DNA of 64,000 nt from Methylotenera sp. RIFCSPLOWO2_02_FULL_45_14 (GTDB lineage Bacteria > Pseudomonadota > Gammaproteobacteria > Burkholderiales > Methylophilaceae): contig MHBU01000025.1 of assembly GCA_001803395.1 (NCBI GenBank), forward strand, positions 1-64,000, given 5' to 3'. A model generated the notes under the pieces. The model was not told where the DNA came from and made no database searches. It worked only from the letters and a program-made list of their open reading frames with translations. Each line of letters begins with the position of its first letter. Position 1 is the stretch's first letter. Both the position numbers and the translations under genes were made by a program. Positions 1-64,000 of this stretch are shown one piece after another.

Positions 1-57
1 AGCATCTGTTGTATGTTTGCAGCGCTTCGTTCACTTGTTTCGTTAGCGAAGGCGCGC

Positions 58-85
58 ATTCTACAGGGATTTTAAAACCCGTCAA
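58..85 (-). promoter_or_regulatory. Predicted sigma70 promoter, leftward, GC-rich discriminator (proximal copy)
   Basis: Minus strand reads TTGACG-N16-TAGAAT followed by GCGCGCC; same geometry as the copy at 169-196. Confidence 0.6.
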
Positions 86-132
86 CCATAATTGTGAAAT
101 ACTTTCTAATTACAATTGACTGCATTTTTACA

Positions 133-166
133 GCACCTCGCTAACGTTGTTTTGTTAGCGAGGTGC
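133..166. repeat. 13-bp perfect inverted repeat, 8-nt loop
   Basis: GCACCTCGCTAAC-gttgtttt-GTTAGCGAGGTGC read directly. Confidence 0.8.
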
Positions 167-168
167 GC

Positions 169-196
169 ATTCTACATGGCTTATAAGTTTGGTCAA
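169..196 (-). promoter_or_regulatory. Predicted sigma70 promoter, leftward, GC-rich discriminator (distal copy)
   Basis: Minus strand reads TTGACC-N16-TAGAAT followed by GCGCACC. Confidence 0.6.
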
Positions 197-212
197 GTGA
201 CTATCTGCAGTG

Positions 213-1412
213 TTACAAAATTGTTACATTTGCGAATTTACGCTTACCAACTTGCGCCGTAACCGTTAATCCTTTATTTAGCATCAGCGCTTTATCGGTG
301 ACTTTCTCGCCATCCAATTTAATACCGCCCTGCTCAATGGCTCTAAAGGCTTCTGATGTACTGCTTACCAAACCTGCAAGCTTTAATAACTGCGCTACAC
401 CTATATTATCGGTGTCTATTGTTATTTTAATTTCAGGCACATCATCCGGTATGCCGCCCTTTGACCGCGTCTGGAAATCCAGCAGCGCTTTCTCAGCATC
501 TTCTAAACTATGAAAACGCGTCACGATTTCTTGCGCGAAACGCACTTTGATATCTCTTGGATTGGCGCCCGCAGCAACATCCGCCTTCCACTTTGCCATG
601 GTTTCCAGAGACTCAAATGATAGCAACTCTATATAACGCCACATCAACTCATCTGAAATCGACATGATTTTGGCAAAAATTACTTCGGGCGCTTCCGCGA
701 TACCTATATAGTTACCTAGTGATTTAGACATTTTATTAACGCCGTCCAAGCCTTCTAGCAAAGGCATCGTCAACACGCACTGCTGACTTTGGCCTGCCTG
801 CTTTTGCAATTCTCGACCCATTAGCAGGTTGAATTTTTGGTCGGTGCCACCCAGCTCTACATCAGCATTTAACGCTACTGAATCATAGCCCTGTAATAAT
901 GGATATAAGAATTCGTGAATCGCAATCGGCTGATTTGACTTATATCTTTTAGTGAAATCATCGCGCTCCAACATACGCGCGACCGTATGGCTGGCAGCCA
1001 ACCTGAGCATACCTGCCGCACCTAACTCGTTGAGCCATTTAGAGTTAAACACAACTTCAGTTTGTTCTGGCTTAAGGATCTTAAAGACTTGTGCGGCATA
1101 AGACTTTGCGTTCTCTTGCACCTGTTCGCTCGTGAGTGGTGGGCGCGTAGTGCTTTTGCCAGTGGGGTCACCGATCATGCCGGTAAAATCCCCAATCAGA
1201 AATAGCACGTGATGGCCCAACTCCTGAAATTGACGCAACTTATTGATAAGCACGGTGTGCCCCAAGTGTAAATCTGGCGCTGTAGGGTCAAACCCCGCTT
1301 TAATTCTAAGCGGCTTGTTCTTTTTTAGCTTTTCAACTAATTCCGCCTCGATTAAAAGCTCATCTGTACCGCGCTTAATAATTGCAAGCTGTTGGTTAAT
1401 GTCAATATTCAC
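213..1412 (-). CDS. tyrS: Tyrosyl-tRNA synthetase
   Basis: 399 aa; class I signatures ([18 protein letters not shown]) and C-terminal S4-like region. Confidence 0.97.
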
Positions 1413-1464
1413 GTACTTTCGTCCTTAAACTCGATTATTTTTACGACTCATTTACTTGTTTTAA

Positions 1465-2913
1465 TTGAGTTTTCTGTTAGTATCTACGACCGTATTAAAT
1501 TTTTACAAAGGTCAGCCCGTGGATATTAACGAGTCTAATCAAAACAATTCAACTCAAGCTTCTATTTTAGCGCAAAATTCCAATAAAGCTGAACGTAAGC
1601 TTAATCGCATGTCTGAGCGAAAAATTAAGTTACGTTGGATTTTGGCGATCTCTTGTTTACCATTATTTGGCATATACACAGCATTTGGTATTGCGCCACA
1701 AACGCTAACGGGCAACATCCAAACAACTACCGTAATAGAAGAAATTTTACTTCCAGATATAACCGATACCACTGGCGTAGAAGATGCCACAGGTGAAGTT
1801 GCCACACAAAACTATTGGTACAAAGATCATGTCCGCCGTGATGACACGTTAAATAGCATGTTGTCCCGCCTCAATATTCGCAATCGTGAGGCCATTGAAT
1901 TTATCCGCACTGACGAAATGGCCAGTGAAATAGCTAAATCACTTATTCCTGGCAGACAAATTGAAGCAGAGACCGATAGTGAGGGCAACTTAGTCTCGTT
2001 CGAATACCAAGTCAAAGCTGATCAATTCATCATGGTTAGCCAATCCGCTGATGGCTATAAAGCGAGTAAAATTGCGCATGATCTTGAAGTACGCGCCATA
2101 TTAAAATCCGCAAAAATAAAAAGTTCTTTATTTGGTGCTGCGGATGACGCCAATATACCTGACCATGTCGCGATTCAATTGGCTGATATATTTGAAAGTG
2201 ACATTGACTTTCACACCGATCTACGCCGGGATGACCACTTTAACGTCATCTACGAAGGCAGCTACGACCAAGGTCAATTACTCAAAACTGGCGATGTACT
2301 GGCCGCTGAGTTTGTTAATAATGGCAAAATTTACCGCGCCATAGGTTACCGCGATGGCAATAATCAAATGCAGTATTTCACGCCTGAAGGTAAAAACCTG
2401 CATAAATCATTTTTACGCTCTCCATTAGAGTTTACGCGCGTAAGCTCAGGCTTTAACCTAGCACGGTTTCACCCAGTTTTACAGCGAATTAGAGCGCACA
2501 AAGGTGTAGATATGGCAGCGCCTACGGGAACACGCATCAAAGCCTCTGGTGATGCGGTGGTTGATTTTGTAGGCCAAAAAGGTGGCTATGGCAATGTGAT
2601 TATACTTAAGCACGCCAACGGTATCAGCACCGTGTATGGGCATCTTTCACGTTTTGCAGCTGAATTACGTCGCGGCGCTAAAGTTGCGCAAGGTGAAATC
2701 ATCGGCTTTGTTGGCATGACTGGCACAGCTACCGGGCCACATTTACATTATGAGTTTTTACTCAATGGTCAGCATCGCGACCCTATGACCGTGGCGTTAC
2801 CAAAATCAAATGCAATTGAGGCGCACAACAAGGCTGCATTTGACAACGTTAGCAATCAACTCTCAGCGCAACTTAGACTACTAGACACCAGTAATATCGC
2901 GGCTCTAGAGTAG
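1465..2913 (+). CDS. M23 family metallopeptidase (murein endopeptidase)
   Basis: C-terminal LytM domain (HKGVDMAAPTGTRIKASGDAVV...YGHLS...GMTGTATGPHLHYE); the true start may be a downstream GTG near 1519. Confidence 0.93.
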   Translation: MSFLLVSTTVLNFYKGQPVDINESNQNNSTQASILAQNSNKAERKLNRMSERKIKLRWILAISCLPLFGIYTAFGIAPQTLTGNIQTTTVIEEILLPDITDTTGVEDATGEVATQNYWYKDHVRRDDTLNSMLSRLNIRNREAIEFIRTDEMASEIAKSLIPGRQIEAETDSEGNLVSFEYQVKADQFIMVSQSADGYKASKIAHDLEVRAILKSAKIKSSLFGAADDANIPDHVAIQLADIFESDIDFHTDLRRDDHFNVIYEGSYDQGQLLKTGDVLAAEFVNNGKIYRAIGYRDGNNQMQYFTPEGKNLHKSFLRSPLEFTRVSSGFNLARFHPVLQRIRAHKGVDMAAPTGTRIKASGDAVVDFVGQKGGYGNVIILKHANGISTVYGHLSRFAAELRRGAKVAQGEIIGFVGMTGTATGPHLHYEFLLNGQHRDPMTVALPKSNAIEAHNKAAFDNVSNQLSAQLRLLDTSNIAALE

Positions 2914-2940
2914 TTTGCTCGCTCAATAGACTTGTACGGC

Positions 2941-4053
2941 ATGGCTGGCACACTTTTCATCGGACTGATGTCAGGAACCAGCCTTGATGGTGTTGATGTG
3001 GCACTGGTTGAGTTTAGCGACACCCATCAGCCTAAAGTGGTTCATACCCATTTTGTAGCTTACCCTTCATTATTGCGTGCTGAAATTTTGGCATTGCAAC
3101 ACCCCACGCAAAATGAGCTCGAAACAACAGCACTGATGGGCAATACGCTTGCTCGACTTTACGCAGACGCCGTTAATCAATTACTGTCCACCACCAAGCT
3201 GTCACCCGGCAACATTATTGCCATAGGCTGCCACGGTCAAACGATCAGACATCGCCCAGGTTTTAAAGATGGCATCGGCTTTACATTACAAATTGGCAAT
3301 GCTGCATTATTAGCTGAGCTGACAGGTATTACCGTAGTAGCCGATTTTAGAAGCCGTGATATTGCCGCTGGCGGTCAAGGCGCACCTTTGGTCCCCGCTT
3401 TTCACAAAGCCGTATTTTTTCATCATGAGCTTAATCGCGCTATTATCAACATTGGTGGCATCGCTAACATTACTTATCTTGCCAGCACGGGCAGCGTATT
3501 AGGCTTCGACTCAGGTCCTGGCAACATGCTGCTCGATACTTGGGTTAAGCAGCATCTCAATTTAAACTTTGACGCAGATGGCGCATGGGCAAGATCAGGC
3601 ACGGTGATTGAACCATTGTTGTCGGCGATGTTAGCCGAACCTTATTTTTCATTAACACCCCCTAAAAGTACTGGACGTGATTTATTTAACGACACATGGC
3701 TCAATACTTTCCTGCCCAACAAGAGTTATCAGCCCAATGATGTAGCGCGCACTTTGGTAGCGCTTAGCGCACATAGCATATATAACGCGCTGATGCAGCA
3801 TTGTAGTGTTGTGGACGAAGTGTATTTATGTGGTGGCGGCGCTAGAAACGGTATGCTAAAACAACACCTGAAAACGTTACTGGGTAACATTAAATTGGCA
3901 ACAACCGATGACCTAGGGCTGGGCATTGATTGGGCAGAGGCCGTTGCGTTTGCTTGGCTAGCGAAACAATGCCTAAATCAACACCCTGCGAATTTGCCAG
4001 AAGTCACGGGCGCTAAAGGCGCACGTATATTAGGTGCAATCTACCAGCATTAA
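2941..4053 (+). CDS. anmK: Anhydro-N-acetylmuramic acid kinase
   Basis: GLMSGTSLDGVDVALVEF and FDSGPGNMLLDTW motifs; ORF track starts at TTG 2932 but ATG at 2941 fits the family better. Confidence 0.96.
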   Translation: MAGTLFIGLMSGTSLDGVDVALVEFSDTHQPKVVHTHFVAYPSLLRAEILALQHPTQNELETTALMGNTLARLYADAVNQLLSTTKLSPGNIIAIGCHGQTIRHRPGFKDGIGFTLQIGNAALLAELTGITVVADFRSRDIAAGGQGAPLVPAFHKAVFFHHELNRAIINIGGIANITYLASTGSVLGFDSGPGNMLLDTWVKQHLNLNFDADGAWARSGTVIEPLLSAMLAEPYFSLTPPKSTGRDLFNDTWLNTFLPNKSYQPNDVARTLVALSAHSIYNALMQHCSVVDEVYLCGGGARNGMLKQHLKTLLGNIKLATTDDLGLGIDWAEAVAFAWLAKQCLNQHPANLPEVTGAKGARILGAIYQH

Positions 4054-4137
4054 CCTGAGTAATGCGTTAACAATTTATCAGAACGCATCAATAAAGTATA
4101 ATTAAAATCTAATGATGATTAGAATTGTAGAAATGCC

Positions 4138-5436
4138 ATGACAAACAGACCCACCAAAGCCACTATTACTTTTGATAATGGTGCCGCCCCAATTGAGTTG
4201 CCTATGCTTTCAGGAAGCTTGGGCAATGATGTGATTGATATTCGCACACTAGGTAAACACGGCGTGTTTACCTATGATCCAGGCTTTATGTCAACAGCGG
4301 CCTGTAATTCAAACATTGCTTTTATTGATGGTGAAAAAGGTCTGCTCTACTATCGCGGTTACCCGATTGAGCAGTTAGCTGAGCATTGTGATTTTACGGA
4401 GGTTTCTCACCTGCTAATTAACGGTGAACTGCCGAATGCCGCACAAAAACAAGAATTCACTCGCACAATAACCAGCCATACCATGCTACATGACCAGCTC
4501 TCTAACATATTTAGAGGATTCAGGCGCGATGCGCACCCCATGGCGGTCATGGTTGGTGTAGTTGGCTCAATGTCTGCGTTTTATCATACCAAAGGTGATA
4601 TTCACGACGCACTGAGCCGCGAAATCACTGCGCATCAATTACTGGCAAAAGTGCCAACCATTGCAGCGTGGAGCTACAAATACAATATCGGTCAGCCATT
4701 CATGTATCCAGCAAATCATTTAAACTATGCTGAAAATTTTATGCATATGATGTTTGCTACACCATGCGAACCTTATGTACCTAATCCTGTACTGGCAAAG
4801 GCATTTGACCGAATTTTGATTTTGCATGCAGATCATGAACAAAATGCATCTACCTCGACTGTGAGGCTAGCTGGTTCTAGCGGCGCTAATCCATTTGCCT
4901 GCATCGCCGCGGGCATTGCCTCGCTTTGGGGGCCTGCACACGGTGGCGCTAACGAGGCCACCCTTAAAATGCTGGAAGAAATTGGTGATGTTTCACGCAT
5001 AGGCGAATTTATAAAACGCGCTAAAGATAAAACTGATACTTTCCGTCTCATGGGTTTTGGCCACCGTGTTTATCGCAATATGGATCCACGTGCCGCCATT
5101 ATGCGCAAAACCTGTCATGAAGTACTCGCTGAGCTTGGCTTGAATGACGACCCTATGTTTAAACTGGCCATGGCGCTGGAAAAAATTGCGCTGGAAGATG
5201 AATATTTTGTTTCACGTCAACTTTATCCAAACGTCGACTTTTACAGCGGCATCGTGATGCGCGCAATGGGAATCCCTAATAGCATGTTCACCGCCATCTT
5301 CGCCCTAGCCCGCACAGCAGGCTGGATAGCGCAATGGAGCGAGATGAACGCCGACCCAGAGCATAAGATCGGACGCCCTCGCCAACTCTACACAGGTGAA
5401 ACTAGGCGAGAGTTTGTACCGATTGAGAAGCGCTAA
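4138..5436 (+). CDS. gltA: Citrate synthase
   Basis: 432 aa; [25 protein letters not shown] and GFGHRVY motifs. Confidence 0.97.
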
Positions 5437-5468
5437 TTATATTTAGAAATTTTCAATCTAGTACATAC

Positions 5469-5500
5469 AAAAAAGCCAAGCAATATTGCTTGGCTTTTTT
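5469..5500. terminator. Bidirectional intrinsic terminator between convergent gltA and erpA
   Basis: Perfect palindrome AAAAAAGCCAAGCAATATTGCTTGGCTTTTTT. Confidence 0.9.
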
Positions 5501-5516
5501 GTATTCAAATTAAAAC

Positions 5517-5882
5517 TTATACTGAAAAAGACGAACCACAACCACAAGTTGTAGTGGCTTGCGGATTGCGGATTACAAATTGTGAACCTTGCAAACTATC
5601 TTGATAATCAATTTCAGCACCCATTAAATACTGCAAGCTCATCGGATCAATAAGTAAAGTTACCGTATCTTTTTGTACTTGCGTATCATCTTCATTCACT
5701 TCTTCTTCAAAAGTAAAACCGTATTGAAAGCCTGAGCAACCGCCACCGCTGACAAACACGCGAAGTTTAAGATCTGGTGAACCCTCCTCGTCAATCAACT
5801 CTTTAACCTTTTTGGCTGCATTATCAGTAAAAACCAATGGTGCTGGAATGTCTATATTTTCTATATCTGCAACTGCGTTCAT
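5517..5882 (-). CDS. erpA: Iron-sulfur cluster insertion protein
   Basis: A-type carrier; conserved Cys motif [12 protein letters not shown]...CGCGSSFSV. Confidence 0.95.
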
Positions 5883-5957
5883 GATGAACTCCTAAAATTT
5901 CAATAAAATCATTATGCTACTGCACGCCATCATAATCAAGGTGGCATACAAACTGCA

Positions 5958-6341
5958 TTATTCTGTACGGTCACCCGCATAAACCAATTTGCCTTCAATC
6001 ACCGCACCCGTATGCATTTCAAGTGAGTTGTAATTTACATCACCAGTAATCCGCGCTTTTGTTTGTAATTCTATAAATTGACCTGCTTTAACTGGGCCAA
6101 TTACCGTACCGTTAATCACAATCTTTGAGGCAGTGATAGCGCCTTCAATACGACCATGCTCGCTTAAAATTAGAGTGCTTGGACTGTCATTTGGTTCAGT
6201 TACAGCACCTAACACAGTGCCATCTACACGCAAACCACCGGAAAAAATAACATTACCTTCCACGCGGGTGTCCACACCAATCAGAGTATCAATGCTATTT
6301 TGAACTTTATTACTTTTCTTAAAAAACATATTGATTCTCAT
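5958..6341 (-). CDS. Bactofilin family polymer-forming protein
   Basis: Beta-helical repeats typical of bactofilins (GVDTRVEGNVIFSGGLRVDGTVLGAV...). Confidence 0.9.
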   Translation of the reverse strand: MRINMFFKKSNKVQNSIDTLIGVDTRVEGNVIFSGGLRVDGTVLGAVTEPNDSPSTLILSEHGRIEGAITASKIVINGTVIGPVKAGQFIELQTKARITGDVNYNSLEMHTGAVIEGKLVYAGDRTE

Positions 6342-6384
6342 CCAAAATCGTTATCAACGCTGATTGATAGAAAATCTATCAGGC

Positions 6385-6747
6385 TTATTTCTTGCCATTC
6401 AACATTTGTTTGTAAAAAACCAACTCTTCTTTAATGTGTATATTTTCATCCTGCACATTATTTAATTCTTTTGTTAAATTGCTTTGTGCGGCTTGCTCAA
6501 TTTGAAATTGTCGTTCAACCTGTATTATCTTGGTATTTAACACTTGGTTTTCAAGTGTTACTTGCTTTAATTTCTCACGAATATTTTCACCGCCACCTGT
6601 AAATTGCCAATATGCAATTAAATAGCCTAGCACCACAAATAAGGCTGTCATCCCCCACTGAAAATACCAAGGTCGTTTAGATCGAACAGCGACTTGCTTT
6701 GCTGTTAAGCCAAAGTGGCTTCTGATTCGTCTTCTAACGGGTTTCAT
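6385..6747 (-). CDS. Membrane-anchored coiled-coil protein (DUF6776-like)
   Basis: One N-terminal TM helix plus coiled-coil; next to bactofilin. Confidence 0.6.
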   Translation of the reverse strand: MKPVRRRIRSHFGLTAKQVAVRSKRPWYFQWGMTALFVVLGYLIAYWQFTGGGENIREKLKQVTLENQVLNTKIIQVERQFQIEQAAQSNLTKELNNVQDENIHIKEELVFYKQMLNGKK

Positions 6748-6757
6748 TCAAGTGTAG

Positions 6758-7798
6758 CTATGGCAATAAGGGTACTATTTCTAAACCTGCATTTTCAGGC
6801 AGACTAAACATAATATTCATATTTTGTACCGCCTGACCCGCAGCACCTTTTACCAAGTTATCAATCACTGACAGTATCACGACTATATCGCTATTTTGCG
6901 GTTGATGCACTGCAATTCGACAAATATTAGAACCGCGCACCGAACGTGTTTCCGGATGAGCGCCTTTGGGCAGTACATCAACAAAACGTTCATTGGCATA
7001 ACGCGTTTCAAACAGCGCTTGCAAATCTATAGATTTGACTAATTTAGCGTATAAAGTTGCATGTATGCCACGAATCAGCGGTGTTAAATGCGGCACAAAA
7101 GTAAAACCAACTTTCGATTTTGCCATGCTGGTTAAGCCCTGACTGATTTCTGGCAAATGCCGATGCCCATTCACGCCATACGCTTTAAAGTTATCTGCAG
7201 CCTCTGAGAACAAGCTATGCACCTCAGCTTTGCGTCCAGCACCACTCACGCCTGATTTTGCATCTGCTATTAAATAACTTGCATCCACTACACCCGCCTC
7301 TAATAAAGGCATAAAACCTAATTGCACTGCGGTGGGATAACAGCCAGGATTAGCGACTAGTTGCGCTGTCTTAATGGCCTCACGGTTCATCTCTGGCAAA
7401 CCATACACCGCTTGCGCAACCAAGTCCGGGCAAGCATGCGTCATCGCATACCATTTTTCCCATGTTGGAATATCTTTAATGCGAAAATCAGCGGCCAAAT
7501 CAATCACCCGCACGCCTTTTGCTAGCAAATCGCGCGTTTGCTGCATGGCAATACCATTAGGTGTGGCAAAAAATACCACATCACATTCACTCAAGTTAGC
7601 CTGTGCTGGGTCTGAGAAGGCTAAGTCAATATAGCCACGCAAGCTGGGGAACATATCTGCCACAGCAGAACCGGCGTCGCCACGAGAGGTAATAGCCGTT
7701 AACGTAACGTTGGGATGTACACTTAACAAACGCAACAATTCAACACCCGTGTAACCAGTGCCACCAACGATTCCTACTTTTAATTTTTTAGCTGTCAT
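6758..7798 (-). CDS. argC: N-acetyl-gamma-glutamyl-phosphate reductase
   Basis: [18 protein letters not shown] and [12 protein letters not shown] motifs. Confidence 0.97.
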
Positions 7799-7867
7799 AA
7801 CGTTATCTTAACAAAACATCGCATCATAAATTCTAAAACTTAGCATCATGATGCTAATTATAAAAAG

Positions 7868-7894
7868 AAAAAAGGTCGCCAAAGCGACCTTTTT
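7868..7894 (-). terminator. Intrinsic terminator after rpsI
   Basis: AAAAAAGGTCGC-caaa-GCGACCTTTTT stem flanked by A/T runs. Confidence 0.85.
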
Positions 7895-7925
7895 AAAATC
7901 CAACCGCCTAATAGCGTTTAAAGCA

Positions 7926-8318
7926 TTAGCGTTTAGAGAATTGTTTACGACGACGCGCTTTACGTAAACCAACTTTTTTACGCTCAACTTCACGTGCATC
8001 ACGTGTTACAAAGCCGGCATGTGACAATGCGCTTTTCAAAGCCGCATCATAATCAATCAACGCACGTGTAATACCATGACGTACTGCACCCGCTTGACCA
8101 GACTCACCGCCACCAATCACATTTACCATAATATCAAAACTGGTAAGATTGTTAGTGAGCTCTAATGGTTGACGTAAAATCATACGTGCAGTTACACGTG
8201 AGAAATACTCATCAACTGGCTTGTCATTAACAATGATGTTGCCTTTACCTGACTTTAAGAACACGCGCGCTACTGAACTCTTGCGGCGACCCGTACCATA
8301 GTTGTATTTACCGATCAT
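7926..8318 (-). CDS. rpsI: 30S ribosomal protein S9
   Basis: [14 protein letters not shown]...[14 protein letters not shown]-terminus. Confidence 0.98.
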
Positions 8319-8327
8319 TTTTTATCC

Positions 8328-8756
8328 TTAGATGGTCAATGGTTGCGGTTGTTGCGCCGCGTGGTCATGCTTATCGCCAGCATAAACCTTCATTTTTTTG
8401 ATCATTGCGTAACCTAAAGGACCTTTAGGTAACATGCCTTTTACTGCTTTTTCTAAAGCGCGACCTGGGAAACGATCTTGCATTTTAGAGAATGTTGTTG
8501 TGCTGATACCACCTGGGTAGCCTGAGTGACTGTGGTAAAGCTTACCGTCAGCTTTGTTACCTGTGACTTTTAATTTGTCGGCGTTAATCACGACAATATA
8601 ATCACCTGTATCAACGTGAGGCGTATAAATGGTTTTATGTTTACCGCGTAAACGGTGTGCAACTGCGCTAGCTAGACGGCCTAGTACCAGGTCTGTGGCA
8701 TCAACCACAAACCAATCGCGCTTCACTTCATGTGACTTTGCTGAAAAGGTTTTCAT
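8328..8756 (-). CDS. rplM: 50S ribosomal protein L13
   Basis: [18 protein letters not shown]...LRGKHK; next to rpsI. Confidence 0.98.
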
Positions 8757-9149
8757 CGTGTTACCAATACTATGAGCTAAAAAATTAAGAGGCGGATTTT
8801 ATGCCAAAGCAATGCGGTTTGTCAAACAGTATTATGTGACATATAACGTTTTTTTATTTTTCTCGACACTAAAGATCGATTCAAACAACTATAAACAATG
8901 TATAAATCATCGAGTTAAACTGACCGAACATGCTACGTAACCAATTGGCACAAATTATGCTAGAGTGATCAGTGGCATTTCTACTGTGTAATTATCATAG
9001 CACATCCAGAGCCATTTCTATTAAATTATATGCTAACAAATTGAAAATAAACATATTATGAGAATATTTGTATTTTCTAAATCCAAAAAATCAAAAGCAA
9101 CCAATGTGATTGAGTGAGATTTACCTATGCTGGATTAGTTAATTAAAAA

Positions 9150-10055
9150 TTAGCGATAAATTTTCATCACATAATGCGCTGCTAACCCTAAAAAAACGGC
9201 GAGGCCCAGCCAATTGTTTCCTAAGAAAGCTTGAAAGCAGTTGGCTCTGGCACGATTTTTAATTAAAAAATAATGATAAAGCGCTATGCCAGCAGCCACG
9301 GCTAGACCAAGATAGTAGGCAATACCCATTACTAGCCAATACCCTGCTAACGCCAGCAATACCAACGTGGTTGCGTAGCACATCATGACCGCAACCACCT
9401 CAAAACGCCCAAAAGTAATTGCTGAAGACTTAATGCCTATTTTTAAATCATCTTCACGATCCACCATCGCATACTCGGTATCATAAGCAACCGCCCAGAA
9501 TACATTTGCCAACAGTAGCAGCCATGCAACGGGGGGGATGTTATTGCTAATCGCCGCAAATGCCATGGGAATACCAAACCCAAACGCGATACCTAAATAT
9601 GCTTGCGGCATGACGAAAAAACGCTTGGTCAATGGGTAAGTGATCGCCAAAAATAGAGCCAGTACAGATAATTTCACCGTAAGTATATTGAGTAAGCTCA
9701 CCAAACCAAAAGCCGCTAAACTCAATATAGCCGCTAATACATAGGCTTCTTTTTTACTCACTTCATTATTTGGAATTGGCCGATGTTGCGTGCGCTCAAC
9801 TAAGCCATCATATTGGCTATCTGCAATATCATTCATCACACAACCTGCACTGCGCATCAGCACCGTGCCTGTTACAAATATCATCACCACAATCCAATCT
9901 GGCTTGCCATTGCCAGCGATCAGCAGCGCCCAAAGTGTAGGCCATAGCAATAATAAAATACCGATGGGCTTATCTAAACGCATTAAGCGCTCATAGAGCT
10001 CTATTTTTTTAGTTAAATTTGCTATGTTCATGTTGTTATATTGTTGGCGTAACAA
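9150..10055 (-). CDS. ubiA: 4-hydroxybenzoate octaprenyltransferase
   Basis: UbiA motifs NDIADSQYDG and AYDTEYAMVDREDD. Confidence 0.95.
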   Translation of the reverse strand: MLRQQYNNMNIANLTKKIELYERLMRLDKPIGILLLLWPTLWALLIAGNGKPDWIVVMIFVTGTVLMRSAGCVMNDIADSQYDGLVERTQHRPIPNNEVSKKEAYVLAAILSLAAFGLVSLLNILTVKLSVLALFLAITYPLTKRFFVMPQAYLGIAFGFGIPMAFAAISNNIPPVAWLLLLANVFWAVAYDTEYAMVDREDDLKIGIKSSAITFGRFEVVAVMMCYATTLVLLALAGYWLVMGIAYYLGLAVAAGIALYHYFLIKNRARANCFQAFLGNNWLGLAVFLGLAAHYVMKIYR

Positions 10056-10590
10056 TGTGTGGCAAAAAAACCTCAGTGACCATAATGTTAGCGCAATTCA
10101 AACTAAAAATAGAGCGTCGCGCCCAAAGATACAAAGGTTTAACCGTTAAATGCTGTGTGGCATGCTGATGAAGCATATGATTTGACGACAATTTTTTATA
10201 ACTTAATGGTGTGCGTTTCACTTTTGGATTTGCAAACAAAGTGGCGCCCAGCGGCTTGCTCCCTAGCTTGCTTAGACCACGCCATGCGCCACGTAAGCTA
10301 TTGCGCGGCAATACGCTGTGTGCGAATACGACTGGAAAGCCATCGCCAACCAGCAACACCTCGCGTACCAGTACAGTTTTATCTATCGGCAAATGCAATA
10401 CGGCCGCTTCGTCTTGTATCGGCCTTACGTATTTTACAGTCAATGGCTGCACTGAAAATTTGTGATATCGCTGCTGAAGCCGTGCGGTCAGTGAGCCGTT
10501 GTCGATCAACCATGATTGATGTGCATGACTTAGCACTGGCTTCGTAAGCCAACGATAGCGTGCTTGAGAGAAATTTTGACGAATTTTCAC
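10036..10590 (-). CDS. ubiC: Chorismate--pyruvate lyase
   Basis: VREVLLVGDGFPVVFAHSVLPR...LGATLF pattern; overlaps ubiA. Confidence 0.88.
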   Translation of the reverse strand: MKIRQNFSQARYRWLTKPVLSHAHQSWLIDNGSLTARLQQRYHKFSVQPLTVKYVRPIQDEAAVLHLPIDKTVLVREVLLVGDGFPVVFAHSVLPRNSLRGAWRGLSKLGSKPLGATLFANPKVKRTPLSYKKLSSNHMLHQHATQHLTVKPLYLWARRSIFSLNCANIMVTEVFLPHIVTPTI

Positions 10591-10634
10591 GTCACGGATT
10601 ATCGCATGCTGTCATGAGTTTGATTAACATCACA

Positions 10635-12674
10635 CTAAACTTTCACCAACTCACCCGCGCTACTCATCCATCTGTCTAAATGGCGTTCTACTTCTGCTGG
10701 ATAATTTTTTAACAGTTGATCTGCCAGCGTTTTAGCGGTTTCTAGCAAATCGACATCGCGTTCTAAGTCAGCAATCTTGAGCATCGGCACGCCGCTCTGC
10801 CGCACACCCAAAAGTTCGCCAGGACCGCGGATTTGTAGATCAGCCTGTGCAATGGCAAAACCGTCATTACTCTCAAAAATCACTTTTAACCGTGCACGGG
10901 CGGTTTCAGAAAGTTTGTTTTGATAAAGTAAAATACAGGTACTTTTTGTCGTCCCTCTACCCACGCGTCCGCGCAGTTGGTGTAATTGCGACAGCCCCAT
11001 GCGCTCAGCGTGCTCTATCACCATTAAACTGGCATTGGGCACATCTACGCCTACTTCAATCACCGTTGTGGCGACTAAGAGTTGTGAAGTGCCTGCGCTA
11101 AACTCTGCCATCACGGCCTGCTTTTCAGCAGATTTCATGCGGCCATGCACCAGGCCTATTTTAAGCTCTGGAAATTCATTTTGCATCAGCGCGTAAGTAT
11201 CATTGGCTGTGGCTAATTGTAACGCCTCTGATTCTTCTATCAGCGGGCATACCCAATAGGCTTGATTGCCTTGTAAACATGCTTCACGCACACGCTGCAA
11301 AATTTCGTCACGTCGAATATCAGAAACTAATTTAGTGACGATGGGCGTGCGCCCAGGCGGTAATTCGTCAATCACTGAAACGTCTAAATCAGCGTAATAA
11401 CTCATCGACAAAGTGCGTGGAATAGGCGTTGCAGACATCATCAATTGATGTGGCTCTGGCTGCCCTTTTTGACGCAAGGCTAAACGCTGGTGTACGCCAA
11501 AGCGGTGTTGTTCATCGATGATGGCTAACCCTAAGTTTTTGAATTGTACCGAATCCTGAAATAAAGCATGCGTACCCACCACTAACTGCGCATCCCCATT
11601 CGCGATAGACTCAAGTGCCGCTTCACGGTCTTTTTTGTTTTGGCTACCGGTTAACCAAGCAATTTTAATATTTAATGGCGTTAACCAAGTGAGCATTTTT
11701 CGGTAATGTTGCTCGGCTAAAATCTCCGTTGGTGCCATCAGTGCCACTTGCCAGCCACTTTCAATGCTTTGAAGCGCAGCCATGCAGGCTACGATAGTTT
11801 TACCGCTACCGACATCGCCCTGCAAAAGCCGTTGCATGGGGTGTGGCTGGGTTAAATCACGCTCTATTTCCCATGCCACTTTTTGCTGCGCGCCAGTTAA
11901 CGCAAACGGTAAGCTTTTTAGCAGCGCAGAAACCAATTGTTTAGATAGTGCAAATTGTGGCGCGTTCACGCTGCGACGGCGTGCATAATGTTTGCGCATA
12001 GAAAGCTGCTGCGCTAATAACTCGTCAAAAGCCAGTCGGCGCCAGTGTGCTGTAGATTTGTTCTCTAAAGCTTGTAAATCTACTTCATGACTTGGGTGAT
12101 GCAGCGCTTGTAAACTTGCCGCAAAACTTGGCAAATGCAAGTTTGCATAAACACTGGCGGGTAGCGTTTCCGTCAAAATCCCTTGCGCAAGCGCCAAGCG
12201 AATCGCTTTGCGTAAATTTGCTTGAGTCAGGCCTGCCACTGTTGGGTAAACTGGCGTTAAGGTCTCCGCAATAAAAGTTTTTTCACCCACGGCTTTACAT
12301 GTAGGGTGCACGATCTCATAGCCAAAAAATCCATTGCGAACTTCACCATACACACGCAACTTTGTACCTACTTTAAGTGCTGCAATTTGGCTGGAGTAAA
12401 AATGCAAAAAACGCAAAGTGAGCTGGCCACTGGCGTCTTCTAATCTTGCGATAAGTGCTTTACGCGGCTTGTAAGTCACCTCTGCGTGAACAATCTCCCC
12501 TTCTACTTGCGAAGATTCCCCCATCCGCAAGTCACGAATCGCGGTGATGTGCGTTTCATCGATGTAACGCAATGGTAAATGCAGCAATAAAGCTTGAAGA
12601 TTACCGATACCAAGCTTCGCCAAGTTGGCGACTAGCGGCTTGCTAAAAACTTTGATTTGAGTGAGTTGCGTCAC
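10635..12674 (-). CDS. recG: ATP-dependent DNA helicase RecG
   Basis: 679 aa; LLQGDVGSGKT, IIDEQHRFGVHQR, MSATPIPRTL motifs. Confidence 0.97.
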   Translation of the reverse strand: MTQLTQIKVFSKPLVANLAKLGIGNLQALLLHLPLRYIDETHITAIRDLRMGESSQVEGEIVHAEVTYKPRKALIARLEDASGQLTLRFLHFYSSQIAALKVGTKLRVYGEVRNGFFGYEIVHPTCKAVGEKTFIAETLTPVYPTVAGLTQANLRKAIRLALAQGILTETLPASVYANLHLPSFAASLQALHHPSHEVDLQALENKSTAHWRRLAFDELLAQQLSMRKHYARRRSVNAPQFALSKQLVSALLKSLPFALTGAQQKVAWEIERDLTQPHPMQRLLQGDVGSGKTIVACMAALQSIESGWQVALMAPTEILAEQHYRKMLTWLTPLNIKIAWLTGSQNKKDREAALESIANGDAQLVVGTHALFQDSVQFKNLGLAIIDEQHRFGVHQRLALRQKGQPEPHQLMMSATPIPRTLSMSYYADLDVSVIDELPPGRTPIVTKLVSDIRRDEILQRVREACLQGNQAYWVCPLIEESEALQLATANDTYALMQNEFPELKIGLVHGRMKSAEKQAVMAEFSAGTSQLLVATTVIEVGVDVPNASLMVIEHAERMGLSQLHQLRGRVGRGTTKSTCILLYQNKLSETARARLKVIFESNDGFAIAQADLQIRGPGELLGVRQSGVPMLKIADLERDVDLLETAKTLADQLLKNYPAEVERHLDRWMSSAGELVKV

Positions 12675-12722
12675 ATTGAGTTATTCTGGACACAAATAAA
12701 CAGCAATATCCAGAAGATTAGA

Positions 12723-13109
12723 CTAGAGCACCAACACGCCATCCGCCTCAACCAAGGCACCACGCGGTAATGAAGCCACGCCCACCGCAGCGCGTGCTGG
12801 GTATGGTTGGCTGAAATATTCAGCCATAATGGTATTTACCAAAGCAAAATGTGATAAATCTGTTAAAAAGATATTCAACTTCACTACATCAGCCAAACTA
12901 CCACCCGCCGCTTCAGCTACCGCTTTTAAGTTGGTGAATACGCGATGCACTTGCGCCTCTATGCCTTCTACCATTTGCATGGTCGTTGGATCTAAACCAA
13001 TTTGACCCGATAAATATACGATATTACCTACTTTAACTGCTTGAGAGTAAGTGCCAATAGCGGCTGGCGCGCCTTGCGTTTGAATGATTTGTTTTGTATT
13101 AGTTGTCAT
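12723..13109 (-). CDS. ridA: RidA family reactive intermediate deaminase
   Basis: [17 protein letters not shown]...[19 protein letters not shown]. Confidence 0.94.
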
Positions 13110-13160
13110 GTTTGAGTCATTGTTTTGTTAAAAAGTTTTGTTAAAAATTAGTTACATCAG

Positions 13161-15407
13161 TTATTGCGAGGTGGCTTTACCACTAGCGCCTCTTCCAGTA
13201 GGAGCCACGTTACCTTTAGTACGGTTAATGCGCACAACATCGGGTATTTTACGCAAACTGCGCATAAGTTCTGCTAAATGTATGCGATTTTTCACCTGCA
13301 CCGTAAAATATAGATTAGCGTAGGCGCTACCATCGGCCTCTTCTACGCTCACATTATCAATGTTAGACCCGGCATCGGCAATGCCTGAAGCGATTTTAGC
13401 CAACATACCTGGCTGGTTTGCCACGGTTAAATTAAGGTTGGTTTTAAATAAGCGCGTACTTTCTGGCTCCCACTCTACATCCAGCCATTTATCCGGGTCT
13501 AGTTTAAATTTACGCACACTTGGGCAATCATGTGTATGAATTACCAAGCCTTTATCTTTATTGATAAAGCCTAAAATCGGGTCACCCGGAATTGGCCTGC
13601 AACAAGGCGCAAACTGCACCGCCATGCCCTCAGTGCCGCGAATGGTAATGGTATCAAGAGACGTTGCTGGCAACTTGGTATGCTTTTCTAAATGGTCATC
13701 TGTCAGCGCTAACAACTGATGCGCTACCATCACGTTTTGACGTTTACCTAAACCAATATCAGTCAGAATTTCTGATTTCTTTTTTACACCATAATCACGT
13801 ATCAGTTTTTGCCAATGCGCATCTGATATTTGATTAGGTTCAACCTGTAAAGCGCGCAAGGCTTGGTTTAACATACGCTCACCAAGATGTGCTGATTCTG
13901 TTGATTGTTGAGATTTTAAAAAGTGACGAATATGTGCCCGCGCGCGCCCTGTGATCACATAATTAAGCCATGCAGGATTGGGTTTTGCCAGTGAACCCGT
14001 AATAATTTCAACGTGATCACCATTATGCAACTCTGATCGCAACGGTGCTAACTCGTGGTTAATACGCACGGCAACGCAGCTATTGCCAATGTCAGAATGG
14101 ACGGCATAAGCAAAATCAACCGCAGTCGCCCGCTTCGGCAAGGCCAAAATTGTCCCTTTAGGCGTAAATACATAAACCTCGTCCGGGAACAAATCGATTT
14201 TGAGATGTTCCAAAAAGTCGAGTGAATCAGCACTTTCACTTTGAATATCCAACAAACGTTGTAACCACTGGTGCGTTTGTTGCTGCAATGCGGTGAGTTG
14301 TGCATCACTGGCCTTATATAGCCAATGTGCAGCTACGCCCGCGTCGGCAATATTATGCATCTCTGTACTGCGAATCTGCACTTCAATCGGCGTACCAAAT
14401 GGGCCAAACAAAGTGGTATGCAAAGACTGATAACCATTGGCTTTAGGGATGGCAATATAATCTTTGAATTTACTGGGTATCGGTTTATACAATGCATGCA
14501 AAGCGCCGAGCGCCAAATAGCAAGTTGGTAAATCTTTGACAACCACCCTAAAACCATAAATATCATAGACTTGTGAAAAAGGTGTCGCTTTACTGGTCAT
14601 CTTTTTATAGACGCTGTAAAGATGTTTTTCGCGTCCGGATACTTCAGCCTCAATATTAAACGTACCCAATTGTTGTTTAATTGAATCTAAAATTTTACTA
14701 ACCACTTCTTTACGATTACCGCGTGCTGCCATAATCGCTTTAGAAATGGCATTAAAACGCATCGGGTACAAATATTGAAAACTCAAATCCTCAAGCGCTT
14801 GATAAATTGCGTTTAACCCTAAACGGTTGGCAATTGGCGCATAAATATCCAGCGTTTCTTTGGCAATCAGCTTCTGCTTTTCAGGTCGCATGGCATCAAG
14901 CGTTTGCATATTGTGCAGGCGATCTGCCAATTTGACTAAAATCACCCGCACATCTTGCGACATTGCCAGCAGCATTTTGCGGAAGTTTTCCGCCTGCGCT
15001 TGGCTAGCACTTTGAAACTCGATTTTATCCAGCTTGGTAACGCCATCAACTAACTCAGCAACTTGTTGCCCAAATTTTTCTTTAATATCAACGGTCGTGA
15101 TTAAGGTATCTTCTACCACATCGTGCAGCAATGCGGCCAAGATGGTCGGCACGTCCATGTGTAAATCCGCCAAAATACAAGCGACTGATACCGGATGTGT
15201 AATATAAGGCTCACCCGTTTTGCGCACCACACCTTCATGCGCCTGAAAGGCGTAACGATAGGCTTCCCACACTTGGGCAATATCTTGAGGTTTGAGGTAG
15301 TGCTTAAGGCGTACGGTTAGGGCAGAATCCTCACTGTCCGCAGGCAGCAAGGGTTCTGAAGTTGGCTTTGATAATTCCGCTTTGTGATTGGTTGCGGGTT
15401 TAGGCAT
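13161..15407 (-). CDS. spoT: Bifunctional (p)ppGpp synthetase/hydrolase
   Basis: 748 aa; HD domain (LLHDVVEDT), RelA/SpoT synthetase domain, TGS and ACT domains; adjacent to rpoZ and gmk. Confidence 0.95.
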   Translation of the reverse strand: MPKPATNHKAELSKPTSEPLLPADSEDSALTVRLKHYLKPQDIAQVWEAYRYAFQAHEGVVRKTGEPYITHPVSVACILADLHMDVPTILAALLHDVVEDTLITTVDIKEKFGQQVAELVDGVTKLDKIEFQSASQAQAENFRKMLLAMSQDVRVILVKLADRLHNMQTLDAMRPEKQKLIAKETLDIYAPIANRLGLNAIYQALEDLSFQYLYPMRFNAISKAIMAARGNRKEVVSKILDSIKQQLGTFNIEAEVSGREKHLYSVYKKMTSKATPFSQVYDIYGFRVVVKDLPTCYLALGALHALYKPIPSKFKDYIAIPKANGYQSLHTTLFGPFGTPIEVQIRSTEMHNIADAGVAAHWLYKASDAQLTALQQQTHQWLQRLLDIQSESADSLDFLEHLKIDLFPDEVYVFTPKGTILALPKRATAVDFAYAVHSDIGNSCVAVRINHELAPLRSELHNGDHVEIITGSLAKPNPAWLNYVITGRARAHIRHFLKSQQSTESAHLGERMLNQALRALQVEPNQISDAHWQKLIRDYGVKKKSEILTDIGLGKRQNVMVAHQLLALTDDHLEKHTKLPATSLDTITIRGTEGMAVQFAPCCRPIPGDPILGFINKDKGLVIHTHDCPSVRKFKLDPDKWLDVEWEPESTRLFKTNLNLTVANQPGMLAKIASGIADAGSNIDNVSVEEADGSAYANLYFTVQVKNRIHLAELMRSLRKIPDVVRINRTKGNVAPTGRGASGKATSQ

Positions 15408-15439
15408 GGCGTTTTCACTACAAATGCTAAAGTAAAGAC

Positions 15440-15652
15440 TTAAGCGTGTCCGCGCGCTAGAATTTCTACACCAATTTTACCTGCAGCTATTTCGCGCAAG
15501 GCAATCACTGTTGGTTTGTCGCGCGAACCCTGCACGCTCACTAGCGGTTCTGCGCCATGTTCCAACTGACGTGCGCGATAAGCCGCCACTAAAGTCAATT
15601 GAAAGCGATTCGAGATTTTTTCCAAGCAATCATCTACCGTAATACGTGCCAT
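15440..15652 (-). CDS. rpoZ: RNA polymerase omega subunit
   Basis: [30 protein letters not shown]; gmk neighbour. Confidence 0.96.
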
Positions 15653-15733
15653 GATGGTATTTCCTTATTGATCAATATAAATGAACCCTATAATGGGTAA
15701 AGTAATTAAAATCTTAAATTTGATGAAACCAAT

Positions 15734-16345
15734 TTAAGTAAGCGTTTGAATCAGACTAGCGTAGCGCTGTAATTGAACGGCCGCAACAAGGCGCTGAGTG
15801 CGCACAATTGCGCCAATATCTTGCAACGCAACATCAAAATTGTCATTGATTGTAACATAATCAAACTCGCCCACGTGGCGCATTTCAGACTGTGCCGCAG
15901 CAACACGTTTAGAAATGGTCTCTTGGCTATCTTGCCCACGGCTGTTAAGCCTTTGCTCTAAAGTTTCTAGAGAGGGTGGCAATACAAAAATACTGGTCGC
16001 AGTTGGAAACAAACGGCGCACCTGTGCCGCGCCCTGCCAGTCAATTTCCAAGATTACATCTTGCCCAGCTTGCAGGGGTACATCCACCGCAGATTGCGAC
16101 GTACCATAGCGCGCGCCGTGCACCTGGGCACTTTCTAAAAACTGCGCCTCACCTAACATTTTTAAAAATGCAGCATCGTCCACAAAATGATAATCCACGC
16201 CATTTACTTCACCTGGCCTAGGCTGACGTGTCGTATGCGAAACAGATAGCTTTAAATGCGCATCTTGTTTTAACAAAGCCTTAATCAAGCTGGTTTTACC
16301 TGCGCCTGAAGCCGCAGTAATAATAAATAGGTTGCCTGTAATCAT
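15734..16345 (-). CDS. gmk: Guanylate kinase
   Basis: AASGAGKTSLIKALL...SVSHTTRQPRPGEVNGVDYHF. Confidence 0.97.
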   Translation of the reverse strand: MITGNLFIITAASGAGKTSLIKALLKQDAHLKLSVSHTTRQPRPGEVNGVDYHFVDDAAFLKMLGEAQFLESAQVHGARYGTSQSAVDVPLQAGQDVILEIDWQGAAQVRRLFPTATSIFVLPPSLETLEQRLNSRGQDSQETISKRVAAAQSEMRHVGEFDYVTINDNFDVALQDIGAIVRTQRLVAAVQLQRYASLIQTLT

Positions 16346-16387
16346 AAGTGTATTTTATTATAAATTGAGATCATTCTTGAAATTTGT

Positions 16388-17254
16388 TTACTCAACATTT
16401 TGGATCTGCTCACGCATCTGTTCTATCAGCACTTTTAACTCCATAGACACTTGTGTGGTCAGCACAGACACCGATTTTGAACCTAGCGTATTCGCTTCTC
16501 GGTTGAGCTCTTGCATTAAAAAGTCCAGGCGTTTACCCGCGGGTGCATCGCTATTTAAAATACGTTTCACCTCTGAAACATGCGCGGTTAAGCGGCTTAA
16601 TTCTTCATCTACATCAATACGTTGTGCGAATAACACTAGCTCTTGTGCAATACGATCCTGGTCTATGGTTTTCAGTGTTTCTTGCAATTTATTTTCAAGT
16701 TTCGCTTGATACTCTTTATTCAAGGCTGGCAACAGCGGTTTAACTTTTGCTACCAGCGTTTCAATTTGCGCAAGTCGATCTAAAATCAACGCCTTTAATT
16801 TTTCACCTTCACGTGCACGTGAGGCGCTCAAATCCTGCAGGCCAAGCTGCACTAATTTTTTCACATCTACAATCAATGATGTTTGGCTTAAGTCATCATT
16901 CAATACCACACCCGGCCAGCGTAAAATATCGGCCACACTGAGCTGACGGCTTTGCGGAAAAAACGCGAGCGCTTTTGTTTGCATGGCAGCTAATTGCTGC
17001 ATCAGCGGCTCATCCAGCTGCGGAGCTAGGTTGGTTTGCTTGCGTTGCATTAAATTGACTTTACATTCAATTTTGCCTCGGCTTAAATTTGCCGCTATCA
17101 GCTCTCTAATGGCAGGTTCAAATGCTCTTAAAGCATCATCGAGCTTAAAATGTACATCTAAATAACGGCTATTTACAGCGCGTAGCTCTAACACTAGCGT
17201 AGCATTTTCTAAGGGGTGCTCTAAGGCTGCAAAACCTGTCATGCTAAAGGTCAT
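16388..17254 (-). CDS. yicC: YicC family endoribonuclease-like protein
   Basis: SMTGFAALE N-terminus and GKRLDFLMQELNREANTLGSKS. Confidence 0.94.
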   Translation of the reverse strand: MTFSMTGFAALEHPLENATLVLELRAVNSRYLDVHFKLDDALRAFEPAIRELIAANLSRGKIECKVNLMQRKQTNLAPQLDEPLMQQLAAMQTKALAFFPQSRQLSVADILRWPGVVLNDDLSQTSLIVDVKKLVQLGLQDLSASRAREGEKLKALILDRLAQIETLVAKVKPLLPALNKEYQAKLENKLQETLKTIDQDRIAQELVLFAQRIDVDEELSRLTAHVSEVKRILNSDAPAGKRLDFLMQELNREANTLGSKSVSVLTTQVSMELKVLIEQMREQIQNVE

Positions 17255-17426
17255 GTGAGTTTTTCCTAATCAAACAAAATAAAATTGGTATCATGTTATC
17301 AAACATGAGCGACTTCATCACATAATAACCAATCAAATATCTTTAATTCGCATGCATTACGCGTTATATTGTTGAATATACTCGATGATTCACTATTAAA
17401 TTTACTTAAAGAAACCAACCTCCAAC

Positions 17427-18380
17427 GTGTCAAGCGCCAAAAATTTAGCATTACCTGCTGGCTATCAGTTACAAGATTACAAAATCACCAAGGTCTTGAG
17501 TTCTGGTGGGTTTAGCTTTGTCTATTTAGCGCACGATAAAGAAAAAAATATCGTTGCCATTAAAGAGTATTTGCCCACTTCCATCGCGCTGCGCTCAGAA
17601 AGCGCAACTGTGCTACCCAATGCTGACGATGTTGCGTTGTTTAGACATGGCTTAAAATGTTTTTTTGATGAAGGTTTGGCGCTGGCTAAAATTGAACATA
17701 AAAACATCATACGCGTACTTAATTTCTTTCGTGCCAATGAAACCGTGTATATGGTCATGCAATATGAACGCGGCAAGTCGTTACAAGACTATATTTTGGG
17801 GCAATCCGAATCAGTGTCTGAAAAATTTATACGGCGCGTATTCAGTGAGTTATCTAACGGCCTGCGCGAAGTACACACTCACAAGCTATTGCATTTAGAT
17901 ATTAAGCCCGCCAACATTTATATTCGGCTTGATGGGTCGCCCGTATTGCTTGATTTTGGCTCTTCACGTCAAGCTTTAAGCGAAAATCAAGCGAAAATCT
18001 CACCCAGCTACACGCCTGGGTTTGCGTCCCCTGAGCAATACTACGATAGAAAGCTATTAGGTCCATGGAGTGATATTTATAGCATAGGCGCCACCATGTA
18101 CTCGTGCCTGGCGCGTACATCCCCATTGGCTGCCAACCAGCGCATTAAAAACGATTTACTGGTGCCTGCGGTTAATCTCGGTAAAGATAAATACTCGCAA
18201 GAATTACTCGAAATTATTGATAATTGTTTGGACTTGGATTATCTCAAACGGCCACAAAGTGTATTTTCATTGCAAAAATCTTTATTAGAAACCACAATTA
18301 AGTCGCCTAAAAAAGTGAGTCTGGTAAGTAAAATTGTTAACGTGTTGAATAAACCAATCTCCATCAATAGATCGTCATGA
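17427..18380 (+). CDS. Eukaryotic-like serine/threonine protein kinase
   Basis: VAIKEYLP, HLDIKPANIYI and LDFGSSR kinase motifs. Confidence 0.92.
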   Translation: MSSAKNLALPAGYQLQDYKITKVLSSGGFSFVYLAHDKEKNIVAIKEYLPTSIALRSESATVLPNADDVALFRHGLKCFFDEGLALAKIEHKNIIRVLNFFRANETVYMVMQYERGKSLQDYILGQSESVSEKFIRRVFSELSNGLREVHTHKLLHLDIKPANIYIRLDGSPVLLDFGSSRQALSENQAKISPSYTPGFASPEQYYDRKLLGPWSDIYSIGATMYSCLARTSPLAANQRIKNDLLVPAVNLGKDKYSQELLEIIDNCLDLDYLKRPQSVFSLQKSLLETTIKSPKKVSLVSKIVNVLNKPISINRSS

Positions 18381-19306
18381 AATTTACTATTTTTCAAAAT
18401 AGCCGCCAAGGACCACGGCCATATAATCAAGATAGGCTGGCTTACTCCTACAGCAAAGATGCCTTGCTGCTCGTGGTGGCCGACGGCATGGGCGGTCATC
18501 GCCATGGTGAAGTTGCAGCACAATTGGCTGTCACTGCCATGACGGATGCTTTTCAGCGCTTGGCAGTGCCTACGTTAACCAGCCCTGCCAAATTTTTAAT
18601 TGATCATATTCAACAAATTCACGACATGATCGACCAGCTCACGCAAGAGCGTGAAATGATAGAAGCGCCACGTACCACGATTGTGGCGGCGATTGTGCAA
18701 CGCGGTATGTTGTATTGTGCGCATGTGGGTGACTCGCGGCTTTATCATTTTCGCGGTAACCATTTACTTTATCGCACTGAGGATCACTCCGTGGTGCAGT
18801 CTTTGTATAACAAGGGCATTATCAACAAAGACGACATGTCCACACACCCCTATCGTCACAAAGTTTACAGCTGCTTAGGCGGCGATGTTCCGCCTAAAAT
18901 TGATCTGGCTGACCGACAAGAGTTAGCTGAAGGCGATACCGTTCTGTTATGCACCGACGGCGTATGGGGCGCAATTGCTGACGACCAAATTAAGCAAATC
19001 CTTGGCGGCTCTTCTATTTCTGACAATGTGACCCGATTACTGAACCAGGCAGAATTAGTGAGCCAAGAGCAAGGCGATAACATGAGTGCCATTGGTCTGC
19101 AATGGGGCGATAAGCTTAACAGCCAATTAGCGGTTTCCACTATTACCATGCCGATGGGTTCAACCACTACCATCATGAACCCGATCACGCATCCAAACTC
19201 TGAAAACCCTACAGGTAGCCATGCAAAACATGAGCTTACCGATGATGAAATTGAAAAAACAATCGCAGAAATAAAAAATGCCTTGCGAAAAACCAAGCGC
19301 GTGTAA
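18377..19306 (+). CDS. PP2C-family serine/threonine phosphatase
   Basis: VVADGMGGHRHGEVAAQ, VGDSRLY, LCTDGVWG motifs; start overlaps the kinase stop. Confidence 0.93.
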   Translation: MKFTIFQNSRQGPRPYNQDRLAYSYSKDALLLVVADGMGGHRHGEVAAQLAVTAMTDAFQRLAVPTLTSPAKFLIDHIQQIHDMIDQLTQEREMIEAPRTTIVAAIVQRGMLYCAHVGDSRLYHFRGNHLLYRTEDHSVVQSLYNKGIINKDDMSTHPYRHKVYSCLGGDVPPKIDLADRQELAEGDTVLLCTDGVWGAIADDQIKQILGGSSISDNVTRLLNQAELVSQEQGDNMSAIGLQWGDKLNSQLAVSTITMPMGSTTTIMNPITHPNSENPTGSHAKHELTDDEIEKTIAEIKNALRKTKRV

Positions 19307-19364
19307 CCGATTTTTTTGACCCTCCGATTTAATAGTCCGCATTTAAAAACTTAGGATTTAACCC

Positions 19365-20099
19365 ATGTCAGTCAGTAATAACATCAGACCTAGCCAGCGC
19401 GCTCACGATCAACTGCGTGCGGTGGAAATTATTCGCCACTACACCAAACATGCTGAAGGCTCAGTATTAGTGAAATTTGGCGACACGCATGTTTTGTGTA
19501 CCGCCAGTGTGGACGAAAAAGTACCAAGCTTTTTAAAGGGCAAAGGACAAGGCTGGGTCACAGCTGAATACGGTATGCTGCCACGCTCAACGGGGAGTCG
19601 CATGGATAGAGAAGCGGCCAAAGGCAAGCAATCTGGTCGCACACAGGAAATTCAACGTTTAATCGGCCGTTCTTTACGCGCGATTATTGATTTAAAAAAA
19701 CTAGGCGAGCGCAGCATTCAAATTGATTGTGACGTGATCCAAGCCGACGGCGGCACCCGCACTGCCAGTATTACCGGGGCGTATGTCGCTTTGCATGATG
19801 CAATTGCTACTTTGTTAAAAAGTGGGAAAATTAGCGAATCTCCACTCAAAGACTCCATCGCGGCCATTTCGGTAGGCGTGTACCAAGGTACACCTGTATT
19901 GGATTTAGACTATATTGAAGATTCGGATTGCGACACCGACATGAACGTGGTGATGACGGGTAACGGCGGTTTTGTGGAAATTCAAGGCACCGCCGAAGGC
20001 GAGCCTTTTGAGCGCGCCGCCATGAATGCGATGCTAGATTTAGCAACGGACGGCATACAGCAACTTATTATTAAACAAAAAGAGGCATTAAGTGTTTAG
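19365..20099 (+). CDS. rph: Ribonuclease PH
   Basis: [15 protein letters not shown]...MLPRSTGSR...[19 protein letters not shown]. Confidence 0.97.
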
Positions 20100-20709
20100 C
20101 AAGCTTGTTATTGCCACCGGCAACCAAGGTAAACTGCGGGAGATTGCACACATTCTGAGCCCGTTACGGATTGAAATCATTCCACAATCTGATCTCAACG
20201 TACCAGAATGTGAAGAGCCTTTTTGCACCTTTATTGAAAATGCCCTCGCCAAAGCGCGCCATGCCAGCAAACATACTGGTTTGCCAGCTTTGGCAGATGA
20301 CTCCGGCTTATGTGTAGATGCCCTGCAAGGTGCGCCAGGTATGCTTTCTGCACGCTATGCTGGGAAAAATGCACCCCATAGCCTGCTTACGCAAGATGAG
20401 CGCAACAATGACAAATTGCTGCTTGAAATGAGTAAAATCTCTGAGCGTCATGCGCATTTTTATTGTGTGATGGTGATGGTGCGTTTTGAGAGCGACCCTG
20501 AACCCATCATCGCCGAAGGCAGTTGGCAAGGTATTATTCTGCGCGAGTATCGCGGCACCGATGGCTTTGGTTACGACCCGTTATTTTTAGATGCCAAAAC
20601 TGAAAAAACAGTAGCCGAACTACCTCTAGAAATTAAAAGCCGCATCAGCCACCGTGGCCATGCCATGGCAAAACTGTTGCAAAAGCTGGAAAAGCTAAGC
20701 CATGACTAA
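20092..20709 (+). CDS. rdgB: RdgB/HAM1 non-canonical purine NTP pyrophosphatase
   Basis: [12 protein letters not shown]...[11 protein letters not shown]...GYDPLF. Confidence 0.96.
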
Positions 20710-20926
20710 ACCTCATCATCAAGCATGGCCTAAATGGGTACGCGATGACGGCAGTGTTGTTTCCTGTACCGAAAAAGTCAAAGTCATGACCGAAAATTTT
20801 GATGAAATTAAACAAATCGCCCAAGATGCACTTGAAGACGGCTTACTGATGGAAGTGTCAGAGCAACAAATGCGTGAGACTTTGCATCAACTGGTAGAAT
20901 CGCTAATCAATCCGTATCAAAGGTGA
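20702..20926 (+). CDS. Conserved hypothetical protein (74 aa)
   Basis: Translationally coupled between rdgB and hemW; no domain recognised. Confidence 0.65.
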   Translation: MTKPHHQAWPKWVRDDGSVVSCTEKVKVMTENFDEIKQIAQDALEDGLLMEVSEQQMRETLHQLVESLINPYQR

Positions 20927-22176
20927 ACGCTATAAAAAAAGTCATTGAAATAAAAGCGGATACTGGCTTTAGCGTCAAACCAGTCAATAGTATCGCCCCG
21001 CTTGCGGGTGAGCAAACGCACTCTGGCCTTACCGATTCACCACCGCTATCGCTTTATATCCATATTCCCTGGTGCGTACAAAAATGTCCATATTGCGATT
21101 TTAATTCGCATGAGAGCCGTCATAAAAATAGCCAGATTCCAGAAGCCGCGTATGTCGATGCGCTAATAGCAGACTTGGAAATTGCCACGCCTAAAGTATG
21201 GGGCAGAAAAATCAAAAGCGTGTTTTTTGGCGGTGGCACACCCAGCTTATTTTCGCCAGAAGCCATTGATAAAATTTTAAGTCAAGTACGCGCGCTCACG
21301 CCGCTTGAATATGATGCAGAAATCACATTGGAAGCAAACCCTGGCACTGTGGATGTTGCCAACTTTATCGGCTATAAACAAGCAGGGGTCAATCGACTTT
21401 CTTTAGGCATACAAAGCTTTAATGCGGATTATTTAAAAGCCTTAGGACGCATTCATGACGATAAACAAGCCATTATTGCGGCTGAGTTAGCACTTACTAC
21501 CTTTGAACGCGTTAATTTTGATGTGATGTATGCATTGCCAAACCAAACACTCGCGCATGCGTTACAGGATGCCAAGCAAGCCGTTGCGCTCAACCCCGAC
21601 CATCTATCTTTTTATCATTTAACCCTAGAGCCGAATACGCCGTTTTACCACACGCCGCCTAGCCTGCCAGATGATGACCTGAGTGCAGAAATGCAAATCG
21701 AAATTGAAGCATTATTAGCGCTTCATGGCTATGAACATTACGAAACTTCAGCTTTTGCAAAAAAAGGTAAACAAGCCAGACACAACCTCAATTATTGGCA
21801 ATTCGGCGATTATTTGGGCATCGGCGCGGGTGCGCACAGCAAGTTAAGTTACCACGACAAAATCACCCGTGAAACCCGACCCAAACACCCCAAAGCCTAT
21901 ATGGAGCAAGCAATATCAGGTAACGCAGTAGAACGTGCCTGGACAATCTCACAAGATGAACTTGGCTTTGAATTTATGATGAATGCGCTGCGCCTAATTG
22001 ATGGTGTGCCTGTGAATTTATTTCAGCAACGTACCGGCCTGAACATAAACACCCTGAATACCGCAATTAAAAAAGCGCAAAGCAAAGGCCTACTTGTTGT
22101 TCATCATGGCAACATGCAGCCCACTTTGCTGGGTCAACGTTTTTTGAACGAATTGCTTGAGTTGTTTTTGGTTTGA
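20923..22176 (+). CDS. hemW: Radical SAM heme chaperone HemW
   Basis: YIHIPWCVQKCPYCDFNSH radical SAM motif, FFGGGTPSLF; GTG start. Confidence 0.95.
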   Translation: MNAIKKVIEIKADTGFSVKPVNSIAPLAGEQTHSGLTDSPPLSLYIHIPWCVQKCPYCDFNSHESRHKNSQIPEAAYVDALIADLEIATPKVWGRKIKSVFFGGGTPSLFSPEAIDKILSQVRALTPLEYDAEITLEANPGTVDVANFIGYKQAGVNRLSLGIQSFNADYLKALGRIHDDKQAIIAAELALTTFERVNFDVMYALPNQTLAHALQDAKQAVALNPDHLSFYHLTLEPNTPFYHTPPSLPDDDLSAEMQIEIEALLALHGYEHYETSAFAKKGKQARHNLNYWQFGDYLGIGAGAHSKLSYHDKITRETRPKHPKAYMEQAISGNAVERAWTISQDELGFEFMMNALRLIDGVPVNLFQQRTGLNINTLNTAIKKAQSKGLLVVHHGNMQPTLLGQRFLNELLELFLV

Positions 22177-22379
22177 ATCATTTCCCTCACTATGGAACGA
22201 GTTGAGTTCTCTTCATGCAATATCTAAAGTGCAGATCGTCATTGATTGAGCCTCTTTAAATATTGGTACTTGCGAATGACTATAGCTACCGGCATTGCCA
22301 CCCTTAAAAACATATAGGTATAGGGAAAATCTAGTACATATAATCAGCGTAGGGATCAAAGACGCTGAGTTCATCACTT

Positions 22380-23723
22380 CTAGCTCAACTGCTCGCGCAA
22401 GTTTTTGACGGCACTGGGCTCACCGCGAACCAGAATGAAGGCGCCGTCACTGTCTGAACGCTCCCCCAGCACCTGACAACTGGCGTAGATTTCCCCGCGC
22501 AATTGCTGTGCCGTCCAAGGCAGGAAAAGCTCGGCTTCAACCAGATCCTGCTGGAAAAACGCGACAATCGTTTCGCGAAGCTTCGCGACATCATCAGATC
22601 GGCGTGCGCTCATCACCACGCAATCCGGATACTTTGTCCGCAAGGCCGCCTCGCGCTCAGTTTGTGCTGCGGCGTCGCCGACGTGGTCGATCTTGTTAAA
22701 AACACGGATGCGCGGCACGACATTCGCACCAATCTCCTCCAGCACTTTATCGGTAACCTCAAGCTGGCGCTCAAATCCAGGATCGCTTGCATCAATGACG
22801 TGCAGCAGCAGCGATGCATCAAGCGCTTCGTCTAGCGTTGACTTGAACGAGGCAACCAAGCCGTGCGGCAGGTTCTTGATAAAACCGACTGTGTCACTGA
22901 CGAGCACGCGTGGCACGCTCTCTGGGTGCAACGCCCGCACTGTGGTATCAAGCGTAGCAAAGAGTTTATTCGCGACCAGCACCTCGCTGCCCGTGAGTGC
23001 GCGCATCAAGGTGGATTTGCCAGCGTTTGTATAGCCAACAAGCGCTACACCAGCTAGCCCCTGACGCTCCTGCCGGCGCGCGCGCTGCGTCTTGCGCTCG
23101 GCATCCATTGCGACGATTTCCTGTTGAAGTTCGGCGATACGGTCACGGATCTTGCGTCGATCCAGCTCAGTTTGTGATTCGCCAGCCCCGCGGCCACCTT
23201 CGCCGCTACGCTGCCGCCCTTGTGAACCAGCAAGCTTAGCAGCCTCACGCATGCGCGGTGCCATGTACCCGAGGCGTGCAATCTCAACTTGGGCGCGCGC
23301 TGCGCGCGAGCGGGCATTGCGATGAAAAATTTCAAGGATGACCATAGTGCGGTCCATCACCATGCAGCCGACCTCAAGCTCAAGGTTGCGTGCCTGCGAT
23401 GGCGAGATCTCGTGGTCAACCAAGAGTGTGTTAATTTCTAAACCTTCAGGATTGGCGACAACTTCATCGAACTCGGATTCCATGGAGTTCGATTCATGGT
23501 TCACATAGCTGCGTATTTCCTGCCGCTTGCCCGCGCCAAGGTAAGCTTTCACGTCAAAACCAGCGCGCTTCTGCACAAACATTTTGACGACCTCATAGCC
23601 TAGTGTTTTTGCGAGCTCACGTAACTCGCAGAGCGACGCCTCGAACTCAATGTCGCTCACGCTCGGCAGTTGAACAGCCGCCACAACAGCGTACTTGGAT
23701 TTCTCTTTAACTTCTTTTTGCAT
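22380..23723 (-). CDS. hflX: GTPase HflX
   Basis: GYTNAGKSTLMRALTG G1 motif, SDTVGFIKNLPHGLVASFKSTL; N-terminal HflX domain. Confidence 0.94.
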   Translation of the reverse strand: MQKEVKEKSKYAVVAAVQLPSVSDIEFEASLCELRELAKTLGYEVVKMFVQKRAGFDVKAYLGAGKRQEIRSYVNHESNSMESEFDEVVANPEGLEINTLLVDHEISPSQARNLELEVGCMVMDRTMVILEIFHRNARSRAARAQVEIARLGYMAPRMREAAKLAGSQGRQRSGEGGRGAGESQTELDRRKIRDRIAELQQEIVAMDAERKTQRARRQERQGLAGVALVGYTNAGKSTLMRALTGSEVLVANKLFATLDTTVRALHPESVPRVLVSDTVGFIKNLPHGLVASFKSTLDEALDASLLLHVIDASDPGFERQLEVTDKVLEEIGANVVPRIRVFNKIDHVGDAAAQTEREAALRTKYPDCVVMSARRSDDVAKLRETIVAFFQQDLVEAELFLPWTAQQLRGEIYASCQVLGERSDSDGAFILVRGEPSAVKNLREQLS

Positions 23724-24039
23724 TAGTGGATTGCATCTCTTGAATGGGCGAGGTCAGATAGTACCTGAAAAGTAATAACCGCAAACATTGAGTATGCACA
23801 AGTAGTAAGTTGAATTCTGCTGTAATAGCTGCCGAGCTAATTAAGCAGATAAGCAGGAATGTAGTCAGTGAACCTCAAAAATGACTGAAACTCGAATCGC
23901 CGATACGAGTCTTATTTCAGGCATCAACCACAAACTAAAAGTCTGCGAAATCTGATTTTAGGTTAGGGATGTGTGAATTTTCATCCATAAGCACCACGTT
24001 AACCGCAGGTTACAAACACACACCTCTTTTCAAGCCGCA

Positions 24040-25485
24040 TTAGCTCACGTTTTTTGCGGCTCTTGCTCGCGCTATCGCCGCCTTTACTTGCGCGGGCGCT
24101 GTGCCGCCAATATGGTTACGGCTATTGAGCGAGCCTTCTAATGTCAACACCGCGTACACATCTTCAGTAATTTGAGTGGCAAATTCTTGTAAAGTGGCCA
24201 GTGGCAAATCGCTTAAATCCACTTTTTTATCGACGGCATAACGCACTGCCAAAGCCACAGCTTCATGTGCATCTCTAAACGGCATACCTTTTTTCACTAA
24301 ATAATCGGCTAAATCGGTTGCGGTTGCAAAGCCTTCACTTGCCGCTTGGCGCATGGCTTCTTTATTGACGGTAAACCCTGCCTTTACCACCACGCCGTTT
24401 TCAATCACTGGCAAACGTAACATATCGGCATAAATTTCTAAGGTAACCAATAGTGTATCTGCTGTATCAAATAGCGGCTCTTTGTCTTCTTGGTTATCTT
24501 TATTGTAAGCCAGCGGCTGGCCTTTCATCAAAGTGAGCAGCGCTGTCAAATGTCCATACACACGGCCAGTTTTGCCACGCACCAATTCCGGCACATCAGG
24601 ATTTTTCTTTTGCGGCATGATCGATGAACCTGTACAAAAGCGGTCTGCAATATCAATAAATGCAAACCTTGGTGAGCTCCACAAAATAAGCTCTTCAGAC
24701 AGCCTGGACAAATGCGTCATCACCAATGAGGCCGCAAAGGTAAATTCAATGGCAAAATCACGGTCTGATACGGCATCGAGTGAGTTTTCACACACGCCAT
24801 CGAAACCTAATTTTTTTGCCACCATTTCACGATCAATCGGGTAACTAGTGCCGGCCAAAGCGGCTGCGCCTAGCGGTAATCTATTCATTCGTTTTTTACA
24901 ATCCTGAAAACGCTCAACATCGCGTTGAAGCATTTCTACATAAGCCATTAAATGATGGCCAAACGTCACCGGTTGCGCCACCTGCAAGTGTGTAAAACCT
25001 GGCATGACGGTATCAAAATGTGCCTCAGCCAAATCCAGCAAGCTTGCCTGTAAGTTGCATAAACCTGAAACAACGTAATCTGTAGTGGCGCGCAACCATA
25101 ACCTAACATCGGTTGTCACTTGGTCGTTACGGCTTCTACCCGTATGTAAGCGCTTACCTGCATCACCAATTTTGTCGGTTAAACGTTTTTCAATGTTGAG
25201 ATGCACGTCTTCTAAATCTAGTAACCATTCGAACTGGCCCGCTTCAATTTCTAGCAGAATTTCAGCCAACCCTAGTTCAATGGATTTTACATCATCCAAA
25301 CTGATGATTTTTTGCGCGCCTAACATTTGCGCATGGGCGATTGAGCCTTGAATATCAAAGGTTGCCAGACGATAATCAAACCCCACTGAGGCTGTGTATT
25401 TTTTTACTAATTCAGCCACTGGTTCGTTAAAACGCCCCGACCAGCTGGTATCTTTTTTATTGAGCGCGCTTGTTTTTTTTGTCAC
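24040..25485 (-). CDS. argH: Argininosuccinate lyase
   Basis: [13 protein letters not shown] and [15 protein letters not shown] signatures. Confidence 0.97.
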
Positions 25486-25674
25486 TTTAAATGTGCCTAT
25501 CTGTTTTAACTTTTATTTTAACTTTGTCTTAATTGAGACTGTTATGCTATGTTTTAGTTAAATATAAAAAATTGCTTAATAACAAACTACTTACATGCGT
25601 TAGTATAATGCAAAACATCGTTTTTTAAGACAACGTCATCTAATCAAGGTAGCCAATTCCACTAGAACATATCC

Positions 25675-26679
25675 ATGAGAAACGCCAGCCGCTTACCCAA
25701 TATGCGCAACTTAGGCATTGCGCTCCGTATATTAGTCATCGTCAACACGGCATTAGCGTTGGCGGCTTTTGTGTTAAGCCTTGGTCTCATTGATTTTATG
25801 CAAAAAATTGCGAGCATTTCCACGCTGGCACAACCCATTCTACTTATCAGCCTTTTTTTGTTATATGCCTGCTATCCATTGCTGTCTAAGCGCTCTTACC
25901 AGCAAGGCATTATTGCCACCCTTGCCATCACATTATTGAGTGCGGCTGGGGTATATAGTTTTTTTGCCCAGTTCTGGATTTTTAATGACTTACCTTCCTT
26001 ATTACGCACACTTTTTAGTACCTTGGTCATCAGCGCGATTACTTTATATTATTTTAATTTACACCATCGCGCGTACTCGCCAGCCGTGTCCGAAGCAAGA
26101 TTACAAGCCCTGCAAGCGCGCATTCGTCCGCACTTTTTGTTTAACAGCCTAAATGCTGTGCTATCCCTCATCCGCAGCCAACCTAAGCAAGCCGAAACTG
26201 CGCTTGAAGATATGGCCGATTTATTTCGCGTGTTAATGGCTGATAATCGCGATTTAGTACCGCTGGCGCAAGAAATAGCCTTATGTCGGCAATATTTAGC
26301 CTTAGAAAAATTACGCTTGGATAAACGTCTGATTATTCAATGGCAGATTGATGACATGCCGCCTGACGCCATGATTCCGCCACTGGTGTTACAACCGCTG
26401 CTTGAAAACGCGGTGTATCACGGCATTGAGCCACTCGCTAAAGGCGGCACCATTACCATTCAAATTTACACCAAACAAAATAATGAAGTCCATTTAGTGC
26501 TAAAAAATCCCTACAACGCACAACGCGATCATCATCAAGGTAACAAAATGGCGCTTAACAACATCAAAGAGCGGCTGACCTTGCACTTTGACCTTGAAGC
26601 TTCATTAAAAAGTAAGTTATCCAACGGCGAATATAGCGTTCACATTACGCTGCCGTATCACAGGCACAGCAGCTCATGA
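25675..26679 (+). CDS. LytS/AlgZ-type sensor histidine kinase
   Basis: RIRPHFLFNSLNAVLSLIRSQP (His_kinase motif), N-terminal TM segments; paired with LytTR regulator. Confidence 0.9.
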   Translation: MRNASRLPNMRNLGIALRILVIVNTALALAAFVLSLGLIDFMQKIASISTLAQPILLISLFLLYACYPLLSKRSYQQGIIATLAITLLSAAGVYSFFAQFWIFNDLPSLLRTLFSTLVISAITLYYFNLHHRAYSPAVSEARLQALQARIRPHFLFNSLNAVLSLIRSQPKQAETALEDMADLFRVLMADNRDLVPLAQEIALCRQYLALEKLRLDKRLIIQWQIDDMPPDAMIPPLVLQPLLENAVYHGIEPLAKGGTITIQIYTKQNNEVHLVLKNPYNAQRDHHQGNKMALNNIKERLTLHFDLEASLKSKLSNGEYSVHITLPYHRHSSS

Positions 26680-27443
26680 CTAACAACGCGATGCTCAATA
26701 TTTTAATTGTTGATGACGAAACGCCGGCACGCACGCGTCTGCGAGAGCTGTTAGCCGATATTGGCAATGTTAACGTGGTGGCGGATGCTAAAAACGGCAA
26801 AGAAGCACTTAACCTTGCTAACCAAACGCAGTCAACCCAAGTGCAAGTAGATATTGTGTTACTGGATATTCGTATGCCTGAAATGGACGGTATAGAGGTG
26901 GCTCGCCACCTACAAAAAATGCCTGAACCACCCGCCATTATCTTCACCACGGCGTTCGATAGCTACGCCATGCAAGCATTTGACATACACGCAGTCGATT
27001 ATTTACTAAAACCCATCCGTTTTGAACGGCTACAAACGGCGTTACAAAAAGCACGCGCGCTGTTACCTAGCCAGATTGAGGCGCTCACGCCGCTTAACCC
27101 GCAAAGAACACATTTAAGTATTACTGAACGCAGCCGTATTTTGCTAATACCCATTGCCGATATTATTTATCTACGCGCTGAGCTCAAATACATCACAGTG
27201 CGCACCGCCGAACGTGAGTACCTGATAGAAGAATCACTCACTCACTTAGAACAAGAGTTTAGCAATATTTTTATACGGCTACATCGTAATTGTTTAGTCG
27301 CAAGTGCTTACATCTTAGGCTATGAAAAGCGCCATCAGGACGAACACGGCGAAAAACAGTGGGTGGTCTTGCTTAAAAACATTCCTGATACCGTCACTGT
27401 AAGTCGCCGCCAGCAGCATTTAATCCGTCAAAATAATCTCTAA
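26676..27443 (+). CDS. LytTR-family response regulator (AlgR-like)
   Basis: Receiver domain LIVDDETPARTRL...LLDIRMPEMDG plus LytTR domain. Confidence 0.93.
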   Translation: MTNNAMLNILIVDDETPARTRLRELLADIGNVNVVADAKNGKEALNLANQTQSTQVQVDIVLLDIRMPEMDGIEVARHLQKMPEPPAIIFTTAFDSYAMQAFDIHAVDYLLKPIRFERLQTALQKARALLPSQIEALTPLNPQRTHLSITERSRILLIPIADIIYLRAELKYITVRTAEREYLIEESLTHLEQEFSNIFIRLHRNCLVASAYILGYEKRHQDEHGEKQWVVLLKNIPDTVTVSRRQQHLIRQNNL

Positions 27444-27466
27444 GAAAATCGACGACAACCCACTGT

Positions 27467-28147
27467 TTATTTTTTAGTTTTATTCGCCTCTAACTCCGCG
27501 ATAGTTTTAGCAGCCCACTCTTTTCCACCCAAACCAAATGCTAACGCTAGTGCCAAGAATATCGCCCCAAACACAATTACAAACAGTGAATGAATAAGCT
27601 GCGTGCCGATGCCCAATTGTTCTAACGCAACAAATATGGCTAATATTTGAATGCCGTATTCCGCAGAAGTGCTAACCGTTAATGCAGCTGAAAATTTAAT
27701 GCTATGCAGCCATGCAAATATCAATTTATTAACAAAGCGCGCCAACAAAGTACCAAATATAATCACTAAAATCGCTAAAATGATGCGCGGTAAATAACCT
27801 GCCAATTGCTGCAATAAACCGGCCACTTCACTTAATCCTAAAGTACTGGCGCCAGTTGTAATGAATAAAATAATCACTAACCAATACATTACCTGGCTAA
27901 TAATGCCGCTTAAAGTGACGTTCAAACTACCACTGTTAACAAAGGCCTCTAGACCCGATTTTTTAGCAAACTTATCAAAGTGCGATAGCTCCAATAATCT
28001 TTTTACAGTTGATCTAACTAATTTCGCAACGATCCAACCAAAAAGTAAAATAACAATCACCGCTAATAATTTAGGTACAAAATGCACAAGTTGCACCCAA
28101 AATTGGTTAAGTGATTCCATGAAAACTTCAAGCTGATACTGCATCAT
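27467..28147 (-). CDS. Mechanosensitive-channel-related TM-helix repeat membrane protein
   Basis: Repeated TM segments (LAVIVILLFGWIVAKLV, ILAILVIIFGTLLARFV) and AFGLGGKEWA. Confidence 0.75.
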   Translation of the reverse strand: MMQYQLEVFMESLNQFWVQLVHFVPKLLAVIVILLFGWIVAKLVRSTVKRLLELSHFDKFAKKSGLEAFVNSGSLNVTLSGIISQVMYWLVIILFITTGASTLGLSEVAGLLQQLAGYLPRIILAILVIIFGTLLARFVNKLIFAWLHSIKFSAALTVSTSAEYGIQILAIFVALEQLGIGTQLIHSLFVIVFGAIFLALALAFGLGGKEWAAKTIAELEANKTKK

Positions 28148-28289
28148 GATCTCCTTGCATCTAGTAAAATTTAAGTTCTAAATTTATTGAACACATTAAG
28201 CTTAACCTAAAATTGAAATTATTTATCCGCTAATTGCAAACTTTTATCCCTTTATACTTGCCAGCAATCACTGTGTTAAAATCCAATTT

Positions 28290-29231
28290 ATGCTAAATTT
28301 ATCCAAACCTATTAAGCCCCAAAAACTCGTCATCGCCTCTCGCGAAAGTGCACTCGCCATGTGGCAGGCACGCCATATTCAAAGCCGTTTACAAACGCTA
28401 TATCCCGAGACGGAAGTTACCATTTTGGGTATGACCACCACTGGCGACCAAATTTTAGACACACCGTTAGCCAAAGTGGGTGGCAAAGGCTTGTTTGTAA
28501 AAGAATTAGAAACAGCGCTAGCGGATGGTCGTGCAGATTTAGCCGTACATAGTATGAAAGATGTACCGATGAATCTGCCTGAGGGCTTTATCCTCGCTGC
28601 GACAGGCGAACGCGAAGACCCGCGCGACGCCTTTGTTTCAAACAATTTTGCCTCGCTTGAAGACTTACCATTGGGTAGCATTGTCGGTACTTCTAGTTTG
28701 CGCCGTCAAAGCCAATTACAGGCACGTTTTTCGCACTTAAAAATTGAATCCTTACGCGGCAATTTGCAAACACGCTTGCGCAAGCTTGATGAAGGACAAT
28801 ATGCAGCGATTATTCTCGCTGCTGCAGGTTTAATTCGTCTTGAGTTAGGCCACAGAATCCGCCAATTTATTTCACCAGAATTAAGCATCCCAGCCGTAGG
28901 ACAAGGTGCATTGGGCATTGAAATTTGCGCTAGCCGCCAAGATTTAATTGCCACCCTTGCGCCGCTCAATCACCCGGATACGCAAGTGTGTGTAGAAGCT
29001 GAACGCGGCATGAGCCGTGCCCTTGCCGGCAGCTGCACCGTGCCACTTGGTGCCTATGCCGTATGCGAAGCTGATCACATTCGCATCACAGGTTTTGTGG
29101 CCAGCGTGGACGGCAAACAAATGCTCATTGAAACCACCACTGGCAACAGAAACAACGCTGAAGCTTTAGGTAGGGCACTGGCAGACCAGTTGATTGCAAA
29201 AGGTGCAGATAAAATACTGGCGGCGTTATAG
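28290..29231 (+). CDS. hemC: Porphobilinogen deaminase
   Basis: [33 protein letters not shown]. Confidence 0.97.
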
Positions 29232-29250
29232 CCCGCCGCTTCGCGCTATT

Positions 29251-30027
29251 ATGACCACCGATTCTCTGCTCAAAGATTTACACATCGCTGTCACGCGCCC
29301 TGTTGACCAAGCACAAAGTTTGTGTGAAGCCATTGCAAATCATGGTGGCACGGCTATTTTATTCCCGCTCATTGCCGTTGCGCCTTTACAAAATTATCAA
29401 GTCTTTGAACAGCAACTCAGCCAACTTGAAACCACCGATTGGGCAATATTTATTAGCTCCAATGCGGTTGATTACGCCATGCCGCGCGTGCTTAAAAAAT
29501 TTGGCAACGTGCCAGAAAATTTAAAGTTCGCAGCCATTGGCCACCAAACCGCTAAACAGCTCAGCCTTTATGGCGTCCATAATGTACTTATTCCACACAC
29601 ACGCTTTGATAGCGAAACCCTGTTAGCTCTTTCTGAAATGCAAAAGGTTGCGGGTCTGACTATCGCCATTTTTCGCGGTGTTGGCGGACGCGAATTGATG
29701 GCAGAAACGTTAAAGTCTCGCGGTGCGAATGTCTATTTTGCTGAAAGCTATTGCCGGATAAACCCGCAAACCGACACCCATTTACTCAGTGAGCAATGGC
29801 GGCAAGGCAAACTTGAGGCTATAGTGGTTACCAGCAGTGAAGCCATGCGCTATTTATTGCAAATGGCAGGTGAATCTGTCTGGCTACCGCATGTAACCTT
29901 ATGCGTAAATCATGAGAGAATTGCCGAGTTACCCAAACAACTTGGTTTAAAAGTGTTGGTTGCCACCGCACCCGGTGATGACGCCATGTTGCAATGCTTA
30001 TCCCAATTGGTAAAAAATCATGACTGA
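29251..30027 (+). CDS. hemD: Uroporphyrinogen-III synthase
   Basis: HemD-like pattern (AVTRPVDQAQ, DWAIFISSNAVDYAM); ATG at 29251 preferred over the upstream start in the ORF track. Confidence 0.92.
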   Translation: MTTDSLLKDLHIAVTRPVDQAQSLCEAIANHGGTAILFPLIAVAPLQNYQVFEQQLSQLETTDWAIFISSNAVDYAMPRVLKKFGNVPENLKFAAIGHQTAKQLSLYGVHNVLIPHTRFDSETLLALSEMQKVAGLTIAIFRGVGGRELMAETLKSRGANVYFAESYCRINPQTDTHLLSEQWRQGKLEAIVVTSSEAMRYLLQMAGESVWLPHVTLCVNHERIAELPKQLGLKVLVATAPGDDAMLQCLSQLVKNHD

Positions 30028-31075
30028 ACCAATCCCACATGACAACCGAGCAGCCGCGTTATTTGTAGAAAGACGCCGGCCTTCCATGTTGGCCACGGGC
30101 ACACTGCTATTGGTCATTATAGCCATATTGACACTGGCTTGGCAGTGGTTAAATACTCGTCACAGATTTAATGAAGTAGAAAAATCTCTCAGCCACAAAT
30201 TAGAAACCTACCAAGCGCTTAATCAGCAAAGCCTGGCATTGGCAACGCAAGCTGAGGAGCGTAGCACGCAGGCCAATGCGCGCACTGTGCTGCTTGAGCA
30301 AAAACTGGCAGAATCACGCGACCAACAAGAGGTACTGCAAACGCTGTACAACCAGTTGGCTGAAAACCGCGAATCAACCGCTGTGGCTGAAGTTGAACAA
30401 CTGTTAAACATTGCCAATCAGCAATTACAACTTGCTGGCAATGTAAAATCCGCCTTACTCGCGCTACAAGCTGCACAAAAAAGGCTGCAGCCAATCGACC
30501 TGCCTCGTGCCACGCAACTGCGCGAAACACTTAATCTTGAAATTGAAAAATTACGTGATCTGCCACAAGTAGATGTGATTACCCTGAGTGCTCAGCTCAC
30601 TTATTTGTCTGAATTATGCAGCACCCTGCCCTTAATTAGCGAGCGCCAACCGACACTCAACGCCAATGCGGTGCAACAAGAATCACAAACTACAGAAAAA
30701 AATGCTTTGCAAAGGTTTGCATTTTCCATTTGGGATGACATCAAAAACCTAGTCACGGTCGAGCGCATCGACAAACCTGAACCACCACTGCTAGCCGCTG
30801 ACCACGCATTTTACCTGCATGAAAATCTAAAACTAAGGTTGCTCACAGCGCGCATTGCACTGCTACAACATGATGAAGCCACCTACAAAGCGGATTTGAA
30901 CACCGTCAATAACTGGCTCAATCAATACTTTGACACCAAGCACCCCAACACCATCAAAGCATTCAATCTGCTCAAAAAACTATCCAGCAACAATATCAGC
31001 ATAGAGTTACCGCAATTAACGGATAGTCTAGCCGCTGTAAACCGCTACAAATTGAGCCTTGAACAAAGCGATTAA
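30020..31075 (+). CDS. hemX: HemX-like uroporphyrinogen-III C-methyltransferase family membrane protein
   Basis: One TM helix, coiled-coil, C-terminal HemX-like region; position in hemCDXY. Confidence 0.85.
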   Translation: MTEPIPHDNRAAALFVERRRPSMLATGTLLLVIIAILTLAWQWLNTRHRFNEVEKSLSHKLETYQALNQQSLALATQAEERSTQANARTVLLEQKLAESRDQQEVLQTLYNQLAENRESTAVAEVEQLLNIANQQLQLAGNVKSALLALQAAQKRLQPIDLPRATQLRETLNLEIEKLRDLPQVDVITLSAQLTYLSELCSTLPLISERQPTLNANAVQQESQTTEKNALQRFAFSIWDDIKNLVTVERIDKPEPPLLAADHAFYLHENLKLRLLTARIALLQHDEATYKADLNTVNNWLNQYFDTKHPNTIKAFNLLKKLSSNNISIELPQLTDSLAAVNRYKLSLEQSD

Positions 31076-31090
31076 ACGAGCTGAAAAATT

Positions 31091-31510
31091 ATGATGAAAC
31101 GCAAAATTTTTTGGTGGCTTTTGATGTTTTTACTGCTGGTAAGCCTCGTGTGGTTAGCCAGTAACAACCAAGGCTATGTGCTGATTGTGCGCTCACCCTA
31201 CCGTGTGCAAATATCGTTTAATTTCTTACTTATTTTGTTTGTACTCAGCTTTTTTGGTTTGCATTACTGCTTAAGATTTATGCATTTCTTGCGCCGCTTA
31301 CCCGCAAGTCGGCGCAGTAAAAAAGAATCCCTACGTTTAAAAGCCGGCAACGCCGCGCTGTTAGAAGGCATGCATGCATTGGCAGAGGGTGATTTTGACA
31401 AAGCTGAAGCTTCTGCCAAACTCGCACAAGAATTGATACAAAACTCAGACCTTGAAAAACTGATTCGTACACTTGCGGCAGAAAAAGTTAAAACAAGGCG
31501 TGTCGTTTAA
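31091..31510 (+). CDS. hemY: Short HemY-like protein (N-terminal domain only)
   Basis: 139 aa with HemY-like N-terminal TM pair and LKAGNAALLEGMHALAEGDFDKAE; position downstream of hemX. Confidence 0.75.
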   Translation: MMKRKIFWWLLMFLLLVSLVWLASNNQGYVLIVRSPYRVQISFNFLLILFVLSFFGLHYCLRFMHFLRRLPASRRSKKESLRLKAGNAALLEGMHALAEGDFDKAEASAKLAQELIQNSDLEKLIRTLAAEKVKTRRVV

Positions 31511-31543
31511 ATAGCGGTATCGTAAAACCAGCAAGCGTTAAGA

Positions 31544-32575
31544 TCATCCAACCGCCACAGCAGGCACTGGCTTAGCATAGTTAAACGCATCCGAATAAAA
31601 CGCATCTTCAGGCAAACCTGCGTTTAAAAAGCTAACATGCGCTACCTCTACCATTGCGGGTGCGCCACAGCAATACACTTCAAAACCACTTAAATCCCCT
31701 GCATCATCTAATACCGCTTGATGCACCAAGCCTGTGCGGCCCTGCCAGTGGTCTTCAGGGGTTGCATCAGATAACACTGGTATAAATTGAATGTGCGGAT
31801 GCGCCTCTGCCCAAGCAGTTGGCAACTCTGGCATATAAAGGTCTTGTAACGTTCTTGCACCCCAATACAAGATCACGTTACGTTTGATATTATTGTGAAG
31901 CATGTGCTCTATAATGCCCTTGATGGGCGCAAAACCCGTACCGCCTGCCACCATAATCATCGGCTTTGTCGATTCATCTCGGTAATAAAAACTACCGAAT
32001 GGTGCCTCTATGCGCAAAATGGCTTTGTCTGGCATTTCATTAAACACATACTGCGTAAATTGCCCATCTGGAATTAAGCGCAAATGTAGCTCTAGTAAAT
32101 TATCCACATGCGGTGCATTGGCGAGCGAAAATGCACGTCGCTTGCCATCTTTAAGCAAAAATTCGATATATTGCCCAGCGAAGAACTGTAAATGCTCGTT
32201 ACTTGGCAGCTTTAGAAATAAAGCCATCACGTCATGTGATAGTTGCTGTTTACGCTCAACCCGTGTGGGGATAATTCGTGGATGGATCACGCCAGTGTTA
32301 ATCTCACGACATTCAATAGTGAGGTCCGTAAGCGGTTTTGCACAGCAGAATAAAGCCTTGCCTGCTGCCTTTTCTGCCTCCGTCAGTGCGCTGGCGGCAT
32401 ATTCACCATAATCGACTTCGCCACTTAGCACCATGCCTTTGCAACTGCCACAGGCGCCGTTGCGGCAACCATACGGAATGTTAAATCCTGCATCTATGGC
32501 AGACTCCAACACGGTTTCATAAGCTTTTGCGGTGTAACTGTGGCCGCTAGGTTGAATGGTAATTTGATATGTCAT
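31544..32575 (-). CDS. 2Fe-2S ferredoxin/FAD/NAD(P) oxidoreductase (CDP-6-deoxy-delta-3,4-glucoseen reductase-like)
   Basis: CRNGACGSCKG...LFCC 2Fe-2S motif; RAFSLAN flavin and GGTGFAPIKG nucleotide motifs. Confidence 0.9.
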   Translation of the reverse strand: MTYQITIQPSGHSYTAKAYETVLESAIDAGFNIPYGCRNGACGSCKGMVLSGEVDYGEYAASALTEAEKAAGKALFCCAKPLTDLTIECREINTGVIHPRIIPTRVERKQQLSHDVMALFLKLPSNEHLQFFAGQYIEFLLKDGKRRAFSLANAPHVDNLLELHLRLIPDGQFTQYVFNEMPDKAILRIEAPFGSFYYRDESTKPMIMVAGGTGFAPIKGIIEHMLHNNIKRNVILYWGARTLQDLYMPELPTAWAEAHPHIQFIPVLSDATPEDHWQGRTGLVHQAVLDDAGDLSGFEVYCCGAPAMVEVAHVSFLNAGLPEDAFYSDAFNYAKPVPAVAVG

Positions 32576-32604
32576 GCTTTAATTCTCAGGTAATTTTTAA
32601 TGGT

Positions 32605-32806
32605 AAAGACACCTCTAAAAACACAAACTTCTAACCGTAAAGGTCATCACCACCAATCTAAGCAGCTAAAGCTGCAAGATTGGTGCGATAAGCTAGGCTA
32701 GGCGCGAGTGGAAAATTAAGACGCCGCATATATTTGATATGCAAGGAGTAATTTTTCAGGAGCAACGACGCATAGCGACGAAACTTGTGTTTTTAGAGGT
32801 GTCTTT
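32605..32806. repeat. 202-bp intergenic element bounded by 22-bp perfect inverted repeats
   Basis: Left arm AAAGACACCTCTAAAAACACAA (32605-32626); right arm is its exact reverse complement (32785-32806); internal palindrome CACCAATCT-aaGCAGCTaaAGCTGC-AGATTGGTG (32651-32685). Confidence 0.8.
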
Positions 32807-33234
32807 TAATCTTCTCGGCGAAACTCGCCCTCTATCACATCATCATTGGCTGCACGTTCACTTTGAAATGGCTCTGCTTGATAAGGTGATGACGGTTGTT
32901 TATTATTTGGCAACTGACTATTTTTAATGGGTATTAACAACAAAATAACCGCAATAATATCAGTGATCACACCTGGCAAAATCAACAACACACCCGCGAT
33001 TATATTACGCGCACTGCCAAACATCGCTTTTATCGGGCTGCCACCCGCACTTAAAGTTTGCATCATGCGACCTGAAAATAATGATTTTTCATCCCGAATA
33101 AGTTGTAAGCCTAACAAACCTATCGTGACTAAATATAACAACAACCATAAACCATAACGCTGCCCTAATTCTATCAGCAGCCATATCTCGGCAATGGGAA
33201 AAGCGAGTAAAATTAAACCTGTCAACAATCGCAT
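32806..33234 (-). CDS. fxsA: FxsA family membrane protein
   Basis: Short multi-TM protein with LLIELGQRYGLWLLLYLV...LLILPGVITDIIAVILLLIP. Confidence 0.88.
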   Translation of the reverse strand: MRLLTGLILLAFPIAEIWLLIELGQRYGLWLLLYLVTIGLLGLQLIRDEKSLFSGRMMQTLSAGGSPIKAMFGSARNIIAGVLLILPGVITDIIAVILLLIPIKNSQLPNNKQPSSPYQAEPFQSERAANDDVIEGEFRRED

Positions 33235-33252
33235 GATGTATTACCTTAAATT

Positions 33253-33579
33253 TTGAATCCTGAACCTATTTTACTGGTATTAACCAATATGCCCGATGAA
33301 GCGAGCGCCAAGCAACTGGCTGAAACGCTCATTACGCAGAAACTGGCTGCGTGTATCAACCTATTAAGCCCTTGCCAATCCATTTATGCGTGGCAAGGTA
33401 ATATAGAACATGCCAGTGAGATACCAATGCTCATTAAAACCAATCAATCTCAGTATGATGCACTTGAAGCCGCTATTATAAAAGCACATCCGTATGAACT
33501 TCCTGAAATAATCTCTATCCATGTAAATGGTGGCTTACCTCGCTATTTGCAATGGGTAAACGCACAATTATTTATTTAA
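33253..33579 (+). CDS. cutA: Divalent cation tolerance protein CutA
   Basis: LAACINLLSPCQSIYAWQGNIE...EIPMLIKT...HPYELPEII. Confidence 0.95.
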   Translation: MNPEPILLVLTNMPDEASAKQLAETLITQKLAACINLLSPCQSIYAWQGNIEHASEIPMLIKTNQSQYDALEAAIIKAHPYELPEIISIHVNGGLPRYLQWVNAQLFI

Positions 33580-33587
33580 AGGCCGCA

Positions 33588-35450
33588 ATGTTAAAACGAA
33601 TTTTTTATTTTTTACTGCTCACATTCTTAGCACTATCTGCGCCTGTGAGCATGGCAGGTAATACCAGCAACACCCTTAAAGGCTTATTTACCAACAACGC
33701 GACTGAAGATGAATTTTTATCACCGGAGGTTGCGTTTGGGTTAGAAATTCAGCAATCTAGCCATCAAATTCTTGCTAATTTCACAGTGGCACCTGGTTAT
33801 TATTTATACAAAGAACGCATAAAGTTTGTTTTAACGCCCTCAATTGCGCATGGAATCAGCCTGCCAGCAGGAGATATTAAAAACGACCCCAACTTTGGCA
33901 AAATGGAAGTTTACCATCAAGACTTTACTGGGGTAATTACCGTTAAAGGCGTGCAAAATGAAGCAATTACGGTTAACGCCACTTATCAGGGCTGCAGCGA
34001 AAAAGGCCTATGTTATGCGCCTCAACATAAAACCTTCACCATTACCCCAAATAATGCTTCTGACAACACCAATGTATCGGCTGCTGCATCAACAGCCTCT
34101 GCCACACAAAGCACAAATAATTCCTTGAATAGCGATAGCAACGCCGCCAACTTACTCAAGAGCGGCAAATGGTGGCTAATTATTTTGGGGTTTTTTGGCG
34201 CAGGCTTGTTACTTGCATTTACCCCCTGCGTATTCCCCATGATTCCGATTTTATCCTCCATCATCATTGGTAAAAATGCACATGTAACACGTCTGCACGC
34301 ATTTAATTTGTCATTGGCCTATACCTTGGGTATGTGCTTAACCTACACCTTGGCGGGTGTTGCCGCTGGTCTTTCTGGGCAAATGTTAAGCAGTGCTTTG
34401 CAAACCCCATGGGCACTAGGCTTTGGCGCATCAATTTTTGTATTACTCGCCCTTTCTATGTTTGGTTTTTATGAGCTCAAGCTCCCTAGTAGGGTAGAAA
34501 ATAGTCTGTTTAATTTAAGCCACCGTATCAAAGGCGGGCGCTTTTTTAGTGATTTTCTCATGGGGATATTATCCGCGTTGATTATTAGCCCATGTGTGGC
34601 TGCGCCGCTCGCGGGCGCATTGCTCTACATCAGTAAAACAAATGATGTGGTACTCGGCGGCGTTGCCTTATTTTCACTCTCTCTCGGCATGGGCACACCA
34701 CTCCTGCTCATTGGCGCATCAGCAGGCACGCTATTACCCAAGGTTGGCAACTGGATGAACGCCGTGCGTAACGTATTTGGTGTACTCATGTTAGGTGTTG
34801 CGGTGTGGCTAATTGCACCCGTCATCCCTATAAGTGTACAAATGGCGCTATGGGCGGCATTGTTAATTGTGCCCGCAATTTTTATGCACGCATTAGATAA
34901 CCTCTCCGCTGATGCCAAACCGGCACTCAAGTTCTGGAAAGGCATCGCCATTATGTTGCTGGTAGCAGGCTTAGCCATGCTGATTGGTGCTTTATCAAAC
35001 GCTAAATCACCGCTTGAGCCATTAGGTGGCTTGCTGGCAAAAACCAACAGCTCACACCAGCAAAGCGCACTACAGTTTAACCGCGTTAAAAACCTTACCG
35101 ACCTTGAAAGCCAGCTCCAAGCGGCAAAAGGCAAGCCCGTGATGCTCGATTTTTATGCAGACTGGTGCGTCTCTTGCAAAGAGCTGGAACAATTTACCTT
35201 TAGTGATTCCCGCGTGCAAACCGCGCTAAAAGATACCGTATTATTACAAGTAGATGTGACTGAAAACAATGATGACGACAAAGCCTTATTAAAAAAATTC
35301 AGTCTATTCGGACCGCCGGGCATTCTCTTTTTCAATGCTAAATCAGAAGAGGAATCAAACCTGAAAGTAGTCGGTTACCAAAATGCAGACGCTTTTTTGC
35401 AAACGCTCAACCAGCGTGGCAGCTGCTTACCTGAAACCATCGAATGCTAA
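33588..35450 (+). CDS. dsbD: Thiol:disulfide interchange protein DsbD
   Basis: N-terminal DsbD-alpha, TM domain (FTPCVFPMIPILSSIIIG), C-terminal thioredoxin CVSCK; ATG at 33588 preferred. Confidence 0.96.
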   Translation: MLKRIFYFLLLTFLALSAPVSMAGNTSNTLKGLFTNNATEDEFLSPEVAFGLEIQQSSHQILANFTVAPGYYLYKERIKFVLTPSIAHGISLPAGDIKNDPNFGKMEVYHQDFTGVITVKGVQNEAITVNATYQGCSEKGLCYAPQHKTFTITPNNASDNTNVSAAASTASATQSTNNSLNSDSNAANLLKSGKWWLIILGFFGAGLLLAFTPCVFPMIPILSSIIIGKNAHVTRLHAFNLSLAYTLGMCLTYTLAGVAAGLSGQMLSSALQTPWALGFGASIFVLLALSMFGFYELKLPSRVENSLFNLSHRIKGGRFFSDFLMGILSALIISPCVAAPLAGALLYISKTNDVVLGGVALFSLSLGMGTPLLLIGASAGTLLPKVGNWMNAVRNVFGVLMLGVAVWLIAPVIPISVQMALWAALLIVPAIFMHALDNLSADAKPALKFWKGIAIMLLVAGLAMLIGALSNAKSPLEPLGGLLAKTNSSHQQSALQFNRVKNLTDLESQLQAAKGKPVMLDFYADWCVSCKELEQFTFSDSRVQTALKDTVLLQVDVTENNDDDKALLKKFSLFGPPGILFFNAKSEEESNLKVVGYQNADAFLQTLNQRGSCLPETIEC

Positions 35451-35995
35451 AAATGAGCCTATTAAGAAAATTTCTTGCTAGTTTAGGCATCATCGTTCTC
35501 ATGTTAAGTTTAGGCTTGGCGATACGCGCCTTCTACCCTGCCAATGCCATTAGCAATGACACTAACATTGCCACTGACGCACTCTTTACAACCACTTTCA
35601 TTAACACAAAAGGTAAAACACAAAACTTAAAGCAGTATCAGGGCAATATCATTGTGCTTAATTTTTGGGCAACCTGGTGCCTGCCTTGCCGGGAAGAAAT
35701 GCCGGAACTTACTCAGCTGCATCAAAAATATCAGCATAAAAACGTGGTGGTATTGGGTATTGCCTTAGATGAACTAAATTTAGTGCAAGAATTTTTGCAA
35801 TCATCCCCTGTAAGCTACCCTATTTATGTAGCGGCTAACCCAGAGATGGATTTAAGCGACCAATTAGGCAATGACAAAAGCGTGTTACCTTATACCGTTA
35901 TTATTGACGCTAATGGCCAAGTGATTAAAACTTACTTTGGCCGCATTACTAAATCGCTACTTGAGACCGCAATAAACTCCTTATTGTTACAATAA
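35444..35995 (+). CDS. TlpA-family thioredoxin-like protein
   Basis: NFWATWCLPCREEMPEL active site; N-terminal TM/signal anchor. Confidence 0.93.
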   Translation: MLKMSLLRKFLASLGIIVLMLSLGLAIRAFYPANAISNDTNIATDALFTTTFINTKGKTQNLKQYQGNIIVLNFWATWCLPCREEMPELTQLHQKYQHKNVVVLGIALDELNLVQEFLQSSPVSYPIYVAANPEMDLSDQLGNDKSVLPYTVIIDANGQVIKTYFGRITKSLLETAINSLLLQ

Positions 35996-36016
35996 TCACC
36001 ACTTTTTAAATGCCAA

Positions 36017-36038
36017 TACGATCAACATGTTGATCGTA
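36017..36038. repeat. 22-bp perfect palindrome
   Basis: TACGATCAACATGTTGATCGTA equals its own reverse complement. Confidence 0.85.
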
Positions 36039-36161
36039 GTCAATCATATAATTTCGCTTAATTTCGCTAATGTAGCTGGACAAAATGCATTAACTTCGGC
36101 AAACTTGCGACTATGAATTACTGTAACTTAGGCAACAAATATCTCAAGCAGGCAGTTCGCC

Positions 36162-36611
36162 ATGCCAACTAAATCTATTTTGGTGCTACATGGCCCTAAT
36201 CTTAATCTATTAGGTTTACGTGAGCCCGAGCACTATGGCAACGCAACGCTTGAAAGCATCAACAATACACTCGCAAAACAGGCACAATCAGCTAACATTG
36301 CATTAGAAACTTTTCAAAGTAATGCTGAAGCGGAACTTGTCACTAAAATTCAGTCAATAGCTTTGATTAAGGTGGATTTTGTCATTATCAACCCAGCTGC
36401 ATTTACACACACGTCTGTTGCCATGCGCGACGCGCTGAGTGCAGTTAAAGTACCGTTTATTGAAGTACATTTATCAAATGTTTATGCACGTGAAGCATTT
36501 CGCCATCACTCTTATTTCACTGATATTGCTGTTGGCGTTATCAGTGGCTTAGGCGCTCATGGCTACACATTAGCGCTTGATTACGCTATCAATCATATCA
36601 ATCGTTCTTAA
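36162..36611 (+). CDS. aroQ: Type II 3-dehydroquinate dehydratase
   Basis: [20 protein letters not shown] and [15 protein letters not shown]. Confidence 0.97.
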
Positions 36612-36644
36612 AATAAAAATAGTCAGTTTTAATTAGGAGTTACT

Positions 36645-37094
36645 ATGGATTTACGCAAACTTAAAAAATTAATTGATCTTGTGGAAGCATCAGGCATTTC
36701 TGAGCTTGAGCTCACAGAAGATGGTGAAAAGGTACGCATCAGTCGCAACTTCACATCTAATACACCAGCGCAACATTATGCCAACTATGCGCCTCAGCAA
36801 TATGCCGCTGCACCACAGATTGCTGCGCCCGTCGCAGAAGCTGCCCCTGCTGTCGATGAAGGCCACGCCGTTAAATCACCCATGGTAGGTACGTTTTATC
36901 GTTCACCCTCCCCTGATGCAAAATCGTTTGTTGAAGTAGGTGACACGGTTGCAATTGGTGACACTCTTTGCATTATTGAAGCGATGAAATTATTAAATGA
37001 GATTGAATCTGACAAGGCAGGCGTCGTCAAAAAAATCTTAGTCGATAATGGTCAAGCTGTTGAATACGGCGAACCACTTTTTATTATTGCCTAA
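36645..37094 (+). CDS. accB: Acetyl-CoA carboxylase biotin carboxyl carrier protein
   Basis: Biotinylation motif [13 protein letters not shown]. Confidence 0.97.
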
Positions 37095-37156
37095 ATTTTT
37101 TGAGCGGTTAAGTTATCGCTTACCTTTAGTTATTGTTTAAATAGGATTTCACTTTC

Positions 37157-38512
37157 ATGGCTATGTTTGACAAAATCTTAATCGCAAATCGCGGTGAAAT
37201 CGCACTACGCGTTCAGCGTGCATGTCGCGAGCTTGGCATTAGAACGGTTGCAGTGCACTCTGAGGCTGACCGTGAAGCTAAATATGTAAAATTAGCGGAT
37301 GAATCCGTATGTATCGGCCCTGCACCCTCCAACCAAAGTTACTTAAATGTACCTGCGGTGATTAGTGCAGCTGAAGTCACTGACGCACAAGCGATCCACC
37401 CAGGTTACGGCTTTTTATCTGAAAATGCTGATTTTGCAGAGCGCGTAGAACAAAGCGGCTTTGTATTTATTGGCCCGCGTGCTGAAACCATCCGTTTAAT
37501 GGGCGACAAAGTATCCGCTAAAGACGCGATGCGTAAAGCCGGTGTGCCGTGTGTACCAGGCTCAGAAGGTGCATTACCTGACGACCCTGCTGAGGTTATT
37601 AAAATCGCAAAACAAATTGGCTATCCTGTCATTATTAAAGCGGCAGGCGGTGGCGGTGGGCGTGGTATGCGCGTGGTGCATACTGAAGCTGCATTACTTA
37701 CCTCTGTAAATATGACCAAAGCTGAAGCGCAGGCAGCGTTTGGCAATCCCGTGGTTTACATGGAAAAATACCTTGAAAAACCACGTCACATTGAAATTCA
37801 GATATTGGCGGATCAACACGGCAATGCCGTATTTTTAGGTGAGCGCGACTGCTCAATGCAACGCCGCCACCAAAAAATTCTTGAAGAAGCCCCTGCACCA
37901 CTTTTAAACACGAGATTACGCGACAAAATTGGCGAACGTTGTGCTGAAGCTTGCCGTAAAATTAAATATCGCGGTGTAGGTACTTTTGAATTTTTGTATG
38001 AAAACAATGAGTTTTATTTCATTGAAATGAATACACGTTTGCAAGTTGAGCATACCGTCACCGAAATGATTACGGGGATTGATTTAGTGCAGCAGCAGAT
38101 TTTTGTTGCCGCGGGCGACAAGCTTAAATTCCGTCAAAAAGATATTGTGCTAAAAGGTCACGCCATTGAGTGCCGCCTGAATGCTGAAGATCCTTATAGC
38201 TTTGTACCATCACCAGGCAAAATCAAAACATTCCACATGCCAGGTGGGCCAGGCGTGCGTATTGATACCCATGCTTACGCGGGATACACGGTGCCGCCGC
38301 ATTACGACTCAATGATAGGCAAGCTCATTACCTATGGTGACACACGCGACCAAGCCATTGCACGTATGCGCATTGCTTTATCTGAAATGATGATTGACGG
38401 CATCAGCACTAACATTGCGTTGCATGCAGATTTAATGGCCGATGCAGCCTTTCACTTGGGCGGTACGAGCATTCACTACCTTGAACAAAAACTTGGTATT
38501 TATAATAAATAA
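37157..38512 (+). CDS. accC: Acetyl-CoA carboxylase biotin carboxylase subunit
   Basis: [34 protein letters not shown]. Confidence 0.98.
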
Positions 38513-38517
38513 TTTTA

Positions 38518-38664
38518 AGCTGCATTCAAAGGAAGACAAGGCGAAATCTCGCAGACAGTACAAATAGTACGGCAAGAGCCGCTATACGACCTTTCATGTG
38601 CTTCAGCGCATAGAAAGTCGGAATGCGCTTATGAGACAAACGCAGTATTCATTTGAATGCAGCT
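38518..38664. repeat. 147-bp intergenic element bounded by 13-bp perfect inverted repeats
   Basis: AGCTGCATTCAAA (38518-38530) and TTTGAATGCAGCT (38652-38664); inner GTACaaataGTAC palindrome. Confidence 0.75.
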
Positions 38665-38682
38665 GAAATAAATAGGATTAGC

Positions 38683-39579
38683 ATGGCTTGGGTATCATTA
38701 AAAATTGAAGCACAGGATCACACCGCTGATTTAATTAGCGATACGCTCATGGCGCTAGGTGCACTCTCAGCAATTATTGAGGACGCAAACGCCGAAACCA
38801 TTGACGAGCAGCCAATTTTTGGTGAGCCTGGCGACCCGCCACCTGGTATCTGGCAACAAAATTTAGTCAGCGCACTATTTGATGAGGGCGTTGATGTCAG
38901 TGACATGATGGCCAGGCTACAACATCAAACCAAGCTATCTAACCTGCAATACTCAACCGAGATTATTCAAGAGCAAGACTGGGTGCGTACGACACAATCG
39001 CAATTTGACCCTATCAAGATTACGGATAATCTGTGGATTGTACCCACATGGCATAGCTCACCAAATCCTGATGCGATTAATATCATCTTAGACCCTGGCT
39101 TGGCGTTTGGTACGGGTAGCCACCCAACCACGCACCTATGTTTGGCTTGGTTAACGCAAACGGTAACGTTAGGCGCTAGCGTGCTGGATTATGGCTGTGG
39201 TTCTGGCATTTTAGCCATTGCGGCTAAAAAATTGGGCGCGGGGCATGTGGTCGGTACTGATATTGACACGCAAGCAATTCAGTCGAGCTTACATAACGCC
39301 GAACAAAATGCTGTAACGGCGGACTTTTACCACGCAAGCCAATATCAATCACAAGCGTTTGATATCGTGGTTGCCAATATTTTATCTAGTGCATTAAGTG
39401 TTTTAGCCCCCGCACTCGCAAAATCATGCAAAGCAGGCGGCAAAATTGCGCTTTCTGGCATTTTACGCGAACAAAAATCTGCTGTTTCTGCGATTTATGC
39501 ACAATGGTTTGATATGGAATCCCCGCAAACTATGGATTCATGGGTGTTACTCACGGGCACTAAAAAATGCGCTCCATAA
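38683..39579 (+). CDS. prmA: Ribosomal protein L11 methyltransferase
   Basis: MAWVSLKIEA start, DPGLAFGTGSHPTT, LDYGCGSGILAIAAKKLGA; the ORF-track start at 38653 lies inside the repeat element. Confidence 0.95.
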   Translation: MAWVSLKIEAQDHTADLISDTLMALGALSAIIEDANAETIDEQPIFGEPGDPPPGIWQQNLVSALFDEGVDVSDMMARLQHQTKLSNLQYSTEIIQEQDWVRTTQSQFDPIKITDNLWIVPTWHSSPNPDAINIILDPGLAFGTGSHPTTHLCLAWLTQTVTLGASVLDYGCGSGILAIAAKKLGAGHVVGTDIDTQAIQSSLHNAEQNAVTADFYHASQYQSQAFDIVVANILSSALSVLAPALAKSCKAGGKIALSGILREQKSAVSAIYAQWFDMESPQTMDSWVLLTGTKKCAP

Positions 39580-40649
39580 CCCGCTGCCCCGCCTGCGAAA
39601 CTCAATTTTTTGTTAGTGAAGTACAGCTCAATAAGCACGATGGTAAAGTGCGTTGCGGACAGTGTTTGTATGTGTTTGATGCAAAAGCACAGTTTGTTGC
39701 AATAGACGACACGCCCGTAGCAGAAACAACGCTTACAGAAACTTCCGCTATAGATACTACACTGGCCATAGCACCAATAGATGCCGACTTAGCGCAAATC
39801 GTCAATGCTGAAAGTGCCGAATCAAATAATCCCGCTGCCAGTCAAACAAACAATCAAACATCGATAGATCAAAACCAAGCGTCTTTTGCCGAAGAAGTTG
39901 AATTATCTGCCTCACCTGAAGACATACAAGCTTTTGCAACCGAAACCGCCCACTCCTTCGATAATCATATCCCCACAAATCAAAACATTGAAAATAACGC
40001 TATCACCATAAATGATGACGACTTTAATGGCGACACTGAAAGTCAATTTGATGCCGAGCAAATCAAAAACTTAAATGACATTACCAAACTCAGCATTCTT
40101 GCCGATAATCAAACTAATTATTTTGATGATTTAGCGGGTAAAGACAAGCTCACCACTAAAAATGCTATAAAAAAATCATATCGCTGGTTATGGCTAATTG
40201 GGGCTTTTGTTTTGCTAGTAAGCGCCGCGGCTCAAAGCCTTTACTTTTTACGTAACGACATTGCAATTTATTACCCCAACGTTAAACCTTACCTAGTAAA
40301 AGCTTGTCAGCAATTAGGCTGTAGCGTCAACTTGCCCAAGCAGATTGAATGGATTGTGATTGATGATTCTGACATGCAGGAAGATACCAATACCGAAGGT
40401 GTCATGCACTTATCTAGCCGCTTAATTAACAAAGCAGGGTTTAATTTAGCTTATCCAAATTTAGAGCTCACCCTCACTGATGTTGAAGACAACCCCACAT
40501 TAAGACGAGTCTTTAAGCCAGCTGAATACTTGCCAGCCGATACTAATATAGCGTCAGGGTTAAAAGCAGGTGAAGAAATTAAAATCAAACTTGCGATCAC
40601 AACAGAAGGTGAAGCCGTTGCAGGCTACCGTATTTTTGTCACTTATTAA
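39567..40649 (+). CDS. Zinc-ribbon/DUF3426 domain protein
   Basis: N-terminal MJ0042-type zinc finger (TRCPACETQFFVSEVQLNKHDGKVRCGQC), single TM, C-terminal DUF3426-like region. Confidence 0.85.
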   Translation: MRSITRCPACETQFFVSEVQLNKHDGKVRCGQCLYVFDAKAQFVAIDDTPVAETTLTETSAIDTTLAIAPIDADLAQIVNAESAESNNPAASQTNNQTSIDQNQASFAEEVELSASPEDIQAFATETAHSFDNHIPTNQNIENNAITINDDDFNGDTESQFDAEQIKNLNDITKLSILADNQTNYFDDLAGKDKLTTKNAIKKSYRWLWLIGAFVLLVSAAAQSLYFLRNDIAIYYPNVKPYLVKACQQLGCSVNLPKQIEWIVIDDSDMQEDTNTEGVMHLSSRLINKAGFNLAYPNLELTLTDVEDNPTLRRVFKPAEYLPADTNIASGLKAGEEIKIKLAITTEGEAVAGYRIFVTY

Positions 40650-40788
40650 AAAGTTATTGCCTTCATTTCTAATGAATTTCATGAGTGTTATTTAATCACT
40701 TTACAGTGTTTGTTTTTAAAACAGTTCTGTACTATGTGTAGTCATAGATTATGTAGTACTTAATTAAACAACTTTTAGGAGATTCACC

Positions 40789-40860
40789 ATGTGGACAAAA
40801 CCAGCAGCAACTGAAATGCGTTTCGGCTTTGAAGTAACTATGTACGTATATAATCGCTAA
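40789..40860 (+). CDS. pqqA: Coenzyme PQQ precursor peptide PqqA
   Basis: ATG...TAA encodes [23 protein letters not shown], with the Glu-x3-Tyr core (EVTMY) and the MW.KPA start typical of PqqA; AGGA ribosome-binding site upstream. Not in the ORF track (too short). Confidence 0.93.
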
Positions 40861-40925
40861 GATTATATTTTATATGAGCGTAATCGTTAAGATTACATCA
40901 TCGCTTTGCATAACCGCTAATTTTT
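40851..40925 (+). repeat. Three-copy tandem repeat, 30-bp period, over and after the pqqA stop codon
   Basis: TAATCGCTAAGATTA (40851), TAATCGTTAAGATTA (40881), TAACCGCTAATTTTT (40911); first two copies are also inverted repeats. Confidence 0.75.
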
Positions 40926-40930
40926 AGCCA

Positions 40931-40978
40931 AAGGCAAATAAAAAACGGACGTTAAAGCGTCCGTTTTTTATTTGCCTT
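40931..40978. terminator. Intrinsic terminator with 21-bp perfect stem after pqqA
   Basis: AAGGCAAATAAAAAACGGACG-ttaaag-CGTCCGTTTTTTATTTGCCTT. Confidence 0.9.
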
Positions 40979-41059
40979 CCAAGCAATCATCTCCTTGACC
41001 TGCGTCATAGCCCCCTCATTTTTTTAGCGTTAGCATTCGTTAATAGGCTTGAATCTGCT

Positions 41060-42571
41060 TTGAAAAACAATCTAATTTCACTTCTACAATCCATGAACAA
41101 ATGGCATTTACGACTAGCCTCTGTCATTTTATCAATACTGCTGACCCTGCTTATTGTTGCCACCATGCAACAAATGCTGGAAGGAAAAATCACCGCTAAT
41201 TTCATGCTAACTGGTTTAGTTGCCGCCATTGTCGTTGCCTTTATTATCAGCAGTCTTATTATCCGTTTTCTGCAATTACTAATACGGTTAAATCAGGATA
41301 ATAATCACCTCAATGCCATCATTATGAGTTGCCCTGTTCCCATTGCACTCTATGATAATAAGCAGCAGATTTTAAGACTAAATCCAGAATTTACTAAAAT
41401 ATTTGGTTACACCATTGAAGATATTCCAACCTTAACGGATTGGTGGTTAAAAACATATCCTGAAGCAGACTATCGACAATGGGTTATAGATAGCTGGCAC
41501 GCACGGTTACAGCTTTCAAAATTAAATAATGCTGCCTTTGAACCGCTTGAAGTGAATATCCACTGTAAAAATAAGATGGTTAAGACCATTATGACGACGG
41601 TTACCCCACTAGATGCAAGCTTTAAAGGCTTGCACCTTGTTGTCCTGTATGACGTTTCTGAACGCAAACAAATCGAGACGGAACTTCGCATTGCGGCTAC
41701 CGCTTTTGAATCACAAGAAGGCATGATTATTACCGATGCCAACTCAAAAATTCTTAAAATCAATCATTCATTTACCAGAATTACCGGCTTTTCTTCCGAA
41801 GAGGCGCTGGGGCAAAAAATGACTTTGCTCAAATCAGGTATGCATGATGCTACTTTTTACAGTGCAATGTGGGATAGCATTAAATCAACAGGTTCTTGGC
41901 AGGGTGAAATTTGGAACCGTCGTAAAAATGGCGACATTTATCCTGAATGGCTCACCATTACCGCGGTTAAAGACGCGAATGAAATAGTTACGCACTACGT
42001 TGGCACCATGATTGACATCACGGCACGTAAAGCCATTGAAGAGCGCGTTCATCACCTTGCTCACTATGATGTTTTAACCGATTTGCCAAATCGCGCTTTG
42101 CTTACTGACCGACTACATCAGGCGCTGGCACAAGTCCGGCGCGACAAAACAAAGCTCGCACTCATGTTTCTCGATCTTGATAACTTCAAACCTGTGAACG
42201 ACTCACTTGGACACGAAATAGGTGACTTGTTACTTCAAAAGGTGGCCGTTCGCCTGAAACACTGCGTTAAGCGTGAATCTGATACCGTTTCACGCATCGG
42301 TGGTGATGAATTTGTAATTATTCTTTCACACATTGAAGCAGAGCAGGATGCTAAGGCTGTGGCAGAGCATATTGTAAAAGCCATCAGCCAACCATTTAAT
42401 ATCGACGAACACATGATCAACATCTCTATCAGTATTGGTATTGCCATCTATCCAACCAACGGTACTGATGTTAATACGCTGATGAAAGTGGCAGATAACG
42501 CCATGTACCAAGCCAAGCAGGCCGGGGGCGCCTGCTTAAGTTTTTATAAACCAGATATTGAAATTAACTAG
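41060..42571 (+). CDS. PAS-domain diguanylate cyclase (GGDEF)
   Basis: Two N-terminal TM helices, PAS repeats, SRIGGDEFVIIL active site; no EAL seen. Confidence 0.93.
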   Translation: MKNNLISLLQSMNKWHLRLASVILSILLTLLIVATMQQMLEGKITANFMLTGLVAAIVVAFIISSLIIRFLQLLIRLNQDNNHLNAIIMSCPVPIALYDNKQQILRLNPEFTKIFGYTIEDIPTLTDWWLKTYPEADYRQWVIDSWHARLQLSKLNNAAFEPLEVNIHCKNKMVKTIMTTVTPLDASFKGLHLVVLYDVSERKQIETELRIAATAFESQEGMIITDANSKILKINHSFTRITGFSSEEALGQKMTLLKSGMHDATFYSAMWDSIKSTGSWQGEIWNRRKNGDIYPEWLTITAVKDANEIVTHYVGTMIDITARKAIEERVHHLAHYDVLTDLPNRALLTDRLHQALAQVRRDKTKLALMFLDLDNFKPVNDSLGHEIGDLLLQKVAVRLKHCVKRESDTVSRIGGDEFVIILSHIEAEQDAKAVAEHIVKAISQPFNIDEHMINISISIGIAIYPTNGTDVNTLMKVADNAMYQAKQAGGACLSFYKPDIEIN

Positions 42572-42620
42572 TCGCTAGTAAAATATATTGCCTAGTAGGA
42601 TATTTAAGCTGACTTAAACA

Positions 42621-43523
42621 CTATTTAATCATCACCAAACTATCAGATTTAATCGCCTTAATAGCGTCCGCTACACAACTCACTGCAAGCTCTCTCGCAT
42701 AACTTTTACGCCATGCCAGTGCAATTCTGCGCGCTGGCACCGGTGCTGCAAACGGAATCACTTTAACCAATGGGTTCACGTAACGTTCTGTGGCGGCACT
42801 GCATGGCAACACGGTAATGCCTAAATTGGAGGCCACCATATTTCGAATGGTTTCTAAGGAGTTACCCTGCAGCACCTGGCCTTTACGCGATAACTCTGGG
42901 CAGGCTTGCAACACCTGATGGCTATAACAGTGGCCCGTGTTCAATAACAGCACATGTTCATCAATCAGCTCATGCGCTTCTATCAAGCGGCGGTTCGCCC
43001 AATGGTGGTCAATGGGCACCATCACCACATATTTTTCATCATATAAAGGCAGCGTATTGATGCCGGGCACATCAAATGGTAATGCCACCACTGCGGCATC
43101 TATCACCCCATTTTTTAATTGTGCCTCTAATTGCACGGTTAGATTTTCTTCTACATCCAATGGCATATCTGGAGCACTCTGGCGCAATATTGGGATGATT
43201 TCAGGCAATAAATACGGCCCTACCGAGTAAATCAAGCCTAAGCGAAACGCGCCACTGAGTTGATTATTGCCCTGTTTTGCAATTTCACGAATGTGATTCA
43301 CTTCTTCTAATGCTTTAATCGCCTGCTCTATAATTTTTTCACCTATCGGCGTCGGGTTGATGTCGGTTCGACTACGCTCAAAAATCATCACGCCCAAGTC
43401 TTGCTCTAATTTTTTAATCGCCAAGCTCAGTGCGGGCTGGCTCACAAAACACTTTTCAGAGGCGCGCCCAAAATTGCGCTCTTTTGCTATCGCCACTACA
43501 AAACGTAATTCGCTCAAAGTCAT
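42621..43523 (-). CDS. oxyR: LysR-family hydrogen peroxide sensor OxyR
   Basis: HTH N-terminus MTLSELRFVVAIAKERNFGRASEKCFVSQPALS; Cys-containing LLLNTGHCYSHQVLQACPELS; divergent from catalase. Confidence 0.92.
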   Translation of the reverse strand: MTLSELRFVVAIAKERNFGRASEKCFVSQPALSLAIKKLEQDLGVMIFERSRTDINPTPIGEKIIEQAIKALEEVNHIREIAKQGNNQLSGAFRLGLIYSVGPYLLPEIIPILRQSAPDMPLDVEENLTVQLEAQLKNGVIDAAVVALPFDVPGINTLPLYDEKYVVMVPIDHHWANRRLIEAHELIDEHVLLLNTGHCYSHQVLQACPELSRKGQVLQGNSLETIRNMVASNLGITVLPCSAATERYVNPLVKVIPFAAPVPARRIALAWRKSYARELAVSCVADAIKAIKSDSLVMIK

Positions 43524-43685
43524 AATTTTTGCATCTCAACAGTTGGTTATCGATAAGTTTAGCATATCAATGAGTTTTGAACATTCAATTATACAAATCA
43601 AAAGTATCGTTATAAACTGACCTCAATGGCTGCACAACTTCGTTTTTTTGAAGTGCTACCCGCCATAATTAATAAGGGAATTTGT

Positions 43686-43772
43686 ATGAAAAGCCTTTTA
43701 TATGAAACCTTTGCACAATACAACCGAGATATTTTTACCGAGCTGTTTGCACTGTATGCGCAAAGTCACTAA
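43686..43772 (+). CDS. Putative 28-aa small protein upstream of katA
   Basis: ATG...TAA encodes MKSLLYETFAQYNRDIFTELFALYAQSH; purine-rich aataaggga upstream; between oxyR and katA. Confidence 0.45.
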   Translation: MKSLLYETFAQYNRDIFTELFALYAQSH

Positions 43773-43802
43773 TACCAACAATTTTTATTAAGGAGATAAA
43801 AA

Positions 43803-45251
43803 ATGGATAACAAAAGAAAATTAACCACTGCCGCTGGCGCACCCGTGCCAGATAACCAAAATACCATGACGGCGGGTCCGCGCGGGCCAGCATTATTGCA
43901 AGACGTATGGTTATTAGAAAAACTAGCTCACTTTGACCGTGAAGTGATTCCTGAGCGCCGTATGCACGCCAAAGGCTCTGGCGCTTATGGTACGTTTACC
44001 ATCACGCACGACATCACCCAATATACACGCGCTAAAATATTCGCGCAAATTGGCAAAAAAACTGAAATGTTTGCACGCTTTAGTACCGTGGCTGGCGAAC
44101 GCGGTGCGGCCGATGCTGAACGTGATATTCGCGGCTTTGCATTGAAATTTTATACAGAAGAAGGCAACTGGGATTTGGTGGGCAACAACACGCCTGTGTT
44201 TTTCTTGCGTGATGCGCTTAAATTTCCCGACTTAAACCACGCGGTAAAGCGCGACCCAAAAACCAATATGCGTAGCGCTGAGAATAACTGGGACTTTTGG
44301 ACATCATTACCAGAAGCTTTGCACCAAGTGACGATTGTAATGAGTGAGCGCGGCTTACCTGCCACTTACCGCCACATGCACGGCTTTGGCAGCCACACCT
44401 TTAGTTTTATCAATGCCAACAATGAACGTTTTTGGGTGAAATTTACCTTCCGCTCACAACAAGGCATTAAAAACTTAACCGATGCCCAAGCCCAAGAAAT
44501 AGTGGGTAAAGACCGCGAAAGTCATCAGCGCGATCTTTTTGAGGCGATTGAAAACAATGATTTTCCAAAATGGAAACTTTACGTACAAATCATGCCAGAG
44601 AAAGATGCGGGGTCTTACCACCTAAACCCGTTTGATTTAACCAAAGTGTGGCCACATGGCGATTACCCGTTAATTGAAGTGGGCGAGATTGAGCTTAACC
44701 GCAACCCTGAAAACTATTTTGCGGAGGTCGAGCAAGCTGCTTTTAACCCTGCTGCGGTAGTGCCTGGCATTAGCTTTTCACCCGATAAAATGTTGCAAGC
44801 ACGTTTGTTTTCTTACGGTGATGCACAGCGTTACCGCTTAGGTGTGAATCATCACCAGATACCTGTCAATGCGCCTAAATGCCCATTCCACAGCTATCAC
44901 CGTGACGGTGCAATGCGCATGGACGGCAATCAAGGCGCTACGATTGGCTATGAGCCTAATAGCAAAGGTGAATGGCAACAACAGCTTGATTTTTCGGAGC
45001 CGCCATTAGCCATTGAAGGCATGGCAGACCACTGGAATCACCGTGAAGATGATGACTACTACTCTCAGCCTGGTGCATTGTTTCGCTTGATGACGCCAGC
45101 GCAACAGCAAGTGTTGTTTGAAAACACCGCACGTTCGGTTGGTGGTGCATCGGTAGAGGTGCAAAAACGCCATATCGAGAATTGCAGTAAAGCTGACCCA
45201 GCTTATGGTGCTGGTGTTGCTAAAGCGCTTGGTTTGGACTACTTGGTTTAA
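43803..45251 (+). CDS. katA: Monofunctional heme catalase
   Basis: 482 aa; [57 protein letters not shown]. Confidence 0.97.
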
Positions 45252-45281
45252 TTGTTTAAGTTTTTTTTAATTAACCCCTTC

Positions 45282-45308
45282 AAAAGCCTGCATCTGCAGG
45301 CTTTTGTT
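45282..45308 (+). terminator. Intrinsic terminator after katA
   Basis: AAAAGCCTGCA-tc-TGCAGGCTTTT then T-rich tract. Confidence 0.88.
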
Positions 45309-45396
45309 TTAGAAGGCAAATCAAATTGATGCTACTCGTAGAAATTACTAATAGCATGTAACTAAAGTGTTACAAAAAAATTTGTAACACTAAATA

Positions 45397-46946
45397 ATGT
45401 ACTCTAAAAAAATGGTTATCCCGCACGCCACATCATTACGGCGGCACTTTGCTAGAAGCTTTCTAAGTGTTACCGCCAATTTTTTTATCTCACTCTTTGT
45501 AGGTATGGTTGGTTTTAGTCAAGCACAGGTACTTACTCATCACAATCAACCCAGCAACGCAGTAACATCCACTCAAAACAGCACGCTTATTATCGGTAGT
45601 GAACAAGATTCACCACCTTTTGCGACTGCGCAACCGACGATAGCGCCGATGGTTTTACCGTTGATTTATGGAAAGCAGTAGCAGCCGAAGCTGGACTTGA
45701 TTAACCATTCGCGTGCGCCCTTTTTACCAAATTTTGCAAGAATTTAAAGACGGTAAAGTTGATGTATTGATTAACCTAGCGCAATCCGATGAGCGCCACC
45801 AATTTGCCGATTTCACCGTTTCACATGTGGTCGTAAATGGGGCAACTTTTGTACGCAAAGGTGAAACGAGCATCCAAACCGAAAGTGACTTTAGCCGTAA
45901 ACCTATTATCGTACTGCAAGCAGATTTGGCACATGACTATGCCGTATCAAAAGGTTGGGGCAAGCAGCCCGCGCTAGTGAATACCGCAGCTGAAGGCTTA
46001 AATTTATTGGCTACAGGCAAACATGATGCCATGTTGTTGAGCAAACTTGCTGGTGTACAAACATTGTAAAAATTGCAGTTAACCAACATTGAGGCGCTAC
46101 CTACACCAGCAGGTTTCTCACAAAAATTTGCCTTTGCAGTACACAAAGGGCAGCCTGATTTACTAAGTAAACTCAATGAAGGCTTAGCAATTACAAAAGC
46201 CAATGGTACTTATGATTTCTTTATGAAAAATGGTTTGGTGTTTACGAGCCTAAACAAGTGGGTCTGCGCGACTTATTAAAATATCTGTTGCCGATTTTGT
46301 TACTTTTTTTTGGTATGGCACAATATAATATTTATCAGCGCAGCCTTGAGCGCAAAGCCGCACAAAAAGCCTTACAAGCAAGTGAAGCGCACTTACGTTT
46401 GAGCCAAGCTAGCGGCGGCGTGGGCACTTGGGAGGCTAACTTGATTAACCACACCCAAACATGGTCTGAAAACTGTATCACCATGCTTGGGTTTCCAGCA
46501 CTTGCCAAACCAACGTGGAATGATTTTATAGCCCTGGTTCACCCTGAAAGACCGACAACATGTGATTGATGCTACCAATTCACATGACGCAACACCATTC
46601 GCTTTTTTTAACCCACAAATGCAAGCTTGGCAACAAAACCCTCAAACTCGCCACTTTGTTTTATCAGTCAACGTGAGCGCCAAGCAGTTTCACCAAGCTG
46701 ATTTTTCAGCTCAAAATTGATCAATCATTTGTGCGCGACATTGCCGTTGACGTGAGTGATCAAGCCATTGTGCGCACGATTATTGCCATGTCACAAAGCC
46801 TGGAGCTGGATGTCATTGCTGAGGGCGTAGAAACTGAAGAACAACGGCTGTTACTGCTAAATAATCATTGCAAACGTTATCAAGGCTATCTGTTTGACAG
46901 ACCGATGCCGATAGAGCAATTCAATGCGAGCCTGGAAATATTCTAA
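45397..46946 (+). pseudogene. Decayed SBP_bac_3 - PAS - EAL c-di-GMP signalling protein
   Basis: Fragments in different frames read as one gene: LIIGSEQDSPPFA / ADGFTVDLWKAVAAEAGLD / FKDGKVDVLINLAQSDER... / TM+PAS / VNVSAKQFHQADF / LKIDQSFVRDI...VIAEGVETEEQ...GYLFDRPMP; in-frame stop at 46067-46069, several frameshifts, internal deletion. Confidence 0.88.
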
Positions 46947-47914
46947 TGTTTCAGCTCCTGCTTTGCGGTAGCCTTTAAACTTAACAATATGCTAATGCCA
47001 AGCACGGCAATCACTACGCCTAAAGATACAGCCACTGGTATCTTAAACCAATCGACTATCAGCATTTTGCTGCCGACAAATATCAGCACCACAGCCAAGC
47101 CGTATTTAAGCAAATGAAAGCGATCGGCCATGTCCGCGAGTAAAAAATACAATGCGCGTAAACCAAGAATGGCAAAAATGTTGGAAGTAAACACGATAAA
47201 CGGATCGCTAGTCACAGCAAAAATAGCTGGAATACTATCCATGGCAAATATCACGTCAGAGAACTCGATCAGCACCAACACCAGGAACATCGGCGTGAAC
47301 CAGCGCACACCTTTTTCAATGATCCAGAATTTATCGCCGTGATAATCATCAGTGATGCGGACATGATTACGCAACCATTTTAATAGCGGGTTTTTGGCCA
47401 GGTTTGGTTCATGGTCGGCAAAAACAAACATCTTAATGCCCGTAATCAGTAAAAAAGCCCCAAAGATATAGAGTACCCAATGAAACTGGGCAATCAACCA
47501 GGCACCTAGCAGTATCATTAGCGCGCGCAACACAACTGCACCCAGCACGCCATATACCAGTATTCGCTTCTGAAATTCCAGCGGCACGGCAAAATAGCTA
47601 AAAATCATGACAAAGACAAAAATGTTATCCATGGCCAAGGTTTTTTCTAACAAGTAACCTGTGAGATATTCCATTGCCTTAGTATCTGCCACCTCGCGCC
47701 CGACGGTGTGGTTCAGCCAACCCCACAACACAGCGCCAAACAGCATGGCCATGGTAAACCACACCGCCGACCAAGTCAGTGCCTCACGCGTGCTCACTTT
47801 CTGCGCACCGTGACGCCCTAGTAAAAACATATCCACCGCTAACATGGCTAACACAAATACGCCAAACCCTGCCCACATCCACCAAGTACCTATTGATTGT
47901 AGCTCGCCCATCAA
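46943..47914 (-). CDS. TerC family (Alx-like) membrane protein
   Basis: LLEKTLAMDNIFVFVMIF...LVLIEFSDVIFAMDSIPAIFAVTSDPFIVFTSNIFAILGLRALYF. Confidence 0.94.
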   Translation of the reverse strand: MMGELQSIGTWWMWAGFGVFVLAMLAVDMFLLGRHGAQKVSTREALTWSAVWFTMAMLFGAVLWGWLNHTVGREVADTKAMEYLTGYLLEKTLAMDNIFVFVMIFSYFAVPLEFQKRILVYGVLGAVVLRALMILLGAWLIAQFHWVLYIFGAFLLITGIKMFVFADHEPNLAKNPLLKWLRNHVRITDDYHGDKFWIIEKGVRWFTPMFLVLVLIEFSDVIFAMDSIPAIFAVTSDPFIVFTSNIFAILGLRALYFLLADMADRFHLLKYGLAVVLIFVGSKMLIVDWFKIPVAVSLGVVIAVLGISILLSLKATAKQELKH

Positions 47915-48002
47915 TTTCTCTTCTCTTAATTTGTAATTGTTAAGTTGTTTAATCTGAGTCCAATGTACACGGATTTCGCATCCGCAAAATATGACTTAAA
48001 AT

Positions 48003-49064
48003 TTACTCAACCGTTATTTCTTCTTCTAAATGCGCCACCCACTCACGCCATACCGCCCAGATGACCGCCAACACAATCGGCCCCACAAATAGTCCGACTA
48101 GTCCGAAAGCTAAAAGACCACCCAATACACCAAATAGCACAAACAAAAATGGTATCGGGCTCACGCTGCTAATAAACAAAGGTCGCAGAAAATTATCAAG
48201 CTGGCTAACTACCATCGCACCCCAGATCCACACGCCAATGGCAGCACCCGTTTCACCCTGCAACAATAGCCAGAACCCTGCCGCGCCCCAAGCTAAAGGC
48301 GTGCCAAAAGGAATAAGTGCCAATATCATTGTTAGCACACCAAACATCACTGGTGATGCTAGTCCTGCGACCCGGTAGCCTAGCCCTGCGACTATGCCTT
48401 GCACTAAAGCCGTTAATAAAATGCCGTAAACCACGGCACGCGCAGTCGTACCAACTGCGTGCAAATAATCATGCACTTGTGCACCAATAAATCGTTCCAA
48501 CACATGGCGTAGCTCACGCACAATGCGTGCGCCATCGCGGTAGAAGAAAAACAAAATCACTATTACAAAAATTAGTTTTGCCAGATTTTTGCCAACGCCA
48601 CCCGCCAGTATGGTGAGGTCATTCGTATGTGCAGCAAGCCATGCTTTAATGACAGATGAAACACCTTGTGGATTAGCCACAAGAGTCGCTTGTTGATGCA
48701 CCAGCCAGTCACCTAGCCATGGCAGGCCGCGCAATGCTTCCGGCACGGGCGGTGGATTAGCAAGAAAAGCTTGCAACGCAGGGTAAGCGTTACTCAGTTC
48801 TTGCTGTGCCAACCAAGCCAGCCAAATTAAAGGTAAAAACAGTGTTAATGCAGCTAATGCTGTGGAAAGGCTCGCCGCCAGCGAGTCGCGATTATTACAC
48901 CAGCGACGGATGCTTGTGGCCGCCGGCCAAGAGGCATAAGCTAACACGCCGGCCCAAGCAATTGGTGCCAGAAACGGTGTAACCACCATAAACGCAAGTA
49001 ACAATAGGCCACCTAGCGCAAGCCATGGCACTATACGGCGACTAAAAGGTGTATGGTCTTTCAA
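48003..49064 (-). CDS. AI-2E family transporter (PerM/YdiK-like)
   Basis: Multi-TM; LDNFLRPLFISSVSPIPFLFVLFGVLGGLLAFGLVGLFVGPIVLAV. Confidence 0.9.
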   Translation of the reverse strand: MKDHTPFSRRIVPWLALGGLLLLAFMVVTPFLAPIAWAGVLAYASWPAATSIRRWCNNRDSLAASLSTALAALTLFLPLIWLAWLAQQELSNAYPALQAFLANPPPVPEALRGLPWLGDWLVHQQATLVANPQGVSSVIKAWLAAHTNDLTILAGGVGKNLAKLIFVIVILFFFYRDGARIVRELRHVLERFIGAQVHDYLHAVGTTARAVVYGILLTALVQGIVAGLGYRVAGLASPVMFGVLTMILALIPFGTPLAWGAAGFWLLLQGETGAAIGVWIWGAMVVSQLDNFLRPLFISSVSPIPFLFVLFGVLGGLLAFGLVGLFVGPIVLAVIWAVWREWVAHLEEEITVE

Positions 49065-49095
49065 ACCGTATCTTTCAAATAGTTACTTTCAACGC

Positions 49096-49704
49096 TTATT
49101 TAACTTTGCTTGCATGATTACCGCCAGCAATACGATCCATCACTGCAAACATGACGCCAGAGAATACTAGGGTTAAATGAATACCCACCAGCCAAGCTAA
49201 TTGATAATTACCATTTTCTGAGGCCAGAACTTCTTTCACATTGATAAAATATTTCAAAAGCTCGATGCCTGAAATGGCCACAATAGAACCTATCAGTTTC
49301 AACTTCAGGTCGGCGAAACTTACATGTCCCATCCAGTCTGGGCGATCTTCATTATCGCCAGTATCAATTTTAGAAACAAAATTCTCATAGCCCGCAAAAA
49401 TGATAATTAACAGCAAATTTGCAACCAGCGTGATGTCTACTAAAGTAAGAATCCCTAGCAAAGCTGCGCTACTGTCACCCCAAAATGCCACAGGTAATAG
49501 CGCAAAAAAGGCTTTGCCAAACTTTACCAATAACAGCCCAATACCAGCAATCAGGCCGATATAGAAAGGCACCAGCAGCCAGCGGCTGGCGAACATAAAG
49601 TGTTCAATAGCGTGTTCAAACTGTTTCAGTTTTGTACTTTCCTGCATAAGCGCTTTCAATAATAAATTTTTAGGTACTGCTACGTAGCGCGGCAATGCGC
49701 TCAT
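49096..49704 (-). CDS. YqhA/UPF0114 family membrane protein
   Basis: [23 protein letters not shown]...[12 protein letters not shown]; true start probably at internal Met near 49647. Confidence 0.88.
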
Positions 49705-50548
49705 CTAAACTGGGGTGTGTGGTAAATAACTTTTTAAAACCGCTGGCACCACCGCCAGAGATACCAGAAGCCGCCATTTGTTCGGGCAATACTGAAGGCT
49801 CATGCTGGGCTTGCAAACGCTCTAGTGCAGCAATCATTTTTTTCGCGCTGGAGAGTTTAGCCGCACCCGCATCTGCACGGAATTCACGCTGACGTGAAAA
49901 CCACATCACAATGATGGAGGCCAATATCCCTAAAACAAATTGCGCAATGATCATGGTGATAAAGAATGCTGGACCAGTACCTTTTTCTGTTTTGAAGATA
50001 ATTTTATCCACCGCGTAACCGATAACGCGCGATAAAAACATGACAAAAGTGTTCACTACGCCCTGAATTAAAGTCAACGTTACCATATCGCCATTGGAAA
50101 TATGCGAGACTTCATGCGCCAGCACTGCCTCAGCTTCATCTTTACTCATTTTATTGAGTAAGCCTGTAGAAACCGCCACCAGTGAGCTATTTTTGGTCAT
50201 GCCAGTTGCAAACGCATTCACCTCTGGCGAATCAAACACCGCCACTTCTGGCATTTTAATGCCCACCATATCAGCCTGCGCGCGCACCGTTTTTACTAGC
50301 CAAATTTCAGTTGCTGTGCGTGGCTCTTCAATCACCACCGCGCCAGACATACGCTTAGCCGACCACTTGGACATCGCCAATGAAATAAACGCACCACCAA
50401 AACCCATAATTGCAGCAAAGGCCAGCAAGTTGCCTAAATCAAGCCCGTTTTCATTCAAATATGGCTCTACGCCTAGTATGCGCATGGTGACCGAAAGCAC
50501 CAGCATAATGGCAATGTTAGTAGCTAAAAAATAAATCATACGTTTCAT
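49670..50548 (-). CDS. htpX: Protease HtpX
   Basis: Zinc metalloprotease motif [15 protein letters not shown]-terminal TM helices. Confidence 0.96.
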
Positions 50549-50660
50549 AATTTTTTTATCCTTACTGTGATAACAACGTACACTTTAGCTTGTTTTAACT
50601 CTCCATAAAAGCAGATTATTACTGATTGATTATTCGGTTTTTACGAGCTATTGTAACGTT

Positions 50661-51566
50661 ATGATCAATTACAAACAGTTTCATTATTTTTGGGCAGTCG
50701 CTCGTGCGGGCAGTATTGTACGCGCCAGTAAGCAACTTAATCTCACGCCGCAAACGCTAAGTGGGCAAATAGGCATACTTGAAGCGTCATTAGGCGTTTC
50801 TTTATTTAGGCGCGTTGGTCGTGGCATTGAGCTAACCGAAGCAGGTCAGTTGGCACTTACTTACGCTGAAGACATATTTCAAGCGGGCAATGCGCTGGAA
50901 GAAACACTGCGCGCTGGCTCCAATGAGCGGCGGCGATTATTTAAGGTGGGCATTTCTGATGCCGTTCCCAAATCTATCGCTTACCAATTACTTGCACCTG
51001 CAATGTCCTTAAAAGAACCGATTAAAATCGTTTGTCGCGAAGGTAAGCTAGAACCACTGCTTGGTGAGCTTGCCATTCACCGACTTGATCTTGTCTTAGC
51101 AGATAGGCCCATGCCCAGCGAAATTGATATTAAAGGGCGTGGCAATCAGCTAAGCGAGTGTGGCATCAGCTTTTTTGCCACAAAAAAACTGGCGCTTACT
51201 TATGGTCACAATTTTCCTCAAAACCTAGGCAACGCGCCTATGCTAGTGCCAGGAGAAGACAGCGCCGTACGTAAACGACTCATGCAATGGCTTAACGCAC
51301 AGCGTATTCAACCACACATCATTGGCGAGTTTGATGACAGCGCGCTTATGCGGGCATTTGGGCAAGCGGGTGTAGGTATTTTTACCGCCCCAACCATCAT
51401 CGCGGACGAAGTGCAACGCCAACATGATGTGGTTAAAATAGGTCAAACCGATGAAGTAGTCGAACGTTTTTACGCAATTTCAGTTGAAAGACGCGCCAAT
51501 CATCCTGCTGTCGTGGCCATTAACTCAACGACATTTCTAGCTAAACAGGCGGCATCCGCCTCTTGA
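50661..51566 (+). CDS. nhaR: LysR-family transcriptional regulator, NhaR-like
   Basis: NYKQFHYFWAVARAGSIVRASKQLNLTPQTLSGQIGILE matches the NhaR-type HTH. Confidence 0.85.
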   Translation: MINYKQFHYFWAVARAGSIVRASKQLNLTPQTLSGQIGILEASLGVSLFRRVGRGIELTEAGQLALTYAEDIFQAGNALEETLRAGSNERRRLFKVGISDAVPKSIAYQLLAPAMSLKEPIKIVCREGKLEPLLGELAIHRLDLVLADRPMPSEIDIKGRGNQLSECGISFFATKKLALTYGHNFPQNLGNAPMLVPGEDSAVRKRLMQWLNAQRIQPHIIGEFDDSALMRAFGQAGVGIFTAPTIIADEVQRQHDVVKIGQTDEVVERFYAISVERRANHPAVVAINSTTFLAKQAASAS

Positions 51567-51767
51567 TAATCATCAAACTTAGTATGTCTGGCTGTATGAC
51601 CAAAATTGGATAAGGGTTGAATGTATATTCAAGCAAAAACCAGTTCAATTTTGGATGCATACCAACAGCGATACGATATAATTCTATTGTTGATAGCTAA
51701 AGAATCTTACTCATGAATTTCCATCTAGCTTCATCCCCTATCGTTTTTTTCGCATGACGGTTAACGC

Positions 51768-52823
51768 ATGAGCTTACCGATATTAGATATACAAACCGCA
51801 TACATGCCTTTTTCTGGCATTTTTCAACAGTCACGGTCATGGCAAGAAAGTATTCTGGGTGCCGTCTGCTTTGTTGAATCTTCAACAGGCAGCAATACTG
51901 AAATCCCGATGATTCAATTACATGCACCTATTCTGGATGGCGCGGATGCAGCCTGCGAGATATGGTTGAGTAATGCAGCTTTGTCATCAGATAAACCGTT
52001 AGGGCATGGCAGTCATGGTGCAATTCAGTATCGTTTTAGTGATGAATTGCTGTTTGGTGTCATTAGCTTACCCGAGTCAGCGCCAACGCAAACTGGAACA
52101 GAGTCAGCACCACTACAACAGACTACGGAATCCGCTTATCGCCAGATATTTGCGCTAATGGATGATCTGGATTACCCCTATACTTATCGGTTCTGGAATT
52201 ACATGGCTGACATCAACGGCATCAGCCATGGGCTGGAGCGCTACCGTCAGTTTAATGTGGGTCGCAAGGATGCTTTTCTGGCATGCGGCCGCGAGGTAAG
52301 CGGCCAGTTGCCAGCCGCTTGTGCGCTGGGTCTGGCCGATGGACCGCTTACCATCGCTTTCCTGCTTGGGCGTAAAGCACCAATCGCCATTGAAAATCCA
52401 CGGCAGGTCAGTGCCTATGAATATCCGGAGGAGTATGGTCCGCAAACACCAAGTTTCTCCCGCGCGACTTTATTGCGTGCGGAGCAAGATGACCTCTTGT
52501 TCATATCAGGAACGGCCAGCATTGTTGGACACCAGACGCGGCATGAGTCAGACGTGGTAGCGCAAACCAAGGAAACACTGGCGAATCTGGATGCGGTGAT
52601 TGCCGAGGCTAATCGTACGCTTGGTGAGCAGAAGTTTGATTTGCAGAATATTTTTTTCAGGGTCTATATCCGCCATGCAGCAGATTTATCACTGGTACGG
52701 AATGAAATACAACATCATATAGGCGGCACAATAAAAGCTGTTTTTGTGCAGGCTGATATATGCCGTCAGGAGCTACTGCTGGAAATTGAAGCAACCGCCA
52801 CGCATAGAGCGGAGTTCGCATGA
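51768..52823 (+). CDS. Chorismatase-family protein (XanB2/FkbO/Hyg5-like; hydroxybenzoate-forming)
   Basis: YRFWNYMADINGISHGLERYRQFNVGRKDAF...LLFISGTASIVGHQTRHESDVVAQTKETLANLDAVI pattern; first gene of the pigment cluster. Confidence 0.82.
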   Translation: MSLPILDIQTAYMPFSGIFQQSRSWQESILGAVCFVESSTGSNTEIPMIQLHAPILDGADAACEIWLSNAALSSDKPLGHGSHGAIQYRFSDELLFGVISLPESAPTQTGTESAPLQQTTESAYRQIFALMDDLDYPYTYRFWNYMADINGISHGLERYRQFNVGRKDAFLACGREVSGQLPAACALGLADGPLTIAFLLGRKAPIAIENPRQVSAYEYPEEYGPQTPSFSRATLLRAEQDDLLFISGTASIVGHQTRHESDVVAQTKETLANLDAVIAEANRTLGEQKFDLQNIFFRVYIRHAADLSLVRNEIQHHIGGTIKAVFVQADICRQELLLEIEATATHRAEFA

Positions 52824-53674
52824 TCACAATGAATATGAAATCTGGCGAGGCATTATTACTCGGGGCATATGACTATCTTGTGTTATACCTTGGATTGCTA
52901 TGGCTGGGTTTTCTCACCCTGGGCTGGACACTAGTAGCTGCCCCACTTTATCCATTATTACCCAAGCACTACGCCATGCGTTGGGGTCGCTATGTCATCA
53001 TGGTTTTGTTTCGCACCTATCTTGCCAGTTTGAGTATGTCACGCCGCTGCAGTTTTGATTTAACTGAGCTGGATACATTACAGGGCGAAACATCACTGAT
53101 CATTGCGCCTAATCACCCGTGCCTGCTGGATGCGGTCATGATTATTTCGCGTTTGCCTAACGTAGCTTGCGTGATGAAATCAGAGTTAATGAACAATATT
53201 TTTCTTGGGGCCGGCGCACGTCTGGCGCGTTATATCCGCAATGAACCGATACGGAAAATGGTAGTGCAAGCGAGTGAAGACTTTGAAACTGGTAGCCACC
53301 TGCTGTTATTTCCTGAAGGTACCCGCACCACGCGCCAGCCTATCAACGCCCTCAAAGGCAGCATCGCCCTGATTTCCATGCAAGCGCAAGTACCAGTGCA
53401 GACGGTGTTGATCGAAACTAACTCACCTTACCTGAGTAAAGGCTGGTCATTATTCCGCAAGCCTGTCATGCCGGTCCGTTACAAGATAACATTAGGCAAG
53501 CGCTTTGACCCGCCAGAAAATGCCCACCGCTTCATGGCAGAACTTGAAGACTATTTTTCCCTAGCGCTAAAACCTTTATTGCAGCCAGCCCCTACTCAAG
53601 GCTCATTGTTTCCAATGACTACGCAAAATGAAGCCCCACCCGGCTTTAACTCACACGGAACGCCTTTGTTATGA
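52820..53674 (+). CDS. PlsC-like lysophospholipid acyltransferase
   Basis: APNHPCLLDAVMI (HX4D-like) and LLFPEGTRT motifs. Confidence 0.88.
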   Translation: MITMNMKSGEALLLGAYDYLVLYLGLLWLGFLTLGWTLVAAPLYPLLPKHYAMRWGRYVIMVLFRTYLASLSMSRRCSFDLTELDTLQGETSLIIAPNHPCLLDAVMIISRLPNVACVMKSELMNNIFLGAGARLARYIRNEPIRKMVVQASEDFETGSHLLLFPEGTRTTRQPINALKGSIALISMQAQVPVQTVLIETNSPYLSKGWSLFRKPVMPVRYKITLGKRFDPPENAHRFMAELEDYFSLALKPLLQPAPTQGSLFPMTTQNEAPPGFNSHGTPLL

Positions 53675-54441
53675 TCACTGCCTCTGCCAGCCATATCGTT
53701 CTCATTCCCAGCTACAATCCGGGGTCTAAAGTGTATGACACCGTACGCGCAGCCCGTTTGCACTGGAATCCGGTATGGGTGGTGATCGATGGCAGCACAG
53801 ACGGCTCCGAAGTAGTTTTACAAGCCATGGCAGCAGAAGATTCGGGCTTGCGCGTGATCCATTTGCCACGCAACAAAGGCAAAGGCGCAGCTGTATTGCA
53901 TGGATTGAACCTAGCCGCCTCTGAGGGCTACACACATGCGCTGACCATGGATTCAGACGGGCAGCATCCGCCGGAGCTGATACCCGCCTTCATGACCGAA
54001 TCAATCAGGCAGCCAGACGCCATGGTGCTAGGCATGCCGATATTTGATGCCAGTGCCCCGAACATACGCGTGCAGGGACGAAAAATATCCAACTGGTGGG
54101 CCAATTTGGAAACCTTATGGGCAGGCATCGGCGACTCACTGTTTGGCTTTCGCGTTTACCCCATCGACCCGTTAAGAAAGGTTATGCGCTATCAACCCTG
54201 GATGCGTCATTTCGATTTTGATCCAGAAGCGGCGATAAGATTGAGCTGGCGTGGGGTAAAAGTGATAAACCTGCCAGCACCAGTGCGTTATTTCAGCACC
54301 GATGAAGGCGGCGTTTCGCACTTCCGTTACCTGCGCGATAACACCCTGCTCACCTGGATGTACACACGGCTGTTTTGCGGCTTTGTGCTGCGTCTGCCTG
54401 TGCTGTTGATGCGGCGTTTGTTGGGCATGTTTAGCCGTTAA
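53671..54441 (+). CDS. Family 2 glycosyltransferase
   Basis: VLIPSYNPG...VWVVIDGSTDGSEVVL...ALTMDSDGQHPPELIPAF. Confidence 0.92.
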   Translation: MITASASHIVLIPSYNPGSKVYDTVRAARLHWNPVWVVIDGSTDGSEVVLQAMAAEDSGLRVIHLPRNKGKGAAVLHGLNLAASEGYTHALTMDSDGQHPPELIPAFMTESIRQPDAMVLGMPIFDASAPNIRVQGRKISNWWANLETLWAGIGDSLFGFRVYPIDPLRKVMRYQPWMRHFDFDPEAAIRLSWRGVKVINLPAPVRYFSTDEGGVSHFRYLRDNTLLTWMYTRLFCGFVLRLPVLLMRRLLGMFSR

Positions 54442-54748
54442 TATAACTTGCTGATTGATAGCAATCTTTGCAGAATTAGAACCATTTTAAAAAGGCCATT
54501 AAATTAACCAGAGAAAGATGGAATAGCGTAAATTTTCTGTCACCTCTACGTGTGCGCACGTACAGACGATTATTATCTATTTAGCTTAAAGTTTGAAAAG
54601 CAAGATTAACTGGTTCTGCGCCTATATTTTTATGTGCGATACCGAACGGAACTAGCTGAACGAGTACGGGTATCATGTGGCTGGTTAGAGCTGGCGTCAC
54701 ATTCCGTTGATATCCATGACGCTTGATTACCGAAGTGGAGGTCATAAA

Positions 54749-55729
54749 ATGCTGAAAATTCGCAACATATTGATGTTAATTGGAATACTGCTGTCCCCGG
54801 CAGCTTCTGCTGATGTTCAAGTGAGCATCGGCATCGGGCTACCGCACGTAAGCATAGGCATCAACGTGCCGGCATATCCGCAACTCGTTGTTGTACCTGG
54901 TTACCCGGTTTACTATGCACCGCGACTGCAAGCGAACTTCTTTTTTTACGACGGGTTGTACTGGGTCTACCAAGATGATTATTGGTATGCGAGTGAATGG
55001 TACAACGGGCCTTGGTGGGTTGTGGCTCCAGAGATTGTCCCCGTGTTCATCCTGCGAATCCCCGTGCGCTATTACCGTCAGCCTCCCGCGTACTTCTACG
55101 GGTGGCGGCCAGATGCACCGCCACGCTGGGGGAATCATTGGGGGCGCGATTGGGAACAACATAGAAGTGGCTGGGATAGATGGGATCGCCGTTCCGCGCC
55201 ACCGCCTGCCCCGCCGCCTGCCTACCAGCGGCAATATTCAGGGGATCGGTATCCCCGACAGGTAGAGCGGCAGCAGGATCTGCACCAGCAGAACTACCGT
55301 TACCAGCCGCGTGATCCCATAGTACAAAAACGCTATCAAGAGCGGGCAGTGCCAAGAGCGCCAGCTCAGCAGAGAAACCCCCAGCAGGAAAGAACTCAAC
55401 AAGAAAGACAGGGAGCGCCTGAAGAGAGAGGCTCCAGGCAGCAGGATATGCAACGTTCTGGACCACAGCAGCAAGATGGTAGCGCTGATCAGCGCTCAGA
55501 GTCACCGCAAAGGCGAGGCGAAGGCGTTCAGAGATCAACCCCAGCCTCTCCACAACAAGGGCGCCCGGAAGTTCAAGATTCTAGACAGCAACCACAGCCA
55601 GGGGCAACCCAGCGTGAGCAGCAGAAGCCAAAGTCACAGGACAGAGGCGAAGGGCAGCAAGACAAAGATGCCGCACGTGAGCCAAACCGTGGACAAGAGC
55701 AGGAGCGAGGTCGGGATCGCAATTATTGA
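54749..55729 (+). CDS. Secreted Tyr/Trp-rich protein with Gln/Arg-rich low-complexity tail
   Basis: Signal peptide (MLKIRNILMLIGILLSPAASA), aromatic core (FFFYDGLYWVYQDDYWYASEWYNGPWWVV), disordered Q/R/P-rich C-terminus; GGAGGT RBS before ATG 54749. Confidence 0.75.
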   Translation: MLKIRNILMLIGILLSPAASADVQVSIGIGLPHVSIGINVPAYPQLVVVPGYPVYYAPRLQANFFFYDGLYWVYQDDYWYASEWYNGPWWVVAPEIVPVFILRIPVRYYRQPPAYFYGWRPDAPPRWGNHWGRDWEQHRSGWDRWDRRSAPPPAPPPAYQRQYSGDRYPRQVERQQDLHQQNYRYQPRDPIVQKRYQERAVPRAPAQQRNPQQERTQQERQGAPEERGSRQQDMQRSGPQQQDGSADQRSESPQRRGEGVQRSTPASPQQGRPEVQDSRQQPQPGATQREQQKPKSQDRGEGQQDKDAAREPNRGQEQERGRDRNY

Positions 55730-55736
55730 TAAAAGC

Positions 55737-55790
55737 TGAGCCGATTGTTGTGAACTTACATGATGTCACAACAGGAGTGTTATCGGCTCA
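55737..55790. repeat. Nested inverted repeat between convergent genes
   Basis: TGAGCCGATTGTTGTGA ... TCACAACA-ggagtgtt-ATCGGCTCA. Confidence 0.75.
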
Positions 55791-55820
55791 TGCCTTATAA
55801 CTTTAGAGCAGCTCTATTTA

Positions 55821-55852
55821 TTACTAATCGGATGCACGCATCCGATTAGTAA
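55821..55852. repeat. 15-bp perfect inverted repeat with 2-nt centre
   Basis: TTACTAATCGGATGC-ac-GCATCCGATTAGTAA. Confidence 0.85.
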
Positions 55853-55983
55853 CTGTTGAACGGTCCCGTACGCACTAGGGCCATAACAAGCCATACTACC
55901 CATTCTGACAATCCACAACTATTTGATGTTATTAAGCAAAAAACTGATTAACAGTCATTAATCGCTAGCAAGCTCACCCAGAG

Positions 55984-56703
55984 CTAGATCATGCCGCCGT
56001 TGATCGAGATAATCTGCCCTGTGATATAAGTGGCTTGAGTGGAAGCAAGAAAGCTAATCAAGTCCGCCACTTCAGTCGGCGTGCCAGCGCGCTTCATGGG
56101 CACCATGTGGGCGATAGCTTGGGCATCAAATGCGGACTCGCTCATAGCGGTATCAATAATCCCCGGCGCTACGGCATTGACGGTGATGCCTCTGCTGGCA
56201 ACTTCTTGCGACAGCGATTTGGTGGCGGCATTGAGCGCGCCCTTGGCTGCGGAATAGTTGGTCTGGCCGCGATTGCCGGTGATGCCGGCGATAGAGGATA
56301 CGTTGATGATGCGTCCCCAGCGGCTGCGTATCATCGGCATCATCAGCGGCTGCGTCACATTGAAAAATCCATTCACAGATACGTCGATTACCCGATGCCA
56401 CTGCTCAGGACGCATACCGGGAAATACTGCATCATCATGGATACCGGCATTGTTGACTAGAATCTGGATAGGCTCATCTTCCACCAGCGGGCCAAGTATA
56501 GCGCTCACAGCGGCGCTATCGGTGACATCGAATTGCAAAGCCTCAGCACTGCCGCCTGCAGCGCAGATCTCCGCCGCCAGCTGTTGCGCGGCTGCAATGC
56601 CTTGATTGGCGTGGATATAGACATGGCAGCCATCGGCGGCGAGGCGGCGGCTAATGGCGGCACCTATGCCGCCGCTACCGCCTGTGACTAAAGCTCTTTT
56701 CAT
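55984..56703 (-). CDS. 3-oxoacyl-ACP reductase (FabG/ApeQ-like)
   Basis: SDR: VTGGSGGIGAAI, NNAGIHDD, YSAAKGAL. Confidence 0.92.
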   Translation of the reverse strand: MKRALVTGGSGGIGAAISRRLAADGCHVYIHANQGIAAAQQLAAEICAAGGSAEALQFDVTDSAAVSAILGPLVEDEPIQILVNNAGIHDDAVFPGMRPEQWHRVIDVSVNGFFNVTQPLMMPMIRSRWGRIINVSSIAGITGNRGQTNYSAAKGALNAATKSLSQEVASRGITVNAVAPGIIDTAMSESAFDAQAIAHMVPMKRAGTPTEVADLISFLASTQATYITGQIISINGGMI

Positions 56704-57191
56704 GCGTTATTTCCTAAGTTAAGTGCCAATGCATCCGCATTCAATACCACGGCGGCGCGCCCTTCCAGCAGCAGTTTATCGTCTGCGCTAATGCGAAACT
56801 GATACAGAATATTATTTTCGCTGCTCATGATACAACTGGCGATTATCAACAAATCTGCCTGAATGTCATCCAGCCGCGTCGCTGCCATCGTTACCCCGCG
56901 TACGCTAACCAGATAGCCCACACGCGGCTTAGCGCTGTCAGCGGGTGCCAGCAAGGCACCATGTACCGCCATGGCCTGTGCCGCATATTCGATGCCGCAG
57001 GCGATGCCGAGCTGGTCGTGAGCGCGCAAAGGATTATCAATAGCATGATGACTACTGGCGCGGCATACAATTTTTTCCTGATCCCAGGTTTCTACCTTAT
57101 CCAGCAGGCACATGTTGCCCTGATGCGGAATATGGACTGCAATCCAAGCATGGTTTAAATGAGTATGGTCCAACCTAGCCTTATCTAGCAT
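56700..57191 (-). CDS. Hot-dog fold 3-hydroxyacyl-ACP dehydratase (ApeP-like)
   Basis: IPHQGNMCLLDKVETWDQEKIVCRA...LGIACGIEYAAQAMAVHGAL. Confidence 0.85.
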   Translation of the reverse strand: MLDKARLDHTHLNHAWIAVHIPHQGNMCLLDKVETWDQEKIVCRASSHHAIDNPLRAHDQLGIACGIEYAAQAMAVHGALLAPADSAKPRVGYLVSVRGVTMAATRLDDIQADLLIIASCIMSSENNILYQFRISADDKLLLEGRAAVVLNADALALNLGNNA

Positions 57192-57985
57192 GGGCTGACC
57201 TCTATGGCCAAACGTGTATTATCAAGGTAATCCAGCACCACGCGACGGTTTTTCTGCTGAGCAATAGCCTGCAGCAATGGCAGGCCGCGTGCGGCGGGAA
57301 TCGCCATGCGCAAAGTTTCCAGCGCGGCATCGTTAAACTTGCAGGCCTCGTCATGGGTGATGCTGACCTTAATCTGGGCGATGGTTTGTGGACTAGCTTG
57401 CGGTGCAAACACCAGCGCGATACCAAAGTTGTCGGGTATCGGTCGATTGCTGAACATCGGTTCGGGGTACGGCGTATCACTCGCCATTAAAATGCAACGG
57501 CTACCATCAACCACTACCTGCGTCAGTGCATCCAGCAACCCCGCACCAAAGCTGGCGTCAAAGGCACATAGTACCGACGAGGTAGCCATGGCTCCGGTGG
57601 CAATGCTCCAGTAACCAGCCGCCGCGTTATGCACGGAGTTATGAAAACGCGTGGGAGAGATTTGCCGGTCATCCGATGCCAGCATTTCACAGATAGTATG
57701 ACAATTAAGCCCGTCGCCGTTGGAAAACGAAAATACACTGGGCAAACTTGCTGCCTGCAAGCCAGCGGCAGCGATCGCCTCCAGCGAGGTTGCCAGCGTC
57801 AGTTTGACGATGTCGCTGGCACGCCTGCGCTCTGCTGCTGGCAACAGCTCCGGCGCGGGGATCACTGTTTTTGATGGTTGGTAAGACTGCTGGCCAGTCA
57901 GTACCGCGCGACAGCTGGGCCAGTCAGTGAGGCCTGGACCTAACAGGCCTATGCCTTCAATGTAAGCAGTCAATTGAGTCGTCAT
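57185..57985 (-). CDS. Beta-ketoacyl synthase-like chain-length factor
   Basis: Truncated ketosynthase-like protein, NSVHNAAAGYWSIATGAMATSSVLCAFDASFGAGLLDAL; follows the ketosynthase. Confidence 0.85.
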   Translation of the reverse strand: MTTQLTAYIEGIGLLGPGLTDWPSCRAVLTGQQSYQPSKTVIPAPELLPAAERRRASDIVKLTLATSLEAIAAAGLQAASLPSVFSFSNGDGLNCHTICEMLASDDRQISPTRFHNSVHNAAAGYWSIATGAMATSSVLCAFDASFGAGLLDALTQVVVDGSRCILMASDTPYPEPMFSNRPIPDNFGIALVFAPQASPQTIAQIKVSITHDEACKFNDAALETLRMAIPAARGLPLLQAIAQQKNRRVVLDYLDNTRLAIEVSPC

Positions 57986-59220
57986 TACTTAGGCCCTCCT
58001 GATTGTTCCAGGTCGTCTTGAGCCAAGCCGAAAATCAAACTGCAATTGGTGCCGCCGAAACCAAAGGAGTTGCTCATTACGCGCGTCAGCGCTTGGTCGC
58101 GATTTTGCAGCTGATAATTCAGTTGCAGCAATGAGTCTGCCTCGCGTGTGTTAAGGCCGCCGGGGATAAATCCATGTTGCAGAGCAAGTGCGCAAATTAC
58201 CGCTTCAACCGCGCCTGCAGCACCCAGAGCATGCCCCGTGGCACCTTTGGTCGAGCTGCATGGCGTGTCGTGGCCAAACACGGCTGCGACCCCCTTGGCT
58301 TCGGCTGCGTCATTGCTTGGCGTGGCTGTGCCATGCAGGTTGATGTAATCAATCTCGGTCGGACTCAAGCCAGCGCTCTGCAGCGCCTGTTGCATAGCCC
58401 TGCGCGCACCTAACCCCTCTGGGTGGGGTGACGACATATGATAGGCATCGCTGGATTCACCTATGCCCAGCAACAACACGGCACGGGCGTCCTGATTTGT
58501 GGATAGGCTTGGGGATGGACGTTCCAGCAAGGCAAAAGCGGCGGCTTCACCGATAGAGATACCATCACGTTCTGTATCATAAGGGCGGCAGGCTTGCGTA
58601 GAAAGCAGGCCCAGTGAGGTGAAGCCATACAGCGTAGTCAGACATAGCGTATCTACTCCGCCCACTACCGCTGCATCTATCAACCCGGCTTCTATCATGC
58701 GGCGTGCCGTACTGAATACCTTGGCGCTGGAGGAGCATGCTGACGACACTGCTGCGGCGGGGCCGCTGAGCTCAAAATATTGGCGCGTGAAATCTGCTAC
58801 CGAATAAGTGTTCTGCGTTTTGCTATAGATTAAACCAACAGGTAGCGCGCCAGTCAGCGAGTCGCGTTCACGGAAGGCTAGCTCAGTTTCCAGAATTCCC
58901 GAGGTGCTGGTACCCATGAAGACACCAATACGGTCACGCCCGTACTTATCTGCTGCAGTATTGACGGCATCGGCAAAGCCATCTTGCTCCAGCCCCAACT
59001 GCGCCAGACGATTGTTGCGGCAATTATAATCGGCCATGCCGGCCGCCATTTTCACATCATCCACGCCTTCAACCTCACCAATAAAGGTTGGCAAGTCTAC
59101 CGTTTCGAAGTCGCAGGGCTTGAGCGCTTGCCTGCCGTGACGCAAGGCGTCCAATGTCTGTTCCAGGCCATGCCCGATGCAGCTGGTGGCAGTGAAGTGT
59201 GAGAGTAATAAAGGTTTCAA
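57985..59220 (-). CDS. Beta-ketoacyl-ACP synthase (KS, aryl-polyene type)
   Basis: VSSACSSSAKVF active-site Cys; LHGTATPSNDAAEAKG and STKGATGHALGAAGAVEA His motifs. Confidence 0.93.
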   Translation of the reverse strand: MKPLLLSHFTATSCIGHGLEQTLDALRHGRQALKPCDFETVDLPTFIGEVEGVDDVKMAAGMADYNCRNNRLAQLGLEQDGFADAVNTAADKYGRDRIGVFMGTSTSGILETELAFRERDSLTGALPVGLIYSKTQNTYSVADFTRQYFELSGPAAAVSSACSSSAKVFSTARRMIEAGLIDAAVVGGVDTLCLTTLYGFTSLGLLSTQACRPYDTERDGISIGEAAAFALLERPSPSLSTNQDARAVLLLGIGESSDAYHMSSPHPEGLGARRAMQQALQSAGLSPTEIDYINLHGTATPSNDAAEAKGVAAVFGHDTPCSSTKGATGHALGAAGAVEAVICALALQHGFIPGGLNTREADSLLQLNYQLQNRDQALTRVMSNSFGFGGTNCSLIFGLAQDDLEQSGGPK

Positions 59221-59306
59221 GGAAAAACTCTAGACTTTCTGTGCATGGTAATGAAGGTGAGCAGTATGAAGTATAGCTGTGGGTGAAATTATATTGTAAA
59301 TCGTAT

Positions 59307-60119
59307 TCATAAAGCGGCTTCCTGTAGCGTGACAAAATGCAGGCCCGCCTTCTCTGCGGCATCCAGCAAAGACGGTAGGACCGCCAGAATAACCGGGATA
59401 CTCTCATTGGTGCGTGCAGCGTTGCCATCGTGCAGCAATAAAATGGCGCCGGGGCGTAGCCCTGACAACAGTTTGTTTTTTACTTTTTCCGCATCTTTCA
59501 CCTGGGTATCAAAACCGCGTACTGTCCAGCTAACGAGGCGCAAGCCTAAACGACTCAACACCGGTTGCAGAAAGGGATTGCGCAAGCCAGCCGGTGCGCG
59601 GAAAAATTTGGGGCGTGCGCCAGTGATACTGAACAGCATGTCCTGTGCGGTCTGAATCTCGCGCGTAAACCCGCCCATGCCCAACAGCGAGAAATAGTGC
59701 CGGTGCTGCTGGCTGTGGTTTTCTATTGCATGACCGCGACGCACAATTTCGCGGCATAAGTCAGGGTACTGCGAGGCCCTGTTGCCTATACAAAAGAAAG
59801 TGGCTTTGGCATGAAAGCGGTCCAGCAGATCCAATACCTGCGGCGTCACCACGGAGTCGGGGCCATCATCGATAGTCAGGGCGATTTCATTGCGGCGGGC
59901 GGCAGCGGTTGGCAACTGTGTCCAGTTCGGCCCCAGCCAGTTGCTACGTGGCCACAGACCCACAGCAGAAATCAGCAAATGATTGCCAATTAGTACAGCT
60001 AGCGCCCATTGCCATAAATCCGGCGCAACGACCAGACTGATCAATGCCAGCACATGCAGCATAACGGATAGCTTGATTAGCAACGTGGGGTGCCAATGCG
60101 CTTGCTTGAGGTCAGCCAT
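59307..60119 (-). CDS. Polysaccharide deacetylase (NodB homology) with N-terminal TM segments
   Basis: ALTIDDGPDSVVTPQVLDLLDRFHAKATFFCIGNRASQYPDLCREIVRRGHAIENHSQQH. Confidence 0.92.
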   Translation of the reverse strand: MADLKQAHWHPTLLIKLSVMLHVLALISLVVAPDLWQWALAVLIGNHLLISAVGLWPRSNWLGPNWTQLPTAAARRNEIALTIDDGPDSVVTPQVLDLLDRFHAKATFFCIGNRASQYPDLCREIVRRGHAIENHSQQHRHYFSLLGMGGFTREIQTAQDMLFSITGARPKFFRAPAGLRNPFLQPVLSRLGLRLVSWTVRGFDTQVKDAEKVKNKLLSGLRPGAILLLHDGNAARTNESIPVILAVLPSLLDAAEKAGLHFVTLQEAAL

Positions 60120-60774
60120 GGTTATTTATACCAAATCGTTTATCAAGAAAATTATGCCATAACTGCTGCCACACCGGCCACACATGATCGCCCGGGATTT
60201 TATCGACGTGGGCTGTGGGCAGAGCCTGCGCCATCATCAAATGGCTTTCTGCAAAGCGGTCATCCTCGCCGTAGCCCAGATGTATTTCAATGTCCTTAGT
60301 ATTGCCATGTGTTTTCAGCCAATGCCAATTATGGCGCTCAGTGTCTGCATCGGGAATGGCATCCGGTGCCCATGCCTGAAGACCGCCGGCGTAAGCAATT
60401 TCTCCCGTGGTCATGCGGTTGCCGGGATACGGAGCTAACAATAACACCCCTGCCAACTGTGCGGGATAACTGCCGGCATAAGCCATTGCCACGTAAGCGC
60501 CAATAGAGATGCCGGCCAGCCAGATGTTTTGATAGCCTGCTGCTATTGCAGGTTGTATCAGACTGCCATGAATTTTCGGTAACGCACTTTGATCGGCGAT
60601 ATGGCTGAACGCCAATTCCGCCATGATTAAATCGATGGCTAACTGACGCTGGCGTACTGCCTGCACAAAGCCTTCCTTAATGAAGTCTTCCGGCTGGTGA
60701 TAAGCGCCCGGCAGCAATATCATCAACGTATCGGCATGCTGTCCGGGCTGAGCCAAATCAGTGAGATGGCGCAT
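60112..60774 (-). CDS. Alpha/beta hydrolase
   Basis: Nucleophile-elbow-like LAGISIGAYVAMAYA; LHLGYGEDDRF and GDHVWPVW C-terminal Asp/His context. Confidence 0.78.
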   Translation of the reverse strand: MRHLTDLAQPGQHADTLMILLPGAYHQPEDFIKEGFVQAVRQRQLAIDLIMAELAFSHIADQSALPKIHGSLIQPAIAAGYQNIWLAGISIGAYVAMAYAGSYPAQLAGVLLLAPYPGNRMTTGEIAYAGGLQAWAPDAIPDADTERHNWHWLKTHGNTKDIEIHLGYGEDDRFAESHLMMAQALPTAHVDKIPGDHVWPVWQQLWHNFLDKRFGINNHG

Positions 60775-63185
60775 CAGGCTTTACTCTCACAGGTAAAACC
60801 GCTACGCGCAAACACTGCTGAAAAAATCAGCGCGAGTATAACACCTGGCGCCACAGTAACTCCCATGGCCTGCAATACGGGTACGCTGGAAAACGCCAAC
60901 AGGCCAAATCCCAGTACTGTCGCCACATTGGCAAATAACAACGATGCATAAGTACGCGGCGAAATTCCCTGCGTGCCTTCGTCTTTATTCTGCGGCTGGT
61001 TGAAAAATAACGCGTAATTAGAGCCGATAGCCACGATCAGCAGCAGGCCGATCAGGTGCAAAATGATCAATTGCTGCCCGCATAAGGCCAGCCCTGCCGT
61101 TACCGTCAGCACTGCTGCTGCCAGCGGAGCGATGACCGCGATAACGCGTGTAGGGGAGCGCAGCACATACAGCAGCAATATGACTATCGCCAGCAAGCCG
61201 GCCAGCGATAACATGATGGCTTCATGCATGTAGGAAGAATACAGGCGGTTGGATTCGGTTTTCATATCCACAAATAATGCGTTGGGTACCTGTGCCTGAT
61301 TCAGGACGGCTCGCACCTGAGCAGCATCGATATTGCCATTTTCCGGTGCAGTCAGCGGTATTAGTGCACTCCAGCGCGGCCCTTGCTGTAATAACATGGT
61401 ATCCACGGCCATCGCCATTGAGGTGCTCTCCAGATCACTACGCTGTAGCAAGGGCTGGTTGCGGGCAGCTTCTACATCCACCAGGAATGGTGCAAATACC
61501 TGAGGGCGCACCGGCAAATCCTTGACGGCATTCTCCAGCCTAGGTTTTAGTTCGGCGGCAGCTGGCAGACTGGCTTGTCGCGTATGCTGAGTGGCTTGGC
61601 TGGGCAGATAATGACTGGCACTGTCGAATGCTGTGAGTACACCCTTCTCTACCAGCATCTGCAACGCTGACGACACTTTTTCTGTGGCTGTAAGCACCGC
61701 TTCCTGACTGTCGCCAGATACGACGACCACATAGCGTACATCAGGCGCGCCCATGCCTGCGCGCAGCCTTGCATCCAGCGCCTGGTCAGCAGCGGATACC
61801 GGGCTCAGGGCGGCAAGTTCATTGTTCCATAAGTAATCGTGATGCTGGTAAACAACCGCGCTGGATGCTACCAGCAGCGCAATGGCTGGCCAGCGTAAAC
61901 GTGGCGCCAGCGCAGCATAGCGCGACAATGTTAATCCGGCACCAGTAACGTCACGTATTTGGAAGTTGGCTGGTAGCAGATGCGGTAATACATAACGCGT
62001 CATGACTGCCGCCGCGACCAGCCCTGCCATTGAGTACAGGCCAAGTTGCGCCAGGCCGGGAAAACCCGATAGCAGCAATGAGGCAAAGCCAAATACAGAG
62101 GTTAGCACGCCTAGTCTCACCGTCGGCCACACGCGCACTATCCATGTTTTACGACTTTGCTCGTTTTCGCCATCAGTTGCATGGTCAGATTGCATGAATA
62201 GATAGATCGAATAATCCACCGCTTCACCTATCAGTGCGGTGCCAAAGCCCAGCGTAATGCCATGCACCACGCCAAAGCCGAGGCTGACAGAGGCAATACC
62301 CGCCAATATGCCGGTAGCCACTGGCAGAAACCCTAACAGCAATGCGCTTAGCGAGCGGTAAACCGCGAGCAGTAATATAGCAATCAGCAGCGTGCTGACG
62401 ACAAAGATCAGGCGCACCTGACTTTTGATGGTGTCGCGCGACACCACCGAAAATACGCCAGGTCCGGTCATCAGTAGCCTGGCATCGCCAGCACTCCCCA
62501 CATCGCCATGTGACGTGGCAGATGCCTTAGCGAACGCCCCCTCAATGCTCTGCATGGCCTGTTTCTGCGCATCGGTATCTGAACCCAGCGCGCGAGTCTG
62601 TATCAGCAACAACACCGTGTTACCGTCACGTGATGCCCAAGTGCCGTCCACCAGCTGTGGGCGGTTGCCACTATTCATTTGATCCAGTAGTTGCAGCATC
62701 TCACCTGTGGGGTCGTGCGGTAGCAGCGACTTGAACAGTAAGCCAGCTGGTGAGGCAAGCTGATCGATGCTGTCGCTAATGCCCGCATGCAGACCATCGA
62801 CACTGAAGTGTTGTGGCGTGACGGTCGGGCTTAGCAGATAACGGTTGTTGAACAGATAGTTATGGTCATGCTCAGTGGTGACCGGCTCGCCGTTATTGAC
62901 GCTGACAAATGCAGGGTTGGCTCGCAGTGTATGGGCGATTTCCTTGGAAAGTTTAGCGCGGTTGCTTGCAACCGACCCTTCTATACCCACCAGTATCAAT
63001 CGGGATGCCAGGCCATCCTTGAGCTGGTCCATCAGCAACTGTTGTTCGGCCGTGGGCGTGCGTGGCAGAAAGGCAGACAAGTCAGCGATGAAGTGGCTGC
63101 GGCTGATAATAACCAGACTAGCCAATATCAGCACCAGCCAGATGGTAATAGCGGTACGGCGACGTTGTAATGCAGCTAAATTCAC
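60774..63185 (-). CDS. MMPL/RND-type exporter of the pigment cluster
   Basis: 803 aa, two TM halves; LGFGTALIGEAVDYSIYLFMQS and GLLLIVAIGSNYALFF. Confidence 0.88.
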   Translation of the reverse strand: MNLAALQRRRTAITIWLVLILASLVIISRSHFIADLSAFLPRTPTAEQQLLMDQLKDGLASRLILVGIEGSVASNRAKLSKEIAHTLRANPAFVSVNNGEPVTTEHDHNYLFNNRYLLSPTVTPQHFSVDGLHAGISDSIDQLASPAGLLFKSLLPHDPTGEMLQLLDQMNSGNRPQLVDGTWASRDGNTVLLLIQTRALGSDTDAQKQAMQSIEGAFAKASATSHGDVGSAGDARLLMTGPGVFSVVSRDTIKSQVRLIFVVSTLLIAILLLAVYRSLSALLLGFLPVATGILAGIASVSLGFGVVHGITLGFGTALIGEAVDYSIYLFMQSDHATDGENEQSRKTWIVRVWPTVRLGVLTSVFGFASLLLSGFPGLAQLGLYSMAGLVAAAVMTRYVLPHLLPANFQIRDVTGAGLTLSRYAALAPRLRWPAIALLVASSAVVYQHHDYLWNNELAALSPVSAADQALDARLRAGMGAPDVRYVVVVSGDSQEAVLTATEKVSSALQMLVEKGVLTAFDSASHYLPSQATQHTRQASLPAAAELKPRLENAVKDLPVRPQVFAPFLVDVEAARNQPLLQRSDLESTSMAMAVDTMLLQQGPRWSALIPLTAPENGNIDAAQVRAVLNQAQVPNALFVDMKTESNRLYSSYMHEAIMLSLAGLLAIVILLLYVLRSPTRVIAVIAPLAAAVLTVTAGLALCGQQLIILHLIGLLLIVAIGSNYALFFNQPQNKDEGTQGISPRTYASLLFANVATVLGFGLLAFSSVPVLQAMGVTVAPGVILALIFSAVFARSGFTCESKA

Positions 63186-63214
63186 GAGTTGGTCAGCTTC
63201 AGGAGATCAGTAGG

Positions 63215-63853
63215 TTATGGCGCGGGCAACGGCGTGATGGTCATCAGCGAACTGTCGCCATCCGCCTGTTTAATCTCTATGGTACGCAGCGCATTGCCTG
63301 AACCGGCAATGCTTATCTTTGCCACCACTTTTTTCATTTTATCTTCTGCTGGCAGTAAGACGAGATTCCAGCTCTGTTCATCGCCTTCCATACTCAATTT
63401 ATAAGTGCGCTCCAGCGCCTTGCGGTCGCCCGCTAGGGTGCCGCGTATGCTGTCTATAAACGCCGCTAACTCAGGATAGCTTTGCAATGACAGTGCACGC
63501 TTTTTGCCACGCTGCTCTATGGTCAAGGTATCCTTGTCCAGCAACATGCTCTCGGCCTTGGGTTTTAAGGTGCGTTTTTCCAAGCGGTCTGGGGCGCTAT
63601 AAAACAGTTCACCAGATGACTCTACAGGCCTGTCGAGCATGGCGATGGATTTCTTTTCAACAAAGCTGGCATGGCCAGTGCGTATGTCTGCCAGAGATTG
63701 CATCAGTTGCTCTATGCTCCAGCCAGAATCATGCACGCTTTGCTCGGCATGGCTGATTGGTACAGTCAGCAGCATGCTGAGCAATAGCAAGCTTTGTATT
63801 ATCCAGCGTAAAAATTTACCATGTGTGGCTTCTATTTTATTCATTTTTTTCAT
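63215..63853 (-). CDS. LolA-like outer membrane lipoprotein carrier family protein
   Basis: Signal peptide; MQSLADIRTGHASFVEKKSIAMLDRPVESSGELFYSAPDRLEKRTLKPKAESMLLDKD. Confidence 0.85.
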   Translation of the reverse strand: MKKMNKIEATHGKFLRWIIQSLLLLSMLLTVPISHAEQSVHDSGWSIEQLMQSLADIRTGHASFVEKKSIAMLDRPVESSGELFYSAPDRLEKRTLKPKAESMLLDKDTLTIEQRGKKRALSLQSYPELAAFIDSIRGTLAGDRKALERTYKLSMEGDEQSWNLVLLPAEDKMKKVVAKISIAGSGNALRTIEIKQADGDSSLMTITPLPAP

Positions 63854-64000
63854 TCAAGGATGCAGGCACCGATTGCCAGTAATCGAAAAAATTAAACCAG
63901 TTATATGGCGCCAGACGAGTATAGCGGTTCAGCAGTTCGGTATAGCGAGCAATCGCCATTTCCACGGCCTGATCGCGCTGGCCTCTCGGCGTTTCGGAGA
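63837..64000 (-). CDS. LpxL-like lysophospholipid acyltransferase, C-terminus (partial at window edge)
   Basis: Reverse translation of the edge: SETPRGQRDQAVEMAIARYTELLNRYTRLAPYNWFNFFDYWQSVPASLNEKNE*; overlaps the LolA-like start. Confidence 0.75.
   Translation of the reverse strand, partial: SETPRGQRDQAVEMAIARYTELLNRYTRLAPYNWFNFFDYWQSVPASLNEKNE

Follow-up and report, generated by a model that had tools for sequence, protein, structure and literature searches.

Introduction

Stabilizing stem-loops of 3' untranslated regions (3'-UTRs) and REP-type hairpins lie between a stop codon and the terminator, sometimes in tandem, and can slow 3'-5' decay. In pqq operons, the stem-loops between pqqA and pqqB are regarded as attenuator- or terminator-like. 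The peptide PqqA is consumed one-for-one in the making of PQQ, which arises by cross-link chemistry from the Glu and Tyr of its Glu-x-x-x-Tyr motif, and methylotrophs carry many pqqA copies. For the Methylophilaceae, 3–12 copies per genome are given in a study dealing with the same host group and gene family as the present work (PMC4109929); the passages of it that were consulted describe no 3' repeat or hairpin. Likewise, no such element is described in the open-access literature on pqqA combined with stem-loop, hairpin, small RNA or mRNA stability, a scope outside which subscription papers mostly fall. The hairpin and array at the pqqA stop codon that are reported here, from a 64,000-nt stretch of Methylotenera DNA (the window, meaning this whole stretch), are thus provisionally considered new to the literature.

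Results

The pqqA gene of the window passes the curated PF08042 cut-off of 21.1 bits (Table 1), and its translation contains EVTMY, that is, the Glu-x-x-x-Tyr motif. A search with the same profile found four pqqA genes in this Methylotenera genome, and the divergent fourth copy (L004, G000:C23:1072; QWIEPDFCDLRLGFEVTAYVYVR) carries no array. The approximately 120 nt located 5' of pqqA (40668–40788) are kept across the genus and include a palindrome, CTAATGAAAATCATTAG in relatives and CTAATGAATTTCATGAG in the window, which resembles a Fur-type box.

Table 1. Features of the pqqA locus, with positions in the window.
Feature	Positions	Strand	Evidence
AGGAG, Shine-Dalgarno-like element of pqqA	40777..40781	+	Sequence; same element in orthologues
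pqqA, 23 aa	40789..40860	+	Pfam PF08042, 40.2 bits
Hairpin 1, ATATAATC-gctaa-GATTATAT	40848..40868	+	Sequence, RNA folding, covariation with GCAATC/GATTGC of relatives
Hairpin 2, GTAATC-gttaa-GATTAC	40880..40896	+	30 nt past hairpin 1; sequence, RNA folding
Core copy 3, TAACCGCTAA, no 3' arm	40911..40920	+	Sequence, spacing, pattern count
Probable terminator, an inverted repeat of 21 bp flanked by an A-run and a T-run	40931..40978	+	Repeat listing; equivalents 3' of relatives' pqqA

The array (40848–40920) is placed between the pqqA ORF and the terminator-like repeat, with hairpin 1 overlapping the end of the ORF, so that the Tyr-Asn-Arg codons and the stop of pqqA form its 5' arm and loop. 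From its sequence, the 21-bp inverted repeat is probably an intrinsic terminator 3' of the array; a consensus terminator scan did not flag it. A search against Rfam returned no family at gathering score, and most matches fell on this terminator-like repeat.

Three cores, TAATCGCTAA at 40851, TAATCGTTAA at 40881 and TAACCGCTAA at 40911, follow one another with a period of exactly 30 nt, all in the pqqA frame, which past the stop reads DYILYERNR* and then DYIIALHNR*. The pattern TAAYCGNTAA-N20-TAAYCGNTAA occurred twice in the 64 kb, both times behind pqqA, and 0.00 occurrences were expected from 100 dinucleotide shuffles, which confirmed the three in-frame Asn-Arg-stop copies that the earlier note had pointed out. 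Its description of copies 1 and 2 as stem-loops with a stop codon in the loop also agreed with the sequence and with RNA folding, since both hairpins were recovered when the stretch was folded (predicted −5.8 and −6.0 kcal/mol). Core copy 3 forms no hairpin and could be an incomplete or decayed unit. Beyond the AAYCGNTAA core the copies are weakly alike, and for this reason neither a general repeat search nor TRF listed repeat copies here.

The relatives were searched in a family set of 187 genomes, in which pqqA was present in 185, with several copies each; this many-copy habit agrees with PMC4109929. The earlier note had proposed comparing the repeat and its frame among relatives, and the outcome speaks against a coding role: the 30-nt repeat was absent from all syntenic orthologues of the window pqqA in the genus, which end in CNR* or MNK* and have other downstream sequence. 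On several orthologue contigs, prmA and a gene that we take to be DUF3426-like lie on one side, and on some of them a GGDEF gene lies on the other. A 30-nt period was likewise seen in genome G036, with DCILNQRNR. As G036 was the sole convincing second match in a protein search with the three tails, a conserved tail peptide was not obtained. Among the 187 genomes, an NR-stop at +30 gave, beyond the window and G036, scattered matches that were no commoner than those of a reversed-pattern control, and the bare frame pattern is therefore uninformative by itself.

Hairpin arrays were found behind pqqA in six genera, including that of the window (g1, g5, g10, g18, g22 and g24), with 2–6 units and a usual spacing of 31 nt. 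In the five further genera it is at other pqqA copies that GCAAYC-GNTAA-GRTTGC or a close variant stands at the stop, followed by 1–5 more downstream; six units at exactly 31 nt were counted at locus L127, four at L092 and three at L126. The 25 unit spacings available from the window and the other genera were 29 nt (one), 30 nt (four), 31 nt (15), 32 nt (four) and 33 nt (one), five of them divisible by 3 and 20 not. Because the spacings run from 29 to 33 with a mode of 31, the units do not hold to one frame, and that NR-stop falls in frame in the window is incidental. It can be understood as a by-product, since AAY CGN TAA is itself arm and loop and will reappear in frame wherever a copy happens to be spaced by a multiple of 3 nt. 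Two arrays of relatives folded well, with z = −5.2 and −3.3, and the 90-nt stretch of the window folded only modestly better than its shuffles, with z = −1.5.

These data bear on the proposal that ribosomes pass the TAA and yield PqqA with repeated tails. Such readthrough would account for the three in-frame copies of the window and for the period seen in G036, but it is hardly credible when syntenic orthologues lack the repeat, most spacings are off-frame, TAA is repeated three times and the tails are not conserved as protein. The extended PqqA tails suggested from the sequence were thus not borne out.

The gene context of the window pqqA was not shared by the array loci tested, and the arrays must consequently have originated at separate paralogues or spread from one to another. 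A motif scan across the order gave no match beyond the family, and a search of plasmids gave no matches. At L126 and L128, the last unit is followed by GCAATCG…CGATTGC, a longer hairpin whose loop measures about 20 nt and which is kept in two species though the usual 3' arm is lost. Units 2–5 of L127 have GCTTGC in place of GGTTGC, which can pair with the linker CAAGC; there the pairing seems to be shifted, not lost.

The repeated units could be considered duplicated 3' ends of pqqA, as suggested before. This idea held in part, the units being tandem duplicates of the hairpin segment, starting in the last codons, and not copies of pqqA. They might also be functionless, if palindromes at the pqqA end were multiplied by slippage or template switching. 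A copy number of 1 to 6, the lack of the array in close relatives, the decay of later units and the AAAC tail that downstream units retain and that no longer pairs are all compatible with such neutral duplication.

Covariation was analyzed in 40 units picked as array members or clear hairpins. Standard pairs made up 78% of the ten-pair stem, against 25–40% when the arms were slid, a figure biased upward by the choice of units, which affects the shuffle and codon tests less. Two-sided changes were present at 7 of the 10 stem pairs, and doubly changed cells numbered 29, compared with 17.9 ± 3.1 in shuffles (0 of 500 reached this value) and far lower values in all slid controls; the sequences are related, so these statistics overstate significance. 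Among first copies with GATT or GGTT downstream, those whose Asn codon is AAT always have GATT (24:0), and those with AAC mostly have GGTT (5:2; Fisher p = 1.2e-4). The window carries a double difference of the same kind, TGC to TAT (Cys to Tyr) being matched by GC to AT in the 3' arm. When downstream sequence was permuted among the copies ending in NK, little excess was found (11.57 vs. 11.35 ± 0.13) because these copies share it, and dinucleotide shuffles were used instead. Other registers occur as well at pqqA ends, such as GCAATCG-ttaat-TGATTGC, GTCTGCAAC-cgttaa-GTTGCAGAC and AACCG-ctaatt-CGGTT. Taken together, the comparisons give good support to the stop hairpin of pqqA as a conserved, putatively structured element with a covarying stem, and the repeat RNA motif considered from the outset is supported both by this covariation and by the many pqqA genes in which a hairpin spans the stop.

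The palindromes could act in DNA instead, as an operator array on which a dimeric transcription factor finds sites 30–32 bp (about three helical turns) apart. Half-sites lying 11 bp centre-to-centre and a spacing of around 31 bp would suit such a factor, but the arms differ among copies (GCAATC, TATAATC, GCAACC and AACAAG), loop lengths vary, the sites lie at the 3' end of a gene and the order-wide scan found none outside the family, all of which makes an operator very unlikely. As an RNA-versus-DNA comparison, GU exceeded AC in the inner stem by about 10 to 5, numbers too small to carry weight.

Pairing across the stop was next compared between pqqA and other genes, using the best stem score and shuffling of the downstream 31 nt as the control. 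The score was 12.4 at 183 pqqA ends of the family (9.2 ± 0.2 shuffled) and again 12.4 at 33 pqqA ends of a gammaproteobacterial class sample (9.1 ± 0.4), whose sequences are unrelated to the family hairpin; a broader sampling of the phylum gave a weak excess (11.7 vs. 10.1 ± 0.6). Other genes in the same sequences scored 8.5 vs. 8.9, 9.4 vs. 8.9 and 9.2 vs. 9.5, the small excess (9.4) belonging to the family sample; kinship inflates these contrasts between pqqA and other genes, which are indications and not probabilities. Clear pqqA-end hairpins outside the family were ACAACAAGT-…-ACTTGTTGT (L274) and TACAACCGTT-…-AACGGTTGTG (L275). A stem of at least 6 was present in 77 of the 183 family ends; with many pqqA copies lacking a strong stem, the hairpin is not essential.

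In phages, no array was found at the pqqA genes, and of six pqqA ends of the Methylophilales type only that of P19250A had an 8-bp stem (A/U-rich, 10-nt loop). The pqqA-like ORFs of the Methylophilales phages Venkman, P19250A, MEP402 and MEP301 (L289–L292) and of L288 are mostly unannotated in their records.

Neutral duplication is difficult to reconcile with the covariation, the codon-linked compensation and the hairpins of unrelated sequence in distant pqqA genes, which imply that pairing was selected or that a mutational bias peculiar to pqqA acted repeatedly; other gene ends show almost no pairing excess. Amplification of palindromes without function, which we consider unlikely although worth keeping in view, is the main rival for the array and less so for the stop hairpin.

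Discussion

The reading that we favor, with a confidence somewhat better than even, is that the pqqA mRNA carries a hairpin at its stop codon, multiplied in this strain to an array in the 3'-UTR, ahead of the terminator, and acting on the stability or processing of the transcript. The last pqqA codons provide the 5' arm, the loop holds the stop, and the other arm comes from the nucleotides immediately 3'. In this genome and some relatives, hairpin and short linker have been duplicated in tandem, giving 2–6 units about 31 nt apart between stop and terminator. In the mRNA, the hairpin may keep ribonucleases from the 3' flank of this very short ORF or may steer processing, and the message for a peptide used one-for-one in PQQ synthesis might thereby be kept abundant. 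Its position between a 69-nt coding stretch and a terminator would suit an element that protects or processes the 3' end of a small message in heavy use. In Gluconobacter oxydans, the pqqA mRNA is listed as abundant and long-lived; this half-life and abundance agree in direction with a putative role of the hairpin in stability (PMC6191907).

Several points weigh against a role for the hairpin. The probable terminator would already protect the 3' end of the pqqA mRNA, hairpin 1 would be melted by translating ribosomes, and the array of the window folds no more than modestly better than chance.

An RNA-binding protein could recognize each hairpin by its GNUAA loop and be titrated by long arrays. 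The G-N-T-A-A loop is kept in most non-coding units as well, and up to 6 units occur together; however, the loop of copy 1 is set by the Arg and stop codons and may have been inherited by later copies, and distant hairpins have other loops. We hold this to be improbable, and to our knowledge no protein is known for the array. A broader extension, likewise improbable, would be a widespread cis-acting RNA element over the pqqA stop, read by an RNA-binding protein or a nuclease, with some methylotroph arrays regulating or titrating the factor and so tying PqqA supply to PQQ demand.

A conserved hairpin at the pqqA stop offers a concrete, mutable element with which post-transcriptional control of pqqA can be examined in the Methylophilaceae, and probably in gammaproteobacteria beyond them. 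The array is also an instance of a coding end put to new use as a tandem motif of the 3'-UTR.

In comparison with known systems, the tandem hairpins and repeated loop sequence recall the sponge RNAs of the CsrB/RsmZ type. Unlike these, the pqqA array is located on an mRNA and has at most 6 units, whose loops are GNUAA (GNTAA in the DNA), CsrB-type GGA loops being absent from them. With the pqqA-pqqB intergenic stem-loops it shares a secondary structure directly past pqqA, whereas the hairpin described here spans the stop codon and is also found at stand-alone pqqA copies. In placement it resembles the stabilizing 3'-UTR stem-loops and REP-type hairpins, since the pqqA array is also tandem and lies between stop and terminator. 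It differs from them in that the stop and the sense codons before it are part of its first hairpin, and in being tied to one gene, from whose coding end the copies derive.
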